The translations under genes were made by a program, and so were the position numbers. From contig NZ_JNCA01000006.1 in NCBI RefSeq assembly GCF_000695795.1, forward strand, positions 124,001 to 188,000: a DNA stretch of 64,000 bases, given 5' to 3'. The notes below the pieces were generated by a model, which saw only the letters and a list, made by a program, of their open reading frames with translations, made no database searches and was not told where the DNA came from. Positions within the stretch are counted from its first letter, which is position 1. Each line of letters begins with the position of its first letter. This document shows positions 1-64,000 of the stretch, one piece after another. Origin of the DNA: Flavobacterium seoulense. GTDB taxonomy: Bacteria; Bacteroidota; Bacteroidia; Flavobacteriales; Flavobacteriaceae.

Positions 1-409
1 AAATTACGTCTTCAAGAAGTTGGGTTTCTTCGTCTTTTTTTAATAATTTTTTTTCGATAAGAAAGGATACTCTGTCGATAAATTCTTGTGAATATCCTGA
101 TTTTGCTAAAATTTCGGCAGTAGTTTTGGCGTGGAATTTTTTTAATTCTTCACGCCATTTTAAATAACCTACACGATCCATTGGATAGGATTCACGAGGC
201 ATTTTCCAGCGGCAAATATGCTGTGCTTTTGCTGCAATTTGAATTTCCTCAGAAGCATTTGGATGAAAATCCATCAGCCTTTGGTACATTCTATCGGAAT
301 ATAATAGCTCTTTTGGGTAAGATTTCGATTGAAATATCTCACTATTAGGATCTTGGGCATTTTCGGCATCAATCCTTGCGCTGGCGTTTTGAAATGGTGT
401 TAGTGTCAT
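1..409 (-). CDS. DUF4202 domain protein (3' end outside window)
   Basis: Translating the minus strand from the ATG at 409 gives an open frame of 136 codons running off the left edge, beginning MTLTPFQNASARIDAENAQD. The text matches my memory of the DUF4202 family (about 190 residues), with conserved stretches such as KAQHICRWKMPRESYPMDR. The function is unknown; an HD-like helical fold has been suggested by the spacing of conserved H and D residues, but I cannot confirm that here. It starts 32 bp after the nirD stop on the same strand, so it is very likely the third gene of a nirB-nirD-DUF4202 operon. That context suggests an accessory role in nitrite or sulfite reduction. The C-terminus is missing because of the window edge. 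Confidence 0.8.
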   Translation of the reverse strand, partial: MTLTPFQNASARIDAENAQDPNSEIFQSKSYPKELLYSDRMYQRLMDFHPNASEEIQIAAKAQHICRWKMPRESYPMDRVGYLKWREELKKFHAKTTAEILAKSGYSQEFIDRVSFLIEKKLLKKDEETQLLEDVI

Positions 410-441
410 TTGAAAAAGTGTGTGTTTTCAAAGATACATAA

Positions 442-819
442 TTATTCTAAGAAGCCAACGAATACTTCGTTATCTACTACTTTTACCGGGTAAGTTGCAA
501 TAGAAAAATCATCACCGTTTAAGTTAGATCCATCCACGAGAGAGAATGTTTTTTTGTGCATTGGACAGGCAATTTTAGGAACACCATCAGCTGAACCTGT
601 CATTCCACGTGACAAAACCATTTCCATTTTATGCGGACAGGCATTTTGACAAGCGTACCATTCGTTTCTTCTTTCGAAATTAAAAACAGCAATTTGTTTG
701 TCTTTGTATTTAATACATCCACCTCTATTACTTGGAAAGTCTTTAATGTTTCCGGCTTTGAACCAGGTAGTTACTTCATTTATAGAAACCGATTTGTATT
801 TGTCTAAAATATTTTCCAT
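442..819 (-). CDS. nirD: Nitrite reductase [NAD(P)H] small subunit, Rieske type
   Basis: This 125-residue cytoplasmic protein is the small subunit of assimilatory NAD(P)H nitrite reductase, which together with NirB reduces nitrite to ammonia. The fold is Rieske-like. The two ligand pairs of a Rieske [2Fe-2S] centre are visible: C61-P-H63 and C85-P-M-H88. They are worth noting because the well-studied enterobacterial NirD keeps the fold but lacks the cluster ligands. The gene lies 96 bp downstream of nirB on the same strand and 32 bp before the DUF4202 gene. Expression should follow the nirB promoter near 3449. Family assignment is firm; that the cluster is really bound is inferred from the residues. 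Confidence 0.93.
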   Translation of the reverse strand: MENILDKYKSVSINEVTTWFKAGNIKDFPSNRGGCIKYKDKQIAVFNFERRNEWYACQNACPHKMEMVLSRGMTGSADGVPKIACPMHKKTFSLVDGSNLNGDDFSIATYPVKVVDNEVFVGFLE

Positions 820-915
820 GATTTGTATGTTTTGGCTTTATCCATTACTTCAACTACTTTGTGAGGAGCTGAAGTAATGTAAAAAAAGTGTGTTTGTTTT
901 GTTCTTAAAATTTAA

Positions 916-3423
916 TTACCAGGCTTTTGGCATTTTTTGGTCTCTTAAAGGAATGTATTCAATATTATCGTCCTTCTCGTCAGAGTTAACAAAATGGCTA
1001 AAGCGTTTCATCAATCTTGGTTTTTCTAATACTTGTTTCCATTCGCATTCAAATGTTCCAACCAATTGTTCCATTTCAGCTTCCAGAGTTTCGCAAATTC
1101 CAATGCGGTCATGGATAATTACTTCTTTTAAATAATCTAAACCACCTTCTAATTTTTCTAACCAGGTAGAAGTTCTAATTAGCGGACCAGCTGTACGAAT
1201 GTAGTACATAAGGAAACGATCCATGTATTTGAATACGGTTTCTTTGTCTATTTGTTCGGCTAAAAGAACGGCGTGTTTAGGATTTGCTCCACCGTTTCCA
1301 CAGATGTAAAGGTTCCATCCGCCTTCAACAGCAATTACTCCAAAGTCTTTTCCTCTTGCTTCGGCACATTCTCTAATACAAGCCGAAACTCCTCCTTTTA
1401 ATTTGTGCGGAGAACGAATACCTCTGTAACGGTTTTCAAGTTCGATAGCAAAAGTGGTACTGTCGTCCATTCCGTAACGACACCAGGCGTTACCTACACA
1501 ACTTTTTACGGCACGCAATGATTTTCCATAAGCATGTCCGCTTTCAAAACCATTTTCGATAAGAATTCGCCATATTTCAGGTAAATCATTTAGTGAAGCT
1601 CCAAATAAATCAACACGTTGTGCTCCGGTAATTTTAGTATATAAATCGAATTGTTTAGCTACTTCACCAATTACAATTAGTTTTTCCGGAGTGATTTCAC
1701 CACCTGCAATTCTTGGAACAACAGAATAGGTTCCGTTTCTTTGAATATTAGCAAGGTATCTGTCATTAGTATCCTGAGTAGTTACGTGTTTGTTAGCCGT
1801 ATCATTATAAATACTAGAGAAAATAGAAGCTACTAAAGGTTTACAAACTTCGCAACCATCTCCGTTTCCATGATGGTCAATAACTTCATAAAAGTTAGTG
1901 TATTTGTTGATTTTAACCAGGTCAAACAATTCTTGTCTGGTGTGATTAAAGTGCTCACAAATACTTTCTTTGATTTCTTTACCAATTGATTTTTGGGCAG
2001 CTTTTACTAAATCAGCAACCATTGGTTTACAACCACCACAACCAGAAGTTGCTTTGGTAGTTTTTACTACATCACCGAATGTTTCACAAGTTCCATCTGT
2101 AATCGAACAGCAAATAGCTCCTTTAGTTACATTTTCACAAGAACAAATTACAGCAGTATCAGGTAAATCAGAAGCACTTCCGAATGAAGAAGCTTCTCCG
2201 CCTCTTGCTCCTAAAATTAAATCTTCAGGGTTAGGAGGCAATGCCATCCCGTTGCTGTAAATTTGGAATAATCCGTTGTAATCGCTTGCATCACCGACAA
2301 GAATTCCTCCCAAGAGTTTTTTTCCGTCTTTGGTAACATTAACTCTTTTATAAATTCCGCTGAATTTGTTTTCGTAAACAATTGCGGTAACTTCATCATT
2401 TTCGATAAAAGGATCTCCAAAACTCGCTACTTCAACACCAATCAATTTTAGTTGTGTTGACATATCGATAACTTCTCTCATCGTTTTGTCGCCATTCATG
2501 ATTTGCTCTGCAGCAACATCAGCCATTTCATATCCCGGAGCAACAAGACCGTAAATCATGTGGTTGTAAAGTGCGACCTCACCAATAGCAAAAATATTAG
2601 GATCTGAAGTTTGCATTTTATTATCTACAACAACACCACCTCTAACACCTACTTCAAGTCCGCAAACTCTTCCTAGTTCGTCACGAGGTTTGATACCTGC
2701 AGAAATTACCAGCATATCTACTTTTAGTAAATCATCGCCTTCAAACATCATTCCTGTTATAGCGTCTTCACCGGCAATATATTGAGTAGATTTGTTCAAG
2801 TGGATGCCAATTCCTAATTCTTCAATTTTAGATTGTAGCATATCACTTGCGCCTTTGTCTAATTGTCTTGGCATTAAACGAGGAGCAAATTCTACTACAT
2901 GAGCATTCAATCCTAAATCACGAACGGCTTTAGCAGCTTCTAGTCCCAGTAATCCACCACCAAGGACTGCAGCTTCTGTTGCGCCGTTTTGTTTTATTTT
3001 TTTAGCATACGCCATAATAGCGTCTAGATCTTCAATTGTTCTGTAAACAAAAACACCTTCTTTGTCTACACCTTCAATAGGTGGTACAAATGCAGCCGAA
3101 CCTGTAGCTAAAACTAAGTAATCATACTCGTGTGTGTTTTCTAGGTGAGTATGTATTGTTTTTTGTTCTCTGTTAATGTCTGTAATTAATTCAGAAGTAT
3201 TAAGTATAATGTTATTTTCCTCATACCAGCTTGAAGTTGATAATGATAAATCTTCAGCACTTTTTCCAGCAAAGTATTCACTTAAGTGAACTCTGTCATA
3301 AGCACGTCTTGGCTCTTCTCCAAATACGGTGATTTGATAATTTTCATGTCCTTGTTTTGATACAAATTTTTCACAAAATTTATATCCTACCATTCCGTTT
3401 CCGACTACTATTACTTTTATCAT
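916..3423 (-). CDS. nirB: Nitrite reductase [NAD(P)H] large subunit
   Basis: This 835-residue flavo-sirohaem enzyme catalyses six-electron reduction of nitrite to ammonia in the cytoplasm. Domains in order: an N-terminal FAD/NAD(P) reductase (about 1-310, starting with a dinucleotide-binding stretch VVGNGMVGYKF), a rubredoxin-reductase C-terminal part, two BFD-like [2Fe-2S] segments (CSCENV...SGCGGCKP near 430-470, then GCEVCKP near 530), the ferredoxin-like half domain, and the sirohaem/[4Fe-4S] domain. The cluster signature is complete: SCVGNAWC gives C-X5-C and ACIREC gives C-X3-C. Length is normal for NirB. It is the first gene of the nirB-nirD-DUF4202 operon, preceded by a -7 box and a palindrome shared with the nrt and porin promoters. 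Nitrate reductase and sirohaem synthesis genes are not in the window. Confidence 0.96.
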   Translation of the reverse strand: MIKVIVVGNGMVGYKFCEKFVSKQGHENYQITVFGEEPRRAYDRVHLSEYFAGKSAEDLSLSTSSWYEENNIILNTSELITDINREQKTIHTHLENTHEYDYLVLATGSAAFVPPIEGVDKEGVFVYRTIEDLDAIMAYAKKIKQNGATEAAVLGGGLLGLEAAKAVRDLGLNAHVVEFAPRLMPRQLDKGASDMLQSKIEELGIGIHLNKSTQYIAGEDAITGMMFEGDDLLKVDMLVISAGIKPRDELGRVCGLEVGVRGGVVVDNKMQTSDPNIFAIGEVALYNHMIYGLVAPGYEMADVAAEQIMNGDKTMREVIDMSTQLKLIGVEVASFGDPFIENDEVTAIVYENKFSGIYKRVNVTKDGKKLLGGILVGDASDYNGLFQIYSNGMALPPNPEDLILGARGGEASSFGSASDLPDTAVICSCENVTKGAICCSITDGTCETFGDVVKTTKATSGCGGCKPMVADLVKAAQKSIGKEIKESICEHFNHTRQELFDLVKINKYTNFYEVIDHHGNGDGCEVCKPLVASIFSSIYNDTANKHVTTQDTNDRYLANIQRNGTYSVVPRIAGGEITPEKLIVIGEVAKQFDLYTKITGAQRVDLFGASLNDLPEIWRILIENGFESGHAYGKSLRAVKSCVGNAWCRYGMDDSTTFAIELENRYRGIRSPHKLKGGVSACIRECAEARGKDFGVIAVEGGWNLYICGNGGANPKHAVLLAEQIDKETVFKYMDRFLMYYIRTAGPLIRTSTWLEKLEGGLDYLKEVIIHDRIGICETLEAEMEQLVGTFECEWKQVLEKPRLMKRFSHFVNSDEKDDNIEYIPLRDQKMPKAW

Positions 3424-3448
3424 AATATCATTATTAAGTATTACGAAG

Positions 3449-3470
3449 CAAATATACGTATTAATACTTA
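3449..3470 (-). promoter_or_regulatory. nirB promoter: -7 box abutting a 6-4-6 palindrome
   Basis: On the minus strand TATATTTG (3456-3449) matches the Bacteroidota -7 consensus TAnnTTTG and lies 25 bp before the nirB ATG. Just upstream, overlapping by two bases, is TAAGTA-TTAA-TACGTA (3470-3455). There is no TTG at the usual -33 distance. The same arrangement occurs at nrtA and at the porin gene, so this is a candidate operator of a shared regulator. The regulator's identity is unknown. Confidence 0.6.
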
Positions 3471-3642
3471 TTTTAAATACTTAATTTTTGTTTTTTGATG
3501 TTAATTGAGATATTGTGAAAACAAAAGGAATAAAATGGATAATATGTAAAAAAAGAGCTGGAGTTTTTTCGTTTTTTAATCTATTGAAACTATAAACTTT
3601 AGTTTTTGAGATGTTTTTAACCTTAAAAATAGAAATATTACT

Positions 3643-3764
3643 ACTTAGTATTGGATGACTTAGTAAGAATGTAACGAGATTTTAAGTAGAAATAACTTTT
3701 TTATACTTAATTTGATTGTTTTGTTGAAATTAAAAAAAAGCTTTTTTAAGTAGGATTACTTAAA
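3643..3764. promoter_or_regulatory. Distal cluster of TACTTA/TAAGTA half-sites upstream of nirB
   Basis: The 411-bp gap between nirB and the HMA-like gene is noncoding. It holds a direct repeat ACTTAGTA (3643-3650 and 3658-3665, 15 bp apart), TAAGTA at 3683 and TACTTA at 3704. It also holds a perfect inverted repeat, TTTAAGTA-GGAT-TACTTAAA (3745-3764), whose core has the same 6-4-6 architecture as the promoter-proximal palindrome. These look like additional binding sites for the same regulator. Confidence 0.45.
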
Positions 3765-3783
3765 TCTGAAGAGAAATGTATAA

Positions 3784-3816
3784 AAAAACTCCTCTTAGAA
3801 TTTAAGAGGAGTTTTT
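3784..3816 (-). terminator. Rho-independent terminator of the HMA-like gene
   Basis: A perfect 14-bp stem AAAAACTCCTCTTA / TAAGAGGAGTTTTT with a 5-base loop lies 18 bp after the stop of the 3835-4089 gene. A U run follows on the minus strand, so it should terminate that gene. Confidence 0.85.
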
Positions 3817-3834
3817 AATTTTGATGTTTTTAAA

Positions 3835-4089
3835 TTATATAAGTGCTTTAGGAATGGCGTGAAAACCAGTTGCGATAACGGTAGTTTCTATATCCTCGAC
3901 ACTAATCATTTTATTAGTAAATACTGTAAATTCTTTTGGGAAAATAGTATTATTGATTTGGACTTCTGTAACGCCATCAAGTTTTAGAAGGGCATTTTTT
4001 ATTTGTTTTAATTCAGTTTCGTGATCTGCATTTGTTCCAAAAACTTTACCATGTTCTCCTGGAATAATATTGTCTGATAATAAACTCAT
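3835..4089 (-). CDS. Small HMA-like (heavy-metal-associated fold) protein
   Basis: This is an 84-residue cytoplasmic protein. Residues about 25-80 read like a ferredoxin-fold HMA/MerP domain (LKLDGVTEVQINNTIFPKEF, then a second helix ISVEDIETTVIATGFHA). The CXXC metal-binding pair is absent and there are no cysteines at all. It therefore probably does not bind copper in the canonical way. It is transcribed alone, with its own terminator, upstream of the nirB control region. Similar HMA-fold proteins without cysteines occur in Bacteroidota, but I cannot name a function. Confidence 0.6.
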   Translation of the reverse strand: MSLLSDNIIPGEHGKVFGTNADHETELKQIKNALLKLDGVTEVQINNTIFPKEFTVFTNKMISVEDIETTVIATGFHAIPKALI

Positions 4090-4245
4090 AATATATGTTT
4101 TTAATTAATATTCTTTGAGTCTTTATAAAAGAACTCTACATTAAATTTAAGCATTTATCTTAAATATTTCATTAAAACAACTCTCAACTTTCTGTTAATA
4201 TTTTTGGTAACGATTGTTTAAATTATTGAAATCCTCTAAAAAAAG

Positions 4246-4279
4246 AAACCCTTTTAGTCCGGGAACTAAAAGGGTTTTT
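4246..4279 (-). terminator. Rho-independent terminator after the SRPBCC gene
   Basis: A perfect 13-bp stem AAACCCTTTTAGT / ACTAAAAGGGTTT with a CCGGGA loop lies 20 bp beyond the stop of the 4300-4692 gene and is flanked by A/T runs. It fits the end of the pyrE-SRPBCC unit. Confidence 0.85.
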
Positions 4280-4299
4280 ATATAAGTTAAAATAGTGTA

Positions 4300-4692
4300 C
4301 TATAGTTTAGGCATATTAGTAACCAAAGTTTCTATTAATTTGCTAATTGGACCTTTAACCATCATAGCCATCATTGGGTTAAAACTTCCTTCAAAATCCA
4401 GTTTTGCAGAACTTGTATTAGCAGAAAGGCTTTCGATAGTTGCTATTAATGTAAAAGGAACTTTGTCAGATGCAGCACCAAATACAATTTTGTTAGGAGC
4501 TATTTTTTCGATCACTTTCAATTGAATTTCGGGCATTCCTTTTAGACCAAAAAGAAAAGAATCGTCTCCAATAACTTCAAACTTAGCAATGTTTTCAGGC
4601 ATTAGTTTTTCGAAATTTTTCATATCAGTCAATAAATTGAATAATTCATCTGCCGATTTTTCAACGTTTACCTTTGGACTTTCTAAGTTCAT
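4300..4692 (-). CDS. SRPBCC-fold (START/polyketide cyclase-like) protein
   Basis: This 130-residue soluble protein has the SRPBCC pattern: an opening strand (MNLESPKVNVEKSADELFNL), helix, a central run of strands and a long C-terminal helix (MVKGPISKLIETLVTNMPKL). Members bind hydrophobic ligands in a deep cavity. Flavobacterial orthologs sit next to pyrE, and here it starts 21 bp after the pyrE stop on the same strand, so the two are probably co-transcribed. No catalytic residues can be assigned. Function unknown beyond fold. Confidence 0.8.
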   Translation of the reverse strand: MNLESPKVNVEKSADELFNLLTDMKNFEKLMPENIAKFEVIGDDSFLFGLKGMPEIQLKVIEKIAPNKIVFGAASDKVPFTLIATIESLSANTSSAKLDFEGSFNPMMAMMVKGPISKLIETLVTNMPKL

Positions 4693-4713
4693 GATTTATT
4701 ATTTTAATTGCTT

Positions 4714-5355
4714 TTATCTACCCCAGGTAGAAGGAGTAACGCTCCATTCTCTTAAAGTACTTTCTTCTTTTTCAGTAATGTATTTTTTAGCTACAGCTAA
4801 GTTTAAAAGATTTTGGTAATTACTTAAAGTGTATAAATCCAGTTTGGCTTGTTTAAAGTTTTCTTCGGCAACATCAAAACCATAAGTAAAAATGGCAGCC
4901 ATTCCTTTAATATTAGCTCCTGCATTACGTAAAGCTTCAACCGCAAGTAAGCTGCTGTTTCCTGTACTGATTAAATCCTCAACAACTACTACATTCTGTC
5001 CTTTTTGCAGGAAACCTTCCACTTGGTTTTGACGACCGTGTTTTTTAGGTTCCGGACGAACATATACAAATGGTAACCCCATGCTTTCGGCAACAAGCAT
5101 ACCTATTCCGATAGCTCCTGTTGCAACTCCGGCAATGACATCTGGTTTTCCAAATTGTTTTTCAATGTTTTTTGCAAATTCATCTCTTACATAATTTCTT
5201 ATTGTTGGAAATGAAAGAATTAGACGGTTATCACAATAAATAGGTGATTTCCATCCGGAAGCCCATGTAAAAGAATTTTCAGGATTCAATTTAATTGCAT
5301 TTATTTGTAAAAGCAATTCGGCTGTTTTTTCGGCTGTATCTTTATTAAAAATCAT
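4714..5355 (-). CDS. pyrE: Orotate phosphoribosyltransferase
   Basis: The enzyme joins orotate to PRPP to make orotidine 5'-monophosphate in pyrimidine synthesis. The 213-residue protein starting MIFNKDTAEKTAEL has the type I PRTase PRPP loop VVVVEDLISTGNSS and the RPEPKKHGRQNQVEG catalytic flexible loop. I chose the ATG at 5355; the open frame extends to 5478, but the 41 extra residues are not family-like and overlap the divergent NUDIX gene. A TACATTTG -7 box (5367-5360) ends only five bases before this ATG, so the transcript may have almost no leader. It is probably followed in one transcript by the SRPBCC gene. Confidence 0.95.
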   Translation of the reverse strand: MIFNKDTAEKTAELLLQINAIKLNPENSFTWASGWKSPIYCDNRLILSFPTIRNYVRDEFAKNIEKQFGKPDVIAGVATGAIGIGMLVAESMGLPFVYVRPEPKKHGRQNQVEGFLQKGQNVVVVEDLISTGNSSLLAVEALRNAGANIKGMAAIFTYGFDVAEENFKQAKLDLYTLSNYQNLLNLAVAKKYITEKEESTLREWSVTPSTWGR

Positions 5356-5359
5356 AGTA

Positions 5360-5389
5360 CAAATGTATAAAGTTTTTGTGAACGACAAA
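5360..5389 (-). promoter_or_regulatory. pyrE promoter with possible leaderless start
   Basis: On the minus strand TTTG (5389-5386), 18 bp spacer, then TACATTTG (5367-5360) fits the Bacteroidota promoter pattern. The pyrE ATG begins at 5355. A start site about 5-7 bases after the -7 box would be at or beside the ATG. The box also overlaps the ATG of the divergent NUDIX gene at 5363. Confidence 0.5.
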
Positions 5390-5968
5390 CCACTTTTTTT
5401 GACAAATAAAATCTCAAAAGAAACTGATTTTAAGCTTTTTTTGTTAGAAAGTATTGATATTGAACAAATTATTATCAAAATTTTTCAAAATAAAATTCAA
5501 AAAGCGTATCTCTATCATCCTGATGAAAAGGAGATTATGAAAACTTTAAAAACTAAAATTCCAGTCAATAAAGCAGGAGGAGGTTTGGTTTACAATAAGA
5601 AAGGGGAGGTGTTGTTTATTTTTCGAAATGGAAAATGGGATTTACCAAAAGGCGGTGTCGAAAAGAAAGAAGAAATTGAGCAAACTGCTATGCGTGAGGT
5701 AGAAGAAGAAACAGGGGTAAACCAATTGCGAATTACTAATAAATTGCAAAAAACCTATCATGTTTTTAAACGTAACGGAGTTTATAAATTAAAAATTACA
5801 CATTGGTTCGAAATGTTCTCTGATTTTGAAGGAACACCACAAGGACAGCTGGAAGAAGGAATCGAAAAAGTTGCCTGGATTCACCCTAATGAAATTCCCG
5901 AAGTTTTGAAAAATTCTTATGAAAATATCAAGTTGTTATTTGAAGAAGAAAAGCAACTTAAATTCTAA
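5363..5968 (+). CDS. NUDIX hydrolase
   Basis: This 201-residue cytoplasmic pyrophosphohydrolase has a complete NUDIX box at residues 97-119 (G97-x5-E-x7-R111-E-V-E-E-E-T-G-V119), which binds the metal and cleaves a nucleoside diphosphate linked to X. An N-terminal extension of about 65 residues precedes the hydrolase domain; this two-part form is common in Bacteroidota. The substrate cannot be read from sequence. It is divergent from pyrE with only seven bases between start codons, so the two promoters must lie in each other's coding regions. A housekeeping or nucleotide-cleaning role is plausible. Confidence 0.9.
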   Translation: MYKVFVNDKPLFLTNKISKETDFKLFLLESIDIEQIIIKIFQNKIQKAYLYHPDEKEIMKTLKTKIPVNKAGGGLVYNKKGEVLFIFRNGKWDLPKGGVEKKEEIEQTAMREVEEETGVNQLRITNKLQKTYHVFKRNGVYKLKITHWFEMFSDFEGTPQGQLEEGIEKVAWIHPNEIPEVLKNSYENIKLLFEEEKQLKF

Positions 5969-6099
5969 AACTTTACTACTAAATCATTTTTTCAATTTTA
6001 ATTAAAACAGGAATAATTTTTGTTATTTCAAAAAGTGTATCTTTAATATAAGATGTTGTATTTCAGGTGTCTTTTGTGTAATTGTAAAAATCATAAATT

Positions 6100-6621
6100 A
6101 TGAAAATATTAAAATCAGTTATTTTAGTACTGCTTTGTTTTAATGTATTAATTGGATATTCTCAGCAAAAAACAAAAAAGCAACTTAGAATTGAGAAAAA
6201 AGTAGCCAAAGAAAAAGAAATCGAAAAGTTAATTAATGCTAAAGAGTTTCAATTTGTAGCCAGAAATTCAAATTCGCCCTCTTTTCGAATGATCGATTTA
6301 AGCATTATTCCTAATTACATTAGGTTTAAAACAGATTTTATAAAAAGTGAAATGCCATTTTTTGGTCGGGGATTTAGTGGATTAGGCTACGGAGGAAGTG
6401 ATACTGGTTTGAAATTTGAAGGAGTTCCTGAAAATTTTACTGTCAAGAAAAATAAGAAAGAGTATTCGGTTAAAACTTCAGTAAAAGGAAAGCAGGACAA
6501 TTTTGATATAACGCTTTCAGTTTCTTTTGAAGGAAGTGCTACGCTAACAATTATTAGTAACAATAGAGAATCGATTTCTTATTTTGGAGAAATATCAGCT
6601 TTAGAAGAAGAGAAAAAATAA
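6100..6621 (+). CDS. Secreted DUF4251 domain protein
   Basis: This is a 173-residue protein with a Sec signal peptide (MKILKSVILVLLCFNVLIGYSQ) followed by a lysine-rich segment and a beta-strand-rich domain. It matches the DUF4251 pattern (AKEFQFVARNSNSPSFRMID..., a central glycine-rich YGGSDTGLKFEG loop, then TLTIISNNRESISYFGEI). It is predicted to be periplasmic. Function unknown. It is a single gene with its own terminator, 131 bp after the NUDIX gene. Confidence 0.75.
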   Translation: MKILKSVILVLLCFNVLIGYSQQKTKKQLRIEKKVAKEKEIEKLINAKEFQFVARNSNSPSFRMIDLSIIPNYIRFKTDFIKSEMPFFGRGFSGLGYGGSDTGLKFEGVPENFTVKKNKKEYSVKTSVKGKQDNFDITLSVSFEGSATLTIISNNRESISYFGEISALEEEKK

Positions 6622-6625
6622 AATA

Positions 6626-6652
6626 AAAACGTCCCAAATCGGGACGTTTTTT
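6626..6652 (+). terminator. Terminator between DUF4251 and acyl-CoA dehydrogenase genes
   Basis: The perfect stem AAAACGTCCC / GGGACGTTTT with loop AAATC is followed by a T run. It lies between two convergent genes and could serve both. Confidence 0.85.
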
Positions 6653-6674
6653 ATGTTTAAATGCAAAAATTAGA

Positions 6675-8480
6675 TTAAAAACAATACTTGTTTTCGGCAA
6701 TAATTTTAGCGCTAATAGTTCTTCTAATTTCAACGATGTTTGGCATATTCGTGTATTTGGTGTAACGTCTCAATCCCATTAACATCATGCGTTGTTCATC
6801 GCCTTCGGCAAAAGAAATAATGCTTTCTTTTCCTTTTTGGGTAACAATATCAACGGCTTTGTATAAGTATAATTTAGCCATAGCAATTTGTTCTTTTATA
6901 TTTGCTTCGCCTTCTTTTTTAGCTAATTTTTCGGTTCTTAAAATGGTAGATTCAGCCATATAGATTTCGATTAAAATATCTGCCGAAGCTATCAGTAATT
7001 GCTGTTCGTTATCTAGGTTTGGACCATATTTTTGAACAGCACCACCAGCAACCATTAAAAAAGCTTTTTTCAATTTGCTGATCATTTCTTTTTCTTCTGC
7101 AAATAATTCAGAATAATCAGGAGTTTCAAATGATGGAATTCCCATTAAATCTTCTTGCACTTTAGAAGCCGGACCTAATAAATCTACTTGTCCTTTCATC
7201 GCTTTTTTAATCAGCATTCCTACTGAAAGCATACGGTTGATTTCGTTAGTTCCTTCGTAAATGCGGGTAATTCGAGCATCACGCCAGGCACTTTCCATCG
7301 GAGTGTCTTCAGAGAATCCCATGCCTCCAAAGATTTGAATTCCTTCGTCAGAACAATTTTGAATATCTTCTGAAACCGCTACTTTTAAAATAGCACATTC
7401 GATAGCAAATTCTTCAACACCTTTTAATTCAGCTTCCTGATGCGAAGTGCCTTCGCTTTCGCGAATAGCAATGCGTTCTTCGATACTTTTGGCAGCTCGG
7501 TAAACAGCGCTTTCTCCAGCATAACAGCTAGTAGCCATTTCGGCCAGTTTGTATCGGATGGCTCCAAATTTAGAAATAGGAACATCAAATTGTATTCTTT
7601 CATTCGAATATTTAACTGATCCTGTTATGATTCTTCGTTGTGAATCTAAGCAGGCGGCAGCTAGTTTTATACGACCAACATTCAGAGCATTCATCGCAAT
7701 TTTAAAACCGTTTCCTCTTTCGGAAAGCATGTTTTCTAAAGGAACTTTGGTTTCGTTAAAGAAAACCTGACGTGTTGATGAAGCGCGAATTCCTAGTTTG
7801 TGTTCTTCTTCATTGGTCGAAATTCCGTTTTCAGGATCATTTTCGACAATAAAACCGGTAATGTTTTTGTCGTCTTCAATTCGGGCAAAAACTATGAAAA
7901 GCGAACAGAAACCAGCATTGGTAATCCACATTTTTTGACCTGTAATTTTATAATGTGTACCATCTTCAGATAAAACGGCTTTGGTTTTTCCTGAATTGGC
8001 ATCGCTTCCCGCTCCAGGCTCTGTTAAACAATATGCGCCAAACCATTCTCCTGAAGCTAATTTAGGAACGTATTTTTGTTTTTGTTCTTCAGTTCCATAT
8101 AAGGTGATTGGCAAGGTTCCAATTCCGGTATGGGCACCAAAAGCACTCGAAAATGATCCTGTTGCACCTGAAATGTAATCGCAAACTAAGACTGTATCAA
8201 CAAATCCCATTCCCATTCCGCCATAAGCTTCAGGGACAGAAATGCTCAAAAGTCCCAGTTCGGCAGCTTTTTGCATGCATTCAACAGTAAAAGAAAAGTC
8301 TCTTTTTTCAAAGCGATCTTTGTTAGGCCAAAGTTCTTTGTCAACAAATTCCTTGACCATATCACGCATCATTTTTTGTTCTTCAGAGAAATCTTCCGGA
8401 ATAAAAATGTCTTCGCATTTTGTTTCTTTAACTAAAAACTGACCACCACGAGTCACGTTTTTTTCGATTGTATCTGCCAT
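6675..8480 (-). CDS. fadE: Acyl-CoA dehydrogenase (VLCAD-like, FadE role)
   Basis: This is a 601-residue flavoenzyme that introduces the first double bond into fatty acyl-CoA. The N-terminal ACAD fold includes the substrate/FAD signature YCLTEPGAGSDANSG, the mid-domain ITGQKMWITNAGF, and the catalytic-base region RITRIYEGTNEINRM. About 170 residues follow the core, the extended C-terminal form seen in VLCAD/ACAD9-type enzymes. It is the last gene of a minus-strand run regulator - FadN-like - thiolase - IVP - dehydrogenase. This matches the fadN-fadA-fadE order known from Bacillus, with the IVP gene interposed. Its own start is the ATG at 8480. The symbol reflects role and context. Confidence 0.9.
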   Translation of the reverse strand: MADTIEKNVTRGGQFLVKETKCEDIFIPEDFSEEQKMMRDMVKEFVDKELWPNKDRFEKRDFSFTVECMQKAAELGLLSISVPEAYGGMGMGFVDTVLVCDYISGATGSFSSAFGAHTGIGTLPITLYGTEEQKQKYVPKLASGEWFGAYCLTEPGAGSDANSGKTKAVLSEDGTHYKITGQKMWITNAGFCSLFIVFARIEDDKNITGFIVENDPENGISTNEEEHKLGIRASSTRQVFFNETKVPLENMLSERGNGFKIAMNALNVGRIKLAAACLDSQRRIITGSVKYSNERIQFDVPISKFGAIRYKLAEMATSCYAGESAVYRAAKSIEERIAIRESEGTSHQEAELKGVEEFAIECAILKVAVSEDIQNCSDEGIQIFGGMGFSEDTPMESAWRDARITRIYEGTNEINRMLSVGMLIKKAMKGQVDLLGPASKVQEDLMGIPSFETPDYSELFAEEKEMISKLKKAFLMVAGGAVQKYGPNLDNEQQLLIASADILIEIYMAESTILRTEKLAKKEGEANIKEQIAMAKLYLYKAVDIVTQKGKESIISFAEGDEQRMMLMGLRRYTKYTNMPNIVEIRRTISAKIIAENKYCF

Positions 8481-8498
8481 GGGTTGTGTTTTTTTAGA

Positions 8499-8534
8499 TT
8501 AGAAAATAGAATAGAGAGAATAGAACATAGATTT
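8499..8534 (+). repeat. AGAATAGAG-family repeat, left of the IVP gene
   Basis: A 36-bp purine-rich word lies just downstream of the IVP gene, between it and the dehydrogenase start. Bases 8509-8525 are inverted at 8904-8920 with one mismatch out of 17. The whole 36-bp block also recurs on the opposite strand at 10211-10176 with three mismatches. It belongs to the family that also covers 8889-8930 and 10130-10213. Confidence 0.8.
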
Positions 8535-8888
8535 TTACTTAAGATTGTTTTGGAATGACATCGTCATTCTTTGAAATTCTTCTATTTTAGTTTCTAATAG
8601 GTTAAAAGTTGTTTCGTTAATATATTTTCTATGTTTTGAAATTAAAAGTTGTGTATTTAATTCGAATGAGGAGCCCAGAGTAATATCAATAAAATGACTG
8701 AATGATTTATCTGTTCTAGCTGATCCTTCTGCAATGTTGCTAGGTATTGAAATGGAGCATCTGCTAATCTGTGAACTTAAATCATATCTTTCATGTTTAG
8801 GGAATTCTAATAAAATATCAGAAATGTCGTTGGCAATTTCTATTCCTAGCTGCCAAATTTTCAAATTCTTATAATTATGTCTAGTCAT
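8535..8888 (-). CDS. Four-helix-bundle protein (23S rRNA intervening-sequence/IVP family)
   Basis: This 117-residue protein matches the S23/IVP four-helix-bundle family: MTRHNYKNLKIWQLGIEIAN opening, the conserved RYDLSSQISRCSISIPSNIAEG, and SFELNTQLLISKH. Relatives are found in 23S rRNA intervening sequences, as accessory proteins of diversity-generating retroelements, and as free genes scattered in Bacteroidota genomes. The molecular function is unknown; oligomeric nucleic-acid binding has been proposed for relatives. Here it sits between thiolase and acyl-CoA dehydrogenase genes in the same direction. Near-perfect 17-bp inverted repeats bracket it, which suggests it arrived as a unit rather than as part of beta-oxidation. 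Confidence 0.88.
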   Translation of the reverse strand: MTRHNYKNLKIWQLGIEIANDISDILLEFPKHERYDLSSQISRCSISIPSNIAEGSARTDKSFSHFIDITLGSSFELNTQLLISKHRKYINETTFNLLETKIEEFQRMTMSFQNNLK

Positions 8889-8930
8889 TTGATTTCGTCT
8901 ATTTTCTATTCTCTCTGTTCTAATTTCTTT
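8889..8930 (-). repeat. AGAATAGAG-family repeat, right of the IVP gene
   Basis: This block fills exactly the space between the thiolase stop (8931) and the IVP start (8888). On the minus strand it reads as a purine-rich word whose core (8904-8920) is the inverted copy of 8509-8525 with 16 of 17 bases paired. Together the two blocks define a unit of about 430 bp around the IVP gene. Confidence 0.8.
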
Positions 8931-10112
8931 CTACAATAACTCAAAAATCCCCGCTGCTCCTTGTCCTGTTCCTACACACATAGTAACCATACCATATTTA
9001 TTACCACGTCGTTTCATTTCGTCGAATAATTGTACTGATAGTTTGGCTCCTGTACAACCTAAAGGATGGCCTAAGGCAATAGCGCCTCCGTTTACATTCA
9101 CAATATCAGGATTGAGTTCAAGTTCTCTGATTACTGCTAAAGATTGTGATGCAAAAGCTTCGTTTAGTTCTATTAAGTCAATGTCTTTCAATTGTAATCC
9201 GGCTTGCTTTAAAGCTTTAGGGATGGCTTTTACAGGTCCAATTCCCATAATTCTTGGCTCAACACCTGCCGAAGCATAATTAACTAATCGTGCAATAGGT
9301 TGCAGGTTTAACTCTTTTACTAATTCTTCGCTCATGATTAAAACAAAGGCAGCGCCGTCACTCATTTGCGATGAGGTTCCGGCTGTCACACTTCCGTCAG
9401 CGGCGAAAACAGGTTTTAATTTAGATAAGGCTTCTAATGAAGTATCAGCTCTCGGACCTTCATCTTTATTGACAACATAGGATGTGGTTTCTTTTTTCCC
9501 TTTGGCATTAACAAAAGTTTGCTCGATGGTAATAGGGACGATTTGCTTGTCAAATTTCCCTTCAGCTTGTGCTTTTAATGCTTTTTGATGTGAATTATAT
9601 CCAAATAAATCCTGATCTTCTCTCGAAATTTTGAATTGTTTTGCCACAGCTTCGGCTGTTAATCCCATTCCCCAATAATAATCTTCATGCCCTGCTTTGG
9701 CAACGGCATAATCGGGAGTAGGGCGGTAGCCACCCATTGGAATAAAACTCATACTTTCGGCACCACCGGCTATAATACAATCCGCCATTCCCGATTGAAT
9801 ACGGGCAGTTGCCATTCCGATGGTTTCTATTCCTGAAGCACAATATCTGTTTACGGTTACACCCGGAACATCATTTATTTCTAATCCCATCAAGGAGATT
9901 AGTCGTCCAAAATTCAATCCTTGTTCGGCTTCCGGCATGGCATTTCCTACCATGACATCATCAATTCGTTTTTTGTCGAAATCAGGCAATTCATTCATCA
10001 TATGCTGAATGGTTTCTGCGGCCAGTTCATCAGGGCGTTTGAAACGGAATACACCTTTTGGCGCTTTTCCAACCGCTGTTCTATATGCTTTTACTATGTA
10101 GGCTGTTTTCAT
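8931..10112 (-). CDS. fadA: Acetyl-CoA C-acyltransferase (3-ketoacyl-CoA thiolase)
   Basis: This 393-residue thiolase cleaves 3-ketoacyl-CoA with CoA to release acetyl-CoA. The active-site nucleophile is C91 in [13 protein letters not shown]. The second cysteine is in [11 protein letters not shown] near the C-terminus, and the histidine is in [17 protein letters not shown] chose the ATG at 10112 ([20 protein letters not shown]). The frame extends upstream to 10277, but that part crosses the intergenic repeat and overlaps the preceding gene, so it is not family-like. It follows the FadN-like gene with 95 bp between, mostly filled by a palindromic repeat. Confidence 0.95.
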
Positions 10113-10129
10113 ATTTTTTTTATTTTTAA

Positions 10130-10213
10130 GAGTAGAGAATATAGAGTATAGAAAATAGACTTTAAACGTTTTCTGAAATCTATGTTCTATTCTCTTTGCT
10201 CTATTTTCTAATT
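10130..10213. repeat. AGAATAGAG-family inverted repeat between the FadN-like and fadA genes
   Basis: Two purine/pyrimidine-rich arms (about 10130-10165 and 10172-10213) are imperfectly complementary and could form a long hairpin. The second arm, read on the minus strand, matches 8499-8534 at 33 of 36 bases. It runs into the stop codon of the FadN-like gene: the TAG at 10210-10208 is part of the repeat word TTAGAAAATAGA. Confidence 0.75.
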
Positions 10214-12598
10214 GCGAAGTGGTTTTCCTGATTTCAACATATATTGAATACGTTCCAATGTTTTTCTTTCGGTACAAAGCGATAAGAAAGCTTCTCTTTC
10301 CAGATCCAATAAATATTGTTCGGAAACTAATGTTGGTTCGGATAAATCACCACCAGCCATGACGTAGGCTAGTTTGTTGGCTATTTTTTTATCGTGTTCA
10401 GATATATAGTTTCCTGCCAGCATTTGGTCAGTTCCTACTAAAAACATTCCTAATGCTTGTTTTCCTAAAACTTTAATATCGTTTCTTCTGATAGGTTGGG
10501 TGTAGCCTGCTTCAGCCATTAAAAGAGCATGTTTTTTAGCTTCTGCAATTTGGCGGTCTTTATTTACTACAATGATATCCTTGCCGTGTTGTAATAAACC
10601 GGTATCAAAAGCTTCATATCCAGAAGTCGAAACTTTAGCCATGGCAATAGTCAGGAAATATTCCTGTAAAGTATTTAATTCGACATCGTTTTTTCGAAAC
10701 AAATCAGAGGCACGTAATGTTAATTCTTTCGAACCACCACCTCCTGGAATTACGCCTACGCCAAATTCCACTAATCCCATATAAGTTTCTGCGGCAGCTA
10801 CCACTTTATCAGCATGTAAACTCATTTCGCATCCGCCACCAAAAGTCATTCCATGTGGTGCAACAATTACTGGAATTGAAGAATAACGTACACGCATCAT
10901 CGTGTCCTGAAATAGCTTGATAGCCATATTTAATTCGTCGTACTCTTGTTCAACCGCCATCATGAATATCATTCCGATATTGGCTCCAACCGAAAAATTA
11001 GCGGCTTGATTTCCAATAACCAATCCGGAATATTCTTTTTCAGCTAAATCAATTCCTTTGTTGATGGCTTGTAATACATCGCCACCAATGGTATTCATCT
11101 TCGATTTGAATTCGATATTTAAAATTCCATCACCTAAATCTTCGATGATCGCTCCGCTGTTACTCCATACTTTTTTACTTTCTCGAATGTTGTTCAGAAT
11201 AATAAAAGCATCTTGTCCGGGAACTTTTTCCTGAGATTTTTTCGAAATATCATAAAAATAAGTTGCTCCTTCTTTTATGGTATAAAAACTCTTATTTTCT
11301 GAAGCTATCATTTCATCAACCCATGGAGCAGGAGTATGACCTTCGGCTTTTATTATTTCAATCCCTTTCTCAACTCCGATGGCATCCCAAATTTCGAATG
11401 GTCCATTTTCCCAGCCAAAACCGGCTTTCATAGCATCGTCAATCTTGTATAAATCATCAGATATTTCAGGGATTCTATTAGAAACATAAGCAAAAAGAGC
11501 CGCAAAGCTTTTTCTGTAAAATTCACCCGCTTTATCAGTTCCTTTTAGTAAAACTTTAAAACGATCGATAGGTTTTTCAATGGTTTTTGTGAGTTCTAAA
11601 GTTGCAAATGAAGCTTTTTTGGCTGTACGATATTCTAAAGTATTTAAATCCAAAGAAAGAATATCTTTGTCTACTTTTTTATAAAATCCTTGTCCTGTTT
11701 TACTTCCAAACCATTTATTTTCGACCATTTTACTGATGAATTCAGGAAGTTTGAATAATTCGTGAGCTTCATCCTCAGGACAGTTTTCATAAATTCCATT
11801 GGCAACATGCACCAAAGTATCTAAACCTACCACATCAACGGTTCTAAAAGTAGCCGATTTAGGTCGGCCAATTACAGGACCGGTTAGTTTATCGACTTCT
11901 TCAATAGTTAAATTCATTTCTTTAACCAAATGAAACAAACTTTGGATTCCGAAAACGCCAATTCGGTTTCCAATAAAAGCCGGAGTATCTTTAGCAACTA
12001 CCGAAGTCTTGCCTAAAAACTGTTCTCCATAATTATTAAGGAAAGCCAATACTTCGCCAGAAGTTTTTGGTCCCGGAATGATTTCGAATAATTTTAAGTA
12101 ACGCGCCGGATTAAAAAAGTGTGTTCCGCAGAAGTGTTTCTGGAAATCATCTGAACGTCCTTCGCTCATAAAATGAATTGGAATTCCGGAAGTATTTGAT
12201 GTAACTAATGTTCCCGGAGTTCGGTATTGATCAATTTGCTCAAAAACTATTTTTTTAACATCTAATCGCTCCACCACAACTTCAATAATCCAGTCTACAT
12301 TGGCAATTTTTGCCATATCATCTGTTGTATTTCCTGTGGTGATTCTGCTGGCGAATTTTTGATGATAGATAGGCGAAGGTTTCGATTTTAAGGAATTAGC
12401 TAAGTGTTCATTAACAATTCGGTTTCTAACTGCCTTACTTTCCAGTGTGAGTCCTTTTTTACTTTCAATTTCAGTAAGCTCTTTTGGGATAATATCCAAA
12501 AGCAATACTTCGACACCAATGTTGGCAAAATGACAAGCAATCCCTGAACCCATGATTCCTGAACCAATTACGGCAACTTTTTTAATTGTGCGTTTCAT
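10208..12598 (-). CDS. fadN: 3-hydroxyacyl-CoA dehydrogenase / enoyl-CoA hydratase (FadN-like)
   Basis: This 796-residue fusion carries out the hydration and NAD-linked oxidation steps of beta-oxidation. The dehydrogenase part comes first, with Rossmann motif G12-S-G14-I-M-G17, then HFFNPARYLKLFEIIPG and the C-terminal dehydrogenase domains. The enoyl-CoA hydratase/crotonase part is at the C-terminus (about 480-770), with HGMTFGGGCEMSLHAD and VEFGVGVIPGGGGSKE. This order is the reverse of enterobacterial FadB and equals Bacillus FadN, as does the gene order with the thiolase and dehydrogenase. It is preceded by the MarR gene with 38 bp between. The final residues are set by a stop lying inside an intergenic repeat. 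Confidence 0.93.
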   Translation of the reverse strand: MKRTIKKVAVIGSGIMGSGIACHFANIGVEVLLLDIIPKELTEIESKKGLTLESKAVRNRIVNEHLANSLKSKPSPIYHQKFASRITTGNTTDDMAKIANVDWIIEVVVERLDVKKIVFEQIDQYRTPGTLVTSNTSGIPIHFMSEGRSDDFQKHFCGTHFFNPARYLKLFEIIPGPKTSGEVLAFLNNYGEQFLGKTSVVAKDTPAFIGNRIGVFGIQSLFHLVKEMNLTIEEVDKLTGPVIGRPKSATFRTVDVVGLDTLVHVANGIYENCPEDEAHELFKLPEFISKMVENKWFGSKTGQGFYKKVDKDILSLDLNTLEYRTAKKASFATLELTKTIEKPIDRFKVLLKGTDKAGEFYRKSFAALFAYVSNRIPEISDDLYKIDDAMKAGFGWENGPFEIWDAIGVEKGIEIIKAEGHTPAPWVDEMIASENKSFYTIKEGATYFYDISKKSQEKVPGQDAFIILNNIRESKKVWSNSGAIIEDLGDGILNIEFKSKMNTIGGDVLQAINKGIDLAEKEYSGLVIGNQAANFSVGANIGMIFMMAVEQEYDELNMAIKLFQDTMMRVRYSSIPVIVAPHGMTFGGGCEMSLHADKVVAAAETYMGLVEFGVGVIPGGGGSKELTLRASDLFRKNDVELNTLQEYFLTIAMAKVSTSGYEAFDTGLLQHGKDIIVVNKDRQIAEAKKHALLMAEAGYTQPIRRNDIKVLGKQALGMFLVGTDQMLAGNYISEHDKKIANKLAYVMAGGDLSEPTLVSEQYLLDLEREAFLSLCTERKTLERIQYMLKSGKPLRN

Positions 12599-12636
12599 AC
12601 TTTGTTATTATTTATTTTTATCTGAAGCTAATGATG

Positions 12637-13107
12637 TTAATCTTTTTTCGATTTAGCGATTTCATTTTCAGATTGGTTAAATATTTCTTTCTCTTGTATT
12701 AATCTGTTGATGGTTTCGGCAACTTCAATAAAATTTTGCCATTTTTCATCAGAGATATGTTTTTTTATACTTTCGTTAAATTGAATCACGGTACTTTTGG
12801 ATAGTGCTCTTTTTTCTTTACCGTAATCAGTAAGGTAAATTAAAACTCCACGTCCATCATCTGGATTTTTCTTTTTAATGATTAATCCCTTTTCTTCCAT
12901 TGATTTTAATGTACGAGTCAGACTGGTGGCTTCTATTCCCATTTTTGGACCTAAGGCTGTCGATGGCGTTCCGTTTTCTTTGTCAATATTGAGCAACGTA
13001 AATCCTGTTGCCATGGTCGCGCCATATTTGGTCGCTTCTTCATTGTACATTCTGGAAATAGCCTGCCAGGTTCCTCTTAAAATATAGTCTATGGATTTAT
13101 TTTTCAT
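12637..13107 (-). CDS. MarR-family transcriptional regulator
   Basis: This 156-residue winged-helix regulator has a central recognition region LGPKMGIEATSLTRTLKSME and wing EKGLIIKKKNPDDGRGVLIYLTDYGKE, both typical of MarR. A lysine-rich tail ends the protein. It is the first gene of the beta-oxidation run, 38 bp before the FadN-like gene, so it most likely senses a fatty acid or acyl-CoA and controls this operon. That role is inferred from position only. Its upstream region holds a -7 box, a 12-bp palindrome and a hairpin-forming inverted repeat that are natural operator candidates. Confidence 0.9.
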   Translation of the reverse strand: MKNKSIDYILRGTWQAISRMYNEEATKYGATMATGFTLLNIDKENGTPSTALGPKMGIEATSLTRTLKSMEEKGLIIKKKNPDDGRGVLIYLTDYGKEKRALSKSTVIQFNESIKKHISDEKWQNFIEVAETINRLIQEKEIFNQSENEIAKSKKD

Positions 13108-13151
13108 GTGGCATGCTATTTAAATTAATCTCAATCTGAAAAGCATTTAAT

Positions 13152-13238
13152 TATCATAATCATTTAATTTTTGATTAAAAATTATGATATTAGTGTATCT
13201 GTTGTTTCAAATATAATAAAAAATAGTATGCATGCATA
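13152..13238 (-). promoter_or_regulatory. marR-fad operon promoter with palindromes
   Basis: On the minus strand TATATTTG (13215-13208) is a -7 box about 100 bp before the MarR ATG. Upstream lies the perfect palindrome TATGCATGCATA (13227-13238), in the area a -33 box would occupy. Downstream, in the leader, TATCATAAT (13152-13160) and ATTATGATA (13181-13189) form an inverted repeat with an inner TTTAAT / ATTAAA stem. Either could be the autoregulatory operator. Confidence 0.5.
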
Positions 13239-13285
13239 GTAAAAAACAGCTATTTTTTTGTTAAAAAAACAGTTTTTTATAATAA

Positions 13286-13324
13286 AAAAGAGATTGTTTC
13301 ACTACACATGAAACAATCTCTTTT
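13286..13324 (-). terminator. Terminator after the acyl-CoA ligase gene
   Basis: A perfect 16-bp stem AAAAGAGATTGTTTCA / TGAAACAATCTCTTTT with a 7-base loop lies 22 bp past the stop of the ligase gene. It separates the ligase from the MarR-led operon. Confidence 0.88.
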
Positions 13325-13346
13325 GTGTTTAAGAAATTAGCTTTGT

Positions 13347-15125
13347 TTAAGTGCTGTATATTTTATTATACAAATCCTGATATTTCTCTAATACGTTTTT
13401 ACGTTTTAATTTGAGTGTAGGAGTGAGTTCTCCTCCGTCAATTGACCAAACGTTTGGGGTGAGTTCAAATTTTTTAATTTGTTCCCAATGTCCAAATTTG
13501 CTATTAATACTCTCAATTTCCTGTTGGATTCGGGCAATTACTTTTTCGTTTGTTACGATAGTTTCATTTGTTTTTCCAATATCCACTTTATTTTTTCTAG
13601 CCCATTCTTTGACAAATTCAAAATTAGGCTGGATAAATGCACCCGGCATTTTTTGTCCTTCACCTATAACCATAATTTGTTCAATAAAACGCGACTGCTT
13701 CATGGTATTTTCTATCAACTGCGGAGCAATGTATTTTCCTCCTGAAGTTTTGAACATTTCTTTTTTACGATCAGTAATTTTCAAGAAACCGTCTTGATCG
13801 ATATTACCAATATCGCCAGTGTGAAAATATCCATCAGTGATGACTTCATTTGTTAGTTTTTCGTTTTTATAATAGCCTATCATTACATTAGGACCTTTAC
13901 AAAGAATTTCTCCATCTTCGGCAATTTTTACTTCAACATTATCAATCACTTTTCCGACAGTTCCAATTCGAAATCCATAATTTCTCATATCATTTACGGC
14001 AATTACCGGAGAAGTTTCGGTTAAGCCGTAACCTTCCATAACTGGTATTTCGGCAGCAGCAAAAATTCGGGATAGGCGGGTTTGTAAAGCTGCACTTCCG
14101 GAAACCATAACTTCCAGTTTGCCTCCAAGTCCTTCTTTCCATTTGCTAAAAATGAGTTTTCGGGCAATTTTAAGTTGAAATTCATACCAGAATCCATTCG
14201 CTCCATAAGGTTCGTATCGTAATCCTAAATTAATCGCCCAAAAGAATAATTTCTTTTTTATGCCAGTTAGTTCAGCACCTTTGGCATAAATTTTATCGTA
14301 TACTTTTTCGATTAATCGGGGAACAGCTGTAATTACATTTGGTTGGACTTCTTTAATGTTGTCGCCTATTTTTTCAATAGATTCGCCAAAATAAATTGAA
14401 ACACCATAATATTGGTACAAATACAAAACCATTCTTTCAAAAATATGGCAAATAGGTAAAAAACTTAAAGCCCTGCTTTTTCCTTCTCCAAAAGGAATTC
14501 TTGGTGCGCTTCCCAAAACATTAGAAACAATATTTTGATGCGAAAGCATAACACCTTTAGGATTTCCGGTTGTTCCCGAAGTATAGATAATAGTAGCTAA
14601 ATCTTCGGTTTTAATACTGTTTTTTCGCGCTTCGACTTCTTCCTGATTACTGGTGTCTTTACCTAAATCTAGTAATTCATTCCAGTTTTTACAATTTGGA
14701 ATAGTATTAAAACTGTAAATTTCTTTAAGATGAGGTAAATTATGTTTAACTAAATTTATTTTTCTAAGAATTTCTTCGTCAGAAACAAAACAATAACTGG
14801 CTTCACTATGATTTAGGATATATTCATAATCGTGCTCAGAGATAGTAGGGTAGATAGGAACGGTTTGCGCTCCGGTTTGCAAAACACCTATGTCTACAAT
14901 ATGCCATTCGGTTCTATTGTTAGAAGAAATAATAGCAATTTTGTCATCTTTTTGTATTCCCATTCGCAATAATGCTCTGGAGATACTATTGGCTTTCGCA
15001 ATGTATTCTTCTGTTGAAACTTTTACCCAAGCACCATTTTGCTTTGAAGCCAAAGCATCTGGAATTGATGTAAACTTATCCTGTTGATGGTATGGGAAAT
15101 CAAAAATTCGGGTGATTGAAGTCAT
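13347..15125 (-). CDS. Long-chain fatty acid-CoA ligase (AMP-forming)
   Basis: This 592-residue adenylate-forming enzyme activates fatty acids to acyl-CoA, feeding the adjacent beta-oxidation genes. The P-loop signature TIIYTSGTTGNPKGVMLSH is intact, followed by MEGYGLTETSP, DGYFHTGDIG and the ITDRKKEMFKTSGGKYIAP hinge. I chose the ATG at 15125 (MTSITRIFDFPYHQQ). An in-frame ATG at 15152 would add nine unlikely residues. It is a separate transcription unit from the MarR-fad operon because a strong terminator lies between them. FadD in role; substrate chain length is not evident. Confidence 0.93.
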   Translation of the reverse strand: MTSITRIFDFPYHQQDKFTSIPDALASKQNGAWVKVSTEEYIAKANSISRALLRMGIQKDDKIAIISSNNRTEWHIVDIGVLQTGAQTVPIYPTISEHDYEYILNHSEASYCFVSDEEILRKINLVKHNLPHLKEIYSFNTIPNCKNWNELLDLGKDTSNQEEVEARKNSIKTEDLATIIYTSGTTGNPKGVMLSHQNIVSNVLGSAPRIPFGEGKSRALSFLPICHIFERMVLYLYQYYGVSIYFGESIEKIGDNIKEVQPNVITAVPRLIEKVYDKIYAKGAELTGIKKKLFFWAINLGLRYEPYGANGFWYEFQLKIARKLIFSKWKEGLGGKLEVMVSGSAALQTRLSRIFAAAEIPVMEGYGLTETSPVIAVNDMRNYGFRIGTVGKVIDNVEVKIAEDGEILCKGPNVMIGYYKNEKLTNEVITDGYFHTGDIGNIDQDGFLKITDRKKEMFKTSGGKYIAPQLIENTMKQSRFIEQIMVIGEGQKMPGAFIQPNFEFVKEWARKNKVDIGKTNETIVTNEKVIARIQQEIESINSKFGHWEQIKKFELTPNVWSIDGGELTPTLKLKRKNVLEKYQDLYNKIYST

Positions 15126-15433
15126 GGTTATAGTTTTGTGATTGCTATGCAAAATAGGAAAAAAATGTTGATTTTTCGTTTTTTAAGCATAAAAAAGTAA
15201 GTTGTATCGCAATTTTAGAGTTTTTATTTCTTGTAAGAATTAGAAGTTTATTTTTTGTGAATATTTTGTTATTCTTAACTATTTGGTATTGAGTTCTTCA
15301 ATTTTTTTAGTAATTTAAACATTTAGTTGTAATAAAGCATTTGTTACATTTTGATATAGTTTTTATCTATTGAAATAAATAATTAGATAAGTTTTATATT
15401 GATAATTTAGCAATTCAACATTCAAAAAAATAA

Positions 15434-17713
<2,280 letters not shown>

Positions 17714-17735
17714 ACTTTTTCGAAAAAAAGAATAA

Positions 17736-17780
17736 TAAAAGCTCTCAGAAAGTTTAAAAACTTTTTTGGGAGCTTTTTTT
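17736..17780 (+). terminator. katG terminator
   Basis: AAAAGCTCTC pairs imperfectly with GGGAGCTTTT around an inner AAGT / ACTT stem, followed by a run of T. It starts about 23 bp after the katG stop. Confidence 0.7.
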
Positions 17781-17892
17781 TGAGATAATCTTTAATTTTT
17801 TGCAGTTAAAGTAATATCTGAAATCAAGCTAGATTTGAGTTGGTAAGTATAGAATATTTCAAAAATGATTTATAAATACACAAAGAAAAGCT

Positions 17893-18153
17893 ATGGAATT
17901 TATAGATGTTTTGGGATTTTTTGCCGGAATATGTGTTACTATTTCGGTTATACCACAAATTTGGAAGGTTTGGAAAACAAAGAAAGTTAAGGATATTTCG
18001 CTGTTAACTTTTAGTATTTTGACTTTTGGAGTTGCATTGTGGGTGGTTTACGGTGTTTTAAAGAATGATTTACCAATAATTGTTACCAATAGTATTTCAT
18101 TAACATTGAATTTATTAATGGTTTACTTCATAGTTTATTATGAAAAAGAGTAG
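17893..18153 (+). CDS. SemiSWEET sugar transporter
   Basis: This 86-residue inner-membrane protein has three predicted transmembrane helices (about 5-24, 37-56 and 63-83). P21-Q22 in the first helix (SVIPQIWKVWKTKK) is the PQ motif that acts as a hinge. Bacterial SemiSWEETs dimerise to form a passive sugar uniporter. The length is exactly typical. It stands between katG and a small acidic ORF with no clear sugar genes nearby, so its substrate is unknown. Confidence 0.9.
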   Translation: MEFIDVLGFFAGICVTISVIPQIWKVWKTKKVKDISLLTFSILTFGVALWVVYGVLKNDLPIIVTNSISLTLNLLMVYFIVYYEKE

Positions 18154-18194
18154 GCTGTTTCAAGGATTTTTTAATTTTTAAAAAAAGGACTAAG

Positions 18195-18431
18195 ATGGAA
18201 GATAAAAAAGCTAATAAGAATCGTGAACTGAATAAACAAAAAGAAAATGCTGATCAGGGATTTACAGTTAGGGATGGTCATAATCCAAATAAACCTAATC
18301 CATACGAAAAACCGGTTACTGATGAACCTGATATTGAAGAGGATGATATTATTAGAATTCCAGATGATTATGATGTAATGGAAGGTGATGAGCACGAAGA
18401 AGACCATCATGATAAGAAGTCAAAAAAATAA
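18195..18431 (+). CDS. Small charged hypothetical protein
   Basis: This is a 78-residue protein with no hydrophobic segment, rich in Lys, Asn, Glu and Asp. The N-terminal half is basic (MEDKKANKNRELNKQKEN) and the C-terminal half acidic (DEPDIEEDDIIRIPDDYD), ending in histidine and lysine runs. It looks intrinsically disordered. An upstream AAAAAAAGGA stretch precedes the ATG. It lies 41 bp after the SemiSWEET stop and just before a shared terminator. I do not recognise the family; that it is translated is supported by codon use, position and the terminator. Confidence 0.6.
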   Translation: MEDKKANKNRELNKQKENADQGFTVRDGHNPNKPNPYEKPVTDEPDIEEDDIIRIPDDYDVMEGDEHEEDHHDKKSKK

Positions 18432-18432
18432 A

Positions 18433-18470
18433 AAAAATCCCGTCAGGTTTTAAACAAGACGGGATTTTTT
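18433..18470. terminator. Bidirectional terminator between convergent genes
   Basis: The stem AAAAAATCCCGTC / GACGGGATTTTTT has a 12-base loop. Its symmetrical A and T runs would end both the small ORF on the plus strand and fahA on the minus strand. Confidence 0.88.
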
Positions 18471-18483
18471 GTACGTTATAATT

Positions 18484-19767
18484 TTATTTTCGAACGAATG
18501 GAGGAAGTAATTTACTGGAAACTTCTCCAAATCCAATTCGAACCTGACTGTTCTCACAAAAACCTTTTATGATAACCGTATCATTATCGTTAATAAATTT
18601 TCGTTCGCTACCATCGTTTAATTTGAGTGGTTTTTGTCCTGCCCAAGTCAACTCCAGCATTGAAGCGTAACCTTCTTCTGTTGGAGCCGAAATAGCTCCG
18701 GATCCCATCATATCGCCAGAGTTTACACGACAACCATTAGAAGTATGATGTGTTAACTGCTGGTTCATGGTCCAGTACATATGTTTGAAATTAGATCTTG
18801 AAACGATAGTTGGTTCTCCATTTTCAGGCTGTAAGGAAGCCTCAAGATTAATATCAAAAGAGTGTTTTCCTTTTTGTTGTAAATAAGGCAGCGGACTCGG
18901 ATTTTGTTTTGGACTAGCTACTCTAAATGGTTCTAAGGCATCCATAGTTACAATCCAGGGAGATATTGATGTGGCGAAATTTTTAGATAATAAAGGACCT
19001 AAAGGCATATATTCCCATTTTTGGATATCGCGTGCTGTCCAGTCATTTAGCAACACCATCCCGAAAATATAATCTTCGGCTTCATTAATAGGAATCATTT
19101 CTCCCATTACATTAGCATCAGTCGTGATAAAAGCAGTTTCTAATTCGAAATCAACCGAATGAGATGCTCCAAAAACAGGTGTCGATCCTTCGTATGGCAA
19201 ACTTTGTCCAATAGGTCTGTGTATCGGAATTCCTGAAGGAACTATTGTAGAACTTCTTCCGTGATAACCTATAGGCATTTGCGGCCAGTTGGGTAACAAA
19301 GCATTTTCTTCGTTACGGATCATTTTTCCAATATTAGAAGCATGAATTTTACTCGAATAAAAATCAGTGTAATCGCCAATTAAAACAGGTAATTGCATTT
19401 CAACTTCCTCAATTTTAAATATCAAAATGTCTTTATGTGCCTGATTATCGCGTAAATAAGGATTATTTTCGTCAAAAATATCGGCAATGCGATTTCGAAC
19501 TAATCGCCAGGTTTTTTTTCCGTCAGATATAAAATCGTTCAAAGTATCCTGAATGAACATATCATCGGTCAATTCGATACCTGAAAAATAGCCTAACTGT
19601 TGCAACGCACCTAAATCAATAGCAGAATCGCCAATGCGGGTTCCTACCGTTACAACGTTTTCTTTAGTTAAGAAAACACCAAAAGGAATGTTCTGGATTG
19701 GAAAATCACTATTTTCAGGAACCTCAATCCATGATTTTCTTTTGGTATCGTTAGCTGTTATAGGCAT
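18484..19767 (-). CDS. fahA: Fumarylacetoacetase
   Basis: This 427-residue cytoplasmic hydrolase splits fumarylacetoacetate to fumarate and acetoacetate, the last step of tyrosine and homogentisate breakdown. Family landmarks include the N-terminal domain, MPIGYHGRSSTIVPSGIPI, the metal-binding FELETAF, DWTARDIQKWEYMPLGPLL and a C-terminal SGDMMGSGAISAP. The length equals the family norm. It is divergent from glyA, with a -7/-33 promoter at 19801-19830. The other tyrosine-degradation genes are not in the window. Confidence 0.95.
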   Translation of the reverse strand: MPITANDTKRKSWIEVPENSDFPIQNIPFGVFLTKENVVTVGTRIGDSAIDLGALQQLGYFSGIELTDDMFIQDTLNDFISDGKKTWRLVRNRIADIFDENNPYLRDNQAHKDILIFKIEEVEMQLPVLIGDYTDFYSSKIHASNIGKMIRNEENALLPNWPQMPIGYHGRSSTIVPSGIPIHRPIGQSLPYEGSTPVFGASHSVDFELETAFITTDANVMGEMIPINEAEDYIFGMVLLNDWTARDIQKWEYMPLGPLLSKNFATSISPWIVTMDALEPFRVASPKQNPSPLPYLQQKGKHSFDINLEASLQPENGEPTIVSRSNFKHMYWTMNQQLTHHTSNGCRVNSGDMMGSGAISAPTEEGYASMLELTWAGQKPLKLNDGSERKFINDNDTVIIKGFCENSQVRIGFGEVSSKLLPPFVRK

Positions 19768-19800
19768 GTTTTGTTAATTTTTTGTTGAAAATTATTATAT

Positions 19801-19830
19801 CAAATATATCATAATCTAACTGTTTAGCAA
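19801..19830 (-). promoter_or_regulatory. fahA promoter
   Basis: On the minus strand TTG (19830-19828), a 19-bp spacer and TATATTTG (19808-19801) match the Bacteroidota consensus, 34 bp before the fahA ATG. Confidence 0.65.
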
Positions 19831-19841
19831 ACGTTTTTTTG

Positions 19842-19849
19842 TATTTTTG
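19842..19849 (+). promoter_or_regulatory. glyA -7 box
   Basis: TATTTTTG fits TAnnTTTG and lies 25 bp before the glyA start. I see no clear TTG at -33, so the upstream element may be weak. Confidence 0.5.
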
Positions 19850-19874
19850 CGCTAAAATATTTAAAATCTAAAAA

Positions 19875-21149
19875 ATGCAACGCGACAAACAAATTTTTGA
19901 ACTTATTCTTGAGGAACAAGACAGACAAATACATGGGTTAGAACTTATTGCTTCTGAGAACTTTGTAAGTGATGAAGTAATAGAAGCTGCTGGTTCAGTT
20001 TTGACAAATAAATATGCAGAGGGATATCCTGGTAAAAGATACTATGGAGGTTGTGAAGTAGTTGATATTGTTGAGCAAATTGCAATTGATAGAGCTAAAG
20101 AATTGTTTGGAGCTGAGTATGCTAACGTACAGCCTCACTCAGGTTCTCAGGCTAATGCATCTGTATTTCACGCTTGTTTAAAGCCTGGTGATACTATTTT
20201 AGGTTTTGATTTATCTCACGGTGGTCACTTGACTCACGGTTCTCCGGTAAACTTCTCAGGACGTGTTTACAACCCAGTTTTTTATGGTGTTGACAAAGAA
20301 ACAGGTCGTTTAGATTACGATAAAATTCAGGAAATTGCAACTAAAGAGCAGCCAAAATTAATTATCGCAGGTGCTTCGGCTTATTCTCGTGATATGGATT
20401 TTGCCCGTTTCAGAGAAATTGCTGACAGCGTAGGTGCAATTTTAATGGCTGATATTTCTCATCCAGCAGGATTAATTGCTAAAGGATTATTGAATGACCC
20501 AATTCCTCACTGTCATATCGTAACTACTACAACTCACAAAACATTACGTGGACCACGTGGAGGTTTGATTTTGATGGGTAAAGATTTCGAAAATCCTTGG
20601 GGATTAACTACTCCAAAAGGAGAAATCAGAATGATGTCGGCTTTATTAGACTTAGCTGTTTTTCCTGGAAATCAAGGTGGACCTTTAATGCACATTATTG
20701 CTGCTAAAGCGGTTGCTTTTGGTGAAGCTTTGCAAGATGAGTTCTTTACTTACGCTCGTCAATTACAAAAGAATGCTAATGCAATGGCTGATGCTTTTGT
20801 AAAAAGAGGATACAACATCATCTCTGGAGGTACTGATAACCACATGATGTTAATTGACTTAAGAAACAAAGGAATTTCTGGAAAAGAAGCTGAAAACGCT
20901 TTAGTAAAAGCAGAAATCACTGTAAATAAAAACATGGTTCCATTTGATGACAAATCTCCATTTGTTACTTCTGGTATCCGTGTGGGAACTGCTGCAATCA
21001 CAACTCGTGGTTTAGTAGAAGAAGATATGGAAACTATCGTAGCTATGATTGACAAAGTATTGACAAATCATACTAACGAAGATGTTATTGAAGAAGTTGC
21101 TGAAGAAGTAAACGAAATGATGAGCGAAAGAGCTATTTTCGTTTTCTAA
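19875..21149 (+). CDS. glyA: Serine hydroxymethyltransferase
   Basis: This 424-residue PLP enzyme interconverts serine and glycine with tetrahydrofolate and is central to one-carbon metabolism. The PLP-binding lysine is K222 in [30 protein letters not shown] and the [14 protein letters not shown] loop are intact. The length fits the family. Its codon choice is strikingly uniform (GCT, GGT, ATC and AAC enriched), as expected for a highly expressed gene. It is followed by its own hairpin terminator. Confidence 0.97.
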
Positions 21150-21171
21150 GAATAACAAATTCTAAATTTTT

Positions 21172-21213
21172 AAAAGTCGAAAGTCGAAAACATAATTTTG
21201 ACTTTCGACTTTT
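21172..21213 (+). terminator. glyA terminator
   Basis: The perfect 14-bp stem AAAAGTCGAAAGTC / GACTTTCGACTTTT with a 14-base loop is followed by TGTTTTT, 22 bp after the glyA stop. Confidence 0.85.
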
Positions 21214-21240
21214 GTTTTTATAACTCATAACCTTTTAGAC

Positions 21241-21834
21241 ATGGGCGTATTACGATTACAATTGCCAACTGACCCAAGATGGGTAAATATTGTAGAGAAA
21301 AACATAGAGGAAATTCTGACTGATCATGCCTGGTGCGAACAAAAAGCGGCTACGAATGCTATTACGATTATTACCAATAATTCAGAGCATCAGGATTTGG
21401 TTGTAGATTTATTGGCTTTAGCCAAAGAAGAAATTGATCATTTCGAGCAAGTGCATAACATCATCATCAAACGCGGATTAAAATTAGGTCGCGAACGAAA
21501 AGACGATTATGTAAACGAATTGTACCAATACATGAAAAGAAGTGCCGATGGAAGCCGCGTTTCAGGTTTGGTAGAAAGATTATTGTTTTCGGCTATGATT
21601 GAAGCCAGAAGTTGCGAACGTTTCAAAGTGCTTTCTGAGAATATTCAGGACGAAGAATTGGCAGTTTTTTACAGAGAATTGATGGAAAGCGAAGCGGGGC
21701 ATTACACTACCTTTATTACCTATGCCCGAAAATATGGCGAAGGAATTGATGTAGAAAAGCGTTGGAGAGAATGGCTGGAATTTGAAGAATCAATTATTTC
21801 TAATTACGGAAAAGGCGAAACCATTCACGGTTAA
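21241..21834 (+). CDS. miaE: tRNA-(ms2io6A)-hydroxylase, diiron MiaE family
   Basis: This 197-residue ferritin-like protein hydroxylates the isopentenyl side chain of 2-methylthio-N6-isopentenyladenosine at position 37 of tRNA. Diiron ligands appear as paired E and ExxH motifs: EEIDHFEQVH in the first half and MESEAGHYTTF in the second, with EARSCERF between. The length matches the family. It begins 27 bp after the glyA terminator and may have its own promoter. Family assignment is firm; activity is by homology. Confidence 0.9.
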   Translation: MGVLRLQLPTDPRWVNIVEKNIEEILTDHAWCEQKAATNAITIITNNSEHQDLVVDLLALAKEEIDHFEQVHNIIIKRGLKLGRERKDDYVNELYQYMKRSADGSRVSGLVERLLFSAMIEARSCERFKVLSENIQDEELAVFYRELMESEAGHYTTFITYARKYGEGIDVEKRWREWLEFEESIISNYGKGETIHG

Positions 21835-21942
21835 TATATAGTTGATAAGTCTGTTTTTTCTTTGCATAATTCTCGCATAAAATTCATTACTTTTAAGAAT
21901 AATAAAAGTTATTTTCCAATAACCGTTTAAAAAGTGATAATT

Positions 21943-22986
21943 ATGCGAATAGAAACCGATTTGAAATTAGGCTTTAAAGATGTAATGATAAGACCCAAAC
22001 GTTCTACGCTAAAAAGTAGAGCTGAGGTTTCTTTAGAAAGGGAATTTAAGTTTTTGCACAGTACCGCTAAATGGGATGGAATTCCCATTATGGCAGCCAA
22101 TATGGATACGGTGGGAACTTTTGAAATGGCTAAAGAATTAGCCAGACATAAATTGTTCACCGCCATTCATAAGCATTATTCGGTTTCAGAATGGAATGAT
22201 TTTTTATCGACAGTTTCTCCTGAATTTTACGACTATATAGCCGTTAGTACAGGAACAGGAAAAGAAGATTTTAAAAAGGTAATCGAAATTATCAATGCTA
22301 ATCCGCAATTGAAATTCATTTGCATTGATGTTGCCAATGGCTATTCGGAGCAGTTTGTGAACTTTTTAAAACAGACCCGAAAACAATTTCCCGATAAGGT
22401 AATTATAGCCGGAAATGTAGTTACTGGTGAAATGGTAGAAGAATTACTTTTGGCCGGAGCCGATATTATAAAAGTGGGTATTGGTCCGGGCTCGGTTTGT
22501 ACTACGAGAATAAAAACGGGTGTGGGGTATCCGCAACTTTCGGCAATTATAGAATGTGCCGATGCTGCTCATGGATTGGGCGGACATATCATTAGTGATG
22601 GCGGTTGTACGACTCCGGGAGATATTGCTAAAGCTTTTGGCGCAGGTTCTGATTTTGTGATGCTGGGCGGAATGCTCGCAGGACATGCTGAAAGTGGAGG
22701 TGAATTATTAGAAATCAAAGGCAAACAATTCAAACAATTTTATGGTATGAGTTCTGCAACTGCAATGAACAAACATGTAGGAGGTGTTGCTGAATATCGT
22801 GCCAGTGAAGGAAAAACAGTAACGATTCCTTTTAAAGGAAATGTAACCGATACAGTTTTGGATATTTTAGGAGGTTTACGCAGCAGCTGTACTTATGTAG
22901 GTGCTTCACGGTTAAAAGAACTCACAAAAAGAACCACTTTTATTCGCGTGAGCGAACAGGAGAACAGAATTTTTACAAACGAATGA
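21943..22986 (+). CDS. guaC: GMP reductase
   Basis: This 347-residue IMPDH/GMPR-family barrel reduces GMP to IMP with NADPH in purine salvage. The catalytic cysteine is C186 in [11 protein letters not shown], the family position, followed by [11 protein letters not shown]. Its length equals the enterobacterial enzyme. I chose the ATG at 21943; a GTG nine bases upstream (21934) is in frame but would add three residues with no support. The next gene starts four bases after the stop, so the two are probably co-transcribed. Confidence 0.95.
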
Positions 22987-22989
22987 TTA

Positions 22990-23484
22990 ATGATAAATAT
23001 AGTTAAAGCTACTACATCTGATTTACCAATAATCAGTCAAATAGCACATCAAACCTGGCCGCTAACTTATGGAAGCATTTTGTCTTCAGCTCAATTAGAG
23101 TATATGCTTAATGCTTTTTATTCTAATGCAGCTTTACTAAAAAATATAGAAGACGGTAATGAGTTTATCATTGCAAAAGAAAATAATATTTGTTTAGGTT
23201 TTGCTTCTTTCGAACATCATTATCAAAACCAAAACGCTACTAAAATTCATAAAATTTACATTCTTCCGGAAACACAAGGAAAAGGAATTGGAAAGTTGTT
23301 GATTGATGCTATAGCTCAATTTGCAAAAGAAGACAAATCCGATACACTGCTGTTAAATGTCAACCGTTTCAATAAAGCCTTAGGTTTTTATCAAAAACTG
23401 GGTTTTCAAATTATTGAGGAAATTGATATTGAATTAGAACACGGTTATTTAATGGAGGATTATTTGATGGAGAAAGAAATTTAA
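22990..23484 (+). CDS. GNAT-family N-acetyltransferase
   Basis: This 164-residue protein has the GNAT fold, with the acetyl-CoA loop IYILPETQGKGIGKLLIDA (R/Q-x-x-G-x-G/A pattern) and the C-terminal NVNRFNKALGFYQKLGFQI. It starts only three bases after the guaC stop codon (ATG at 22990), so translation is probably coupled. The substrate is unknown, and a link to purine salvage is only positional. A hairpin terminator follows. Confidence 0.88.
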   Translation: MINIVKATTSDLPIISQIAHQTWPLTYGSILSSAQLEYMLNAFYSNAALLKNIEDGNEFIIAKENNICLGFASFEHHYQNQNATKIHKIYILPETQGKGIGKLLIDAIAQFAKEDKSDTLLLNVNRFNKALGFYQKLGFQIIEEIDIELEHGYLMEDYLMEKEI

Positions 23485-23519
23485 TTGGAAATAATAGGTT
23501 TATCGTTTTATAAGTAAAG

Positions 23520-23545
23520 AGTCGGACAATTGTTCGGCTTTTTTT
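23520..23545 (+). terminator. Terminator after guaC-GNAT
   Basis: AGTCGGAC-AATT-GTTCGGCT forms an eight-pair stem when G-U pairs are allowed, followed by seven T. Confidence 0.75.
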
Positions 23546-23735
23546 GTAAATGAATATTTTTAAAAGCTAATCTAAGTAGCTGTTAAGGATTTAATACTAC
23601 GTACTTGATTTTTGTAATCCCTTGTATTTATTAGGAAAATTATTTTTTGTTGCGTTTTAGCAATATTTAAAGTGGTTATTGTTACTCTGTTTTTAGTGTT
23701 TAAAAGCTGTTTTAGGATGGGTTTTAAATGGTTTT

Positions 23736-23761
23736 TACGTATTAGTACTTACGTAAATTTG
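23736..23761 (+). promoter_or_regulatory. nrtA promoter: 6-4-6 palindrome plus -7 box
   Basis: TACGTA-TTAG-TACTTA (23736-23751) is followed after two bases by TAAATTTG (23754-23761), 29 bp before the nrtA ATG. No TTG is found at -33. The palindrome has the same 6-4-6 shape and near-identical placement as at nirB and at the porin gene. The whole gap 23485-23790 contains only the terminator, AT-rich sequence, an isolated TAAGTA near 23574 and this promoter. Confidence 0.6.
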
Positions 23762-23790
23762 CTTTATACAAAAACAAAAACATTTAAATC

Positions 23791-25032
23791 ATGGAAATGA
23801 AAAAATCAACTCAAAAAACAGCAAAGTTCTTTTCGAAAGTATTTTTAGGAGCGCTAATAACGGTATTTTCTCTAACTACTATAAAAACGAATGCGCAGTC
23901 AGGTGAACCAATAAAATTAGGATTTATTCCTCTTACAGATTGTTCGCCAATAGTAATGGCTAAAGAATTAGGATTATTCAAAAAATATGGTGTAAATGTA
24001 GTAGTGACTAAAGAATCTTCATGGGCTAATGTGAGAGATAAAATCTTAACAGGAGAATTAGACGGAGCACATTGTTTGTACTCAATGCCTTTCTCAGTAT
24101 ATACAGGAGTAGGAGGAAAAGCAGGATCAGAAATGAAAATTGCCATGATGCTGAATGTAAACGGACAAGCGGTAACCTTATCTAACGATTTTTGTGGAAA
24201 AGTAGGTTTCAAAGATATGGCTAAAGTAACTCCGGTAGTGGCAGCTAAGTTAAAAGCAGAGAAAGAAGTGACTTTTGCCATGACTTTTCCGGGAGGAACA
24301 CATGATTTATGGTTGAGAAATTGGATGTCGGTAGCAGGTTTGAATCAAAAAGCGGTTAAAATTATTACTATTCCGCCTCCGCAAATGGTAGCTAATATGA
24401 AAGTAGGTAATATGGACGGATTTTGTGTAGGAGAACCTTGGGGAGGAGTTGCTGCTATGCAGGGAATTGGTTTTACACAAATTGCTACTCAGGATATCTG
24501 GAAAGATCATCCGGAAAAAGCATTGGTTGTAAACAAAGATTTCAGTGCTAAAAGAAGAGAAGATCTTAAAAAAGTAATGAAAGCCGTAATGGAAGCCTGT
24601 ATCTGGCTTGATGTTCCTGCTAATCGTAAAAAAACAGCTGATATTATAGGGAGAGCTCCTTATGTAAATGCGAATAATGATGTGATTCAGGATCGATTGA
24701 ATGGTGAATATAACCTAGGTTGTAAACTTGGACAAAAGATTTACAAAGGAGACCAAATGGCTTTTTATAAAGGTGGAACAGTTAATTATCCTCGTAAATC
24801 GCACGCTATATGGGCAATGGCACAATTTGTACGATTTGGATATTTGAAAACGGCACCAAATTACAAAGCAATAGCTGATAAGTTAATTCTACAGGATTTG
24901 TATAAAGAAGTAGCAGCAAGTATGAAAATAAAAGTACCTGCTGATGATATGAAACCATTTGCACTTACAATGGACAAGACAGTTTTTAATCCGGCAAATC
25001 CGGCAGCTTACTTAAAAGTGGTTAAAAAATAA
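23791..25032 (+). CDS. nrtA: ABC transporter substrate-binding protein, NrtA/CmpA type
   Basis: This 413-residue periplasmic binding protein has a signal sequence (FLGALITVFSLTTIKTNAQ) and no lipobox cysteine. The body matches the nitrate/bicarbonate-binding NrtA/CmpA family: IKLGFIPLTDCSPIVMAKEL, GGTHDLWLRNWMSVAGL, VGNMDGFCVGEPWGG. In cyanobacteria these proteins bind nitrate, nitrite or bicarbonate. Nitrate or nitrite is inferred here because the promoter shares a palindrome with nirB. It heads a three-gene importer operon. A stem-loop after the gene (25042-25063) may let it be made in excess of the permease and ATPase. Confidence 0.9.
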   Translation: MEMKKSTQKTAKFFSKVFLGALITVFSLTTIKTNAQSGEPIKLGFIPLTDCSPIVMAKELGLFKKYGVNVVVTKESSWANVRDKILTGELDGAHCLYSMPFSVYTGVGGKAGSEMKIAMMLNVNGQAVTLSNDFCGKVGFKDMAKVTPVVAAKLKAEKEVTFAMTFPGGTHDLWLRNWMSVAGLNQKAVKIITIPPPQMVANMKVGNMDGFCVGEPWGGVAAMQGIGFTQIATQDIWKDHPEKALVVNKDFSAKRREDLKKVMKAVMEACIWLDVPANRKKTADIIGRAPYVNANNDVIQDRLNGEYNLGCKLGQKIYKGDQMAFYKGGTVNYPRKSHAIWAMAQFVRFGYLKTAPNYKAIADKLILQDLYKEVAASMKIKVPADDMKPFALTMDKTVFNPANPAAYLKVVKK

Positions 25033-25041
25033 CAGCATATA

Positions 25042-25063
25042 ATCCCTCTCGAAAGGGAGGGAT
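25042..25063 (+). repeat. Intra-operon stem-loop between nrtA and nrtB
   Basis: ATCCCTC-(8)-GAGGGAT is a perfect seven-pair hairpin 9 bp after the nrtA stop, with no T run. It is more likely an mRNA 3'-end stabiliser or attenuator than a full terminator. Confidence 0.55.
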
Positions 25064-25121
25064 GATTTCAAAACAAGAAAAACAAAACAAGCAAAGAAGT
25101 TAAACTAAAACAGATTGAATT

Positions 25122-26009
25122 ATGTCAGATAGAGATACATTAACAATAGGAACTTTTGAGGAGGCAAAAACAGCTTCTGTAGCCACAGCTCGAAAGCAAG
25201 TTATCAGAAATGAAAAATTAAGCGCACTGATTGAAAAGACAATTACAAAATCGAAATCATTGTTTTTAGCCTCATTAGGATTAATTATTGTAGGCGGACT
25301 TTGGGAATTATTGAGCAGCATTACTAAAGATGCTTTACCTGGTCCCATAGCTACATTAACGGTTTTATACGAAATGGTGAGTGACCCTTTTTATGATTAT
25401 GGTCCTAATGACAAAGGAATAGGATTGCAATTATTCAATTCTATAAAAACGGTATTATTAGGATTTTGTTTAGGTTCATTAGTTGCTATTCCTATAGGAA
25501 TATTGATGGGAGCGAGTACTATCTGCAAACAAATATTTTACCCAATAGTACAGCTTTTAAAACCGGTTTCACCATTAGCCTGGTTCCCAATTGGTTTAGT
25601 AGTTTTTAAAGACACCGGTTTGGCAACTATTTTTATTGTGTTCATCACTTCATTATGGTCAACATTGATTAATACTTCTTTTGGTATTGCTTCTTTGCCT
25701 CAGGATCATAAAAATGTAGCCAAAGCATTTGGATTTTCTAAGATGAGATATTTAACTAAAATTTTAATTCCGTTTAGTTTACCTCATATTATTACAGGTT
25801 TAAAATTGAGTATTAGTGTAGCCTGGTTAGTAATTGTAGCCGGCGAAATGTTATCAGGAGGAGCAGGAATTGGATTTTTTGTTTGGGATAGCTGGAATGC
25901 ATTAAGTCTTGAAAAAGTAATATCAGCTATTATTATCATCGGTATCGTGGGATTACTTTTTGATAGATTATTTACTTATATCGAAAGCAAAGTAGCTTAT
26001 AAAGCTTAA
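25122..26009 (+). CDS. nrtB: ABC transporter permease, NrtB type
   Basis: This 295-residue inner-membrane permease has an N-terminal cytoplasmic stretch of about 45 residues and then six or so transmembrane helices. The EAA loop that contacts the ATPase is visible as VAKAFGFSKMRYLTKILIPFSLP. Other family text: KPVSPLAWFPIGLVVF and AWLVIVAGEMLSGGAGIG, typical of the nitrate/sulfonate/taurine group. Its gene lies 89 bp after nrtA and 113 bp before the ATPase gene, both spacers being filled by repeats or hairpins. Confidence 0.92.
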   Translation: MSDRDTLTIGTFEEAKTASVATARKQVIRNEKLSALIEKTITKSKSLFLASLGLIIVGGLWELLSSITKDALPGPIATLTVLYEMVSDPFYDYGPNDKGIGLQLFNSIKTVLLGFCLGSLVAIPIGILMGASTICKQIFYPIVQLLKPVSPLAWFPIGLVVFKDTGLATIFIVFITSLWSTLINTSFGIASLPQDHKNVAKAFGFSKMRYLTKILIPFSLPHIITGLKLSISVAWLVIVAGEMLSGGAGIGFFVWDSWNALSLEKVISAIIIIGIVGLLFDRLFTYIESKVAYKA

Positions 26010-26013
26010 AAAA

Positions 26014-26115
26014 AGTTGTTAAGTTACTAAGGTTCTGAGTTGCTAAGTCTTTAGTAACTCAGTAACCAAAAAAACTTAGGCACTTAGAATCTCAGAAACT
26101 TAGGAACTAAAAAAA
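26014..26115. repeat. GTTACTAAGTTCTGAG-type palindromic repeat inside the nrt operon
   Basis: The spacer between the permease and ATPase genes consists of repeated CTAAG/CTTAG and CTGAG/CTCAG words. The segment 26031-26067 folds back on itself (GGTTCTGAGTTGCTAA against TTAGTAACTCAGTAACC with few mismatches). The second half carries more inverted copies (ACTTAGG, ACTTAG, CTCAG). No ORF fits here. Confidence 0.7.
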
Positions 26116-26122
26116 ATATATC

Positions 26123-26929
26123 ATGAGTTATTTAGAAATCAAAGATTTGGAAATCTCATTTCCAACACCAAAAGGAAAATATACAGCTGTAAGAGATATT
26201 AATTTATCAATTCAAAAAGGCGAAATCATATCAATTATTGGACATTCAGGTTGTGGAAAATCAACTATTTTAAATGCTATTGCAGGAATGTTAACACCTT
26301 CGACGGGTTCAGTAGTGTTAAACAATGAAAACATTAAAGGACCGGGACCAGACAGAGGAATTGTTTTCCAGAATTATTCACTTTTGCCTTGGTTAACGGT
26401 GTATCAAAACTTATTTCAGGTAGTAGATTCGGTAGTGAAAGGAACAACTCAAGAAAAGCATGAAATAGTAGCCAAAAATCTTAAAATGGTTAGTTTGTTT
26501 GAACATAAAGACAAATTACCAGGACAGCTTTCGGGCGGAATGAAACAAAGGGTAGCTATTGCCCGTGCTTTTGCCATTAATCCGGGAGTTTTGTTAATGG
26601 ATGAGCCTTTTGGAGCGCTTGATGCTTTGACCAAAGGAACCATGCAGCTTGAAGTTTTAAAACTATGGAATCTGGACAATCGTGAAAAAACGATTATAAT
26701 GATTACCCATGATATTGAAGAAGCTTTATTCCTTTCAGATCGAATTGTAGTTTTAAATAATGGACCATCGTCAACTATCAAAGAAATTGTTGAGGTGCAT
26801 TTGCCAAGGCCGAGAAACAAAATCGAAATTGTAAAAATGCCCGAATATATTGAGCTTAGAGACCGTTTGTTACATTTATTAATCGATCATTTTTCTATTG
26901 AAGATATGGGAATGAAATATAAAAATTAG
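26123..26929 (+). CDS. ABC transporter ATP-binding protein, NrtC/NrtD type
   Basis: This 268-residue ATPase energises the importer. Walker A is G40-HSGCGKST48, the signature is QLSGGMKQRVAIARA, Walker B is VLLMDEPFGALD, and the H-loop is in MITHDIEEALFL. It is the length of an NrtD-like subunit and lacks the C-terminal binding-protein-like regulatory domain that cyanobacterial NrtC has. With one permease gene, a homodimeric permease and ATPase is expected. Confidence 0.92.
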   Translation: MSYLEIKDLEISFPTPKGKYTAVRDINLSIQKGEIISIIGHSGCGKSTILNAIAGMLTPSTGSVVLNNENIKGPGPDRGIVFQNYSLLPWLTVYQNLFQVVDSVVKGTTQEKHEIVAKNLKMVSLFEHKDKLPGQLSGGMKQRVAIARAFAINPGVLLMDEPFGALDALTKGTMQLEVLKLWNLDNREKTIIMITHDIEEALFLSDRIVVLNNGPSSTIKEIVEVHLPRPRNKIEIVKMPEYIELRDRLLHLLIDHFSIEDMGMKYKN

Positions 26930-26953
26930 TTTGATCTTGTTTTGTTTGTTTAA

Positions 26954-26986
26954 ATTCCTGTTGTAGTTTACGACAGGGATTTTTTT
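26954..26986 (+). terminator. nrt operon terminator
   Basis: ATTCCTGTTGT pairs with ACGACAGGGAT using two G-U pairs, followed by seven T, 24 bp after the ATPase stop. Confidence 0.75.
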
Positions 26987-27024
26987 GGATCATATGCCAA
27001 ATTAATAGAAAGGTATGCCGGATG

Positions 27025-27504
27025 TTAGTCATTCGTACTTAATTGCTTTTGCATTTTATAATTTACGATTTCAACATTTTTCCGAATTTGTAATTGTTCC
27101 AACAAAACTTTAAAACCATTGCTCTCAAAAAAAGCTTTAGCAGTTTTGCTTACGTCTGAAAATAGCACAAAGCTCTTTAAGCGCTTTGCTTCATTTTCTA
27201 ATTTGTCAAACAATTTCTGCGCGATTCCCATTCTTTGAAAATCTTTGTGAACAAAAAGAACATCAACATAATTTCCTTTATCTAAAGATGCGAAACCAAC
27301 AATTTTATTATTCAGTTCTGCAACAATGAAGTATTGGTTTTGAATTAAGTTTTGCCAGCGTTCCAAATTTTCTACTGAAGATTTCCAAGCTTCAATTTGG
27401 TTTTGATTGTAATCATTATGGCAAACAAAAGTTATAGTTTCAGAAAACAGATTTTGTATTTCATCGAGTTCACACAAAATTCCGGCTCGTATTATTAATT
27501 CCAT
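27025..27504 (-). CDS. GNAT-family N-acetyltransferase
   Basis: This 159-residue GNAT protein has its acetyl-CoA loop in VLFVHKDFQRMGIAQKLFDKL and a late KTAKAFFESNGFKVLLEQL motif typical of YafP-like members. The substrate is unknown. It is a single gene on the minus strand, immediately followed upstream by an attC-like palindromic element (27520-27649). Together with the next two genes it looks like accessory DNA. Confidence 0.88.
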   Translation of the reverse strand: MELIIRAGILCELDEIQNLFSETITFVCHNDYNQNQIEAWKSSVENLERWQNLIQNQYFIVAELNNKIVGFASLDKGNYVDVLFVHKDFQRMGIAQKLFDKLENEAKRLKSFVLFSDVSKTAKAFFESNGFKVLLEQLQIRKNVEIVNYKMQKQLSTND

Positions 27505-27519
27505 TTTTTTATGTTTTTC

Positions 27520-27649
27520 ATAACATGACAGCTAATGTTCAAGTTTGGGATTAAAGAAGTACGTTTTTTATATTATGGACAATTTTACAAATACAAAACC
27601 AACTTTCCATTAAGCCAATTGCCCAAATCCGTTGTAGTGGCTGTTAGGC
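27520..27649 (-). repeat. attC-like imperfect palindrome of about 130 bp
   Basis: The two ends are imperfect inverted copies. ACAGC (27528) and TTTGGG ending at 27549 on one side mirror CCCAAA (27622) and GCTGT ending at 27644 on the other, with nearly equal internal spacing. The right edge carries GTTAGGC (27643-27649), which on the minus strand is GCCTAAC and fits the integron attC core RYYYAAC. The opposite edge has no clean GTTRRRY. No ORF is present. Confidence 0.45.
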
Positions 27650-27682
27650 ATTCGGTTCTTTATGCGCAATAATTCGGTTTTG

Positions 27683-27886
27683 TTAAGAAACAAAATGGAG
27701 CATAGATTCTAAAGACGTTTTTTTTCCGGTCATTATGAACGTATCATAGTGAGCTAAAATAGGAACTTCGAAAGCTTTTGGTAAATCTAATTTGGTTTTC
27801 TTTTTAAGTATTTCGGTTCTTAATTCTGATTTTTCAGTTTTATCGTTAGAATCGTAATACTTCTTAATCAAATCTTTTAATTCCAT
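27683..27886 (-). CDS. Hypothetical protein, 67 residues
   Basis: This is a small, soluble, lysine-rich protein (MELKDLIKKYYDSNDKTEKS...). It has a predicted helical N-terminal half and a mid segment FEVPILAHYDTFIMTGKKTS. I do not recognise a family. It lies 39 bp downstream of the lipoprotein gene on the same strand and just before the attC-like element. The two genes together occupy the interval between GCCTAAC/GTTAGGC boundary motifs. Confidence 0.55.
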   Translation of the reverse strand: MELKDLIKKYYDSNDKTEKSELRTEILKKKTKLDLPKAFEVPILAHYDTFIMTGKKTSLESMLHFVS

Positions 27887-27925
27887 TATGTTTTATATTT
27901 TTTGTTTGATAAAATTAGAAATATT

Positions 27926-28435
27926 TTACTCTTTATAATTTGGAGTATTCATAAAAACAACACTTTGGTCGCCCATAGTCATACCCATCATTTTACGTCC
28001 ATTATGAAAATATACGTTCACTTGTTTGTTGTTGTCAGATGTAGAGGTATATATATAACTGTCCATCCCTTTTATAACACCTAAACTTACTGGATTAATA
28101 AGGTTAATTTCAGCATTTTGTCCATCAGGCGTATCAATAATTATTTGTAATTCGTGTTTCTTTCCATCAACAAAAAGTACATTAATTTCTGCTTTTGTAA
28201 CATTTCCATTAGAGTATATATAATGATATACTTCAAACTGTTCATCTAGTGTTGGTTCTGCTTTTTTTACGACTGTGTTTTCATATTGAGTTAAAGTATC
28301 AGAAGCTTTTGAATATTGTTCTGAATTTGGGTCATATTCGTATTTTGGTTCTAATGTTACAGGGCTTGCTTCTTGTTTACCGCAAGAATAAAAACATAAG
28401 ACTAACATTATTGAGACGGTTGTCTTTTTAATCAT
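27926..28435 (-). CDS. Putative lipoprotein, 169 residues
   Basis: A lipoprotein signal is clear: MIKKTTVSIMLVLCFYSCGKQ with the lipobox cysteine at 18. The mature part has a threonine/glutamate-rich linker and then a beta-rich domain (YIYSNGNVTKAEINVLFVDG, YIYTSTSDNNKQVNVYFHNG). No family is recognised. It is upstream of the 67-residue gene on the same strand. Function unknown; periplasmic or outer-membrane attachment is expected. Confidence 0.65.
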   Translation of the reverse strand: MIKKTTVSIMLVLCFYSCGKQEASPVTLEPKYEYDPNSEQYSKASDTLTQYENTVVKKAEPTLDEQFEVYHYIYSNGNVTKAEINVLFVDGKKHELQIIIDTPDGQNAEINLINPVSLGVIKGMDSYIYTSTSDNNKQVNVYFHNGRKMMGMTMGDQSVVFMNTPNYKE

Positions 28436-28480
28436 CTTTTAAATTTAAGTATTATGAAAAAACGTTATTTTTTCTGAGTC

Positions 28481-28540
28481 AGTTCGGTTGAACTGATGCC
28501 TAACTCGTTTATATGTATGACAAAATCATACAAAGCTGCC
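28481..28540. repeat. Hairpin-rich segment with GCCTAAC motif
   Basis: Upstream of the lipoprotein gene are CAGTTC-GGTT-GAACTG (28480-28495), GCCTAAC (28498-28504) and TGTATGA-CAAAA-TCATACA (28514-28532). On the minus strand GCCTAAC reads GTTAGGC, fitting the attC core GTTRRRY. The rest of the gap 28436-28655 is AT-rich with no gene. Confidence 0.4.
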
Positions 28541-28655
28541 TAAATTTGGGTAGATATGTATGATAACTGTCAAGGTTTTTTTATTTGCTAATATATAAAT
28601 AAATCTTACAAAAAATTAGTTTAAGATCTTGTTTACAGATTTCTATAACTGAATA

Positions 28656-29018
<363 letters not shown>

Positions 29019-29063
29019 TTAGAATTCCTGCAAGATTAGCATTTTATACGGAAAAGGCATAAA

Positions 29064-29093
29064 AAAAATCGAAGTTTTGAGGCTTCGATTTTT
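29064..29093 (-). terminator. Porin gene terminator
   Basis: The perfect stem AAAAATCGAAG / CTTCGATTTTT has an 8-base loop and lies 54 bp after the porin stop on the minus strand. Confidence 0.8.
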
Positions 29094-29147
29094 ATATAAG
29101 TAGGTAAGTTTAAGATTATGCGGGGCTAAAAAGGAAGTTAATGTTTG

Positions 29148-30419
29148 TTATTTTTTTAAAGAGAATATTTGTGGATTAATATTCACCATTAAATACGCCC
29201 AGTTATTAGTAGTATCTTTTAATCCGGTTCCACCTTTAAGCGCTACCATGGTTTCTGAAGCAAACATTTGAGAATATCCGGCAATAAGTGTAATGTCTTT
29301 ACTTGCTTTATAAACTGCTGTTACATCAACCTCAGTTCCTAAATAAGAATCTTGTTCCACTGCTCCGGAAAATACTTTATTAGGAGCATAAAATAAATGC
29401 GGTGCTACTGAAAGGTTTACTTTTTTGATAGGGAAATCTAATTTTAAAGAAACGTCTTGTAAACCAACAGAATTAGCATGGTTTCCTACATAAAAATAAT
29501 CCATAAAACCATTAAAAGCGTGGTTAGTACCAAATACAGGATTGAATGATTTTACCACTGTTGAAGTCGAATTTTGATCTTTTCCTGATAAAAATTCATA
29601 TCCTATAGTCGCTTTGAATTTAGGCGAAAAAGCATAACCTAAATTAGCTGCTGTTTCCCAGGCTGAAACTTCATTTGTTCCAATTTTCCCTGTTTGTCCG
29701 TAGAAACTAAAATCAAAACTTACTTTTTTTCCAGCGTAATTAGCATAAGTTCCAAAAGTTTGAGAATAATTAGTTTCCATATCAAAAGGAGCTTTTAAAT
29801 ATTCTCTTCCTAAGTTTAAAGCTAATAAACTAACTCCTAATTTGTTGATGTTGGTATGGTACCAAGCATATTGCATATCTTTAAAATCAGTAGTAAATGG
29901 AGTAGAAGGCGCTACTTTTCCTTCTGAATCAGCATTTAATGCAAAACCTAAATCCAATTGGTCTTTCGCTCCTTTGTACTTGATTAAAGCAGCATCAAAA
30001 CTACGTCCCTGATTGGCCCAGTCTAATCCGCCAATGATTCTTTGGTTGTCATAAGAAATTAATTGACGACCTATTTTTGTACTCCATTTATCAGTAAAAC
30101 TATATTGCGCCCATCCTTCATACAATGCTATTCCGTTTTTATCTGTCGAAATATTTCCTAGGGTATTCACATTTCCCCAGGTGCGTACATTTTGCAAAGC
30201 AACTTTTACTTTCAGTTTTTCGTCTCCGTAGTTCAGGTTAATTCTTGTACGTTGTCCTACAAATGAAGTATGACTAGTAGTAGGAGTTAATAAAGTTCCA
30301 AAACCGTTTGTGTATTCATATCGGGGTCTGATTTGAATATCAGAACTAAATTCCTGAGCCATTGCCCCAGTACTCACTAATCCTATTATTGATAAAGAAA
30401 GTGTTTTAAGTAATTTCAT
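29148..30419 (-). CDS. Outer-membrane porin, alginate-export-like family
   Basis: This is a 423-residue beta-barrel protein. The start MKLLKTLSLSIIGLVSTGAMA is a clear signal peptide ending before QEFSSDIQIRPRYEYTNGFG. A longer frame to 30464 would put 15 residues in front of the signal and overlap the promoter, so I chose 30419. The body has repeated amphipathic strands (RTRINLNYGDEKLKVKVALQ) and ends in NPQIFSLKK. The family is named for alginate export but includes many general porins. Its promoter has the same palindrome as nirB and nrtA, so I infer it admits nitrate or nitrite through the outer membrane. Confidence 0.8.
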   Translation of the reverse strand: MKLLKTLSLSIIGLVSTGAMAQEFSSDIQIRPRYEYTNGFGTLLTPTTSHTSFVGQRTRINLNYGDEKLKVKVALQNVRTWGNVNTLGNISTDKNGIALYEGWAQYSFTDKWSTKIGRQLISYDNQRIIGGLDWANQGRSFDAALIKYKGAKDQLDLGFALNADSEGKVAPSTPFTTDFKDMQYAWYHTNINKLGVSLLALNLGREYLKAPFDMETNYSQTFGTYANYAGKKVSFDFSFYGQTGKIGTNEVSAWETAANLGYAFSPKFKATIGYEFLSGKDQNSTSTVVKSFNPVFGTNHAFNGFMDYFYVGNHANSVGLQDVSLKLDFPIKKVNLSVAPHLFYAPNKVFSGAVEQDSYLGTEVDVTAVYKASKDITLIAGYSQMFASETMVALKGGTGLKDTTNNWAYLMVNINPQIFSLKK

Positions 30420-30461
30420 AACATTGATTTTAAAGTTAGTTTTTGTTGAATTATTATACCG

Positions 30462-30487
30462 CAAACATACTTACGTAATTGTACTTA
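30462..30487 (-). promoter_or_regulatory. Porin promoter: 6-4-6 palindrome plus -7 box
   Basis: On the minus strand TAAGTA-CAAT-TACGTA (30487-30472) is followed after two bases by TATGTTTG (30469-30462), 42 bp before the ATG. No -33 TTG is present. Further half-sites occur upstream, including the palindrome TACTTAAGTA (30615-30624) and TAAGTA (30626-30631). The rest of the 358-bp gap holds the DoxX terminator and AT-rich sequence. Confidence 0.6.
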
Positions 30488-30711
30488 TAACTTATTTCTA
30501 ACGCAACAAAAAGAAGCTTTTTAAACCAATTTCATTTATTTTAGAAAACAATAAAAAATAGGTGTAAAAACATAAATTGAAATTAATGTATTGATTTTTA
30601 ATTTTTTAAAAATATACTTAAGTACTAAGTAGTGATGAAATACTCTAAAATGGAATGTATATAAGTTGATTTTTTTCGAATTTTAGTTCTAAATCTATTT
30701 CGATACAACAC

Positions 30712-30741
30712 ATAAAAAAAGCCCGATACAATATCGGGCTT
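30712..30741 (-). terminator. DoxX gene terminator
   Basis: The stem AAGCCCGATA / TATCGGGCTT has a 3-base loop, with an A run on the left that becomes a U run on the minus strand. It lies 37 bp after the DoxX stop. Confidence 0.85.
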
Positions 30742-30777
30742 GGTAGTATAAGGCGAATGTATTTTATTCGAACAATC

Positions 30778-31200
30778 TTATTGATACATTTTAAAATAAT
30801 AATCGGCAGAGTTTTTTCCGCTTCCGTAGAATAAAAAGAAGATACAAACTGCTAGTGTAGCTAAGGCAAGAAACAGACTTTCAGAGTGCATTTCGCCCAT
30901 AAAATTGACTAAAACAGCACCAATTAAAATAGGCAATTGTGCAATGATAGCCCATCGGGTCAGTAATCCAAAAGCAATCATTATTCCGCCAATCATGTGG
31001 GCAGGAGTAATGTAATGGATTAGGAACATTCCGCCTCCAATTTTGTCAATTGGAGAAATTAAATCAACAAGATAAGGGATGTTCGTAATAAAATGAACTC
31101 CTTTTACGAATAGAAACACGCCCAGTGCAATTCGTACTAAATCTAAGGTAAAATAACTGTGCGCATTCGCCCATTTATTTAATTCTTTTACATGATTCAT
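30778..31200 (-). CDS. DoxX-family membrane protein
   Basis: This is a 140-residue inner-membrane protein with four predicted helices (about 18-37, 62-83, 88-105 and 112-130). It matches DoxX, with RIALGVFLFVKGVHFITNIP and HMIGGIMIAFGLLTRWAII. Members act in redox or stress complexes, but many have no assigned role. It is a single gene with its own terminator, between the porin control region and an S41 peptidase gene. Confidence 0.88.
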   Translation of the reverse strand: MNHVKELNKWANAHSYFTLDLVRIALGVFLFVKGVHFITNIPYLVDLISPIDKIGGGMFLIHYITPAHMIGGIMIAFGLLTRWAIIAQLPILIGAVLVNFMGEMHSESLFLALATLAVCIFFLFYGSGKNSADYYFKMYQ

Positions 31201-31317
31201 ATTGCTGTATGTTTAAATGTTGTACTACTAAGGTAGTGATTTTTAAAGTAATAGCGATCAATAATAGCGTTAAAATAAAAATCTGATTATTTGAAAAAGA
31301 ATACAATTAGATGCGAA

Positions 31318-32892
31318 TTATTTCTTTAATTGCTCTAAAATCCAGTTCAGTTCCGGATCTTTTCCCTGAATTTGATCTTCGAGAGTGGGAGTTATCGAAA
31401 CATCGGGAAAAATACCTTGTCCCAAGATTTCGGTTTGATAATATGGTGCAATATTCATAATTCCAATTCGGACTTTTAGTTCCGAATTTGGTAAAGTTAT
31501 AATTGGCATAAAACCGGCAACGGTTCCATTGTAATCGCCTCCGGTTTCTTCGCCTACAAAAGTGGCTCTTTTTGAACCTTTTAAATTAGAAGATAAAATA
31601 CTCGAAGCCGAAAAACTAGACCCGTTAATTAATACATAAATTTTACCTTTAAAAGCATTGGACTTGATTTTTTTGGGTTTCGTATCGGTTGCGAAATAAT
31701 GTTTTCCGTCTTTATCTTTTTGAACTGTAAATAGCAAATAACCGTAAACAAAGGGAGAAAAAATACCTTTTACAACCTTTACAGGAAATGATCCTTTGTT
31801 GAAATAAGCACCTTCAAACAAACTGGCACGTGAAACGACTTCGGATTTTTGTAGAAAAACAAAAGTAGAATCAGAAAGATAACGGTACAAATTGACAATT
31901 TCGCTCAACCTTCCGCCGCCATTATTTCTTAAATCGATAATTAAGGTTTTTACATTATGTTTTTCAATTTCGGCAAAACTTTCTCGGTAAAATTTCCTGT
32001 AATTACCTTTTTTAAAACTTCTGATTTTCAGGATGGCTACGCTGCTGTCTTTTGGATAAAAATCAAGATTTTTAATATAGGTATTGGTCGTTTTGTCGTA
32101 GCCATTAATGCGTTTTTTTCTCTTTATTGCCTGTTGTCTTTTTTTATCGAAAGGGATAATTTTGGGTGTTTCGTTAGTTTTTTTCTTCTCAATGCTATCG
32201 AGTTTAAATCGTTTGATTGTAATGTTCTTTACAGTATCATTCAATTTAAAAACATACTGTAAACTATCTTTAATACCATATTGCGTGGTGAAACCAGTAA
32301 CGAAACGTTTGGCAGCAATTCGTTTTTTTAAAGTCGTATTAAAACCATCCGAACTGTAAAATTGATTGTATTCATTGATAAGATCCTGTGGTTTTATACC
32401 GTTTACCGAAACGACTTCGGTACCTGCTTTTATCGTTTTATTATTCGATTTGTTTTTAATGACATACAATTTGTCTTCGTAAAAAGAGAAATCAAATTGC
32501 GAAAAAGGACCAATTCCTTTTTTTAGAATTGCCTTAGTTTCTTTTTTCGAAAATTTCTTTTCGGGAGCTAATAGATAACTGTGACCTTGCCTGATAGAAG
32601 CCACAACAGGACTGATTTTTTTATAAAAATCAAGCGGAGTTAACGGAGTATTGATCGTAGTTTTTAAACTGTCAAATTTATAATCCAGCCTTTCTTTGCT
32701 AATGTAATAATTCAGGTTGGGATGCAGTTTTTGGAATTTTTGATAGGTAAAATCGACATCTTTTCTAAGTTGTTCAGCCGAAATTAATTCTTGTAAATGT
32801 TCGTTGTCTTTTTTTAGTGTACTGCATTGGCTAAAGAAAATTACTAAGGCAAACAACAGTATTCTTTTTTCTAAAAAACGAATTGGAATCAT
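31318..32892 (-). CDS. S41-family (C-terminal processing) peptidase lipoprotein
   Basis: This 524-residue protein has a lipobox (FFSQCS, cysteine 23) and should be attached in the periplasm or on the outer membrane. It has an N-terminal helical region (LISAEQLRKDVDFTYQKFQKLH), a PDZ-like stretch (GTEVVSVNGIKPQDLINEYN) and the S41 catalytic fold. The active-site serine region is VLINGSSFSASSILSSNLK, and the nearby GEETGGDYNGTV is conserved. LIIDLRNNGGG is the classic core strand. The substrate is unknown. A TTG-N22-TAAATTTG promoter lies upstream at 32957-32925. Confidence 0.9.
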   Translation of the reverse strand: MIPIRFLEKRILLFALVIFFSQCSTLKKDNEHLQELISAEQLRKDVDFTYQKFQKLHPNLNYYISKERLDYKFDSLKTTINTPLTPLDFYKKISPVVASIRQGHSYLLAPEKKFSKKETKAILKKGIGPFSQFDFSFYEDKLYVIKNKSNNKTIKAGTEVVSVNGIKPQDLINEYNQFYSSDGFNTTLKKRIAAKRFVTGFTTQYGIKDSLQYVFKLNDTVKNITIKRFKLDSIEKKKTNETPKIIPFDKKRQQAIKRKKRINGYDKTTNTYIKNLDFYPKDSSVAILKIRSFKKGNYRKFYRESFAEIEKHNVKTLIIDLRNNGGGRLSEIVNLYRYLSDSTFVFLQKSEVVSRASLFEGAYFNKGSFPVKVVKGIFSPFVYGYLLFTVQKDKDGKHYFATDTKPKKIKSNAFKGKIYVLINGSSFSASSILSSNLKGSKRATFVGEETGGDYNGTVAGFMPIITLPNSELKVRIGIMNIAPYYQTEILGQGIFPDVSITPTLEDQIQGKDPELNWILEQLKK

Positions 32893-32924
32893 TTCTGAGT
32901 AAGTGTTTAAATAGCTTTAAAAAA

Positions 32925-32957
32925 CAAATTTAAAGCTATTTAATCTTTAATAGCCAA
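32925..32957 (-). promoter_or_regulatory. Promoter of the S41 peptidase gene
   Basis: On the minus strand TTG (32957-32955), a 22-bp spacer and TAAATTTG (32932-32925) lie 32 bp before the start codon. Confidence 0.5.
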
Positions 32958-32962
32958 GAAAT

Positions 32963-33277
32963 TTATTTTTTCCATTTTTCATTCGAAGACGCTAAAAGAT
33001 TCAAAATCTCGATTTGCGCTTTTCCGTCGAGTCCTGTTTCGTCTCTTTGTTTTTGAAATTGGAGAAAAGAAGGAACGCTTAACAGTTGTTTTTGAATCGC
33101 TTCATTTTTATATAAAGAATGATGAACAAACGTTAAGCCGTCCTGTTTTGTGAATATTTTGTATTCAAATTGTGTAGCATCCAGTTTTTCAAAATCCTGT
33201 ATGAACTTTTCAATATTGGCTTTGTTTTGCTCAAGAAATTCTTTTTTGATTTTGTAGGTAACAATTACAGATATCAT
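32963..33277 (-). CDS. Small antibiotic-biosynthesis-monooxygenase-like (ABM fold) protein
   Basis: This is a 104-residue soluble protein with an ABM/dimeric alpha-beta barrel pattern: an opening strand MISVIVTYKIKKEFLEQNKA, a helix, FEYKIFTKQDGLTFVHHSLY, and KNEAIQKQLLSVPSFLQFQK. Such proteins are small oxygenases or ligand binders; here no function can be assigned. It begins 15 bp after the stop of the 910-residue gene on the same strand, so the two are probably co-transcribed. Confidence 0.7.
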   Translation of the reverse strand: MISVIVTYKIKKEFLEQNKANIEKFIQDFEKLDATQFEYKIFTKQDGLTFVHHSLYKNEAIQKQLLSVPSFLQFQKQRDETGLDGKAQIEILNLLASSNEKWKK

Positions 33278-33292
33278 CTTTTTTAGTTTTAA

Positions 33293-36025
33293 TTAATCAT
33301 TTATTTCATAATTCAATTCCTGATAGCCAATTTCACCAGTGTCTGAAATTGCTTCAACAACCACCATTACTTCGCCTTTATTATCAGTATTGTAAAAAGA
33401 AGCCGTTGCTTTGCCAGAATCATCAGTTACTACTATTGGTTGCCAGTGAATTAAAGTTCTGATATCCGGATGTTGCCAATCGTCTGCTTGAATATTTTCA
33501 TATTTTGGAGCATAAAACTCCTGAGATTCGGCAAAAACCGGAATAGAAGTTTGTGTTAATCCTTTTGGTTTTTGTGCGCCTCCAAGACCTATTCCAGCAT
33601 GTGTATAGATTGCGATAATGTTTCCCCAGGCGGGAGCAGCAAATTCACAACCAGAAAGTTCACGATATACTTCACAGTAAAGCGTTGAAAAGCCGTTTGG
33701 GTTTTCGATAATTTCAAAACTGCTTACTTCACTTGGAGAAATATTAGGAATATGTACGTAATCATGAAAAGGAATAACAATACCATCAACAAGAACAAGG
33801 GTAGCCTCGTTATTTACAGTGGCGTATAAATTTTGATCAGGCATTCTTTCAATTCTTACCTTATCAGGATAATTAAAAAGTAATACGCTGTACAATCCGT
33901 AAGACCATTTTTTTTCTTTAGACAGGATTTCTTTACCACTGATTACTGTATTAGGCTTACCGTATTTTTCGGTTACTTTTTGTTTGTTAGGAGCCATTTT
34001 ACCACTAATATTGACCTCATTTAAAAGAATTCCGCCAAATTGCAGTTTGAATTTTTCTTCTACTTCTTTTTGTTTTTTACTTTTCTTGATGAATTTCTCT
34101 ACGATACTGTCTACTTGTTCAATTGATTTATTGTGTTCAAAAAAAACAGCTGGCGATTTCTTTTTGTCTAAAGTAACCGAATTGCTTATTTTTCTATCAC
34201 CACTTTTAGCAGTTTGGATTAAGATAGCTATTTCTTTGCCAAATTCGTCATTCAAATTAAAGTTGAATCGTCCCAGACTATCTGTTATTTGCTTATAAAA
34301 TGCTCTGTTTTTTCCAGAAGTCATCATCGTTAATTCGACATCTTTTTTACCTTTTTTTTCTGAAAAAAGATTATTCACTCTGCCCGATACGGTTAGTGAT
34401 CTTTCAGGATTTATTGTTAGTGGTTTATCTTGTTTAGAATAGTTGTATTTGTTCCAGCCCTGTGTGAGTAAGAGTACGTCTAAATCATAATATTTACTGG
34501 TGTTATCTTTGAAATAATATCCCGGATTTTCGATGTTTCCTTTTAATTCAGAATTTATTAAAAAATAAGACAATATATTTTGACGTACACTTTGCATATT
34601 TCCTAATTCTTCCTTGTTGATAACAAGTAGGGAAGTATTGGATTTTACAGGTTCCTGATTGTGATTTGTCGTCTGAATATTTACATTAGTCAATTCGCGC
34701 TTGCTGTATTTGTTTTTATCAGCCAAAAGATCAATTTTTAATCTGTTTTGTGGTTTTTCATTAAAATAAAGTCTTCTTGCAATGGGATGTTTTTCATTAT
34801 TCAAAATGGTGAAAGAAATAATTCCTTCGGGAATTTGAACAGTTGAAATTAATGACTGATAAAATCCCTGAATCAAGCTTACTTTTTCTTCGTACAAATC
34901 AGTACCTCTGAATGAAACCCGAACAAAAATACTGTCGTTTTTCATGTAGTTCGATACAACTTTGAGCAGGACTTTATCGCCTTGTTTATTAACGGCTAAA
35001 GTATTTCCGGTAGCAACAACTGCGGGTAAAGGATATAATTGTGATTTTTCTTTTGTTGAAGCTAGTTTTAGTTTGGCATAGTATTTTTGAGAACTATCAA
35101 CGTTATTGATAATAAAACTTCCCATTCCAAGCGAATTACTTTTAAATGAAGTGAGAATATTTTCTTTTTCATCAATGATGTCGCCTTCGATAACTTTTCC
35201 CTTTCCGTTAGCATCCAAAGCTTTAAAACCAACTCTGCTAGTGAGTCCGTTAACTAATTCTCCGCTTTCAGGAAAGAACTGTAAATCGAGGAAATCTTTG
35301 TTTAAAACGAAGGTTTTAGTGTAGTTTTTCTTGTTTTCGGTTTCTATTTTTAAGGTGGCAAATTGGCTTTCCTTTTTAATACTGTAATCGAGATTGTATT
35401 TGTTTTTCTCTTTTTTAATAACTAATGTGTCTTTTTTATCATCAACAGTTACAAATACGGTGAGTTTGTTTTTTTGAAGTGAATCAATAAGCTGCGGATT
35501 GAAAAATACTTCTAAATGATCATTATTAGCTTCGTCTTTTACGAGTTTAATGTTCTGTATTGCTTCATGGTTTTGATTCTCATTTGTAAATACCTGAATG
35601 TATTCTTCAAACATAAAAGTATTGTCAAAATTCTGATTCCATTGTGTATAAGCCCTAATAAGATAATTGCCTTTTGGAATTTTTTTGTCTAATTCAAAAT
35701 TTCCCTGACCAATACCATTTTCTATTTTGATTATTTTTTTTTGGCGAATGCTTTCATCGGCACCAATTAGTTCTACATATAATACGCCGCTTAAAGCTGA
35801 AGGAATATGTTCGGAAGCATTTGAAACAATGCATTTAAACCAAACGGTGTCGCCATTGGTGTACACTTTTCGATCTAATTGAAGGTATATTTTTTCGGCA
35901 AATGAGGTATTCGAAATATTTAAATTATTTTCTTGTGACTGGATGGTAAATATTGGAAACAAGAAGAAAATCCAGAAAAGTGTAGTGATGGTTTTTGTAT
36001 CAATTTTCTTTGATGGTTTTTTCAT
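33293..36025 (-). CDS. Large secreted protein with MG2-like, carboxypeptidase-regulatory-like and TonB-plug domains
   Basis: This 910-residue protein has a signal segment near 15-31 (TLFWIFFLFPIFTIQSQE). Residues about 40-145 resemble a macroglobulin MG2 domain (EKIYLQLDRKVYTNGDTVWFK). A second set of beta domains follows, then a carboxypeptidase-regulatory-like domain near 545-640 (LTVSGRVNNLFSEKKGKKDV). Near 690-790 is a TonB-receptor plug-like domain (ATLVLVDGIVIPFHDYVHIP, then EVSSFEIIENPNGFSTLYC). The C-terminal region resembles macroglobulin fibronectin-type repeats (IVVTDDSGKATASFYNTDN). There is no beta barrel after the plug. Function unknown; an envelope assembly or partner-recruiting role is possible. 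A TATATTTG box lies at 36128-36121. Confidence 0.75.
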   Translation of the reverse strand: MKKPSKKIDTKTITTLFWIFFLFPIFTIQSQENNLNISNTSFAEKIYLQLDRKVYTNGDTVWFKCIVSNASEHIPSALSGVLYVELIGADESIRQKKIIKIENGIGQGNFELDKKIPKGNYLIRAYTQWNQNFDNTFMFEEYIQVFTNENQNHEAIQNIKLVKDEANNDHLEVFFNPQLIDSLQKNKLTVFVTVDDKKDTLVIKKEKNKYNLDYSIKKESQFATLKIETENKKNYTKTFVLNKDFLDLQFFPESGELVNGLTSRVGFKALDANGKGKVIEGDIIDEKENILTSFKSNSLGMGSFIINNVDSSQKYYAKLKLASTKEKSQLYPLPAVVATGNTLAVNKQGDKVLLKVVSNYMKNDSIFVRVSFRGTDLYEEKVSLIQGFYQSLISTVQIPEGIISFTILNNEKHPIARRLYFNEKPQNRLKIDLLADKNKYSKRELTNVNIQTTNHNQEPVKSNTSLLVINKEELGNMQSVRQNILSYFLINSELKGNIENPGYYFKDNTSKYYDLDVLLLTQGWNKYNYSKQDKPLTINPERSLTVSGRVNNLFSEKKGKKDVELTMMTSGKNRAFYKQITDSLGRFNFNLNDEFGKEIAILIQTAKSGDRKISNSVTLDKKKSPAVFFEHNKSIEQVDSIVEKFIKKSKKQKEVEEKFKLQFGGILLNEVNISGKMAPNKQKVTEKYGKPNTVISGKEILSKEKKWSYGLYSVLLFNYPDKVRIERMPDQNLYATVNNEATLVLVDGIVIPFHDYVHIPNISPSEVSSFEIIENPNGFSTLYCEVYRELSGCEFAAPAWGNIIAIYTHAGIGLGGAQKPKGLTQTSIPVFAESQEFYAPKYENIQADDWQHPDIRTLIHWQPIVVTDDSGKATASFYNTDNKGEVMVVVEAISDTGEIGYQELNYEIND

Positions 36026-36324
36026 GATAGTTTTTATAAATCTAATTTTAAGATTAATTAGTTGCTTATCAGTTGAATAGTTTTTTTGGTTTAAACAGCA
36101 AAAACTGTTTTGGTTAACACCAAATATAGAAATAATTTATTTTAAAATACGATTTTTCGTATTTACTAAACACGAGAAGAATGCGTTGAAAAGAAGTATA
36201 AAAATGTATTGAGTTTAAAATTATATAAATTAATATGATAATAATATAACACTATTTTCTTACTTGATTCCTAATTTGGCAGTAAGAAAAGAACAATTAA
36301 TATTAATATATAATTATAAAAGAC

Positions 36325-36534
36325 ATGGACGCAAATTACATTATCAATAGACTTAAATCGACACTTTTTAAATATCCAACAGTTGATTTATTGAGAAACA
36401 GATTGAGAAATCTAGACGAAAGTAAAAGAAGCAGTGTTGTTTCGAAATTAAAAATTGAGCTTTACAAACATACCAATTCGGATATTCACGATCCGTTGGT
36501 GGAATTGCTTTATAAAATGCCATTGGCATCATAA
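36325..36534 (+). CDS. Small hypothetical protein, 69 residues
   Basis: This is a soluble, basic, helical protein (MDANYIINRLKSTLFKYPTV...RNRLRNLDESKRSSVVSKLK). The family is not recognised. An AT-rich leader precedes the ATG; the gap 36026-36324 otherwise holds only the promoter of the large minus-strand gene. Translation is supported by a compact ORF, a sensible start and absence of overlap with other genes, but this is not conclusive. Confidence 0.5.
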   Translation: MDANYIINRLKSTLFKYPTVDLLRNRLRNLDESKRSSVVSKLKIELYKHTNSDIHDPLVELLYKMPLAS

Positions 36535-36601
36535 AATAGTCAAACCCTTTTTTAAAAACGGCGGTTTTTGTACTTATACGTATGAAAACTGCCGTTTTGA
36601 G

Positions 36602-36977
36602 TTAATGAGAATTTTTAAAATAACTTTTTTCGATAATAATAATGATAAAAATTCCTGTGATGTAGGCAAACAAATCAAGCCATGAAAAGGAGTTACCCAG
36701 AATAGCTTTTGCTATTTCAGAGTTTTCCAAACCAAGTTTTTAAAGAAGATTTAAATCTTTGGCTGAATTCAACAAAAAAAGAAAAGCATAATACAACAAT
36801 TACCACTGTCCAAACGGACAAATTGGAAAACGATTTTATAAAACAATAGATTAAAATTACCACTAAAAAATCGCCAAAATAAGGTATAAATTCGTCATGT
36901 AGAAATAATGCAATTAGAATTTCTACCAGAAATGATAAAACGGTTAATACAAAATAGTTTTTATTGAATTGTAGCAA
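36602..36977 (-). pseudogene. DUF2809 membrane protein gene broken by a one-base frameshift
   Basis: The first 86 codons (36977-36717) encode membrane helices of a DUF2809-type protein (LVVILIYCFIKSFSNLS, FVEFSQRFKSSLK), then run into an early TGA. Shifting frame at the run of five A (plus-strand T run 36737-36741) gives LGLENSEIAKAILGNSFSWL and then DLFAYITGIFIIIIIEKSYF, ending at a TAA at 36604-36602. This is the expected DUF2809 C-terminus. The total span is 376 bases, one more than 125 codons, so removal of a single A restores a full-length product. It is either a real pseudogene, a slippage-controlled gene or a sequencing error. Confidence 0.75.
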
Positions 36978-37045
36978 TTGTTTGTTTTTTTAATACAAGT
37001 TATCAAATATATTGCTTTTTGGTTTGACAATTTCAAACATAAAAA

Positions 37046-37073
37046 AATCCGACTAGTTTTCACTAATCGGATT
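37046..37073 (-). terminator. lpdA terminator
   Basis: AATCCGA-C-TAGT pairs with ACTA-A-TCGGATT around a 4-base loop with one mismatch. It lies 30 bp past the lpdA stop, with an A run on the plus strand at its left. Confidence 0.75.
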
Positions 37074-37102
37074 AATATATAATCTGAAATCTTTATCTAA
37101 AA

Positions 37103-38491
37103 CTAGATGTGAATTACTTCACCATAAGCAGCCGCAACAGCTTCCATAACTGCCTCACTCATTGTTGGGTGTGGGTGGATAGCTTTAAGGATTTCGTGAC
37201 CTGTAGTTTCCAGTTTACGGGCTACAACTGCCTCAGCAATCATATCAGTAACTCCGGCACCAATCATGTGACATCCTAACCATTCTCCGTATTTAGCGTC
37301 GAAAATTACTTTTACAAATCCGTCAGCATTTCCAGAAGCTTTTGCTTTTCCAGATGCTACGAATGGGAATTTTCCAACTTTAATATCGTATCCTTTTTCC
37401 TTAGCTGCTTTTTCAGTTAAACCTACAGAAGCAATTTCTGGAGTAGCATAAGTACAACCCGGTACGTTTCCGTAATCGATAGGTTCTACATGTAATCCTT
37501 TAATTTTCTCCACACAGTTGATTCCTTCAGCAGAAGCTACGTGAGCTAAAGCTTGTCCCGGAGTTACGTCACCAATAGCGTAATAACCTGGAATATTTGT
37601 AGCGTTGTAAGCGTTTACTAAGATTTTATCTCTGTCAGTAGCAATTCCTACTTCTTCTAAACCAATATTTTCAATGTTAGTTTTGATTCCAACAGCAGAA
37701 AGTAAAATATCAGCTTCAAGAACTTCTTCTCCTTTAGCAGTTTTAACGAATGCTTTAACTCCTTTTCCTGTAGTATCGATTTTCTCAACAGAAGAGTTAG
37801 TCATAACAGTGATTCCTGCTTTTTTCAAAGATTTTTCAAATTCTTTTGAAATATCTTCGTCTTCAACTGGAACTACATTTGGCATAAATTCAACGATAGT
37901 AACATCAGTTCCCATTGAGTTATAGAAGTGAGCAAATTCTACTCCGATAGCACCAGAACCAACGATAATCATCTTTTTAGGTTGCTCAGGTAAAGTCATT
38001 GCCTGACGGTAACCAATAACTTTTACTCCGTCTTGAGGTAAGTTAGGCAACTCACGAGAACGAGCTCCTGTAGCAATGATAATGTGATCAGCACTGTATT
38101 CAGTAACTTTTCCGTCTTTATCAGTAACGTCTAATTTTTTACCTGGTTTTAATTTTCCAAAACCATTAATAACGTCGATTTTGTTTTTCTTCATCAGGAA
38201 AGTAATTCCTTTGCTCATTCCATCAGCAACATTACGGCTACGTTGAATTACAGCAGGGAAATCTTTATCAAACTCAGAAACAGTCAATCCGTAATCGGAA
38301 GCGTGTTTTAGATAATCAAAAACCTGAGCTGATTTCAATAATGCTTTGGTTGGGATACAACCCCAGTTCAAGCAAACTCCACCTAAGTTTTCTTTTTCAA
38401 CTACGGCTACTTTAAAGCCTAATTGTGATGCTCTAATGGCAGTTACATACCCGCCAGGACCACTTCCTAAAACAATAACGTCGTATTTCAT
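37103..38491 (-). CDS. lpdA: Dihydrolipoyl dehydrogenase
   Basis: This is a 462-residue flavoprotein, the E3 subunit of pyruvate and 2-oxoglutarate dehydrogenase complexes, which reoxidises dihydrolipoamide with NAD+. The redox-active disulfide is C40/C45 in GGVCLNWGCIPTK. The FAD fingerprint VIVLGSGPGGYVTAI, the NAD site MIIVGSGAIGVEFAHFY and the C-terminal catalytic HPHPTMSEAV are intact. The length fits. It is a stand-alone gene; the E1 and E2 partners are not in the window. Confidence 0.96.
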   Translation of the reverse strand: MKYDVIVLGSGPGGYVTAIRASQLGFKVAVVEKENLGGVCLNWGCIPTKALLKSAQVFDYLKHASDYGLTVSEFDKDFPAVIQRSRNVADGMSKGITFLMKKNKIDVINGFGKLKPGKKLDVTDKDGKVTEYSADHIIIATGARSRELPNLPQDGVKVIGYRQAMTLPEQPKKMIIVGSGAIGVEFAHFYNSMGTDVTIVEFMPNVVPVEDEDISKEFEKSLKKAGITVMTNSSVEKIDTTGKGVKAFVKTAKGEEVLEADILLSAVGIKTNIENIGLEEVGIATDRDKILVNAYNATNIPGYYAIGDVTPGQALAHVASAEGINCVEKIKGLHVEPIDYGNVPGCTYATPEIASVGLTEKAAKEKGYDIKVGKFPFVASGKAKASGNADGFVKVIFDAKYGEWLGCHMIGAGVTDMIAEAVVARKLETTGHEILKAIHPHPTMSEAVMEAVAAAYGEVIHI

Positions 38492-38786
38492 TTCTTTCTA
38501 TTTATTTGTTTTTTATTTGTGAAATGCAATGAGCAAGCTCATGTTATTTCTAATGTATTTTATTTTAAATTGTAATAATCGAAATTTACTCAAAAAACAA
38601 CTTCTGTTTTCTATCAAATTTTGATACTAAATTGAGACTGCGAATTTAATGATTTATTCTGTTTTTAAAACTCATATAAGTACAAAGTTTTAACAGAATG
38701 CTGTTTATAAAGGTCAATTTTTTAAAATCTAACAAAATTGACTATGTTTCTTATATATTTTTAGGAATACGTTAATACTGTTTTTA

Positions 38787-38896
38787 ACCGCAAAGAGAGC
38801 AAAGTATTACGTAAAGAGTACAAAGCTTTGTGCCCTTTGTTATTTAAAGACAACGAATAATTTTTCATTGTGTACTTTGTGTTTAAGATTTACAGT
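38787..38896. repeat. CGCAAAGAG-type palindromic intergenic repeat
   Basis: The 416-bp gap upstream of lpdA holds no gene. Its second half is a run of CAAAG words that reverses into CTTTG words around the perfect palindrome ACAAAGCTTTGT (38820-38831). This is the type of noncoding repeat often seen between Flavobacterium genes. The first half (38492-38780) is AT-rich, and I see no clear promoter there. Confidence 0.65.
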
Positions 38897-38907
38897 TAAG
38901 CGAAAAA

Positions 38908-39939
38908 TTACCCAATCATTTTTTGTTTTCTCAACAATAACCAAATCACTATTGGTGCACCAAAAATAGAAGTTACAGCATTAATAGGTAAGGTGATTTC
39001 GCCACCCGGAACCTGCGAAATAGTATCACAAACAAGCATGATAATGGCACCAAAAAGTAAGGTGCTCCAGAATAAAATAGTATGATTGCTGGTTTGGAAA
39101 ACCAATTTGGCAATATGCGGAACTGCCAGTCCAATAAAAGCAATAGGTCCAGCAAAAGCCGTAATACTTCCTGCAAGAATACTGGTCGCAAATATGATAA
39201 TTAGTCTTGCTTTGTTATAATTTAGTCCAAGGCTTCGGGCATAATTTTCGCCAAGAAGTAGGGCATTTAAAGGTTTGATACTAGCTAAACTCAACAATAA
39301 CCCTAACAGAACACAAACTAATAAAATGATAATGGAAGTCCAGGAAAGATTTCCTAAATTTCCAAGTGACCAAAAAGTGAATTTTTGTAATTGCTCGGCA
39401 GTACTAAAAAAACTCAAAGTACCAACAATCGCAGTACTTAAACTTCCAAACATCAATCCAACAATTAAAATAGTCATAGTGTCCCGTAATCGAATGGAAA
39501 CCAATAAAACGGCGAGTAAAACAAAAGAACTTCCGATGGTTGATGCTAAAACAATTCCGTAAGGTGAGAGTACAATTTCCTGTAAAAATGCAGGTAGATA
39601 TGCTGCTCCTAAAATGACAAATGCCACACCTAAACTTGCCCCCGAACTCAATCCTAAAACATAAGGTCCTGCTAGTGGATTCCTGAATAAAGTTTGCATT
39701 AATAAACCACTTATTGAAAGCCCGATTCCAACAATAACGACTGTAATTGCTTTTGGTAACCTGTAATTAATGATAATGTATTCCCAGGTTGATTTACTCG
39801 CCTGACCTCCGCTTAAACTATGATAAATTTCTTTAAACGGAATGGTGATGGATCCCAAACTGATATTGGCAAAAAACAAAATAAAGAGTCCTGCTATCAG
39901 GTAGCAAAACAGAATTGTATTTCGTTTTTGGTTTTTCAA
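38908..39939 (-). CDS. FecCD/BtuC-family ABC transporter permease
   Basis: This 343-residue inner-membrane permease has about ten helices. Family text: RLPKAITVVIVGIGLSISGL, GPYVLGLSSGASLGVAF, and the coupling region GPIAFIGLAVPHIAKLVF. The group imports cobalamin, haem or ferric siderophores with a periplasmic binding protein. Given the adjacent cobalamin genes, BtuC is the most likely role. It starts six bases after the binding-protein stop. No ATPase (BtuD) gene follows in this window. Confidence 0.88.
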   Translation of the reverse strand: MKNQKRNTILFCYLIAGLFILFFANISLGSITIPFKEIYHSLSGGQASKSTWEYIIINYRLPKAITVVIVGIGLSISGLLMQTLFRNPLAGPYVLGLSSGASLGVAFVILGAAYLPAFLQEIVLSPYGIVLASTIGSSFVLLAVLLVSIRLRDTMTILIVGLMFGSLSTAIVGTLSFFSTAEQLQKFTFWSLGNLGNLSWTSIIILLVCVLLGLLLSLASIKPLNALLLGENYARSLGLNYNKARLIIIFATSILAGSITAFAGPIAFIGLAVPHIAKLVFQTSNHTILFWSTLLFGAIIMLVCDTISQVPGGEITLPINAVTSIFGAPIVIWLLLRKQKMIG

Positions 39940-39945
39940 TGGGAA

Positions 39946-41088
39946 TTAATTTAGTTTTTGTGCAAAAGTAAAATTATAATCAGGTAATAATTCAGGATGA
40001 AAAATTTTGATGTAATCTTTCAGTACTAAATCCGGTCGGCTAGGAGCTAATTCGTAATAAATGGTACCGCCTTTTGCGCCTAATTTGCTTTCAAAAGTAT
40101 AAACATTTCGATTAGTAAAAGCATCAAATTGATTGTAATGCGGATTACTATTAGCTAATTCCTGAGCATTTTTAAAAGAACCTGTAGCAATCCAAACCTG
40201 AGCATTTTTTGCTTTTTCTAATATTTTTTCGAAAGCTAATCCTAAACTTCCGCTGCCTTCAACATCAGCCCATAAATAATTAGATTTGGCATCTTTCATA
40301 AATTGAGCTACCCAGCTATTTCCTTTGGCAACATACCATTGGTTTTGGTACATCGAACCGTATAAAACTGTTTTTTCTGCTTTTTGATTAGCGACTAATT
40401 GTAAAGCATCGTTATAATTTTTTACAATATTGTCAAACAATATTTTGCCTTCTTTTTCTTTGCCAAATAAAGCCGCATACAATTTAATCCATTCGGCTTT
40501 TCCCAGTGGCGTCTGTTCCATCCAATCGGCTTGAATGATTACTTTTAAACCGCTTTTTTCTAAATTAGCAATCATAGGATTGTTGTTATCGATACCAAAA
40601 GTTACAATTGCTTCGGGAGCTAAATCAATCAGCTTTTCCATGTTTAAGCGTTCATTTTGTCCCACATTTTTAACTATTCCGGCATCAATTAGTTTTCGGG
40701 TTTTTACAGAAGAAACATAATCAGTATGCGGAAATCCTACTAAATGCGTTTCTTCCTGCAGCATTTCTAAAAAAGGAATATTGGTAGTCGAAGTCACCAC
40801 GATTGATTGTAAAGGAACAATCAATTGTGTATACTTTTCTAAGCTGTCAGGAATGCTGGTGTTTTTTTCTTTTAAGATATAAGTGAAATCTTTATTGGCA
40901 TCAGGCCATGGATTTAAAACTTTTACTACCGAATAACCATCGTATTTGTAAATGGCAAGATTGCTTGAATATTCAATTTCGTTTTTTTTGACTGGTGCAG
41001 TAGTTGTATTTAAAGTTTCGTTCTTTTTGCAGGCAATGAAGCTTAAAGACAGTAAGAGAAACAGGAATTTATTATAAAAAGAATTCAT
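39946..41088 (-). CDS. BtuF-like periplasmic substrate-binding lipoprotein
   Basis: This 380-residue protein has a lipobox (LSLSFIACKK, cysteine near 20). The body has the class III binding-protein layout with a long linking helix: LAIYKYDGYSVVKVLNPWPD, QSIVVTSTTNIPFLEMLQEE, LIDLAPEAIVTFG. It is expected to deliver cobalamin, haem or a siderophore to the FecCD-type permease whose gene follows it directly. Cobalamin is inferred from the divergent cob cluster 100 bp away. A TACCTTTG -7 box (41116-41109) precedes it. Confidence 0.85.
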   Translation of the reverse strand: MNSFYNKFLFLLLSLSFIACKKNETLNTTTAPVKKNEIEYSSNLAIYKYDGYSVVKVLNPWPDANKDFTYILKEKNTSIPDSLEKYTQLIVPLQSIVVTSTTNIPFLEMLQEETHLVGFPHTDYVSSVKTRKLIDAGIVKNVGQNERLNMEKLIDLAPEAIVTFGIDNNNPMIANLEKSGLKVIIQADWMEQTPLGKAEWIKLYAALFGKEKEGKILFDNIVKNYNDALQLVANQKAEKTVLYGSMYQNQWYVAKGNSWVAQFMKDAKSNYLWADVEGSGSLGLAFEKILEKAKNAQVWIATGSFKNAQELANSNPHYNQFDAFTNRNVYTFESKLGAKGGTIYYELAPSRPDLVLKDYIKIFHPELLPDYNFTFAQKLN

Positions 41089-41108
41089 GATTTAAAATTA
41101 TATGTAGG

Positions 41109-41116
41109 CAAAGGTA
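41109..41116 (-). promoter_or_regulatory. -7 box of the btuF-like gene
   Basis: On the minus strand TACCTTTG matches TAnnTTTG and lies 20 bp before the ATG. I see no clear TTG at the proper distance. Confidence 0.45.
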
Positions 41117-41183
41117 TATCAAATTGTAAAAAATGCTGTTTATTTTTTAGAATAAAAAAATAAACAAATACTATCTTTACCTG

Positions 41184-41546
41184 ATGAATACTATTAAAGT
41201 AAAATTGTGTTCCAATTGCGGAAATTCTTTTGATTGCGGCGATATTTCTCAGGAAAAGAAATGCTGGTGCAATGATTTTCCGCCCATATTTAATTTTTCG
41301 GAGGCCGGCGATTGCCTTTGTCCTAATTGTTTTAAGAACCGTTGTTCGATAAAAATTGAAGCCTATTTAGCGACCATTTCTCCAGAAACTGCATTAAATA
41401 ATAAAGCTAAAAATTTGCCAAAAACAAACCACCTAATTAAAGGTATTGACTATTATCTGGAAAACGGGAATTATGTTTTTAAAGCCTGGTTTCATTTAAA
41501 AAGAGGGAGCTGTTGTGGTAACGGATGCAGACATTGTCCGTACTGA
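41184..41546 (+). CDS. Cysteine-rich CWC / DUF5522 protein
   Basis: This is a 120-residue soluble protein with 14 cysteines by eye. The N-terminal half has the cysteine-rich CWC pattern (KLCSNCGNSFDCG, KKCWCNDFPPIF, GDCLCPNCFKNRC), likely a zinc-binding fold. The C-terminal part matches the short DUF5522 motif (KGIDYYLENGNYVFKAWFHL, ending CCGNGCRHCPY). These two families are often separate neighbouring genes; here they are fused. Function unknown. It leads a plus-strand run into cobU. A TATCTTTA box ends four bases before the ATG. Confidence 0.8.
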   Translation: MNTIKVKLCSNCGNSFDCGDISQEKKCWCNDFPPIFNFSEAGDCLCPNCFKNRCSIKIEAYLATISPETALNNKAKNLPKTNHLIKGIDYYLENGNYVFKAWFHLKRGSCCGNGCRHCPY

Positions 41547-41620
41547 AAAGTTAGAAGTTGGAGGGAAGAAGAGGTAATACAATTAGAAATTAAAATCTAC
41601 AATCAATAAAAAATTAAAAG

Positions 41621-42136
41621 ATGATCTATTTCATAACAGGAGGAGAGCGTTCAGGAAAAAGCAGTTATGCTGAGAATATTGCCAAGGAATTATCGGCGAG
41701 ACCTATGTATGTGGCTACGGCGCGAAAATGGGATGATGATTTTCAGAAACGAATTGTACGCCATCAAAGAGACAGAGATGAACGTTGGATAAACATTGAA
41801 AAAGAAAAATTTTTAAGCGAAATTGATTTTTCTGGTCAGGTTGCTGTTATTGATTGCGTAACTTTATGGTTGACTAATTTTTTTGTTGATACGCAGAATG
41901 ATGTAGAATTGAGTTTGATTCAGGCTAAAGCCGAATTCGAAAAAATAATAAACCAACCTAATGTGATCATCATTATTATTTCAAACGAAATAGGAATGGG
42001 TGTTCATGCAGATACGCATATTGGTCGAAAGTTTACTGAATTACAAGGCTGGATGAACCAATATTTAGCCAAAAAAGCAGACAAAGTCGTGCTGATGGTT
42101 TCTGGAATTCCGGTTGTAATAAAAGAAGGTTTATGA
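41621..42136 (+). CDS. cobU: Adenosylcobinamide kinase / adenosylcobinamide-phosphate guanylyltransferase
   Basis: This 171-residue bifunctional enzyme phosphorylates adenosylcobinamide and then adds GMP to form adenosylcobinamide-GDP. The P-loop is G7-G-E-R-S-G-K-S14. The guanylylated histidine region is RIVRHQRDRDERW, and IISNEIGMGVHADT is conserved. The length equals the family. It overlaps the next gene by four bases (ATGA), so the two are translationally coupled. Confidence 0.95.
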   Translation: MIYFITGGERSGKSSYAENIAKELSARPMYVATARKWDDDFQKRIVRHQRDRDERWINIEKEKFLSEIDFSGQVAVIDCVTLWLTNFFVDTQNDVELSLIQAKAEFEKIINQPNVIIIIISNEIGMGVHADTHIGRKFTELQGWMNQYLAKKADKVVLMVSGIPVVIKEGL

Positions 42137-42777
42137 ATTTTTTAACCTCCTGGTCAGGAGGAAAAGATAGTTGTTATGCAATGATGCAGGCAGTAAAATT
42201 AGGTTTAAAGCCAAAGGTTTTATTGAATATGATGAATGAAAACGGGAAAATTTCCCGTTCGCATGGATTGCCTTTATCAATTTTAAATCAACAGGCGCAA
42301 AAAATGCAATTACCTATAGTCACAATTCCTGCTACTTGGGAAGATTATGAAGCCAAGTTTATTGCTGTTTTGCAAACATTGAAAGTTAATTATGATTTAG
42401 AAGCAGCCGTTTTTGGAGATATCGACTTGCAACCGCATCGGGATTGGGAAGAAAAAGTTTGTCAAGCGGCTAACTTAAAAGCAATTTTGCCTTTGTGGCA
42501 ACAAGACCGAATTGCTTTGGTCAATGAAATGTTAGAAAACGGAATTGAAACAATGATTGTGTCCTGTAATACAAAGATGGGAGAAAGTTATTTAGGACGT
42601 ATTTTAACCAAAGAATTAGCTTTAGAATTAGAACAAAAAGAAATTGATCCTTGTGGAGAAAATGGAGAATTTCATACGATGGTGATTTATTGCCCTTTAT
42701 TTTTAGAAAGGATATCATTGCCTCCATTTACTACTAAAACTTATAAGGATTATTGTTTTGTGGTTTGGGAAGATTAA
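42133..42777 (+). CDS. Dph6/MJ0570-type ATP-pyrophosphatase (diphthine-ammonia-ligase-like)
   Basis: This is a 214-residue N-type ATP-pyrophosphatase with the PP-loop S8-G-G-K-D-S13 (LTSWSGGKDSCYAMMQAV). Conserved family text follows: SRSHGLPLSILNQQA, AAVFGDIDLQPHRDW, PLWQQDRIALVNEML and a final DPCGENGEFHTMV. Eukaryotic Dph6 amidates diphthine, but bacteria do not make diphthamide, so the substrate must differ. It overlaps cobU by four bases and precedes bluB-cobT, which suggests a role in corrinoid side-chain chemistry or salvage. That role is an inference from position. Confidence 0.85.
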   Translation: MNFLTSWSGGKDSCYAMMQAVKLGLKPKVLLNMMNENGKISRSHGLPLSILNQQAQKMQLPIVTIPATWEDYEAKFIAVLQTLKVNYDLEAAVFGDIDLQPHRDWEEKVCQAANLKAILPLWQQDRIALVNEMLENGIETMIVSCNTKMGESYLGRILTKELALELEQKEIDPCGENGEFHTMVIYCPLFLERISLPPFTTKTYKDYCFVVWED

Positions 42778-42879
42778 TCAATTTCAATAGCAATTACAAT
42801 AATCAATGGCAATTTTAAAGTGTTGTTTTTTTTTATTGACATTTTCATTGATTTTTGAAATTGAAATTAAATTTTTAAT

Positions 42880-44562
42880 ATGAGTTATTTAGACGAAATT
42901 ATAAAGTCACGTAGAGACACCCGTCATTTTACAAATGAGGAAGTTCCTGATGCCGTAATCGAAAAAGCATTAGAAGCTGGACATTGGGCGCCTTCTGTGG
43001 GTTTGACTGAAGCGACCAGATATTATTTGATTAAATCGGCTGAGGTAAAAAAAGCTGTGAAAAAATTGTTTCTGGATTATGATGAAAAAGCAGCTCAGAG
43101 TACTGATAACGAATCACAGAAAGTACAATATCAGGCTTTAAAACTAGAAGCGATTGAAGATGCTCCCTTAGGACTGGTAATCGCTTATGATCGTTCGGTA
43201 TTGAATCATTTTACCATAGGTACTGTTGGAAGTAATGAGGCAATTAAAAACAGTGCGGTTTGTGCCGCTCAAAATATTTGGCTTTCGCTTACAGAACAAG
43301 GCTATTCGATGGGTTGGGTTTCGATTTTGAATTATTATCAGTTCAAGAAAATATTAGGCTTACCAGAGCATATTGAGCCTCTGGGATATTTTTGCGTAGG
43401 CAAACCCGCTACTGATTATGGAAAACAACCGATGCTACAACAATTGAATTGGAAAAAGAAATCGGAAGCTCCGATAGTGACAGAAATCAATCATTTAATT
43501 ATAGATGAAGATAAAAAAGTAGCGGTTTCTTCAAAGCATAAAGATGTTGCCACTACTTTGAAAAAGGAGTTAGAAGATAAGATTAATCAAAAAACAAAAC
43601 CAATAGGTTCATTAGGTGTTTTAGAAAAAATAGCCCAACAAATTGGAGAAGTTTTTCAAACTTTAGAACCCAAAATAAAGAACCCAAATATTATAGTTTT
43701 TGCTGCCGATCATGGTATAGCACAACATGGTGTGAGCGCTTATCCGCAGGATGTAACACGCCAAATGGTTAGTAATTTTTTAGAAGGTGGAGCGGCAATT
43801 AATGTGTTTTGTAAGCAAAACGATATTACGCTATCTATTGTTGATGCTGGTGTAAATTATGATTTTCCGTCTAATGTAAAATTGATTTCGAATAAGATTG
43901 ATAAAGGGACACATTCGTTTTTGAGTACTTCTGCTATGAGCAAAACACAAATGCAGTTATGCTTTTCTAAAGGAGCCGAAATGGTTACTTCAATAGCAAA
44001 ACAAGGTTGTAATTGCGTTGGTTTTGGCGAAATGGGAATTGGAAACACAGCCACAGCCTCGGTTTTAATGAGTGTACTTTGTAATTTTTCTATCGAAGAT
44101 TGTGTGGGTAAAGGAACTGGGGTAGATGATGAAAAACTACAATTTAAGATTGCTATTTTAAGAAAAGCGATTGAAAATTACGAGGGCGAAAAGGATTTTG
44201 ATAGTTATTTGGCTCATTTTGGAGGATTTGAAATTTTGCAAATGGCAGGAGGAATGCTTGAAGCTTATCAACAAAATATGATTTTTCTGGTAGACGGATT
44301 TATTTGCAGTGTTGCTTTTTTAATAGCATTCAAAAAGAATCCTGAAATATTAAAAAATGCCATTTTCAGCCATCAATCGGCTGAGAAAGCACATAAAAAA
44401 CTGTTGGATTATTTAGATGTTTCGGCGGTTTTACAATTAGATTTGCGTTTGGGTGAAGGAACAGGTTGTGCTTTGGTTTTTCCAATAATAACATCGGCAG
44501 TGGCTTTTTTAAATGAAATGGCTAGTTTTGAAAGTGCTGGTGTGAGTGAAAATAAAAGTTAG
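42880..44562 (+). CDS. bluB-cobT: Fused 5,6-dimethylbenzimidazole synthase (BluB) - CobT phosphoribosyltransferase
   Basis: This is a 560-residue fusion. Residues about 1-205 are BluB, a flavin-destroying nitroreductase-fold enzyme that turns FMNH2 and oxygen into the lower ligand 5,6-dimethylbenzimidazole (SRRDTRHFTNEEVPD, GHWAPSVGLTEATRYYLI, MGWVSILNYYQFKKILGLPE). Residues about 215-560 are CobT, which activates that base with nicotinate mononucleotide (KPIGSLGVLEKIAQQIGEVF, FAADHGIAQHGVSAYPQDVT). The catalytic glutamate is E526 in RLGEGTGCALVFPI. Fusing the two steps should channel the base. The stop codon falls inside a direct repeat. BluB needs oxygen, implying an aerobic organism. Confidence 0.94.
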   Translation: MSYLDEIIKSRRDTRHFTNEEVPDAVIEKALEAGHWAPSVGLTEATRYYLIKSAEVKKAVKKLFLDYDEKAAQSTDNESQKVQYQALKLEAIEDAPLGLVIAYDRSVLNHFTIGTVGSNEAIKNSAVCAAQNIWLSLTEQGYSMGWVSILNYYQFKKILGLPEHIEPLGYFCVGKPATDYGKQPMLQQLNWKKKSEAPIVTEINHLIIDEDKKVAVSSKHKDVATTLKKELEDKINQKTKPIGSLGVLEKIAQQIGEVFQTLEPKIKNPNIIVFAADHGIAQHGVSAYPQDVTRQMVSNFLEGGAAINVFCKQNDITLSIVDAGVNYDFPSNVKLISNKIDKGTHSFLSTSAMSKTQMQLCFSKGAEMVTSIAKQGCNCVGFGEMGIGNTATASVLMSVLCNFSIEDCVGKGTGVDDEKLQFKIAILRKAIENYEGEKDFDSYLAHFGGFEILQMAGGMLEAYQQNMIFLVDGFICSVAFLIAFKKNPEILKNAIFSHQSAEKAHKKLLDYLDVSAVLQLDLRLGEGTGCALVFPIITSAVAFLNEMASFESAGVSENKS

Positions 44563-44591
44563 AAGTTAGAGGTGGGAAGTTAGAAGTTAGA
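44557..44591 (+). repeat. AGTTAGAAGTTAGA direct repeat at the end of bluB-cobT
   Basis: Two identical 14-bp words (44557-44570 and 44578-44591) are separated by GGTGGGA. The first supplies the TAG stop of bluB-cobT. The segment GTGGGAAGTTAGAA recurs inside the cobalamin riboswitch region at 46123-46136, and a shorter relative lies after the CWC gene (41545-41570). Confidence 0.75.
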
Positions 44592-44610
44592 TTAAAGATT
44601 TATAAAAATA

Positions 44611-45393
44611 ATGAAAAAAGAACTCCGTATATTTTTTACCGCATTGATGTTCTATACCCGGATTCCTTGCCCTAAAAACATCAATCATCATCCTGATTAT
44701 TTGAATAAAGCGTCAAGATATTTTCCAATAATTGGCTGGATTGTAGGAGGAATAAGTTTTATGATTTACTATTTAGCTTCTTTTGTTTTTTCGATAGAAA
44801 TAGCTGTTGTTCTTTCGATAATTGCTGGTATTCTAGTAACTGGTGCATTTCACGAAGATGGCTTTGCCGATGTCTGTGATGGTTTTGGCGGTGGTTGGAC
44901 TAAAGAGAAAATTCTTTTAATCATGAAAGATAGTGCAATCGGGGCATATGGTGCTATTGGCTTGGTTTTACTTTTTTTATTGAAATTTCAAATTCTGGTT
45001 CAATTAGTTGAAGATATAAATTCAATAACAGTTGGTTTTTTGTTATTTGTTGCTGCTCATGCTGTAAGCCGACTGGCTGCAATTTCTATTGTCTTTACCC
45101 ATCATTATTCAAGAGAAGATGCTAGTAGTAAAAGCAAACCAATTGCTCAAAATTACACATGGAGAGAAGTAGTTGGTGCTTTCTTTTTTGGTTTATTACC
45201 ATTATTGATTTTGTCTTATTTTCGATGGCAAATGCTAATTGTTGTAATTCCAGTTTTTCTCACCAGATTTTTTATGGCTAGTTATTTCCAAAAATGGATT
45301 GATGGTTATACGGGTGATTGTCTTGGTGCAACGCAGCAAGTGTGTGAAGTTGTTTTTTATCTGTCAAGTATTGCTTTATGGAAGTTTATTTAG
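44611..45393 (+). CDS. cobS: Adenosylcobinamide-GDP ribazoletransferase
   Basis: This 260-residue inner-membrane enzyme joins adenosylcobinamide-GDP to alpha-ribazole phosphate, forming cobalamin phosphate. It has six or so hydrophobic segments. Family text: LRIFFTALMFYTRIPCPKNI, the acidic metal-binding loop FHEDGFADVCDGFGGG, and DGYTGDCLGATQQVCEV near the C-terminus. The length is normal. It overlaps the next gene by 16 bases. Confidence 0.95.
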   Translation: MKKELRIFFTALMFYTRIPCPKNINHHPDYLNKASRYFPIIGWIVGGISFMIYYLASFVFSIEIAVVLSIIAGILVTGAFHEDGFADVCDGFGGGWTKEKILLIMKDSAIGAYGAIGLVLLFLLKFQILVQLVEDINSITVGFLLFVAAHAVSRLAAISIVFTHHYSREDASSKSKPIAQNYTWREVVGAFFFGLLPLLILSYFRWQMLIVVIPVFLTRFFMASYFQKWIDGYTGDCLGATQQVCEVVFYLSSIALWKFI

Positions 45394-45899
45394 TTCGGCA
45401 TACCGAAACTGTTTGTGAGAAAGGAATCTGTTACGGACAATCTGATGTAAGTTTAAAAGAATCCTTTTTAGAACAATTTGAATTGATAAAAAGTCAAATA
45501 CCTTCGGACGCTGTTGTTTTTTCGAGTCCGTTATCTCGTTGTACACTTTTAGCCAATTATTTGTCATCATCGGTTAGTATTGATTCGAGATTGATGGAAA
45601 TGAATTTTGGTGATTGGGAAATGAAAAAATGGGATGAAATTCCTGAAGTCGATTTTACTCCCTGGATGACTGATTTTGTAAATGTGGCTGTTCCTAACGG
45701 CGAATCTTTTATTACATTACACCATCGGGTAATTGATTTTTTAGCCACACTAGCTTCTGCAAATCATTCGAAAAAAATAGTAATTGTTACTCATGCCGGA
45801 GTAATCAGGAGTATTTTATGCCATCAATCCGGATTATCTTTAAAAGAAGCATTTCAAAATAAAGTCGATTTTGGAGATGTAATAAAAATAGAATTATAA
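45378..45899 (+). CDS. cobC: Alpha-ribazole phosphatase / histidine phosphatase (CobC-like)
   Basis: This 173-residue histidine phosphatase has its nucleophile at H8 in YLVRHTETVC and the second histidine in IVTHAGVIRSI. It should remove the phosphate from alpha-ribazole phosphate or cobalamin phosphate, completing lower-ligand assembly. The gene overlaps cobS by 16 bases and ends the cob run. The family also contains phosphoglycerate-mutase-like enzymes, so CobC is called from both motif and location. Confidence 0.9.
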   Translation: MEVYLVRHTETVCEKGICYGQSDVSLKESFLEQFELIKSQIPSDAVVFSSPLSRCTLLANYLSSSVSIDSRLMEMNFGDWEMKKWDEIPEVDFTPWMTDFVNVAVPNGESFITLHHRVIDFLATLASANHSKKIVIVTHAGVIRSILCHQSGLSLKEAFQNKVDFGDVIKIEL

Positions 45900-45969
45900 C
45901 TTCAGTTAAAAATGTTTATTTGTTTGATTTTTAGTTTTTTAAGTACTAAAAATCAAAAATGTATATAAA

Positions 45970-46002
45970 TTTGATTTTTAGCAGGATTAAGTTTTATCTT
46001 TG
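45970..46002 (+). promoter_or_regulatory. Promoter of the btuB-btuG unit
   Basis: TTTG (45970-45973), a 21-bp spacer and TATCTTTG (45995-46002) give a textbook Bacteroidota promoter. Transcription would start just before the cobalamin riboswitch. Confidence 0.75.
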
Positions 46003-46012
46003 CAAAAAATTA

Positions 46013-46268
46013 AGGTTGTGTTTTTATCAACACATTAAAAGGGAATCAGGTTTAAAACCTGAGCTGTACCCGCAACTGTAAGCTATAAAGCTTGTTGTAA
46101 ACTACAAAACCACTGTTTGAAAGTGGGAAGTTAGAAACTAGGGATTAGAAGTGAAATACTTCTTATTTCGTAGTTCAATTTCTAAATTCGAATGGGAAGG
46201 TAAACAACAAGACGCAAGCCAGGAGACCTGCCTTTATAAATTAATATCGAACTCTCGGGAAAAAGAGT
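46013..46268 (+). promoter_or_regulatory. Cobalamin riboswitch with an enlarged peripheral arm
   Basis: Core motifs are all present: GGGAATCAGGTTTAAAACCT (46041-46060), GAGCTGTACCCGCAACTGTAA just after, CCACTG at 46110-46115, TGGGAAGG at 46193-46200 and the B12-box GACGCAAGCCAGGAGACCTG at 46211-46230. CCACTG and TGGGAAGG are normally separated by a short stem-loop. Here that arm is about 75 bases and contains a repeat-like hairpin. The expression hairpin ACTCT / AGAGT (46251-46268) ends ten bases before the btuB ATG, where it can hide the ribosome-binding region. It should switch the uptake genes off when B12 is plentiful. Confidence 0.93.
46117..46190 (+). repeat. Repeat-like hairpin inserted in the riboswitch arm
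   Basis: Between TTTGAA (46116-46121) and TTCGAA (46187-46192), which pair as the base of the arm, lies an extra segment. It has internal pairing TTAGAA / TTCTAA, ACTA / TAGT and AGAAGT-GAAAT-ACTTCT (46146-46162). It opens with GTGGGAAGTTAGAA, identical to 44572-44585 after bluB-cobT. It looks like a member of the same intergenic repeat family lodged in a tolerant loop. Confidence 0.6.
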
Positions 46269-46277
46269 GTAGAAATT

Positions 46278-48131
46278 ATGACTTTAAGAATACGTTTTGC
46301 TTTTTCTCTTTTTTTGTTGTGCCAATTTATTTCGGCGCAGAATGATACTATTACCAAATTAAAGGAAGTAGTAGTTTCGGATGCCAATCTTAAAAAATAC
46401 TCCAATTCACAATCTGTTTTGAAATTAAATGATTCGATTATCAATAAGAATGAAGCTTTATTGACTGATTTATTGAATTTCAATTCGACAATATATTTCA
46501 AAGAGTATGGTCGCGGAATGCTCTCTACAGTTTCTTTCAGAGGGACAACTGCTTCACAAACTGCTGTAATTTGGAACGGAATTAATATTAATTCTCAAAT
46601 GAATGGAAGTACTGATTTTAATACCATTTCGGGTACCGATTACAATTCTGTTAGTGTAAAAGCGGGTGGAGGAAGTTTGATTTACGGAAGTGGAGCTATT
46701 GGAGGAACGGTTCATTTGAATAATGATTTGGCATTTTATAATCGTTTTGAAAATAGTTTAAAGTTAGATTATGGAAGTTTTAATACTATTGGAATTAATT
46801 ATAAGGCTAATATTTCTAATGAAAAATGGAGTACACAAATAGGATTTTCAAAAAACAGTTCTACAAACGATTATAAGTATTTAAACCAATATACCTGGAG
46901 AGGCGAACAACGCTGGAACCAGAATGGAGAATATGATGTTATCACTGTGAGCGCTAATTTAGGATATAAATTAGACGCTAAAAACACTTTAAGATTATAC
47001 ACTCAAACTTCTAATACGGACCGAAATACATCATTAATAGTAGAATCGGAAACAAAAAGTAAGTATGTAAATGGTTTTAATAGAAATTTATTAGAATATG
47101 ATGGTGATTTTGGAAGATTGAAAGCGAATTTCAAAACGGCTTATATTTTTGAAAATTACCAATATTTTGCGAATAAGGATTTAAATAATTACAGCTACGG
47201 AAAAACGGAAAGTTTGACAACCAAAGCTGATTTAGGATATTCTTTATTCAAATCAACTCAAATTAATGCCATTTTAGATTACAATAGAACAAAAGGTTTT
47301 GGAAGTGGTTTTGGGAATAATACCAGAGAAATTAGTTCAGCTTCATTTTTGGTTAAACAAGATTTCAATGAAGATTGGAAAAATGAGTTTGGTATTCGAA
47401 AAGAATTCACAGCGAATTATCAATCACCTGTTTTATTTTCTTTTGGTTCGTCCTGTCAACTGAGTGAATTCTATCAATTGAAACTGAATTTATCCCGAAA
47501 TTTTAGAATTCCAACTTTTAATGATTTGTATTGGGAAGAAGGTGGAAATAGGAATTTGAAACCTGAAAGTTCCTATCAGGCAGAAATAGGAAATGTTTTT
47601 ACTTTTAGAAATATTACACTAACGCAAACTTTCTATTACTTTAAAATAAAAGATATGTTGCAATGGGTTCCTGGAAATAACGGAATCTGGTCACCGCAAA
47701 ATACAAACAAAGTAGCCAGTTATGGAGCTGAAACCTTATTGAGTTGGAAAAAACAATTTGGAAAAAATATTTTTGCTGCCAATGCGACTTATGCTCATAC
47801 CATTTCTGAAAATGTAGTTACTAAAAAACAACTATTCTTTGTTCCATTTAACAAAGTAACCGCAGCAGTTTCTTATTCCAGAAATAGAATTTCGGCTAAT
47901 TATCAATTTTTATACAATGGCTTTGTTTATACACAAGAAGATAATGATCCTAAAAAAATTGTTCCGGCATATAATGTCTCTAACATAGCTATAAACTATG
48001 ATTTTAAATTATTATCCTCTTGTAAAGTAGGATTCCAGGTTTTAAATGTTTGGAATAAATTTTATCAAAGTTTAGAATACCGACCAATGCCCGGAAGAAA
48101 CTATAATATGTACTTAAACCTTAAATTTTAA
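46278..48131 (+). CDS. btuB: TonB-dependent outer-membrane receptor, BtuB-like
   Basis: This is a 617-residue TonB-dependent receptor. A signal peptide (MTLRIRFAFSLFLLCQFISA) is followed by a TonB-box-like LKEVVVSDANL, a plug domain (YFKEYGRGMLSTVSFRGTTA, WNGININSQMNGSTD, GSLIYGSGAIGGTVHLNND) and a 22-strand barrel ending in aromatic NYNMYLNLKF. BtuB is chosen because a cobalamin riboswitch precedes it and cobalamin genes flank it. A BtuG-like lipoprotein gene starts four bases after the stop. It carries corrinoid across the outer membrane. Confidence 0.9.
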   Translation: MTLRIRFAFSLFLLCQFISAQNDTITKLKEVVVSDANLKKYSNSQSVLKLNDSIINKNEALLTDLLNFNSTIYFKEYGRGMLSTVSFRGTTASQTAVIWNGININSQMNGSTDFNTISGTDYNSVSVKAGGGSLIYGSGAIGGTVHLNNDLAFYNRFENSLKLDYGSFNTIGINYKANISNEKWSTQIGFSKNSSTNDYKYLNQYTWRGEQRWNQNGEYDVITVSANLGYKLDAKNTLRLYTQTSNTDRNTSLIVESETKSKYVNGFNRNLLEYDGDFGRLKANFKTAYIFENYQYFANKDLNNYSYGKTESLTTKADLGYSLFKSTQINAILDYNRTKGFGSGFGNNTREISSASFLVKQDFNEDWKNEFGIRKEFTANYQSPVLFSFGSSCQLSEFYQLKLNLSRNFRIPTFNDLYWEEGGNRNLKPESSYQAEIGNVFTFRNITLTQTFYYFKIKDMLQWVPGNNGIWSPQNTNKVASYGAETLLSWKKQFGKNIFAANATYAHTISENVVTKKQLFFVPFNKVTAAVSYSRNRISANYQFLYNGFVYTQEDNDPKKIVPAYNVSNIAINYDFKLLSSCKVGFQVLNVWNKFYQSLEYRPMPGRNYNMYLNLKF

Positions 48132-48135
48132 TATA

Positions 48136-49206
48136 ATGAAACTAACTAAAATGTTTTTATTAGCATTAAGCGTATCGCTTTTTGTTTCTTGTTCTAATGA
48201 TGATGATAATTCTAATGATCCAAAAGGAGTTTATGATAATGGAGTATTCATTTTAAACGAGGGTAATTTTACTAGTGGAGGATCTGTGTCATTTATAAGT
48301 GATGACTTAAATACTTTTGAACAAAGTGTTTATAGTGCTGTAAATGGAAATGATATTATTGGTACGTACGTTCAAAATATCTTTTTTGATGGTGATAATG
48401 CATACATAATTGCTGGTGGTTCAAATGTAATCAATGTAGTTAACAGATATACTTTTAAGCTTGTTGCTAAAATTGATAGTGGACTTAAAAATCCTAGATA
48501 TGGTGTTGTTAAAAATGGTAAAGCCTATGTAACTAATGCAAATACTTATGCGCCATATGACAAACCTGCTGATGATGCAGCGGTAATTACAGGTAACACC
48601 GATGATTATGTTGCAGTAATTAATTTAGCTACGAATACATTTGAATCTAAAATTGACTTAAATGGAACGGCTAATAGAATTGTAGAAGAAAATGGTAAAT
48701 TGTATATAACAGAACCATATAATAGTAATAAATTAATTATTGTTAATATTGCTACTAAAACAGTAGAAACTCCAGTAACTATTGGATCAAGTGCTGATTC
48801 TGTAGAGGAGGAAGATGGTGTTTTATATATTTTGAGATCACCTTATGGAAACAGAAGTGAAATTGTAAAAGTGAAATTATCAGATAAATCAGTTTCTAAA
48901 GTTACTTTTCCAGAAGCTCTTGATGGAGCAGGTTATTTAGATATTGAAGATGACAAAATCTATTACACTGTTGGTAGTTCAGTTTATACTATAAATACTA
49001 ATGCTACTACAGCATCACTAACACCTATTATAAATTCACCAGTTGCTAATCTATACGGATTTGCTGTGGAAGATAATAGAATTTATTTAGCAGATAGTGG
49101 AGATTACAAAACAAACAGTAAAGCTTATATTTATAATCTTACTGGTACATTACAAAAAGAATTAACAGTTGGTATTGGTCCAAATGGTTTCTATTTTAAT
49201 GACTAA
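48136..49206 (+). CDS. Surface lipoprotein beta-propeller (DUF5074/YncE type, BtuG-like)
   Basis: This is a 356-residue lipoprotein with lipobox VSCSNDDDN (cysteine near 19). The acidic run right after the cysteine resembles the surface-export signal of Bacteroidota lipoproteins. The rest repeats short strand sets in the manner of a seven-bladed propeller (DNAYIIAGGSNVINVVNRYT, NGKAYVTNANTY, NGKLYITEPYNSNKLIIVNI, DGVLYILRSPYG). In Bacteroides the lipoprotein BtuG is a propeller that caps BtuB and binds B12 very tightly. Position directly after btuB and under the same riboswitch makes this the likely counterpart. Confidence 0.82.
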   Translation: MKLTKMFLLALSVSLFVSCSNDDDNSNDPKGVYDNGVFILNEGNFTSGGSVSFISDDLNTFEQSVYSAVNGNDIIGTYVQNIFFDGDNAYIIAGGSNVINVVNRYTFKLVAKIDSGLKNPRYGVVKNGKAYVTNANTYAPYDKPADDAAVITGNTDDYVAVINLATNTFESKIDLNGTANRIVEENGKLYITEPYNSNKLIIVNIATKTVETPVTIGSSADSVEEEDGVLYILRSPYGNRSEIVKVKLSDKSVSKVTFPEALDGAGYLDIEDDKIYYTVGSSVYTINTNATTASLTPIINSPVANLYGFAVEDNRIYLADSGDYKTNSKAYIYNLTGTLQKELTVGIGPNGFYFND

Positions 49207-49222
49207 TTTTACTGAAAATTAC

Positions 49223-49255
49223 AAAAAAGGCTTTCATTACGAAAGCCTTTTTTTT
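49223..49255. terminator. Terminator between the BtuG-like and S41 peptidase genes
   Basis: The perfect 13-bp stem AAAAAAGGCTTTC / GAAAGCCTTTTTT with a 5-base loop lies between convergent genes and suits both directions. Confidence 0.88.
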
Positions 49256-49274
49256 TATGCAATTAAGTTAACTT

Positions 49275-50711
49275 TTATTGTTCGAAATGCATTTCATTTT
49301 GTCCTTTGATGGTTTTTGAATCGTTGATGTATTTTAGATCTTCAGTTGTTTTTTCGGGGATTATTTTAGACGTTCCTGTAATTTTACCGATTGCTGTGCT
49401 TAGAAGAGGTTCGTTAATATCTCCAAGAATACCTAATGTCGATATTCTTTCGACTAATTTGTGATCAGGAATTAAACCATCTAAATAGTCTCCAAATCCC
49501 ACCGAATTCTGAGATCGGGCTACTATGGGCTGCATGGCATAACGATGTGAAATATTTACATTGTTTTTAGCCAAACTAGGAGAGTCATAAAGCGTAACCG
49601 AAGCTACGTTTTTTCCATAAGTTGCATCACCTATTTGTACAACATTAATATAAGGATCCAAACCATTTATGATAAGCTCGCTTGCAGAAGCAGTACCTTT
49701 AGTCGTCAAAACATATACTGTGGTAAGATTTAAACTATTGATACTTTTTCCGTCTATCGTTGAGGTAAAAGTATATTTTCTATTCAGGTAGGATTTACTA
49801 TTGTTGTAAGCCAATTCACTAAAAATTTTTCCGTTAAATTGTCCTGTAATCATACTGGCTAATCGGGCTGCGCTAAGTACTGAACCACCGCCGTTGTATC
49901 TTAAATCCAGAACTAAATCAGTGATTCCTTCTGATTTGAAATAGCCAAAAGCATCATTTAATTCAGAATCATAGCTTTGGTAAAAACCATTATACATAAA
50001 ATAGCCTATTTTGTGGTCTTCATTTGTGATAACTTTTTTTATGAAAACAGGATTTTCAGCTAAGGTGGTTTTTGTTAATGCGAGACTTTTACCGTTAGGA
50101 ATAATTACAGCATTATTATTAGAATCAAAAGTAAGATTAGCAAAGTTTAAAGTATAATTTTCGTTAGAACCATTCAGTAAATTTCGATAATTAGATTGCG
50201 TTAAAGTTGTTCCGTTAACTGCATAAAAAACTTCTCCACGCTGAATGTTTTTCGTTGCAGCATCCGAATTTGGAATAATATAACGAACAAAACCTATTAT
50301 TTGACTACTATTATTAGAAACAAGACTTAAACTGTATTCAACGCCGTTGTTTTTAGTGGTTCCCCCTAATTGCTGTTCCAGAGTTTGATAATCATTAACA
50401 ATCCAGCTAAATTGATCCACCACATTTGTACCATATAAAATTGAGGGTCTGTAAAGTAAATTTTGGAATAGGTTTTCGGGAGTTGAAAAACTACTTAAAA
50501 AGTTTTCATATTCAGCATTAGATAAAAATCTTTTAGACGCTAAATCAGGAACATTTTCCTGCCATAAATACATTTGGTTCAATCCACGCCAAATAAATTT
50601 ATGTACATCAAGTTCAGTAGGTTCAGGCAGCGAATCATCCTGATCTTCGCAACTTTGTAAAAGTGAAAAACAAACTAATAAAAGTAGTAAGCGGAACGAA
50701 AAAGTTTTCAT
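49275..50711 (-). CDS. S41-family peptidase lipoprotein
   Basis: This is a 478-residue lipoprotein (LLQSCEDQDDS, cysteine 21) with an acidic start that suggests surface exposure. It has an N-terminal helical region (DVHKFIWRGLNQMYLWQENV), a PDZ-like part (RGEVFYAVNGTTLTQSNYRN) and the S41 core (DLVLDLRYNGGGSVLSAARL). The serine region is VLTTKGTASASELIINGLD, followed by QIGDATYGKNVAS. It is a different subfamily from the 31318-32892 peptidase. It stands alone, and its target is unknown. Confidence 0.9.
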   Translation of the reverse strand: MKTFSFRLLLLLVCFSLLQSCEDQDDSLPEPTELDVHKFIWRGLNQMYLWQENVPDLASKRFLSNAEYENFLSSFSTPENLFQNLLYRPSILYGTNVVDQFSWIVNDYQTLEQQLGGTTKNNGVEYSLSLVSNNSSQIIGFVRYIIPNSDAATKNIQRGEVFYAVNGTTLTQSNYRNLLNGSNENYTLNFANLTFDSNNNAVIIPNGKSLALTKTTLAENPVFIKKVITNEDHKIGYFMYNGFYQSYDSELNDAFGYFKSEGITDLVLDLRYNGGGSVLSAARLASMITGQFNGKIFSELAYNNSKSYLNRKYTFTSTIDGKSINSLNLTTVYVLTTKGTASASELIINGLDPYINVVQIGDATYGKNVASVTLYDSPSLAKNNVNISHRYAMQPIVARSQNSVGFGDYLDGLIPDHKLVERISTLGILGDINEPLLSTAIGKITGTSKIIPEKTTEDLKYINDSKTIKGQNEMHFEQ

Positions 50712-50911
50712 ATTTTATATGGCATTATGACTATTTACGTAAAAATACTATCTTTAGTTTTATTATTGATTTTTTTAGAATGAATAATTTTCCGTTTTCT
50801 GCATAATTTTGAATATTTTACGTTATAATTTGTATCATAACGATTTATTGAAAATTGGCATAGAAATGGTAAGTATAGTTTATAAACAAGTGTATAATTT
50901 AATATAAAGAT

Positions 50912-51442
50912 ATGAAAATCAAAAAAGTATTCCTTTCGCTTTTAGTAGCATTGGCATCAAGTTCTTTTTACGGTCAAGCCGTTTTTGATCAATTTGACGG
51001 GCAGGAAGAAATTGTTTCGGTAATTGTAAACAAGAAAATGTTCGAATTAATGAGCAAAGTAAAAGTGGATCCTTCTGATAAAGAAACCCAACAATATTTG
51101 AAATTAATTCAGAATTTAGAGAATTTAAAAGTTTTTTCGACAACAAATGGTACTGCTGCCAAAAAAATGAAAGACGTAGCCGAAGGCTATATTAAAGCAG
51201 CTGATTTAGAAGAGTTGAAAAAAGAAAATACTCAGGGAAAACAAATCACAATCGATGTGAAGCGTACGGGAACGAATCAGTTAAAAGAGTTTTTAATGTT
51301 TATTGATGACGATGCAGATGGTATTAAACGATCTGTTCTTATGTCGCTAACAGGAGTTTTTAGTTTGAATGATATTTCTATTCTAACCGATAAAATGCAA
51401 ATTCCCGGAGGAACTGAATTAAAAAGGTTAACTCAAAAATAA
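50912..51442 (+). CDS. Secreted DUF4252 domain protein
   Basis: This is a 176-residue protein with a signal peptide (MKIKKVFLSLLVALASSSFYG) followed by the DUF4252 pattern (EIVSVIVNKKMFELMSKVKV, LENLKVFSTTNGTAAKKM, ...). Function unknown; DUF4252 genes often accompany ECF sigma/anti-sigma pairs in Bacteroidota, but none is here. It is a single gene ending at a shared terminator. The 200-bp upstream gap is AT-rich, with no clear -7 box. Confidence 0.82.
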   Translation: MKIKKVFLSLLVALASSSFYGQAVFDQFDGQEEIVSVIVNKKMFELMSKVKVDPSDKETQQYLKLIQNLENLKVFSTTNGTAAKKMKDVAEGYIKAADLEELKKENTQGKQITIDVKRTGTNQLKEFLMFIDDDADGIKRSVLMSLTGVFSLNDISILTDKMQIPGGTELKRLTQK

Positions 51443-51462
51443 GATTGTTTTTAAAAGATAAA

Positions 51463-51499
51463 AAAAAAGCTGCTTCATTATTTTTGGAGCAGCTTTTTT
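51463..51499. terminator. Terminator between DUF4252 and TPR genes
   Basis: The perfect stem AAAAAAGCTGCT / AGCAGCTTTTTT with a 13-base loop is symmetrical and lies between convergent genes. Confidence 0.87.
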
Positions 51500-51520
51500 A
51501 GTTATGAAATTTTCTAAAGA

Positions 51521-52021
51521 TTATTTACAAAAAGTTTTTAAGTTTTTAGCAGCACTTTGGCTACCAAGTTCTACTGCTTTTGTAAAATCAGCACAGGCAT
51601 TTTTTCTGTCTTTTAAATGAACATACGAAAGTCCTCTTAAATTATAAGAAATAGAATCATCTGCATTATTTTGAATGGCAATATTACAGTCTTTTATAGT
51701 GGCATTATAATCTTTAAGCTTATAATAAATATTAGCTCTTGTTGTATAAGCATAGGTATTGTCAGTCTGTATTTCTAATGATTTATTAGCATCGCTAAGG
51801 GCTCCGGTTAAATCATTTACTCTCATTTTTTCCATGCTTCGGTTTAAATAAGCTTCTCCAAAAGTAGGTTTTAGATTTATGGCTTTGTCATAATCTAATA
51901 TAGCAGCTTTACTATTTCCAGCATTTGATTTTTTCATTGCCTGATCAAAATAGTCTTCGGCAGTTTGGCTCCATCCTATGATGGATAAAAAAAGGAACGG
52001 AAGTAAGATTAGTTTTTTCAT
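51521..52021 (-). CDS. Secreted tetratricopeptide-repeat protein
   Basis: This is a 166-residue protein with a signal peptide (MKKLILLPFLFLSIIGWSQ) and about four TPR units (AEDYFDQAMKKSNAGNSKAA, FGEAYLNRSMEKMRVNDLTG, AYTTRANIYYKLKDYNATIK, ISYNLRGLSYVHLKDRKNAC). TPR helices mediate protein-protein contacts. It ends in the SEL1/TPR-like motif ACADFTKAVELGSQSAAKNL. It is predicted periplasmic; the partner is unknown. Confidence 0.88.
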   Translation of the reverse strand: MKKLILLPFLFLSIIGWSQTAEDYFDQAMKKSNAGNSKAAILDYDKAINLKPTFGEAYLNRSMEKMRVNDLTGALSDANKSLEIQTDNTYAYTTRANIYYKLKDYNATIKDCNIAIQNNADDSISYNLRGLSYVHLKDRKNACADFTKAVELGSQSAAKNLKTFCK

Positions 52022-52184
52022 AATGATTTTTTTAATTTTGATTTATAAAATTAAGAATTTGAAAATGCTTCTAATTATATATTTTTCGATTTAATTTATA
52101 ATATTTTTCGAAAATTACTCAATTAGGCTTTGTTTTTGATAAGAAATGACATTGTATTTTAACCCGATTAAAAAATAGATATTT

Positions 52185-52838
52185 ATGAAAACACAAAAAA
52201 TGAAAGTAGTATTGCTTACATTATTTATGACTTTTGGTACATTAGTAAACGCACAATCAGCTGATGAAGAAGTCAAAAAAGCCAAAGAATGGATTAGCTC
52301 ATTAGCTTTGAATGATAAAACAAAAGAAGACCGCTTAGTTAGTGTTGTAGCAACACATCTTACAGCGGTTAAGAATTGGCATAATTCACATCCGGCAGAA
52401 ACAGTTCCAGCTGGCATTAATCCTTTAGACGGTAAGCCGCTTTCTGATTTGCATAGACAAATTATTGCTGATTCAGCAATGCCTTCTACTGTTCATCAGG
52501 ATTTAATGAATGGTTTGCGAAAAGATTTGACTGAAGAGCAAGTAGCGCAGGTTTTAGATAAATATACAATTGGAAAAGTTGCTTTTACGATGAAAGGTTA
52601 TCAGGCAATTGTTCCTAATATGACTGCTGCTGAAACAGCAGAAATTCAGAAATTATTAGAAAAGGCAAGAGAGCAGGCTGTTGATTATAAAAGTATGAAA
52701 CAGATATCGGCTATTTTTGAAATTTATAAAACTCAAGCCGAACAATATTTGAATAATAATGGTAGAAACTGGCGCCAAATGTATGCCGATTACACCAAAA
52801 AAATAAAAGCTGAAAAAGAAGCTAAACAAAAAAAGTAA
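52185..52838 (+). CDS. Secreted DUF3826 domain protein
   Basis: This is a 217-residue protein with a signal peptide (MKVVLLTLFMTFGTLVNAQ after a short basic start). The helical domain reads like DUF3826 (AKEWISSLALNDKTKEDRLV, HLTAVKNWHNSHPAE, GLRKDLTEEQVAQVLDKYTI, YQAIVPNMTAAETAEIQKLL). The C-terminus is lysine-rich. Family members are seen in polysaccharide utilisation loci of Bacteroidota, some for pectin. This one lies 1.1 kb before the PUL regulator and could be a satellite of it. Molecular function unknown. Confidence 0.82.
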   Translation: MKTQKMKVVLLTLFMTFGTLVNAQSADEEVKKAKEWISSLALNDKTKEDRLVSVVATHLTAVKNWHNSHPAETVPAGINPLDGKPLSDLHRQIIADSAMPSTVHQDLMNGLRKDLTEEQVAQVLDKYTIGKVAFTMKGYQAIVPNMTAAETAEIQKLLEKAREQAVDYKSMKQISAIFEIYKTQAEQYLNNNGRNWRQMYADYTKKIKAEKEAKQKK

Positions 52839-52844
52839 AAATTT

Positions 52845-52883
52845 AAAAAGGTCTTTAATTCCTGTAATTAAAGACCTTTTTTT
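52845..52883. terminator. Terminator between DUF3826 and DUF4198 genes
   Basis: The perfect 16-bp stem AAAAAGGTCTTTAATT / AATTAAAGACCTTTTT with a 5-base loop lies between convergent genes. Confidence 0.9.
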
Positions 52884-52907
52884 ATGGGGCAAAATAGGTG
52901 AAAAGGA

Positions 52908-53630
52908 TTATTTAACTGTTAATTGGTAAGTAGCCATTTTCCAAATTTCATCGTATTTTTTTCCGTTTTGTTCTCCGCTTGATTTTTCTGTTTGAGAAAA
53001 TTCAACCATGTAATTTCCTGACCAAATTGGTGTAAATGAAAACTCTCCATTTTCATTTGTCCATAATTCTTTTTCCCAGCCGTTTGGAGCAATTACTTTC
53101 ACTTTTTGACCTTTAGCAATTGCAGCATTATAAGAAGCTATAGCTGTAACTTTATTGTTTTTTGATAAAGAAGAAGCATTTTCGGCAAAAACACTAATTT
53201 TATTTGAGTTAGCAGTAGCAACATTTCCAGCTAATTTGTTTCCTACAACAATATTAGCGCTAGAGTTGTAATCTAATTTCATAGTACCATAAACATCTTT
53301 TACGGTATGTTGCATCACTACAGTATAAACGCCATCTTCTTCAGGTGTGAAAAAAGCCTGGTATTTATTTTCTAAAGCAGTAGATTTTAATTTAATTTCT
53401 TTTTTAGATGGGCTAATTACTACTAAGGTAAAATCCTTTAAATCTGAAAACCATTTGTCAGCTTTTGTAATATCGTTATCTGAAAATTCGCCAAAATAAA
53501 CTGAAATTTCCTGAGGTTTTCCTTTAGTTCCTGTAGCTTTAGTTTCAATCCATAGCGCATGTGCAAAAGATTGACTTGTAACTAACAATAAAAACGCAGC
53601 TGTTATTGTTTTGAAAAAGTTTGATTTCAT
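52908..53630 (-). CDS. Secreted DUF4198 domain protein
   Basis: This is a 240-residue periplasmic protein with a signal peptide ending ...SQSFAHA just before LWIETKATGTKGKPQEISVY. This start is typical of DUF4198, a family related to NikM-like metal-uptake components. It has two beta-sandwich parts (YFGEFSDNDITKADKWFSDL; then NGWEKELWTNENGEFSFTPI, WSGNYMVEFSQTEK). The second resembles a carboxypeptidase-regulatory fold. A metal-related role is possible but not supported by nearby genes. Its promoter at 53698-53668 is well formed. Confidence 0.8.
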   Translation of the reverse strand: MKSNFFKTITAAFLLLVTSQSFAHALWIETKATGTKGKPQEISVYFGEFSDNDITKADKWFSDLKDFTLVVISPSKKEIKLKSTALENKYQAFFTPEEDGVYTVVMQHTVKDVYGTMKLDYNSSANIVVGNKLAGNVATANSNKISVFAENASSLSKNNKVTAIASYNAAIAKGQKVKVIAPNGWEKELWTNENGEFSFTPIWSGNYMVEFSQTEKSSGEQNGKKYDEIWKMATYQLTVK

Positions 53631-53667
53631 AAATTAAAAATTTAATTAGATTATTATTTAATGAGCG

Positions 53668-53698
53668 CAAATATACTTTTTAAAACGATTTCAACCAA
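53668..53698 (-). promoter_or_regulatory. Promoter of the DUF4198 gene
   Basis: On the minus strand TTG (53698-53696), a 20-bp spacer and TATATTTG (53675-53668) lie 38 bp before the ATG. The divergent HTCS gene starts 313 bp from this gene, and the rest of that gap is AT-rich. Confidence 0.6.
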
Positions 53699-53886
53699 CT
53701 TATTTAGATTAAATATAAATAAAAAATCAAAATTTAGAATCTAACTATACTTAGCAGAACAATTGATGAGATTAGCGATTACAAATAATTAGTTTATAAT
53801 AAATGTTCTTTAATTTTTGTATTCTTATATTATTAACATAATTTAAATATAGTGTAGAAAATTATTTAGGATTAAGTTTTAATTTA

Positions 53887-53894
53887 TAAATTTG
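53887..53894 (+). promoter_or_regulatory. -7 box of the HTCS gene
   Basis: TAAATTTG lies 49 bp before the HTCS ATG. No TTG is seen at the -33 distance. Confidence 0.45.
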
Positions 53895-53943
53895 GGCACT
53901 TCTCCAACTATTCTTTTAAACCAACCTTAATAATTCTAGATTA

Positions 53944-56900
53944 ATGAAAAAATTAACCATTATTTGGATGTTACTATTTTTTGCCACTCATCTAAGTTTT
54001 GCACAATATTCTAATTTAAAATTCGAAAATTTTGATACTAATAAAGGTCTTTCCAGTAGTACCAGTGTTGAGATATTTCAGGATAGTGAAGGTTTTTTGT
54101 GGTTTGGTACTATTGATGGGCTGGATAAATATAATGGCTACGAATTTGAAATTTATCGTCCTGTTATAAATGATATTCATTCTATTAGTAACAATCGAAT
54201 CAATGCAATTACTGAAGATAGTAAGGGATATCTATGGGTTGGAACAAGTAATGGATTAAATCTTTTTGATAAGAATTCACAAAAGTTTTATCGAATTAAT
54301 CTTTATAAAAATAAAACACAAGGAGTAAATCTAAGGGAAGAGATAAATAATCTTTTATTTGATAAAAAGAATAATTTGTTATGGATAGGAACAAAAAATG
54401 GATTATTAAAACTGGAATTAGCCTCTATTGATTCTTTTAATTTTAGCAATCTTAAATTTACCCGTTATACAACCATTCCTAAAGATGTAAAATCTATAGA
54501 TAATAATAATGTTACTAATCTTATTCAGGACAAACAAGGAACAATCTGGATAGGAACCGGAGGAAATCATTTACATCAATACAATCCTAAGACGAATAAT
54601 TTTAGTAGAATTAAAATTGCTTTTGAAGCCAATCAATATTTAGATCATTTGCCTAAACAAATTCTCTTAGATCGAGAAGGAAATTTCTGGATAGGAAATG
54701 ATTTATCACATCTTTACTTGTTTAATGTTTACAAAAAAACGCTTAAAAAGATTGCTCCTGTTAGCCAAACGATTCCTGTTTTTCATTTGTATCAGGATAG
54801 AAAAGGAACTGTTTGGGCAGCAACTGATGGTAGCGGAATTTATTTATTAGATAAAAATAAAGGATTAGTGCAACATTTGGTACAAAATCAAGACGATCCG
54901 TTTTCTTTACCTAATAATCAGCCTTCAAAAATTTTAGAAGATAAAAACGGAATTTACTGGATTGCGAGTTATAATAAAGGGATAAATAAACTAGCATTAT
55001 CTAAATCTTCTTTTGGACACCACTTTTATAAGTCTAATAATGAGAAAAGTTTAAGTACTAAAATTGCTCAGTCAGTAATTGAAGATAGTCGAAGAAGAAT
55101 ATGGATAGGAACTGATGGAGGTGGTTTAAATATTTTTGATGATAAAAATGGGTCTTTTAAACATTTTAAGACAATTCCAGGTAATCCTACATCACTAAGT
55201 TCTAATAAGATTTTGTACTTATTAGAAGGAGATAATAATGATTTATGGGTTTGTACCTGGGATAAGGGATTGAATAAATTCAATACTAATTCAGGTCAGG
55301 CAAAAAGATATGAAAATGACCCAAAAGATCCTTTTTCAATTGGGCAAAATACGGTTTGGTGCGCTGCAAAAGATAGTCAAAAGCGATTATGGTTAGGAAC
55401 ATCGACTTCGGGTTTGAATTTGTTTGACATTGAAACTGAGAAATTTTATCAGTTTAAAAATAAAGTTAATGATCCCAAAAGCATCATCAGTAATTTTGTT
55501 TTTTCTCTTTTTACAGATTCTAAAAATCGACTTTGGATAGGAACTTCACTCGGGCTATGTTATGTGAAATTGAATGATTTAAAGAAAAGAATTCCTGAAA
55601 AAATCAATTTCGAAGAAATAAAAATTAAAAATATTCAGGGAAACCGTATCAATCATATTACCGAGGATTATAAAGGAAATATTTGGGTAGGAAGCGATAT
55701 GGGATTGTATCAATTAGGTACTAATTTAAAACTAAAAAATGCCTATTCTTCTAAAAACGGACTTCCTAATAATTTGGTAGTTGGCTTACAGGAAGACAAC
55801 AATAAGAATATTTGGATTAGTTCTAAAAGTGGTTTGTCATTACTAAATCCGAAAACACAGAATATCAAAAACTTTAATGTTCATGATGGATTGCAGGGAG
55901 TAGAATTTCAAAGTAAATCCATAGCAAAAACATTTGATGGAAGAATAATAGTAGGAGGAATTAACGGATTCAATATTTTTTATCCTAATGATATTTCGTT
56001 GAATTCAGATAAAGTAGTACCTATTATAACTGATTTAAAAATCTTTAATAAACGTGTAAATGCAGGCGATACTATCAATGGTCGTGTACTTTTTGATAAA
56101 GCTTTGTCGCATATTAAAGAGATTAAATTAAAGTATAATGAAGGTTATATCTCTTTTGGTTTTGTGGCTTTAAATTATCAAAATCCAGAGCGTGTAAAAT
56201 ACGCTTATAAAATGAGCGGTCTGGATAATGATTATGTTAATGTTGATAATAACAGAGTTGCTAATTATGCTAATCTTGCTCCGGGACTTTATGTTTTTGA
56301 AGTAATGGCTTCAATAGATGGGCAATGGAAAAATGCCGATAAAACGAGTATTCTCGTTAGAGTTCTTCCGCCTTTTTGGAAAACATGGTGGGCTTATACT
56401 TTGTATGTAATTCTTTTTGGAGCTTTAATTTGGTTTGGATTAGATTATTATACCAATAAGATTAACGAAGAGAAAGAACATGAATTAGACCAAATGAAAT
56501 TGCGATTTTTTATTAATGTGTCTCACGAATTCAGAACACCTTTAACATTAATTTTAAATCCTGTTGAGAAAATTCTATCCCATTTTAATGATGCCGAAGA
56601 AGTAAAAAAATCGGCAGCTATTATCCAAAAAAGTAGTAAACGATTGCTTTATCTGGTAGATCAGCTTTTGGATTTAAGAAAAATGGATTTAGGTAAATCA
56701 CATTTAGAAATTACTAATTTAGATATTGTTAAGCTTTGTAAAGATACTTTCTTCCTGTTTGAAGATTTGGCTAAAACAAAAAAAATCAGATTTGTATTCG
56801 ATTCCCGATTGAAGGAATATTACGGAAAATTCGATCCGGATAAAATTGAAAAAATGTTGGCTAATTTATTGTCTAATGCTATAAAATTTACCGATAATGA

Positions 56901-58131
56901 AGGGGTTGTCAGGCTTTCTTTATCAGAAGTTACAGTGGATAGAAAGCGTTATAAATGGTTGTTTTTTAGTCCGATTATTACCGAGAAAATGATTCAGATT
57001 AAAATTACCGATACAGGTATTGGTTTTAAAAAGAAACAGTTAAAAGAGGTTTTTCAACGTTTTTTTCATGCTGATTCTTCAAAAACAGGAACAGGTATTG
57101 GATTGAATTATACTAAAAGTCTTGTCGAATTACACAAAGGACAAATTTCGGTTGAAAGTAAATATAAAGAAGGAACTACTTTTAATATTGTTATTCCAGC
57201 CGATTTGAAAGTGGATGTCAATAAACAAAAAAATACTAAAACACTTAATTTACAAGGAAAAGAAATGAATGCGATACAATCGGCTGAATATGAAATAGCC
57301 ATCGCCGATGAAAACGCTAATCCGCTTACAGTTAGTGTTGAAAATGAAAAAATAAATAAACCGGTAGTACTTTTAATCGAAGATAATAAAGTGCTTCGCA
57401 ATCATCTTAAAACGGAATTAAGTGATTTGTATCAGGTAAAAGAAGCTCCAAATGGAGTAGAAGGATTGGAAAAAATTAGAAAATATTTTCCAGATATTAT
57501 TATTAGTGATGTGATGATGCCGAAGATGGATGGTTTCGAATTGTGTCGTCAGGTTAAAACTGATTTTGAAATTAGTCATATTCCAGTTTTATTGTTAACC
57601 GCAAGAAATTTAGATGAAGATGTAACTAAGGGATATCAAACAGGTGCTGATGGTTATATTGCAAAACCATTTAATATATCGGTTTTAAGAGCTAGAGTGA
57701 ATAATTTATTAGAAGCAAGAAAACGTTCCAGAGAACGCTTTGCAGCTATTGGAGGAATTGTATCTTCATCAGATATTACAATTAATTCATTAGATGAACA
57801 ATTTTTAGATAAGGCAACAAAAGTTGTTCTCGATAATGTAAGCAACATCGATTTTACATTAGATGATTTGATAGGGAATATGGGAATGGGCCGATCTCAA
57901 TTTTACAGAAAAATAAGTTCGCTAACAGGTCAAAATCCGAGTAATTTTATTCGAACTATTCGATTAAAACATGCCTCAGAATTGTTATTGACCAATAATT
58001 TTTCGATAAAAGAAGTAGCTCATAATTGTGGCTTTAATTCTACGGCCTATTTTGCAAAAACTTTTAAGGAAGTTTTTAAGGTTACACCTTCTCAATATAT
58101 TTTAGATCAAAAAGAAAAATCAGAAGAATAA
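53944..58131 (+). CDS. Hybrid two-component system sensor-regulator (HTCS)
   Basis: This 1395-residue inner-membrane regulator senses an oligosaccharide in the periplasm and activates the adjacent PUL. A signal sequence (IIWMLLFFATHLSFAQ) is followed by about 14 propeller repeats (SEGFLWFGTIDGLDKYNGYE and many WIGT copies) and a Y_Y_Y domain near 700-800. A transmembrane helix is near 815-835. Next are the histidine kinase with H861 in VSHEFRTPLTLIL, its ATPase domain, a receiver with D1189 in DIIISDVMMPKMDG, and a C-terminal AraC-type helix-turn-helix (NFSIKEVAHNCGFNSTAYFA). All modules are intact. Its target is probably the susC promoter, which carries a TTATAGT palindrome. Confidence 0.95.
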   Translation: MKKLTIIWMLLFFATHLSFAQYSNLKFENFDTNKGLSSSTSVEIFQDSEGFLWFGTIDGLDKYNGYEFEIYRPVINDIHSISNNRINAITEDSKGYLWVGTSNGLNLFDKNSQKFYRINLYKNKTQGVNLREEINNLLFDKKNNLLWIGTKNGLLKLELASIDSFNFSNLKFTRYTTIPKDVKSIDNNNVTNLIQDKQGTIWIGTGGNHLHQYNPKTNNFSRIKIAFEANQYLDHLPKQILLDREGNFWIGNDLSHLYLFNVYKKTLKKIAPVSQTIPVFHLYQDRKGTVWAATDGSGIYLLDKNKGLVQHLVQNQDDPFSLPNNQPSKILEDKNGIYWIASYNKGINKLALSKSSFGHHFYKSNNEKSLSTKIAQSVIEDSRRRIWIGTDGGGLNIFDDKNGSFKHFKTIPGNPTSLSSNKILYLLEGDNNDLWVCTWDKGLNKFNTNSGQAKRYENDPKDPFSIGQNTVWCAAKDSQKRLWLGTSTSGLNLFDIETEKFYQFKNKVNDPKSIISNFVFSLFTDSKNRLWIGTSLGLCYVKLNDLKKRIPEKINFEEIKIKNIQGNRINHITEDYKGNIWVGSDMGLYQLGTNLKLKNAYSSKNGLPNNLVVGLQEDNNKNIWISSKSGLSLLNPKTQNIKNFNVHDGLQGVEFQSKSIAKTFDGRIIVGGINGFNIFYPNDISLNSDKVVPIITDLKIFNKRVNAGDTINGRVLFDKALSHIKEIKLKYNEGYISFGFVALNYQNPERVKYAYKMSGLDNDYVNVDNNRVANYANLAPGLYVFEVMASIDGQWKNADKTSILVRVLPPFWKTWWAYTLYVILFGALIWFGLDYYTNKINEEKEHELDQMKLRFFINVSHEFRTPLTLILNPVEKILSHFNDAEEVKKSAAIIQKSSKRLLYLVDQLLDLRKMDLGKSHLEITNLDIVKLCKDTFFLFEDLAKTKKIRFVFDSRLKEYYGKFDPDKIEKMLANLLSNAIKFTDNEGVVRLSLSEVTVDRKRYKWLFFSPIITEKMIQIKITDTGIGFKKKQLKEVFQRFFHADSSKTGTGIGLNYTKSLVELHKGQISVESKYKEGTTFNIVIPADLKVDVNKQKNTKTLNLQGKEMNAIQSAEYEIAIADENANPLTVSVENEKINKPVVLLIEDNKVLRNHLKTELSDLYQVKEAPNGVEGLEKIRKYFPDIIISDVMMPKMDGFELCRQVKTDFEISHIPVLLLTARNLDEDVTKGYQTGADGYIAKPFNISVLRARVNNLLEARKRSRERFAAIGGIVSSSDITINSLDEQFLDKATKVVLDNVSNIDFTLDDLIGNMGMGRSQFYRKISSLTGQNPSNFIRTIRLKHASELLLTNNFSIKEVAHNCGFNSTAYFAKTFKEVFKVTPSQYILDQKEKSEE

Positions 58132-58161
58132 AAAAAAATCGATTATAGAAAAGTCTAAAAA

Positions 58162-58196
58162 AAAGCTCAGTTTTTTAATTAAAATTGGGCTTTTTT
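58162..58196 (+). terminator. HTCS gene terminator
   Basis: AAAGCTCAGTTTT pairs with AAAATTGGGCTTT using two G-U pairs, followed by T residues, about 30 bp past the stop. Confidence 0.7.
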
Positions 58197-58361
58197 CATG
58201 TCTTAAAATTGAGTCTTTTATTAAAAAAGAATTAGATTGTAGACTATTAAAATAAACTTAATAAAAACCTAAAAGAGAATTATTGTTTTTTATGTTTTTG
58301 CTGATTTTTAGTGGTTTAGTCAGCGTGTTTGTTAAGGTTTTTAGGGCTTTATATTAAAATG

Positions 58362-58399
58362 GACTATAAGTTATAGTCTTTGAACGATGTGTTATAGTG
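58362..58399 (+). promoter_or_regulatory. Candidate HTCS operator upstream of susC
   Basis: GACTATAA-G-TTATAGTC (58362-58378) is a perfect palindrome. A further TTATAGTG half-site begins at 58392, 21 bp after the first TTATAGTC, which is two helical turns. It lies about 210-250 bp before susC. The remaining gap to 58609 is very AT-rich, with no clear TAnnTTTG box and probably a long leader. Confidence 0.5.
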
Positions 58400-58609
58400 A
58401 CGATATTCATTAATATTTAATATTGTATCAGTATTATTTCATGATATAATAATTAAACCAATTTAAAATTATGAGTATTGAATTTATTAACCTAATAAAC
58501 CATCAAATGTGAAATTAAAAAACACAAAAAATCATTACTAATCTATATTAATTATAGAGTAAACAGAAACTAAAAAATAAACCAAAATAACTAACAAAAA
58601 CAATTCATT

Positions 58610-61600
58610 ATGAGAATAAATGTTTTGATGAAAACAGATTTATTGAATAGGTTAAAACCGGCTATGGTTTTGTCTTTTTTAATATGCTTTTCTTCCCAAT
58701 CGTTTGCCTTAAATAAAGAGGTACTAAACATTTTGGAAAATAATACATTAAATGAAGCAACGCAACAAATCACAATAAAAGGTAAGGTAACATCGGCAGA
58801 TGATAAAATGGGACTTCCGGGAGTTAACGTAATTATTAAAGGAAGTACCCAAGGAACGATGACAGATATTGATGGTAATTTTTCAATTAATGTACCATCT
58901 AATAATTCCGTTTTAGTATTTACTTATCTGGGATTTCAAAATCAGGAAATTTCGGTAAATGGAAAAACGGTTTTGAATGTTGTAATGACTTCAGATTCTA
59001 AAGCTTTAGAAGAAGTAGTGGTTGTAGCTTATGGAACACAAAAGAAAATGACTTCAACTGGTTCTATCGAAACAGTAACAGCCAAAACATTTCAAGACAG
59101 AGCTGTTACAAATCCTGCATTAGCTTTACAAGGAGAAACTCCGGGTTTAGTTGTAACTCGTAACTCATCCAGACCAGGTAGAGAGGGAATCAATTTACAG
59201 GTTAGAGGGGCGACTTCAATTAATGGTGGTTCACCGCTAATTGTTATTGATGGAAATCCGGCAATAAATAATGAAGCTTTTTATAACATGAATCCTGATG
59301 ATATTCAATCAGTAACAGTGTTAAAAGATGCATCTGCAGCTATTTATGGTTCCCGTGCTTCCAATGGAGTTATTATGGTGACTACCAAGAAAGGAAAATC
59401 TGGGAAAATGAAAGTAGAGCTTGCTACAACTACAAGAATCAATACTTTAGGAATTAGACCTCAGACTCCAACGATGCAACAATATGCAACAGTATGGTTA
59501 GAAGCAGCAGAACAAGATGGTACGCAAGCAAATTACTGGGGATGGCAGTCGAAAGAAAATTTAGAATTAATGAAAACGGGTTATGCTGGAATATATTCAA
59601 CACAATTTTGGGGTGATGTATATCTATCTAACTCTCCAAGATATGACGAGATGTTTGGAAACTCAGTTTCAACATTTCATAACGGAAGTATTTCAGGTGG
59701 TTCAGAGAAAACAAATTACAGGGTTTCTTATGGATATTCGGAAGATGTAGGTGCGCTCCAAACTGCTTATGATGGAAAAAAACAATATAATGTACGTTTG
59801 AATTATGATTATACGGTTAACAATTGGCTTAAGTTAGCAACAAATATGTCTTATTTAAAGTATGATCTTTCTTCTCCTTCGTCTGGTTTAGATGGTTCTG
59901 TATCTCAAGACCCGCCATTTTTTCCATCAAGAAATCCTTATGGTCAATGGTATGCTAACTTTAATATAGCGGGAAATCGTAATCACGTTGCCGCTACAGT
60001 TGATGGAGGTAGAGATAAGACTACCAGAGATCAAATTATGATGAATTTAGAGGCTACTTTTAAATTATATGAAGGTTTAACTTTTCAAACTAAGGTAGCT
60101 TATAATAAGGACTTTTTTAAAAATCTTAATTACATTATAACAGTTCCTCAATATAGCTGGTATGGAGATTTAGCTCCTGAATCGGTAAACTCAATTTCTT
60201 CAATAAGACAGGAAGAAAAACAAATTACATATCAAAATTATGGAGGATTTTTAAATTATGAAAAAGAATTAGGGGATCATAATTTTTCAGCTCTTTTAGG
60301 TATGACTGCTGAAAAAACAGAAGATACAAGATTGTACGGTTATAGATTAGGTTTTGTAGATAATGGCGTATATGATATTAATATGGGGTCTATTGAAAAT
60401 AAAGTGGAAGCAACAGGAGGCAGAGGTCATAAAGGATTGTATTCTTATTTAGCACGTTTTAACTATTCTTTTAAAAATAGATATCTACTTGAAGTTAGTG
60501 GAAGACGAGATGGTTCATCTCAGTTTGGACCTGGAAATAAATGGAATAATTTCGGTGGCGCTCAGGCAGGATGGGTACTCAGTGAAGAGAGTTTTATGAA
60601 AAAAATTAAGCCATTAAGTCATTTGAAATTGAGATATACTTATGGTGAAATGGGATCTCAATCGGGTATTAAAAACTATGATTATATTTCAAGTATTACT
60701 AATGGTAGCGCTGTTTTTGGAACTACAGCCGCATTGCAGCAAGCTAGTTATGTATCTGCAATAACAACAAATAAAAATTCATGGGAACGAGTAGTAATGA
60801 AGACTTATGGTGCCGATTTTAGTTTCTTTGACAGAAAATTATTTGGTACTTATGATTTTTTTACCAAAAAGAATGTAGGGATGATAACAGACATTGTATA
60901 CCCGGATATCTTAGGAGGTACAGCTCCAAAAACCAACTCAGGAGAACTTGAAACTAAAGGATGGGAAGTTTCTTTAGGTTATAGAGATCAAATAGGTAAA
61001 TTGAGATATAGTATTTCGGCTAATATTGGAGATACCAGAAACATTTTACTTACAAAAGAAAATGCTGAAGCGATTAATCCAGGAGTAGCTAATGGGACTA
61101 CTATTCCTCATGTTATAGGTCATCCTTTGAATTCTATTTTCTTATATCAAACAGCTGGACTTTTTCAAACACAAGAAGAAGTAGATGCTTATTATGCAGC
61201 TACTAATAATAATGGTTCACTTCCGGCAGGATTAAATGTTTTACGTCCGGGAGATACTAAAAGAGTAGATTTAAACAATGACGGAATAATAGATGCTAAA
61301 GATGTCAAATTTATGGGAGATACCGCAGCACATTACGTTTATGGTATTAATTTGAGTGCTACATACGGTAAGTTTGATCTTTCAACATTTTTTCAAGGTG
61401 TTTTAGAGCAAAATGTACTTAGAACAGGTTTCTTGTCTTATCCATTCAATACCTTATATGGTAGTCAAACAACCGCTTATATTGGAAAAACATGGACACC
61501 TACAAATATTGATGCTGCTTATCCAAGGATGACATCTAATGTTACAAGAGCAGCCTGGAACTGGCAAAATAACGATTTTGCTCTACAAAACAATCAATAT

Positions 61601-61813
61601 ATCAGATTGAAATCGCTAATAGTAGGTTATACTTTAAATGATTTGAAAATTGGCAATTTCGGTTTAGATAAGTTTAGAGTTTATTTTTCAGGGAATGATT
61701 TGTTTGAATTTTCTAAAGTTAAAGATGGATACGATCCTGAATTTGGAGATAGTTCAAATAATATCTATCCATTTACCAGAACTTTTTCTTTAGGATTAAA
61801 TGTTTCCTTTTAA
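58610..61813 (+). CDS. susC: SusC/RagA-family TonB-dependent transporter
   Basis: This is a 1067-residue outer-membrane transporter for oligosaccharides. A signal peptide (AMVLSFLICFSSQSFA) precedes a carboxypeptidase-regulatory-like N-terminal domain (ITIKGKVTSADDKMGLPGVN, GSTQGTMTDIDGNFSINV). The TonB box is ALEEVVVVAYGTQK, and the plug has VRGATSINGGSPLIVIDG and KDASAAIYGSRASNGVIMV. The barrel ends in YPFTRTFSLGLNVSF. It pairs with the SusD homolog 18 bp downstream. Its start could be either of two ATGs; 58610 keeps the usual short basic region before the hydrophobic core. Confidence 0.95.
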   Translation: MRINVLMKTDLLNRLKPAMVLSFLICFSSQSFALNKEVLNILENNTLNEATQQITIKGKVTSADDKMGLPGVNVIIKGSTQGTMTDIDGNFSINVPSNNSVLVFTYLGFQNQEISVNGKTVLNVVMTSDSKALEEVVVVAYGTQKKMTSTGSIETVTAKTFQDRAVTNPALALQGETPGLVVTRNSSRPGREGINLQVRGATSINGGSPLIVIDGNPAINNEAFYNMNPDDIQSVTVLKDASAAIYGSRASNGVIMVTTKKGKSGKMKVELATTTRINTLGIRPQTPTMQQYATVWLEAAEQDGTQANYWGWQSKENLELMKTGYAGIYSTQFWGDVYLSNSPRYDEMFGNSVSTFHNGSISGGSEKTNYRVSYGYSEDVGALQTAYDGKKQYNVRLNYDYTVNNWLKLATNMSYLKYDLSSPSSGLDGSVSQDPPFFPSRNPYGQWYANFNIAGNRNHVAATVDGGRDKTTRDQIMMNLEATFKLYEGLTFQTKVAYNKDFFKNLNYIITVPQYSWYGDLAPESVNSISSIRQEEKQITYQNYGGFLNYEKELGDHNFSALLGMTAEKTEDTRLYGYRLGFVDNGVYDINMGSIENKVEATGGRGHKGLYSYLARFNYSFKNRYLLEVSGRRDGSSQFGPGNKWNNFGGAQAGWVLSEESFMKKIKPLSHLKLRYTYGEMGSQSGIKNYDYISSITNGSAVFGTTAALQQASYVSAITTNKNSWERVVMKTYGADFSFFDRKLFGTYDFFTKKNVGMITDIVYPDILGGTAPKTNSGELETKGWEVSLGYRDQIGKLRYSISANIGDTRNILLTKENAEAINPGVANGTTIPHVIGHPLNSIFLYQTAGLFQTQEEVDAYYAATNNNGSLPAGLNVLRPGDTKRVDLNNDGIIDAKDVKFMGDTAAHYVYGINLSATYGKFDLSTFFQGVLEQNVLRTGFLSYPFNTLYGSQTTAYIGKTWTPTNIDAAYPRMTSNVTRAAWNWQNNDFALQNNQYIRLKSLIVGYTLNDLKIGNFGLDKFRVYFSGNDLFEFSKVKDGYDPEFGDSSNNIYPFTRTFSLGLNVSF

Positions 61814-61830
61814 TTATTAAAAAGACTAAT

Positions 61831-63609
61831 ATGAAAAATATAGTAACAACATTAATACTGTCTTCAGTATTATTATTCTCAAGCTGCCAGAGTGATTATT
61901 TAGATTTAGATCCTCTTGATGCACAAACTGAGGCTTCTTATTTCAAAACAACAGCAAACTTTAAAGCTGCATCTAATGATTTTTATAATAAAATGGTTAG
62001 CTGGAGAGCAGTTGATAATAGTAACATATACAGTTTCATGGATTTTGGAACTGATTTAACTTCTTTTAGTCAGGAAGAAGGAAGAGGAAATACAGTTGCA
62101 GGCGTATCTGATATTTATTGGAGAAATCCATATAAATATATTAGAGCTAATAATATATTATTAACTGCAGCAGCACAATATCAAGGAGATAAAGCTGCTA
62201 TTGCACAGTATGTAGCAGCAGCAAAATTCTTTAGAGCCTGGCATCATTTCTTTTTATTAAAAAGATATGGCGGAGTACCTATTGTAACAACTGTTATAGA
62301 TATTAACGATGAGGTATTGTATGGTAAACGTAATAGCCGTTATGAAGTGATGAATCAGATTTTAACTGATTTAAACGAAGCAATTCCTGATTTACCATTA
62401 GAACAAAACATTGCCGCTGCAGATAAAGGTCATGTTAGCAAATGGGCTGCCGAAGCTTTTAAAGCCAGAGTATTGCTGTATGAAGCAACTTGGGAAAAAT
62501 ATGTAGGTACTACTACTGATGGTGATGGTGTAACGAACGGAGCAGGGAGTGCAGGAAGTGCATCAAACACCGCTGCTTACTTACAGGAAGTAATTACATT
62601 GACTAAAGATGTGATGAGTAATGGTGGTTATCAATTATGGAATTACAATTCACAGCTAAATAATCTTAGTATGTACTATTTATTTAATCTGGAAGATGGA
62701 GGTTCTAATCCTGCTGGGTTGGATAAATCAACTAATAAAGAGTTTATACTTTATAATAAATATGATTTTGGTTTATTACAAGCGGGTACCAATTTAAGTC
62801 ATACTGTAGGTTCAAGATTAGCACCTTCCAGAAAATTCATGGACATGTTTCTTTGTTCAGACGGTTTACCGGTTAATAAATCACCTTTATTTCAAGGTTA
62901 TGTAAAAGTTGGTGACGAATATAGAAACCGTGATTATAGACTAACGTCTTATTTTGTTGATTTGGCTACAGATGCAATTCCTGTTTCAGGTGCTATAAAG
63001 CTATTTGGACCAGGTGGAGATAGTGGTTCTGGATATGCAAATAGAAAATTTAGAGCCTATAAATATGGTACTTACAGGGCAGCCAATACAGAATCTGCAG
63101 ATTATCCTCAAATTAGATTGGCTGAAGTTTATTTAATGTATGCTGAAGCATTATATGAATTAAATGGTAGCATTACTGATGCTCAATTAAATGAATCTAT
63201 AAATTTAATTAGAGTAAGAGCGGGACTTCCGGCTTTGACTAATGCTTTTGTAACCGTTAATAATTTGAATATGTTAGACGAAATCAGGAGAGAAAGAGCA
63301 GTTGAATTGTTTGGTGAAAATACCCGTTATGATGATTTAAAAAGATGGGGTATTGCAGAACAAGCATTAAATGAACCTATTTTAGGATCAGTTATTCAAG
63401 GGACTGATTACCAAGGCAACGCTGCTATTTATAAACCTGCATCTTATCCTTACGGAGAACTTTCAGTTGCTACAGGAAAAGGAAATTTAAATGCTTTATT
63501 GTTAGATCCGGCAGCAAATAGAAATTTCCAACGCAAACATTATTTATTTCCTGTGTCAACAACACAAATGCAATTAAATACTAAGTTGTTACAAAATCCA
63601 GGTTATTAA
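61831..63609 (+). CDS. susD: SusD/RagB-family surface glycan-binding lipoprotein
   Basis: This 592-residue lipoprotein (LLFSSCQSDYLDLDPLD, cysteine near 19) forms the lid of the SusC channel and binds the glycan at the cell surface. It has TPR-like helices (AKFFRAWHHFFLLKRYGGVP), the RagB-SusD C-terminal pattern (IRLAEVYLMYAEALYELNGS, INLIRVRAGLPAL, DEIRRERAVELFGENTRYDD) and a final KHYLFPVSTTQMQLN. The length fits. It lies between susC and an IPT/TIG lipoprotein gene, with tight spacing. Confidence 0.95.
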   Translation: MKNIVTTLILSSVLLFSSCQSDYLDLDPLDAQTEASYFKTTANFKAASNDFYNKMVSWRAVDNSNIYSFMDFGTDLTSFSQEEGRGNTVAGVSDIYWRNPYKYIRANNILLTAAAQYQGDKAAIAQYVAAAKFFRAWHHFFLLKRYGGVPIVTTVIDINDEVLYGKRNSRYEVMNQILTDLNEAIPDLPLEQNIAAADKGHVSKWAAEAFKARVLLYEATWEKYVGTTTDGDGVTNGAGSAGSASNTAAYLQEVITLTKDVMSNGGYQLWNYNSQLNNLSMYYLFNLEDGGSNPAGLDKSTNKEFILYNKYDFGLLQAGTNLSHTVGSRLAPSRKFMDMFLCSDGLPVNKSPLFQGYVKVGDEYRNRDYRLTSYFVDLATDAIPVSGAIKLFGPGGDSGSGYANRKFRAYKYGTYRAANTESADYPQIRLAEVYLMYAEALYELNGSITDAQLNESINLIRVRAGLPALTNAFVTVNNLNMLDEIRRERAVELFGENTRYDDLKRWGIAEQALNEPILGSVIQGTDYQGNAAIYKPASYPYGELSVATGKGNLNALLLDPAANRNFQRKHYLFPVSTTQMQLNTKLLQNPGY

Positions 63610-63637
63610 TTTAGGAACTCTTTAAAATTATACTAAT

Positions 63638-64000
63638 ATGAATCATATTATAAAAAATAAAATTAAAGCTGTAATAGTATTATTTAATATAATACTGATA
63701 GCTTCATGTAGTGATCAGGAAAAAGACTTTTCTGGAGAACCTTTGGTTACTTATCCGGCTGTAACTGTTACTTCTGTCTCGCCTTCTGTTGGAACTTCTG
63801 GAAATATTATTACTTTGACAGGAACAAATTTTGGTGAGTATCCTCAAGCAGCAAAAATCTATTTCAATAATGTTCTTGTAGATGAAATTATAAGTTACAC
63901 AGACACTTCAGTTACTGTTAGAGTACCTCAAAATGCAGGAACAGGACCAGTAAGAGTAAAAGTGTGGACTAACACAGTAACAACTGCTGATTTCGAATAT
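63638..64000 (+). CDS. IPT/TIG-domain surface lipoprotein (3' end outside window)
   Basis: An open frame of 121 codons starts at the ATG at 63638 and runs off the right edge. It begins MNHIIKNKIKAVIVLFNIIL and has a lipobox ASCSDQEKD (cysteine about 24). An IPT/TIG immunoglobulin-like domain follows (VTVTSVSPSVGTSGNIITLT, GTNFGEYPQAAKIYFNNVLV). Such lipoproteins occupy the SusE/SGBP position in PULs and bind glycan on the surface. It starts 28 bp after the susD stop and is the third gene of the PUL operon. The enzymes that would name the substrate lie beyond the window. Confidence 0.85.
   Translation, partial: MNHIIKNKIKAVIVLFNIILIASCSDQEKDFSGEPLVTYPAVTVTSVSPSVGTSGNIITLTGTNFGEYPQAAKIYFNNVLVDEIISYTDTSVTVRVPQNAGTGPVRVKVWTNTVTTADFEY

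Follow-up and report, generated by a model that had tools for sequence, protein, structure and literature searches.

Heptad-repeat hairpins at two peripheral loops of cobalamin riboswitches in Flavobacterium

In the cobalamin riboswitches of the genus Flavobacterium, loop L4 and the tip of peripheral domain 2 (PD2) are sockets for hairpins built from degenerate 7-nt (heptad) repeats. The hairpin is replaceable as a unit, since close relatives carry it, do without it or carry one of another heptad class, while the sequences on either side are much more alike. The Flavobacterium genome analysed here (G000; 3.79 Mb in 56 contigs), and from which the window was taken (the whole stretch of 64,000 nt under analysis, C6:124001-188000), is also rich in intergenic heptad arrays. 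These observations probably reflect a modular heptad-hairpin cassette that passes from one riboswitch to another and is tolerated at either peripheral loop.

The riboswitch of the window lies in a cobalamin salvage cluster with the gene order cobU, a diphthamide-synthase-family gene, bluB-cobT, cobS, a cobC-like phosphatase gene, the riboswitch, a BtuB-type TonB receptor gene and the gene of a DUF5074 protein. The features of this locus are the following.

41621-42136: cobU
42880..44562, + strand: fused BluB-like nitroreductase and CobT (PF00881 and PF02277)
44549..44591, + strand: (AAGTTAG)n heptad array, overlapped by the end of bluB-cobT (TRF 44556-44591, period 7; period-7 scan)
44611..45393, + strand: cobS (PF02654)
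45378..45899, + strand: cobC-like phosphatase (PF00300)
45970-45973: putative -33 element TTTG, read by eye
45995..46002, + strand: putative promoter -7 element TATCTTTG, read by eye
45996..46249, + strand: cobalamin riboswitch aptamer, RF00174 (cmscan 100.6 bits, model 1-189)
46046..46062, + strand: short P4/L4 hairpin of 17 nt; this second socket is unoccupied in the window (parsed, L067)
46069..46072, + strand: CCCG in the L5 region that may form a kissing contact with L13 (read from the sequence; own assignment)
46110..46200, + strand: peripheral hairpin, P6 extension, PD2, closed by CCACTG / GGGAAGG (Rfam alignment)
46116..46193, + strand: heptad-repeat hairpin arm, 78 nt, class GAAGTTA (class A) (fold; alignment with 16 other class-A arms)
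46251..46268, + strand: P13 hairpin with CGGG loop, CTCTCGGGAAAAAGAG, ending 9 nt upstream of the ATG at 46278 (read from the sequence)
46278..48131, + strand: TonB-dependent receptor of BtuB type (BtuB by context), the controlled gene (PF00593 and PF07715)

The candidate -7 element at 45995-46002 is based on the TAnnTTTG promoter motif of Bacteroidetes. An inverted repeat at 45908-45972, of 28-nt arms with TTTGATTTTTAG, lies in the gap between cobC and the riboswitch and is possibly a terminator of the cob genes. The BluB-like nitroreductase and CobT (42880-44562) form a single open frame, whose stop codon lies within the heptad array at 44549-44591. The genes downstream of Flavobacterium riboswitches belong mostly to two TonB-receptor families, type I, which is that of the window, and type II. 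In G005 (F. flevense; L072/L152) the DNA resembles the cobS-cobC-riboswitch part of the window and the receptor after the riboswitch is of the other TonB family, as if a conserved leader had received a new gene to regulate.

The first-pass annotation of this DNA, made from its letters alone, had described an intact riboswitch core with an arm of about 75 bases, and both parts hold: the match covers the full-length RF00174 model at 100.6 bits, against a gathering score of 31.5, and the arm measures 78 nt. Helix names on the window sequence are our own assignment, made after PMC10907184 and the RF00174 structure line, and the RF00174 alignment of the window leaves 70 nt within the arm undisplayed. 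The btuB riboswitch is 254 nt long, compared with 190 and 185 nt for the other two RF00174 copies in G000, and the extra length is confined to this one 78-nt arm. Between the boxes CCACTG (46110-46115) and GGGAAGG (46194-46200), TTTGAA (46116-46121) stands opposite TTCGAA (46187-46192); this pairing and a hairpin inside the arm, both proposed from the letters, are confirmed by the coordinates and by the fold, in which the arm and its flanks are predicted to form one hairpin of -25.9 kcal/mol (z -3.7; 0 of 200 shuffles equally stable). According to the accessible text of PMC10907184, cobalamin riboswitches have two peripheral domains outside the junction, a conserved T-loop contact between L4 and L6, and a translational expression platform in which L5 and L13 form a kissing contact. 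In the window, the CGGG loop of P13 could pair with the CCCG of L5 (46069-46072) and form a possible expression platform of this kind.

RF00174 matches were found in 194 of 199 genomes. A core-box pattern with a spacer of 58-88 nt, which required CCACT and left longer arms and those closed by CCATTG/GAGAAGG uncounted, detected a long arm in 53 of 398 genomes of the genus; with a spacer of 27-57 nt it matched in 20 of the 398, and about three quarters of these are, by eye, a different short hairpin. A scan of GTDB species, which required CCACTGTT and a spacer of 56-86 nt and again left longer and CCATTG/GAGAAGG-closed arms uncounted, gave 73 named long-arm loci, 54 of them Flavobacterium-like and 19 from other bacteria (L165, labelled as a Rhizobium MAG, was grouped by sequence with Flavobacterium, and L129, from Balneolaceae, with the others). 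By half-arm autocorrelation, the best lag is 7 in 52/54 Flavobacterium-like arms and in 0/19 of the others, and period 7 reaches a shuffle p<=0.01 in 50/54 and 0/19, respectively. Mean identity at lag 7 in the Flavobacterium-like arms is 0.63, against 0.24-0.37 at other lags. The heptads differ by lineage, some examples being GAAGTTA, AGATTTT, GAATTTA and GGAATTA.

From the best-scoring matches listed and from the long-arm searches, 170 distinct riboswitches that match the box pattern were parsed. In this set, enriched for long arms, the PD2 arm measures 7-28 nt in 105 riboswitches and at least 55 nt in 61, so compared with most relatives in the set the long arm is expanded, as had been proposed, and not a length that all of them share. 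The heptad criterion was passed by 57 of the 61 long PD2 arms, the other four being below threshold or failing on the trimmed arm. All 57 are single predicted hairpins with a median of 30 bp (z<=-2 in 48; median z about -3). Seventeen class-A arms, that of the window and 16 others (three of 20, L113, L167 and L257, were left out of the alignment), have a mean column identity of 81% including the closing boxes, a similar length and a conserved loop. RNAalifold on these 17 arms did not recover the long helix and showed both-side changes in 1/16 pairs; the long helix is given by single-sequence folds but not by the consensus fold.

The second socket, L4, was considered long from 45 nt, and PD2 from 55 nt. 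An L4 insert of at least 45 nt is present in 36/170 riboswitches; the best lag is 7 in 34 of these 36, with a shuffle p<=0.01 in 31, the GTG...AAATC around the insert is kept in 26, and 33 are single predicted hairpins (z<=-2 in 30). Among 19 aligned L4 inserts (three of the 22 listed inserts of 84-93 nt, L114, L118 and L158, were left out), both-side changes occur in 9/26 predicted pairs. Across the 170 riboswitches, PD2 alone is filled in 36, L4 alone in 11, both in 25 and neither in 98. A coupling between L4 and PD2 inserts appears only as a trend, with 6.1 vs 0.6 pairs on the type II tree (median p 0.07) and 4.0 vs 1.5 pairs on the type I tree (p 0.375). Four relatives of the window, L196-L199, have a mid-length L4 of 41-42 nt, compared with the usual 17 nt and the 76-93 nt of most heptad inserts, which is possibly an early or decaying stage. 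In two cases, the PD2 arm of L179 and the 118-nt L4 insert of L130, a second and GC-richer element (TCCCGATAATTATCGGAA in L179) lies inside the heptad arm or insert, as if one repeat family had landed within another.

The sensing core remains recognisable around these hairpins. The closing element covaries in 170/170 riboswitches, as CCACTG with GGGAAGG in 151 and as CCATTG with GAGAAGG in 19; all 19 of the latter are short-armed, and all 57 heptad arms have the CCACTG/GGGAAGG form, partly because two of the searches required it. The hairpin with a CGGG loop was found in 168 of 169 readable riboswitches, namely in 98/98 without a long insert and in 70/72 with one (L264 is without it and one is cut off). 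As the expression platform is retained, "natural experiment in aptamer expansion", the wording of the first-pass annotation, is a fair description. The riboswitch of the window is probably an ordinary btuB cobalamin riboswitch, in which one peripheral loop is filled by a long degenerate 7-nt-repeat hairpin, and B12 sensing presumably continues, since both core boxes and platform are present. By analogy with known cobalamin riboswitches, B12 binding would stabilise the L5-L13 kissing loop near the btuB start and thus block translation, and the arm would point outwards, being tolerated and at most stabilising the domain.

The same kind of repeat is found outside the riboswitch. The 14-mer GTGGGAAGTTAGAA occurs in the arm (46123-46136) and at 44572-44585, and the identity to the repeat after bluB-cobT, 1.5 kb upstream, had been taken as a hint of a mobile or recombining intergenic repeat. 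The identity itself stands: with up to two mismatches the window has only these two places, which are both exact matches, while shuffles average 0.43 (6/100 shuffles reach two copies within two mismatches), and the whole of G000 has three exact copies, compared with none of the reversed control. Chance does not account for the match. The 14-mer is a word of the heptad repeat, and its sharing is therefore no evidence for copying between the two places.

As the annotation had also held, the repeat is an intergenic one, and arrays of the class of the arm are dispersed through the intergenic DNA of G000. A fuzzy heptad pattern gives 57 matches in this genome and 4 for its reversed control. Periods were scanned in 464 kb of G000, comprising the window and twenty 20-kb stretches, with 88.8% scored as coding; a stricter scan yielded few arrays, and the looser one was used for the reported counts. 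At a threshold of 0.75, the period is 7 in 9/10 intergenic arrays with periods of 5 to 13; at 0.70 there are 14 arrays of period 7 and at most 4 of every other period, and at 0.65 there are 21, the others reaching at most 18 (period 12). Period 12 is foremost in the coding DNA of the 464 kb. Several unit families are found side by side in G000, such as GAAGTTA, GTTATGG, AGAATAG and AAATTCT. Some genomic heptad arrays are predicted to form strong hairpins (L320:765, z -9.2; L332:8705, z -5.7), and z<=-2 was obtained in 10/21 arrays vs 3/60 random places. Compared with matched intergenic places, the proportions are 10/21 vs 24/80 at z<=-2 and 9/21 vs 17/80 at z<=-3, so a special hairpin status of the genomic arrays is not established. 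The window has three further period-7 stretches: AAAGTCG units at 21155-21260 with a strong predicted hairpin (z -3.6), 8496-8660 with an unremarkable fold (z -0.8), and 10129-10204, seen in one repeat search only.

The class of the arm follows the heptad content of its genome. The 53 long-arm genomes were searched for exact 16-mers of four heptad classes, the class of each arm being taken from 80-letter arm matches; hits in arms were removed where they were among the matches listed, as well as four by eye (two in G240, one each in G311 and G285), with the outcome unchanged. Mean counts outside the arm in own-class vs other genomes, uncorrected for kinship, are 12.6 vs 2.7 for class A, 10.0 vs 2.3 for B, 7.9 vs 0.71 for C and 2.4 vs 0.21 for D, with one-sided Mann-Whitney p values, likewise uncorrected, of 6e-4, 3e-3, 5e-6 and 2e-4, respectively. 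Over the 53 genomes, an association as strong was reached in 0/20,000 permutations, again without correction for kinship. The reversed control is invalid for class B because the reversed pattern is a rotation of the same repeat. Four of the 53 genomes have no class, 9 of the 49 classed ones have no own-class 16-mer outside the arm, and G204 and G326 have class-A arms, yet more class-B arrays.

The hairpins change often along the history of the receptors. On quick unrooted maximum-likelihood trees, PD2 switches its length state (long or short) a minimum of 12 times in type I (85 rows) and 22 times in type II (69 rows), and L4 changes at least 8 and at least 16 times, respectively; as the trees are unrooted, gains and losses are not separated. 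Receptors shorter than 240 residues or identical were left out of the trees, intermediate arms were left out of the PD2 count, and riboswitches with long arms or good scores are over-represented in the sample. The replacement of one heptad hairpin by another can be seen in L138 (F. pokkalii) and L144 (F. daejeonense), in which the receptors are 97%, the left sides 92% and the right sides 99% identical, while the arms are 54% identical and of different heptad classes. A similar discordance is found in the window. Compared with its relative L073, identities (over the longer length, with L4 included in the left side) are.86 on the left,.13 in the arm,.96 on the right and.82 in the receptor; compared with L255, of type II, they are.55,.85,.82 and.34. 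On these identities, the window riboswitch is a mosaic, with an arm like those of riboswitches of the other receptor family and flanks like those of its own relatives. The local alignment score of the arm is 96 to both L255 and L128 and at most 34 anywhere in 515 kb (14%) of its own genome. As the arm matches the riboswitch arms of other species far better than anything in these 515 kb, an origin by copying from the repeat at bluB-cobT is rejected.

Exchange of whole cassettes between riboswitches is the reading that these patterns favour. Homologous recombination would be the main route of replacement, acting between riboswitches from different strains or from different loci (no junction was observed), with the conserved core boxes on either side of the arm providing the homology, and new hairpins may arise by slippage together with fold-back copying of heptads. 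A different account, in which slippage and hairpin-templated copying lengthen a short hairpin in place and independently in each lineage, is unlikely. Slippage has been proposed for bacterial heptamers in the accessible text of PMC4692102, G000 contains several kinds of heptad, and the L4 inserts of L138 and L144 differ by a 14-nt gap, equal to two heptads, all of which agrees with growth in place. Against it, arms of the same class agree in length, in loop and in details outside the heptads even when they come from distant species or from the two receptor families; over aligned columns, the arms of L177 and L114 are 93% identical despite receptors of 22% identity, and those of L133 and L128 are 91% identical with receptors of 21%. 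Moreover, only 4/170 PD2 arms measure 29-54 nt and the long ones cluster at 67-85 nt, although many of these came from searches limited to 56-88 nt.

A transposition event, in which a MITE- or REP-like element of this genome jumped into the loop, is improbable, even if G000 holds many heptad arrays (57 matches vs 4 in the reversed control), some of them hairpins, and the class of the arm tracks that of the genome. Eight riboswitch pairs were aligned, six of which combine a long and a short PD2 arm (L134/L230, L141/L218, L164/L223, L182/L222, L152/L252 and L204/L177). In all six, the short partner shows a different short hairpin in the position of the arm and not the empty site expected of a MITE or REP, and inspection by eye revealed no target duplication. 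In the first five pairs (four from one clade), the long partner has a C-G closing pair and the short one a U-A pair with a GC-rich hairpin, whereas in L204/L177 the closing C-G is present in both partners despite the difference in the arm. Other riboswitches also match the window arm far better than the 515 kb of its own genome do. On the six pairs, a classic insertion with target duplication is rejected, and the idea of a mobile or recombining repeat tolerated in a loop is retained for the turnover of arms between close relatives, but not for insertion, of which the six pairs bear no signs. Finally, ancient vertical inheritance from a long-armed ancestor with many losses, the hairpin being selected for RNA stability or folding, for example, agrees with the similar length and conserved loop of the 17 class-A arms, the median z of about -3 and the weak co-occurrence of L4 and PD2 inserts, but is very unlikely given the class swap in L138/L144, the mosaic of arm and flanks, and the 32-row clade of the window, with 30 short arms and two long ones that differ in class.

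It is conceivable, though tentative, that these riboswitches are two-socket modular RNAs, in which interchangeable heptad cassettes move horizontally and independently of the gene and the rest of the aptamer, and may persist as selfish or recombination-promoting hairpins and not for regulation. Dozens of natural riboswitches with strongly differing peripheral hairpins are now available, including near-isogenic pairs of short, heptad and other-class forms. The extent to which riboswitches tolerate peripheral expansion, with L4 taking part in a conserved T-loop contact (PMC10907184, accessible text), thus becomes testable, as does the spread of short tandem-repeat hairpins in bacterial genomes. 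Given their known ends and conserved flanks, riboswitches are a clean reporter of an exchange that is hard to trace in plain intergenic DNA.

In the case of other structured RNAs, RF00010 matches were found in 71/75 genomes, and 50 RNase P RNA loci were scanned for period 7 in 28-nt windows. All 30 loci trimmed to the RNA are below the shuffle maximum. Of the 20 loci that include flanks, two are above it (L309, 0.71 vs 0.62; L311, 0.67 vs 0.62) and three are level with it (L295, L300 and L313). Judged by eye, the 28-nt window of L295 falls on a palindromic hairpin and those of the other four fall in terminators or flanking DNA. The RNase P RNA of these 50 Flavobacterium loci thus contains no clear heptad array. 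One Flavo-1 RNA (RF01705; L329:16391-16514, - strand) extends about 48 nt beyond the model, with an insert that by eye is not heptad-like and a fold no better than shuffles. A general invasion of structured RNAs by heptads is thus unsupported by the 50 RNase P RNA loci and this one Flavo-1 RNA.

The repeat units of STRR sequences are 7 nt long. Their occurrence in the RNase P RNA of heterocyst-forming cyanobacteria was reportedly described by Vioque in 1997 (reference list of PMC2858038). The riboswitch arms resemble them in that short tandem repeats lie inside the gene of a structured RNA, and they show 7-nt periodicity, strands predicted to pair into one hairpin, and the same repeat dispersed through the genome; on the other hand, the host RNA here is a riboswitch, and the RNase P RNA of Flavobacterium has no clear heptad array. 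The closest precedent is the P6b element of the Nostoc tRNA-Leu intron, in which, as given in the accessible text of PMC3488679, degenerate heptanucleotide repeats of two classes pair into a hairpin and the length varies via copy number and indels. Both are heptanucleotide hairpins in a structured RNA, but the Nostoc case concerns Cyanobacteria, an intron and one stem-loop; the likeness is one of description, and the accessible part of PMC3488679 has no comparison with genome-wide arrays. Intergenic 7-nt tandem arrays for which slippage or transfer was proposed include the heptamers of Xanthomonas and Nostoc (PMC4692102) and the TAACTGA repeats of Beggiatoaceae, Cyanobacteria and five Bacteroidetes (PMC4679880); their units differ from those of Flavobacterium, and the accessible text of the two papers describes no location in a riboswitch. 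In the accessible parts of three further sources, intergenic inverted repeats are over-represented (PMC4060949), heptamer-derived bacterial satellites are treated in "Satellites in the prokaryote world", with Flavobacterium psychrophilum under another family (PMC6749651), and, in a table of a REP survey seen without its column heads, the predicted REPs of two Flavobacterium genomes run into the thousands (PMC12306157). In the open-access literature, as far as accessible, no description of heptad hairpins in a riboswitch was found. In relation to the known cobalamin riboswitch, RF00174, the window riboswitch shares the full-length match, the core boxes and the P13/L13 platform, and the Flavobacterium riboswitches often differ from it in carrying long heptad hairpins at L4, at PD2 or at both.
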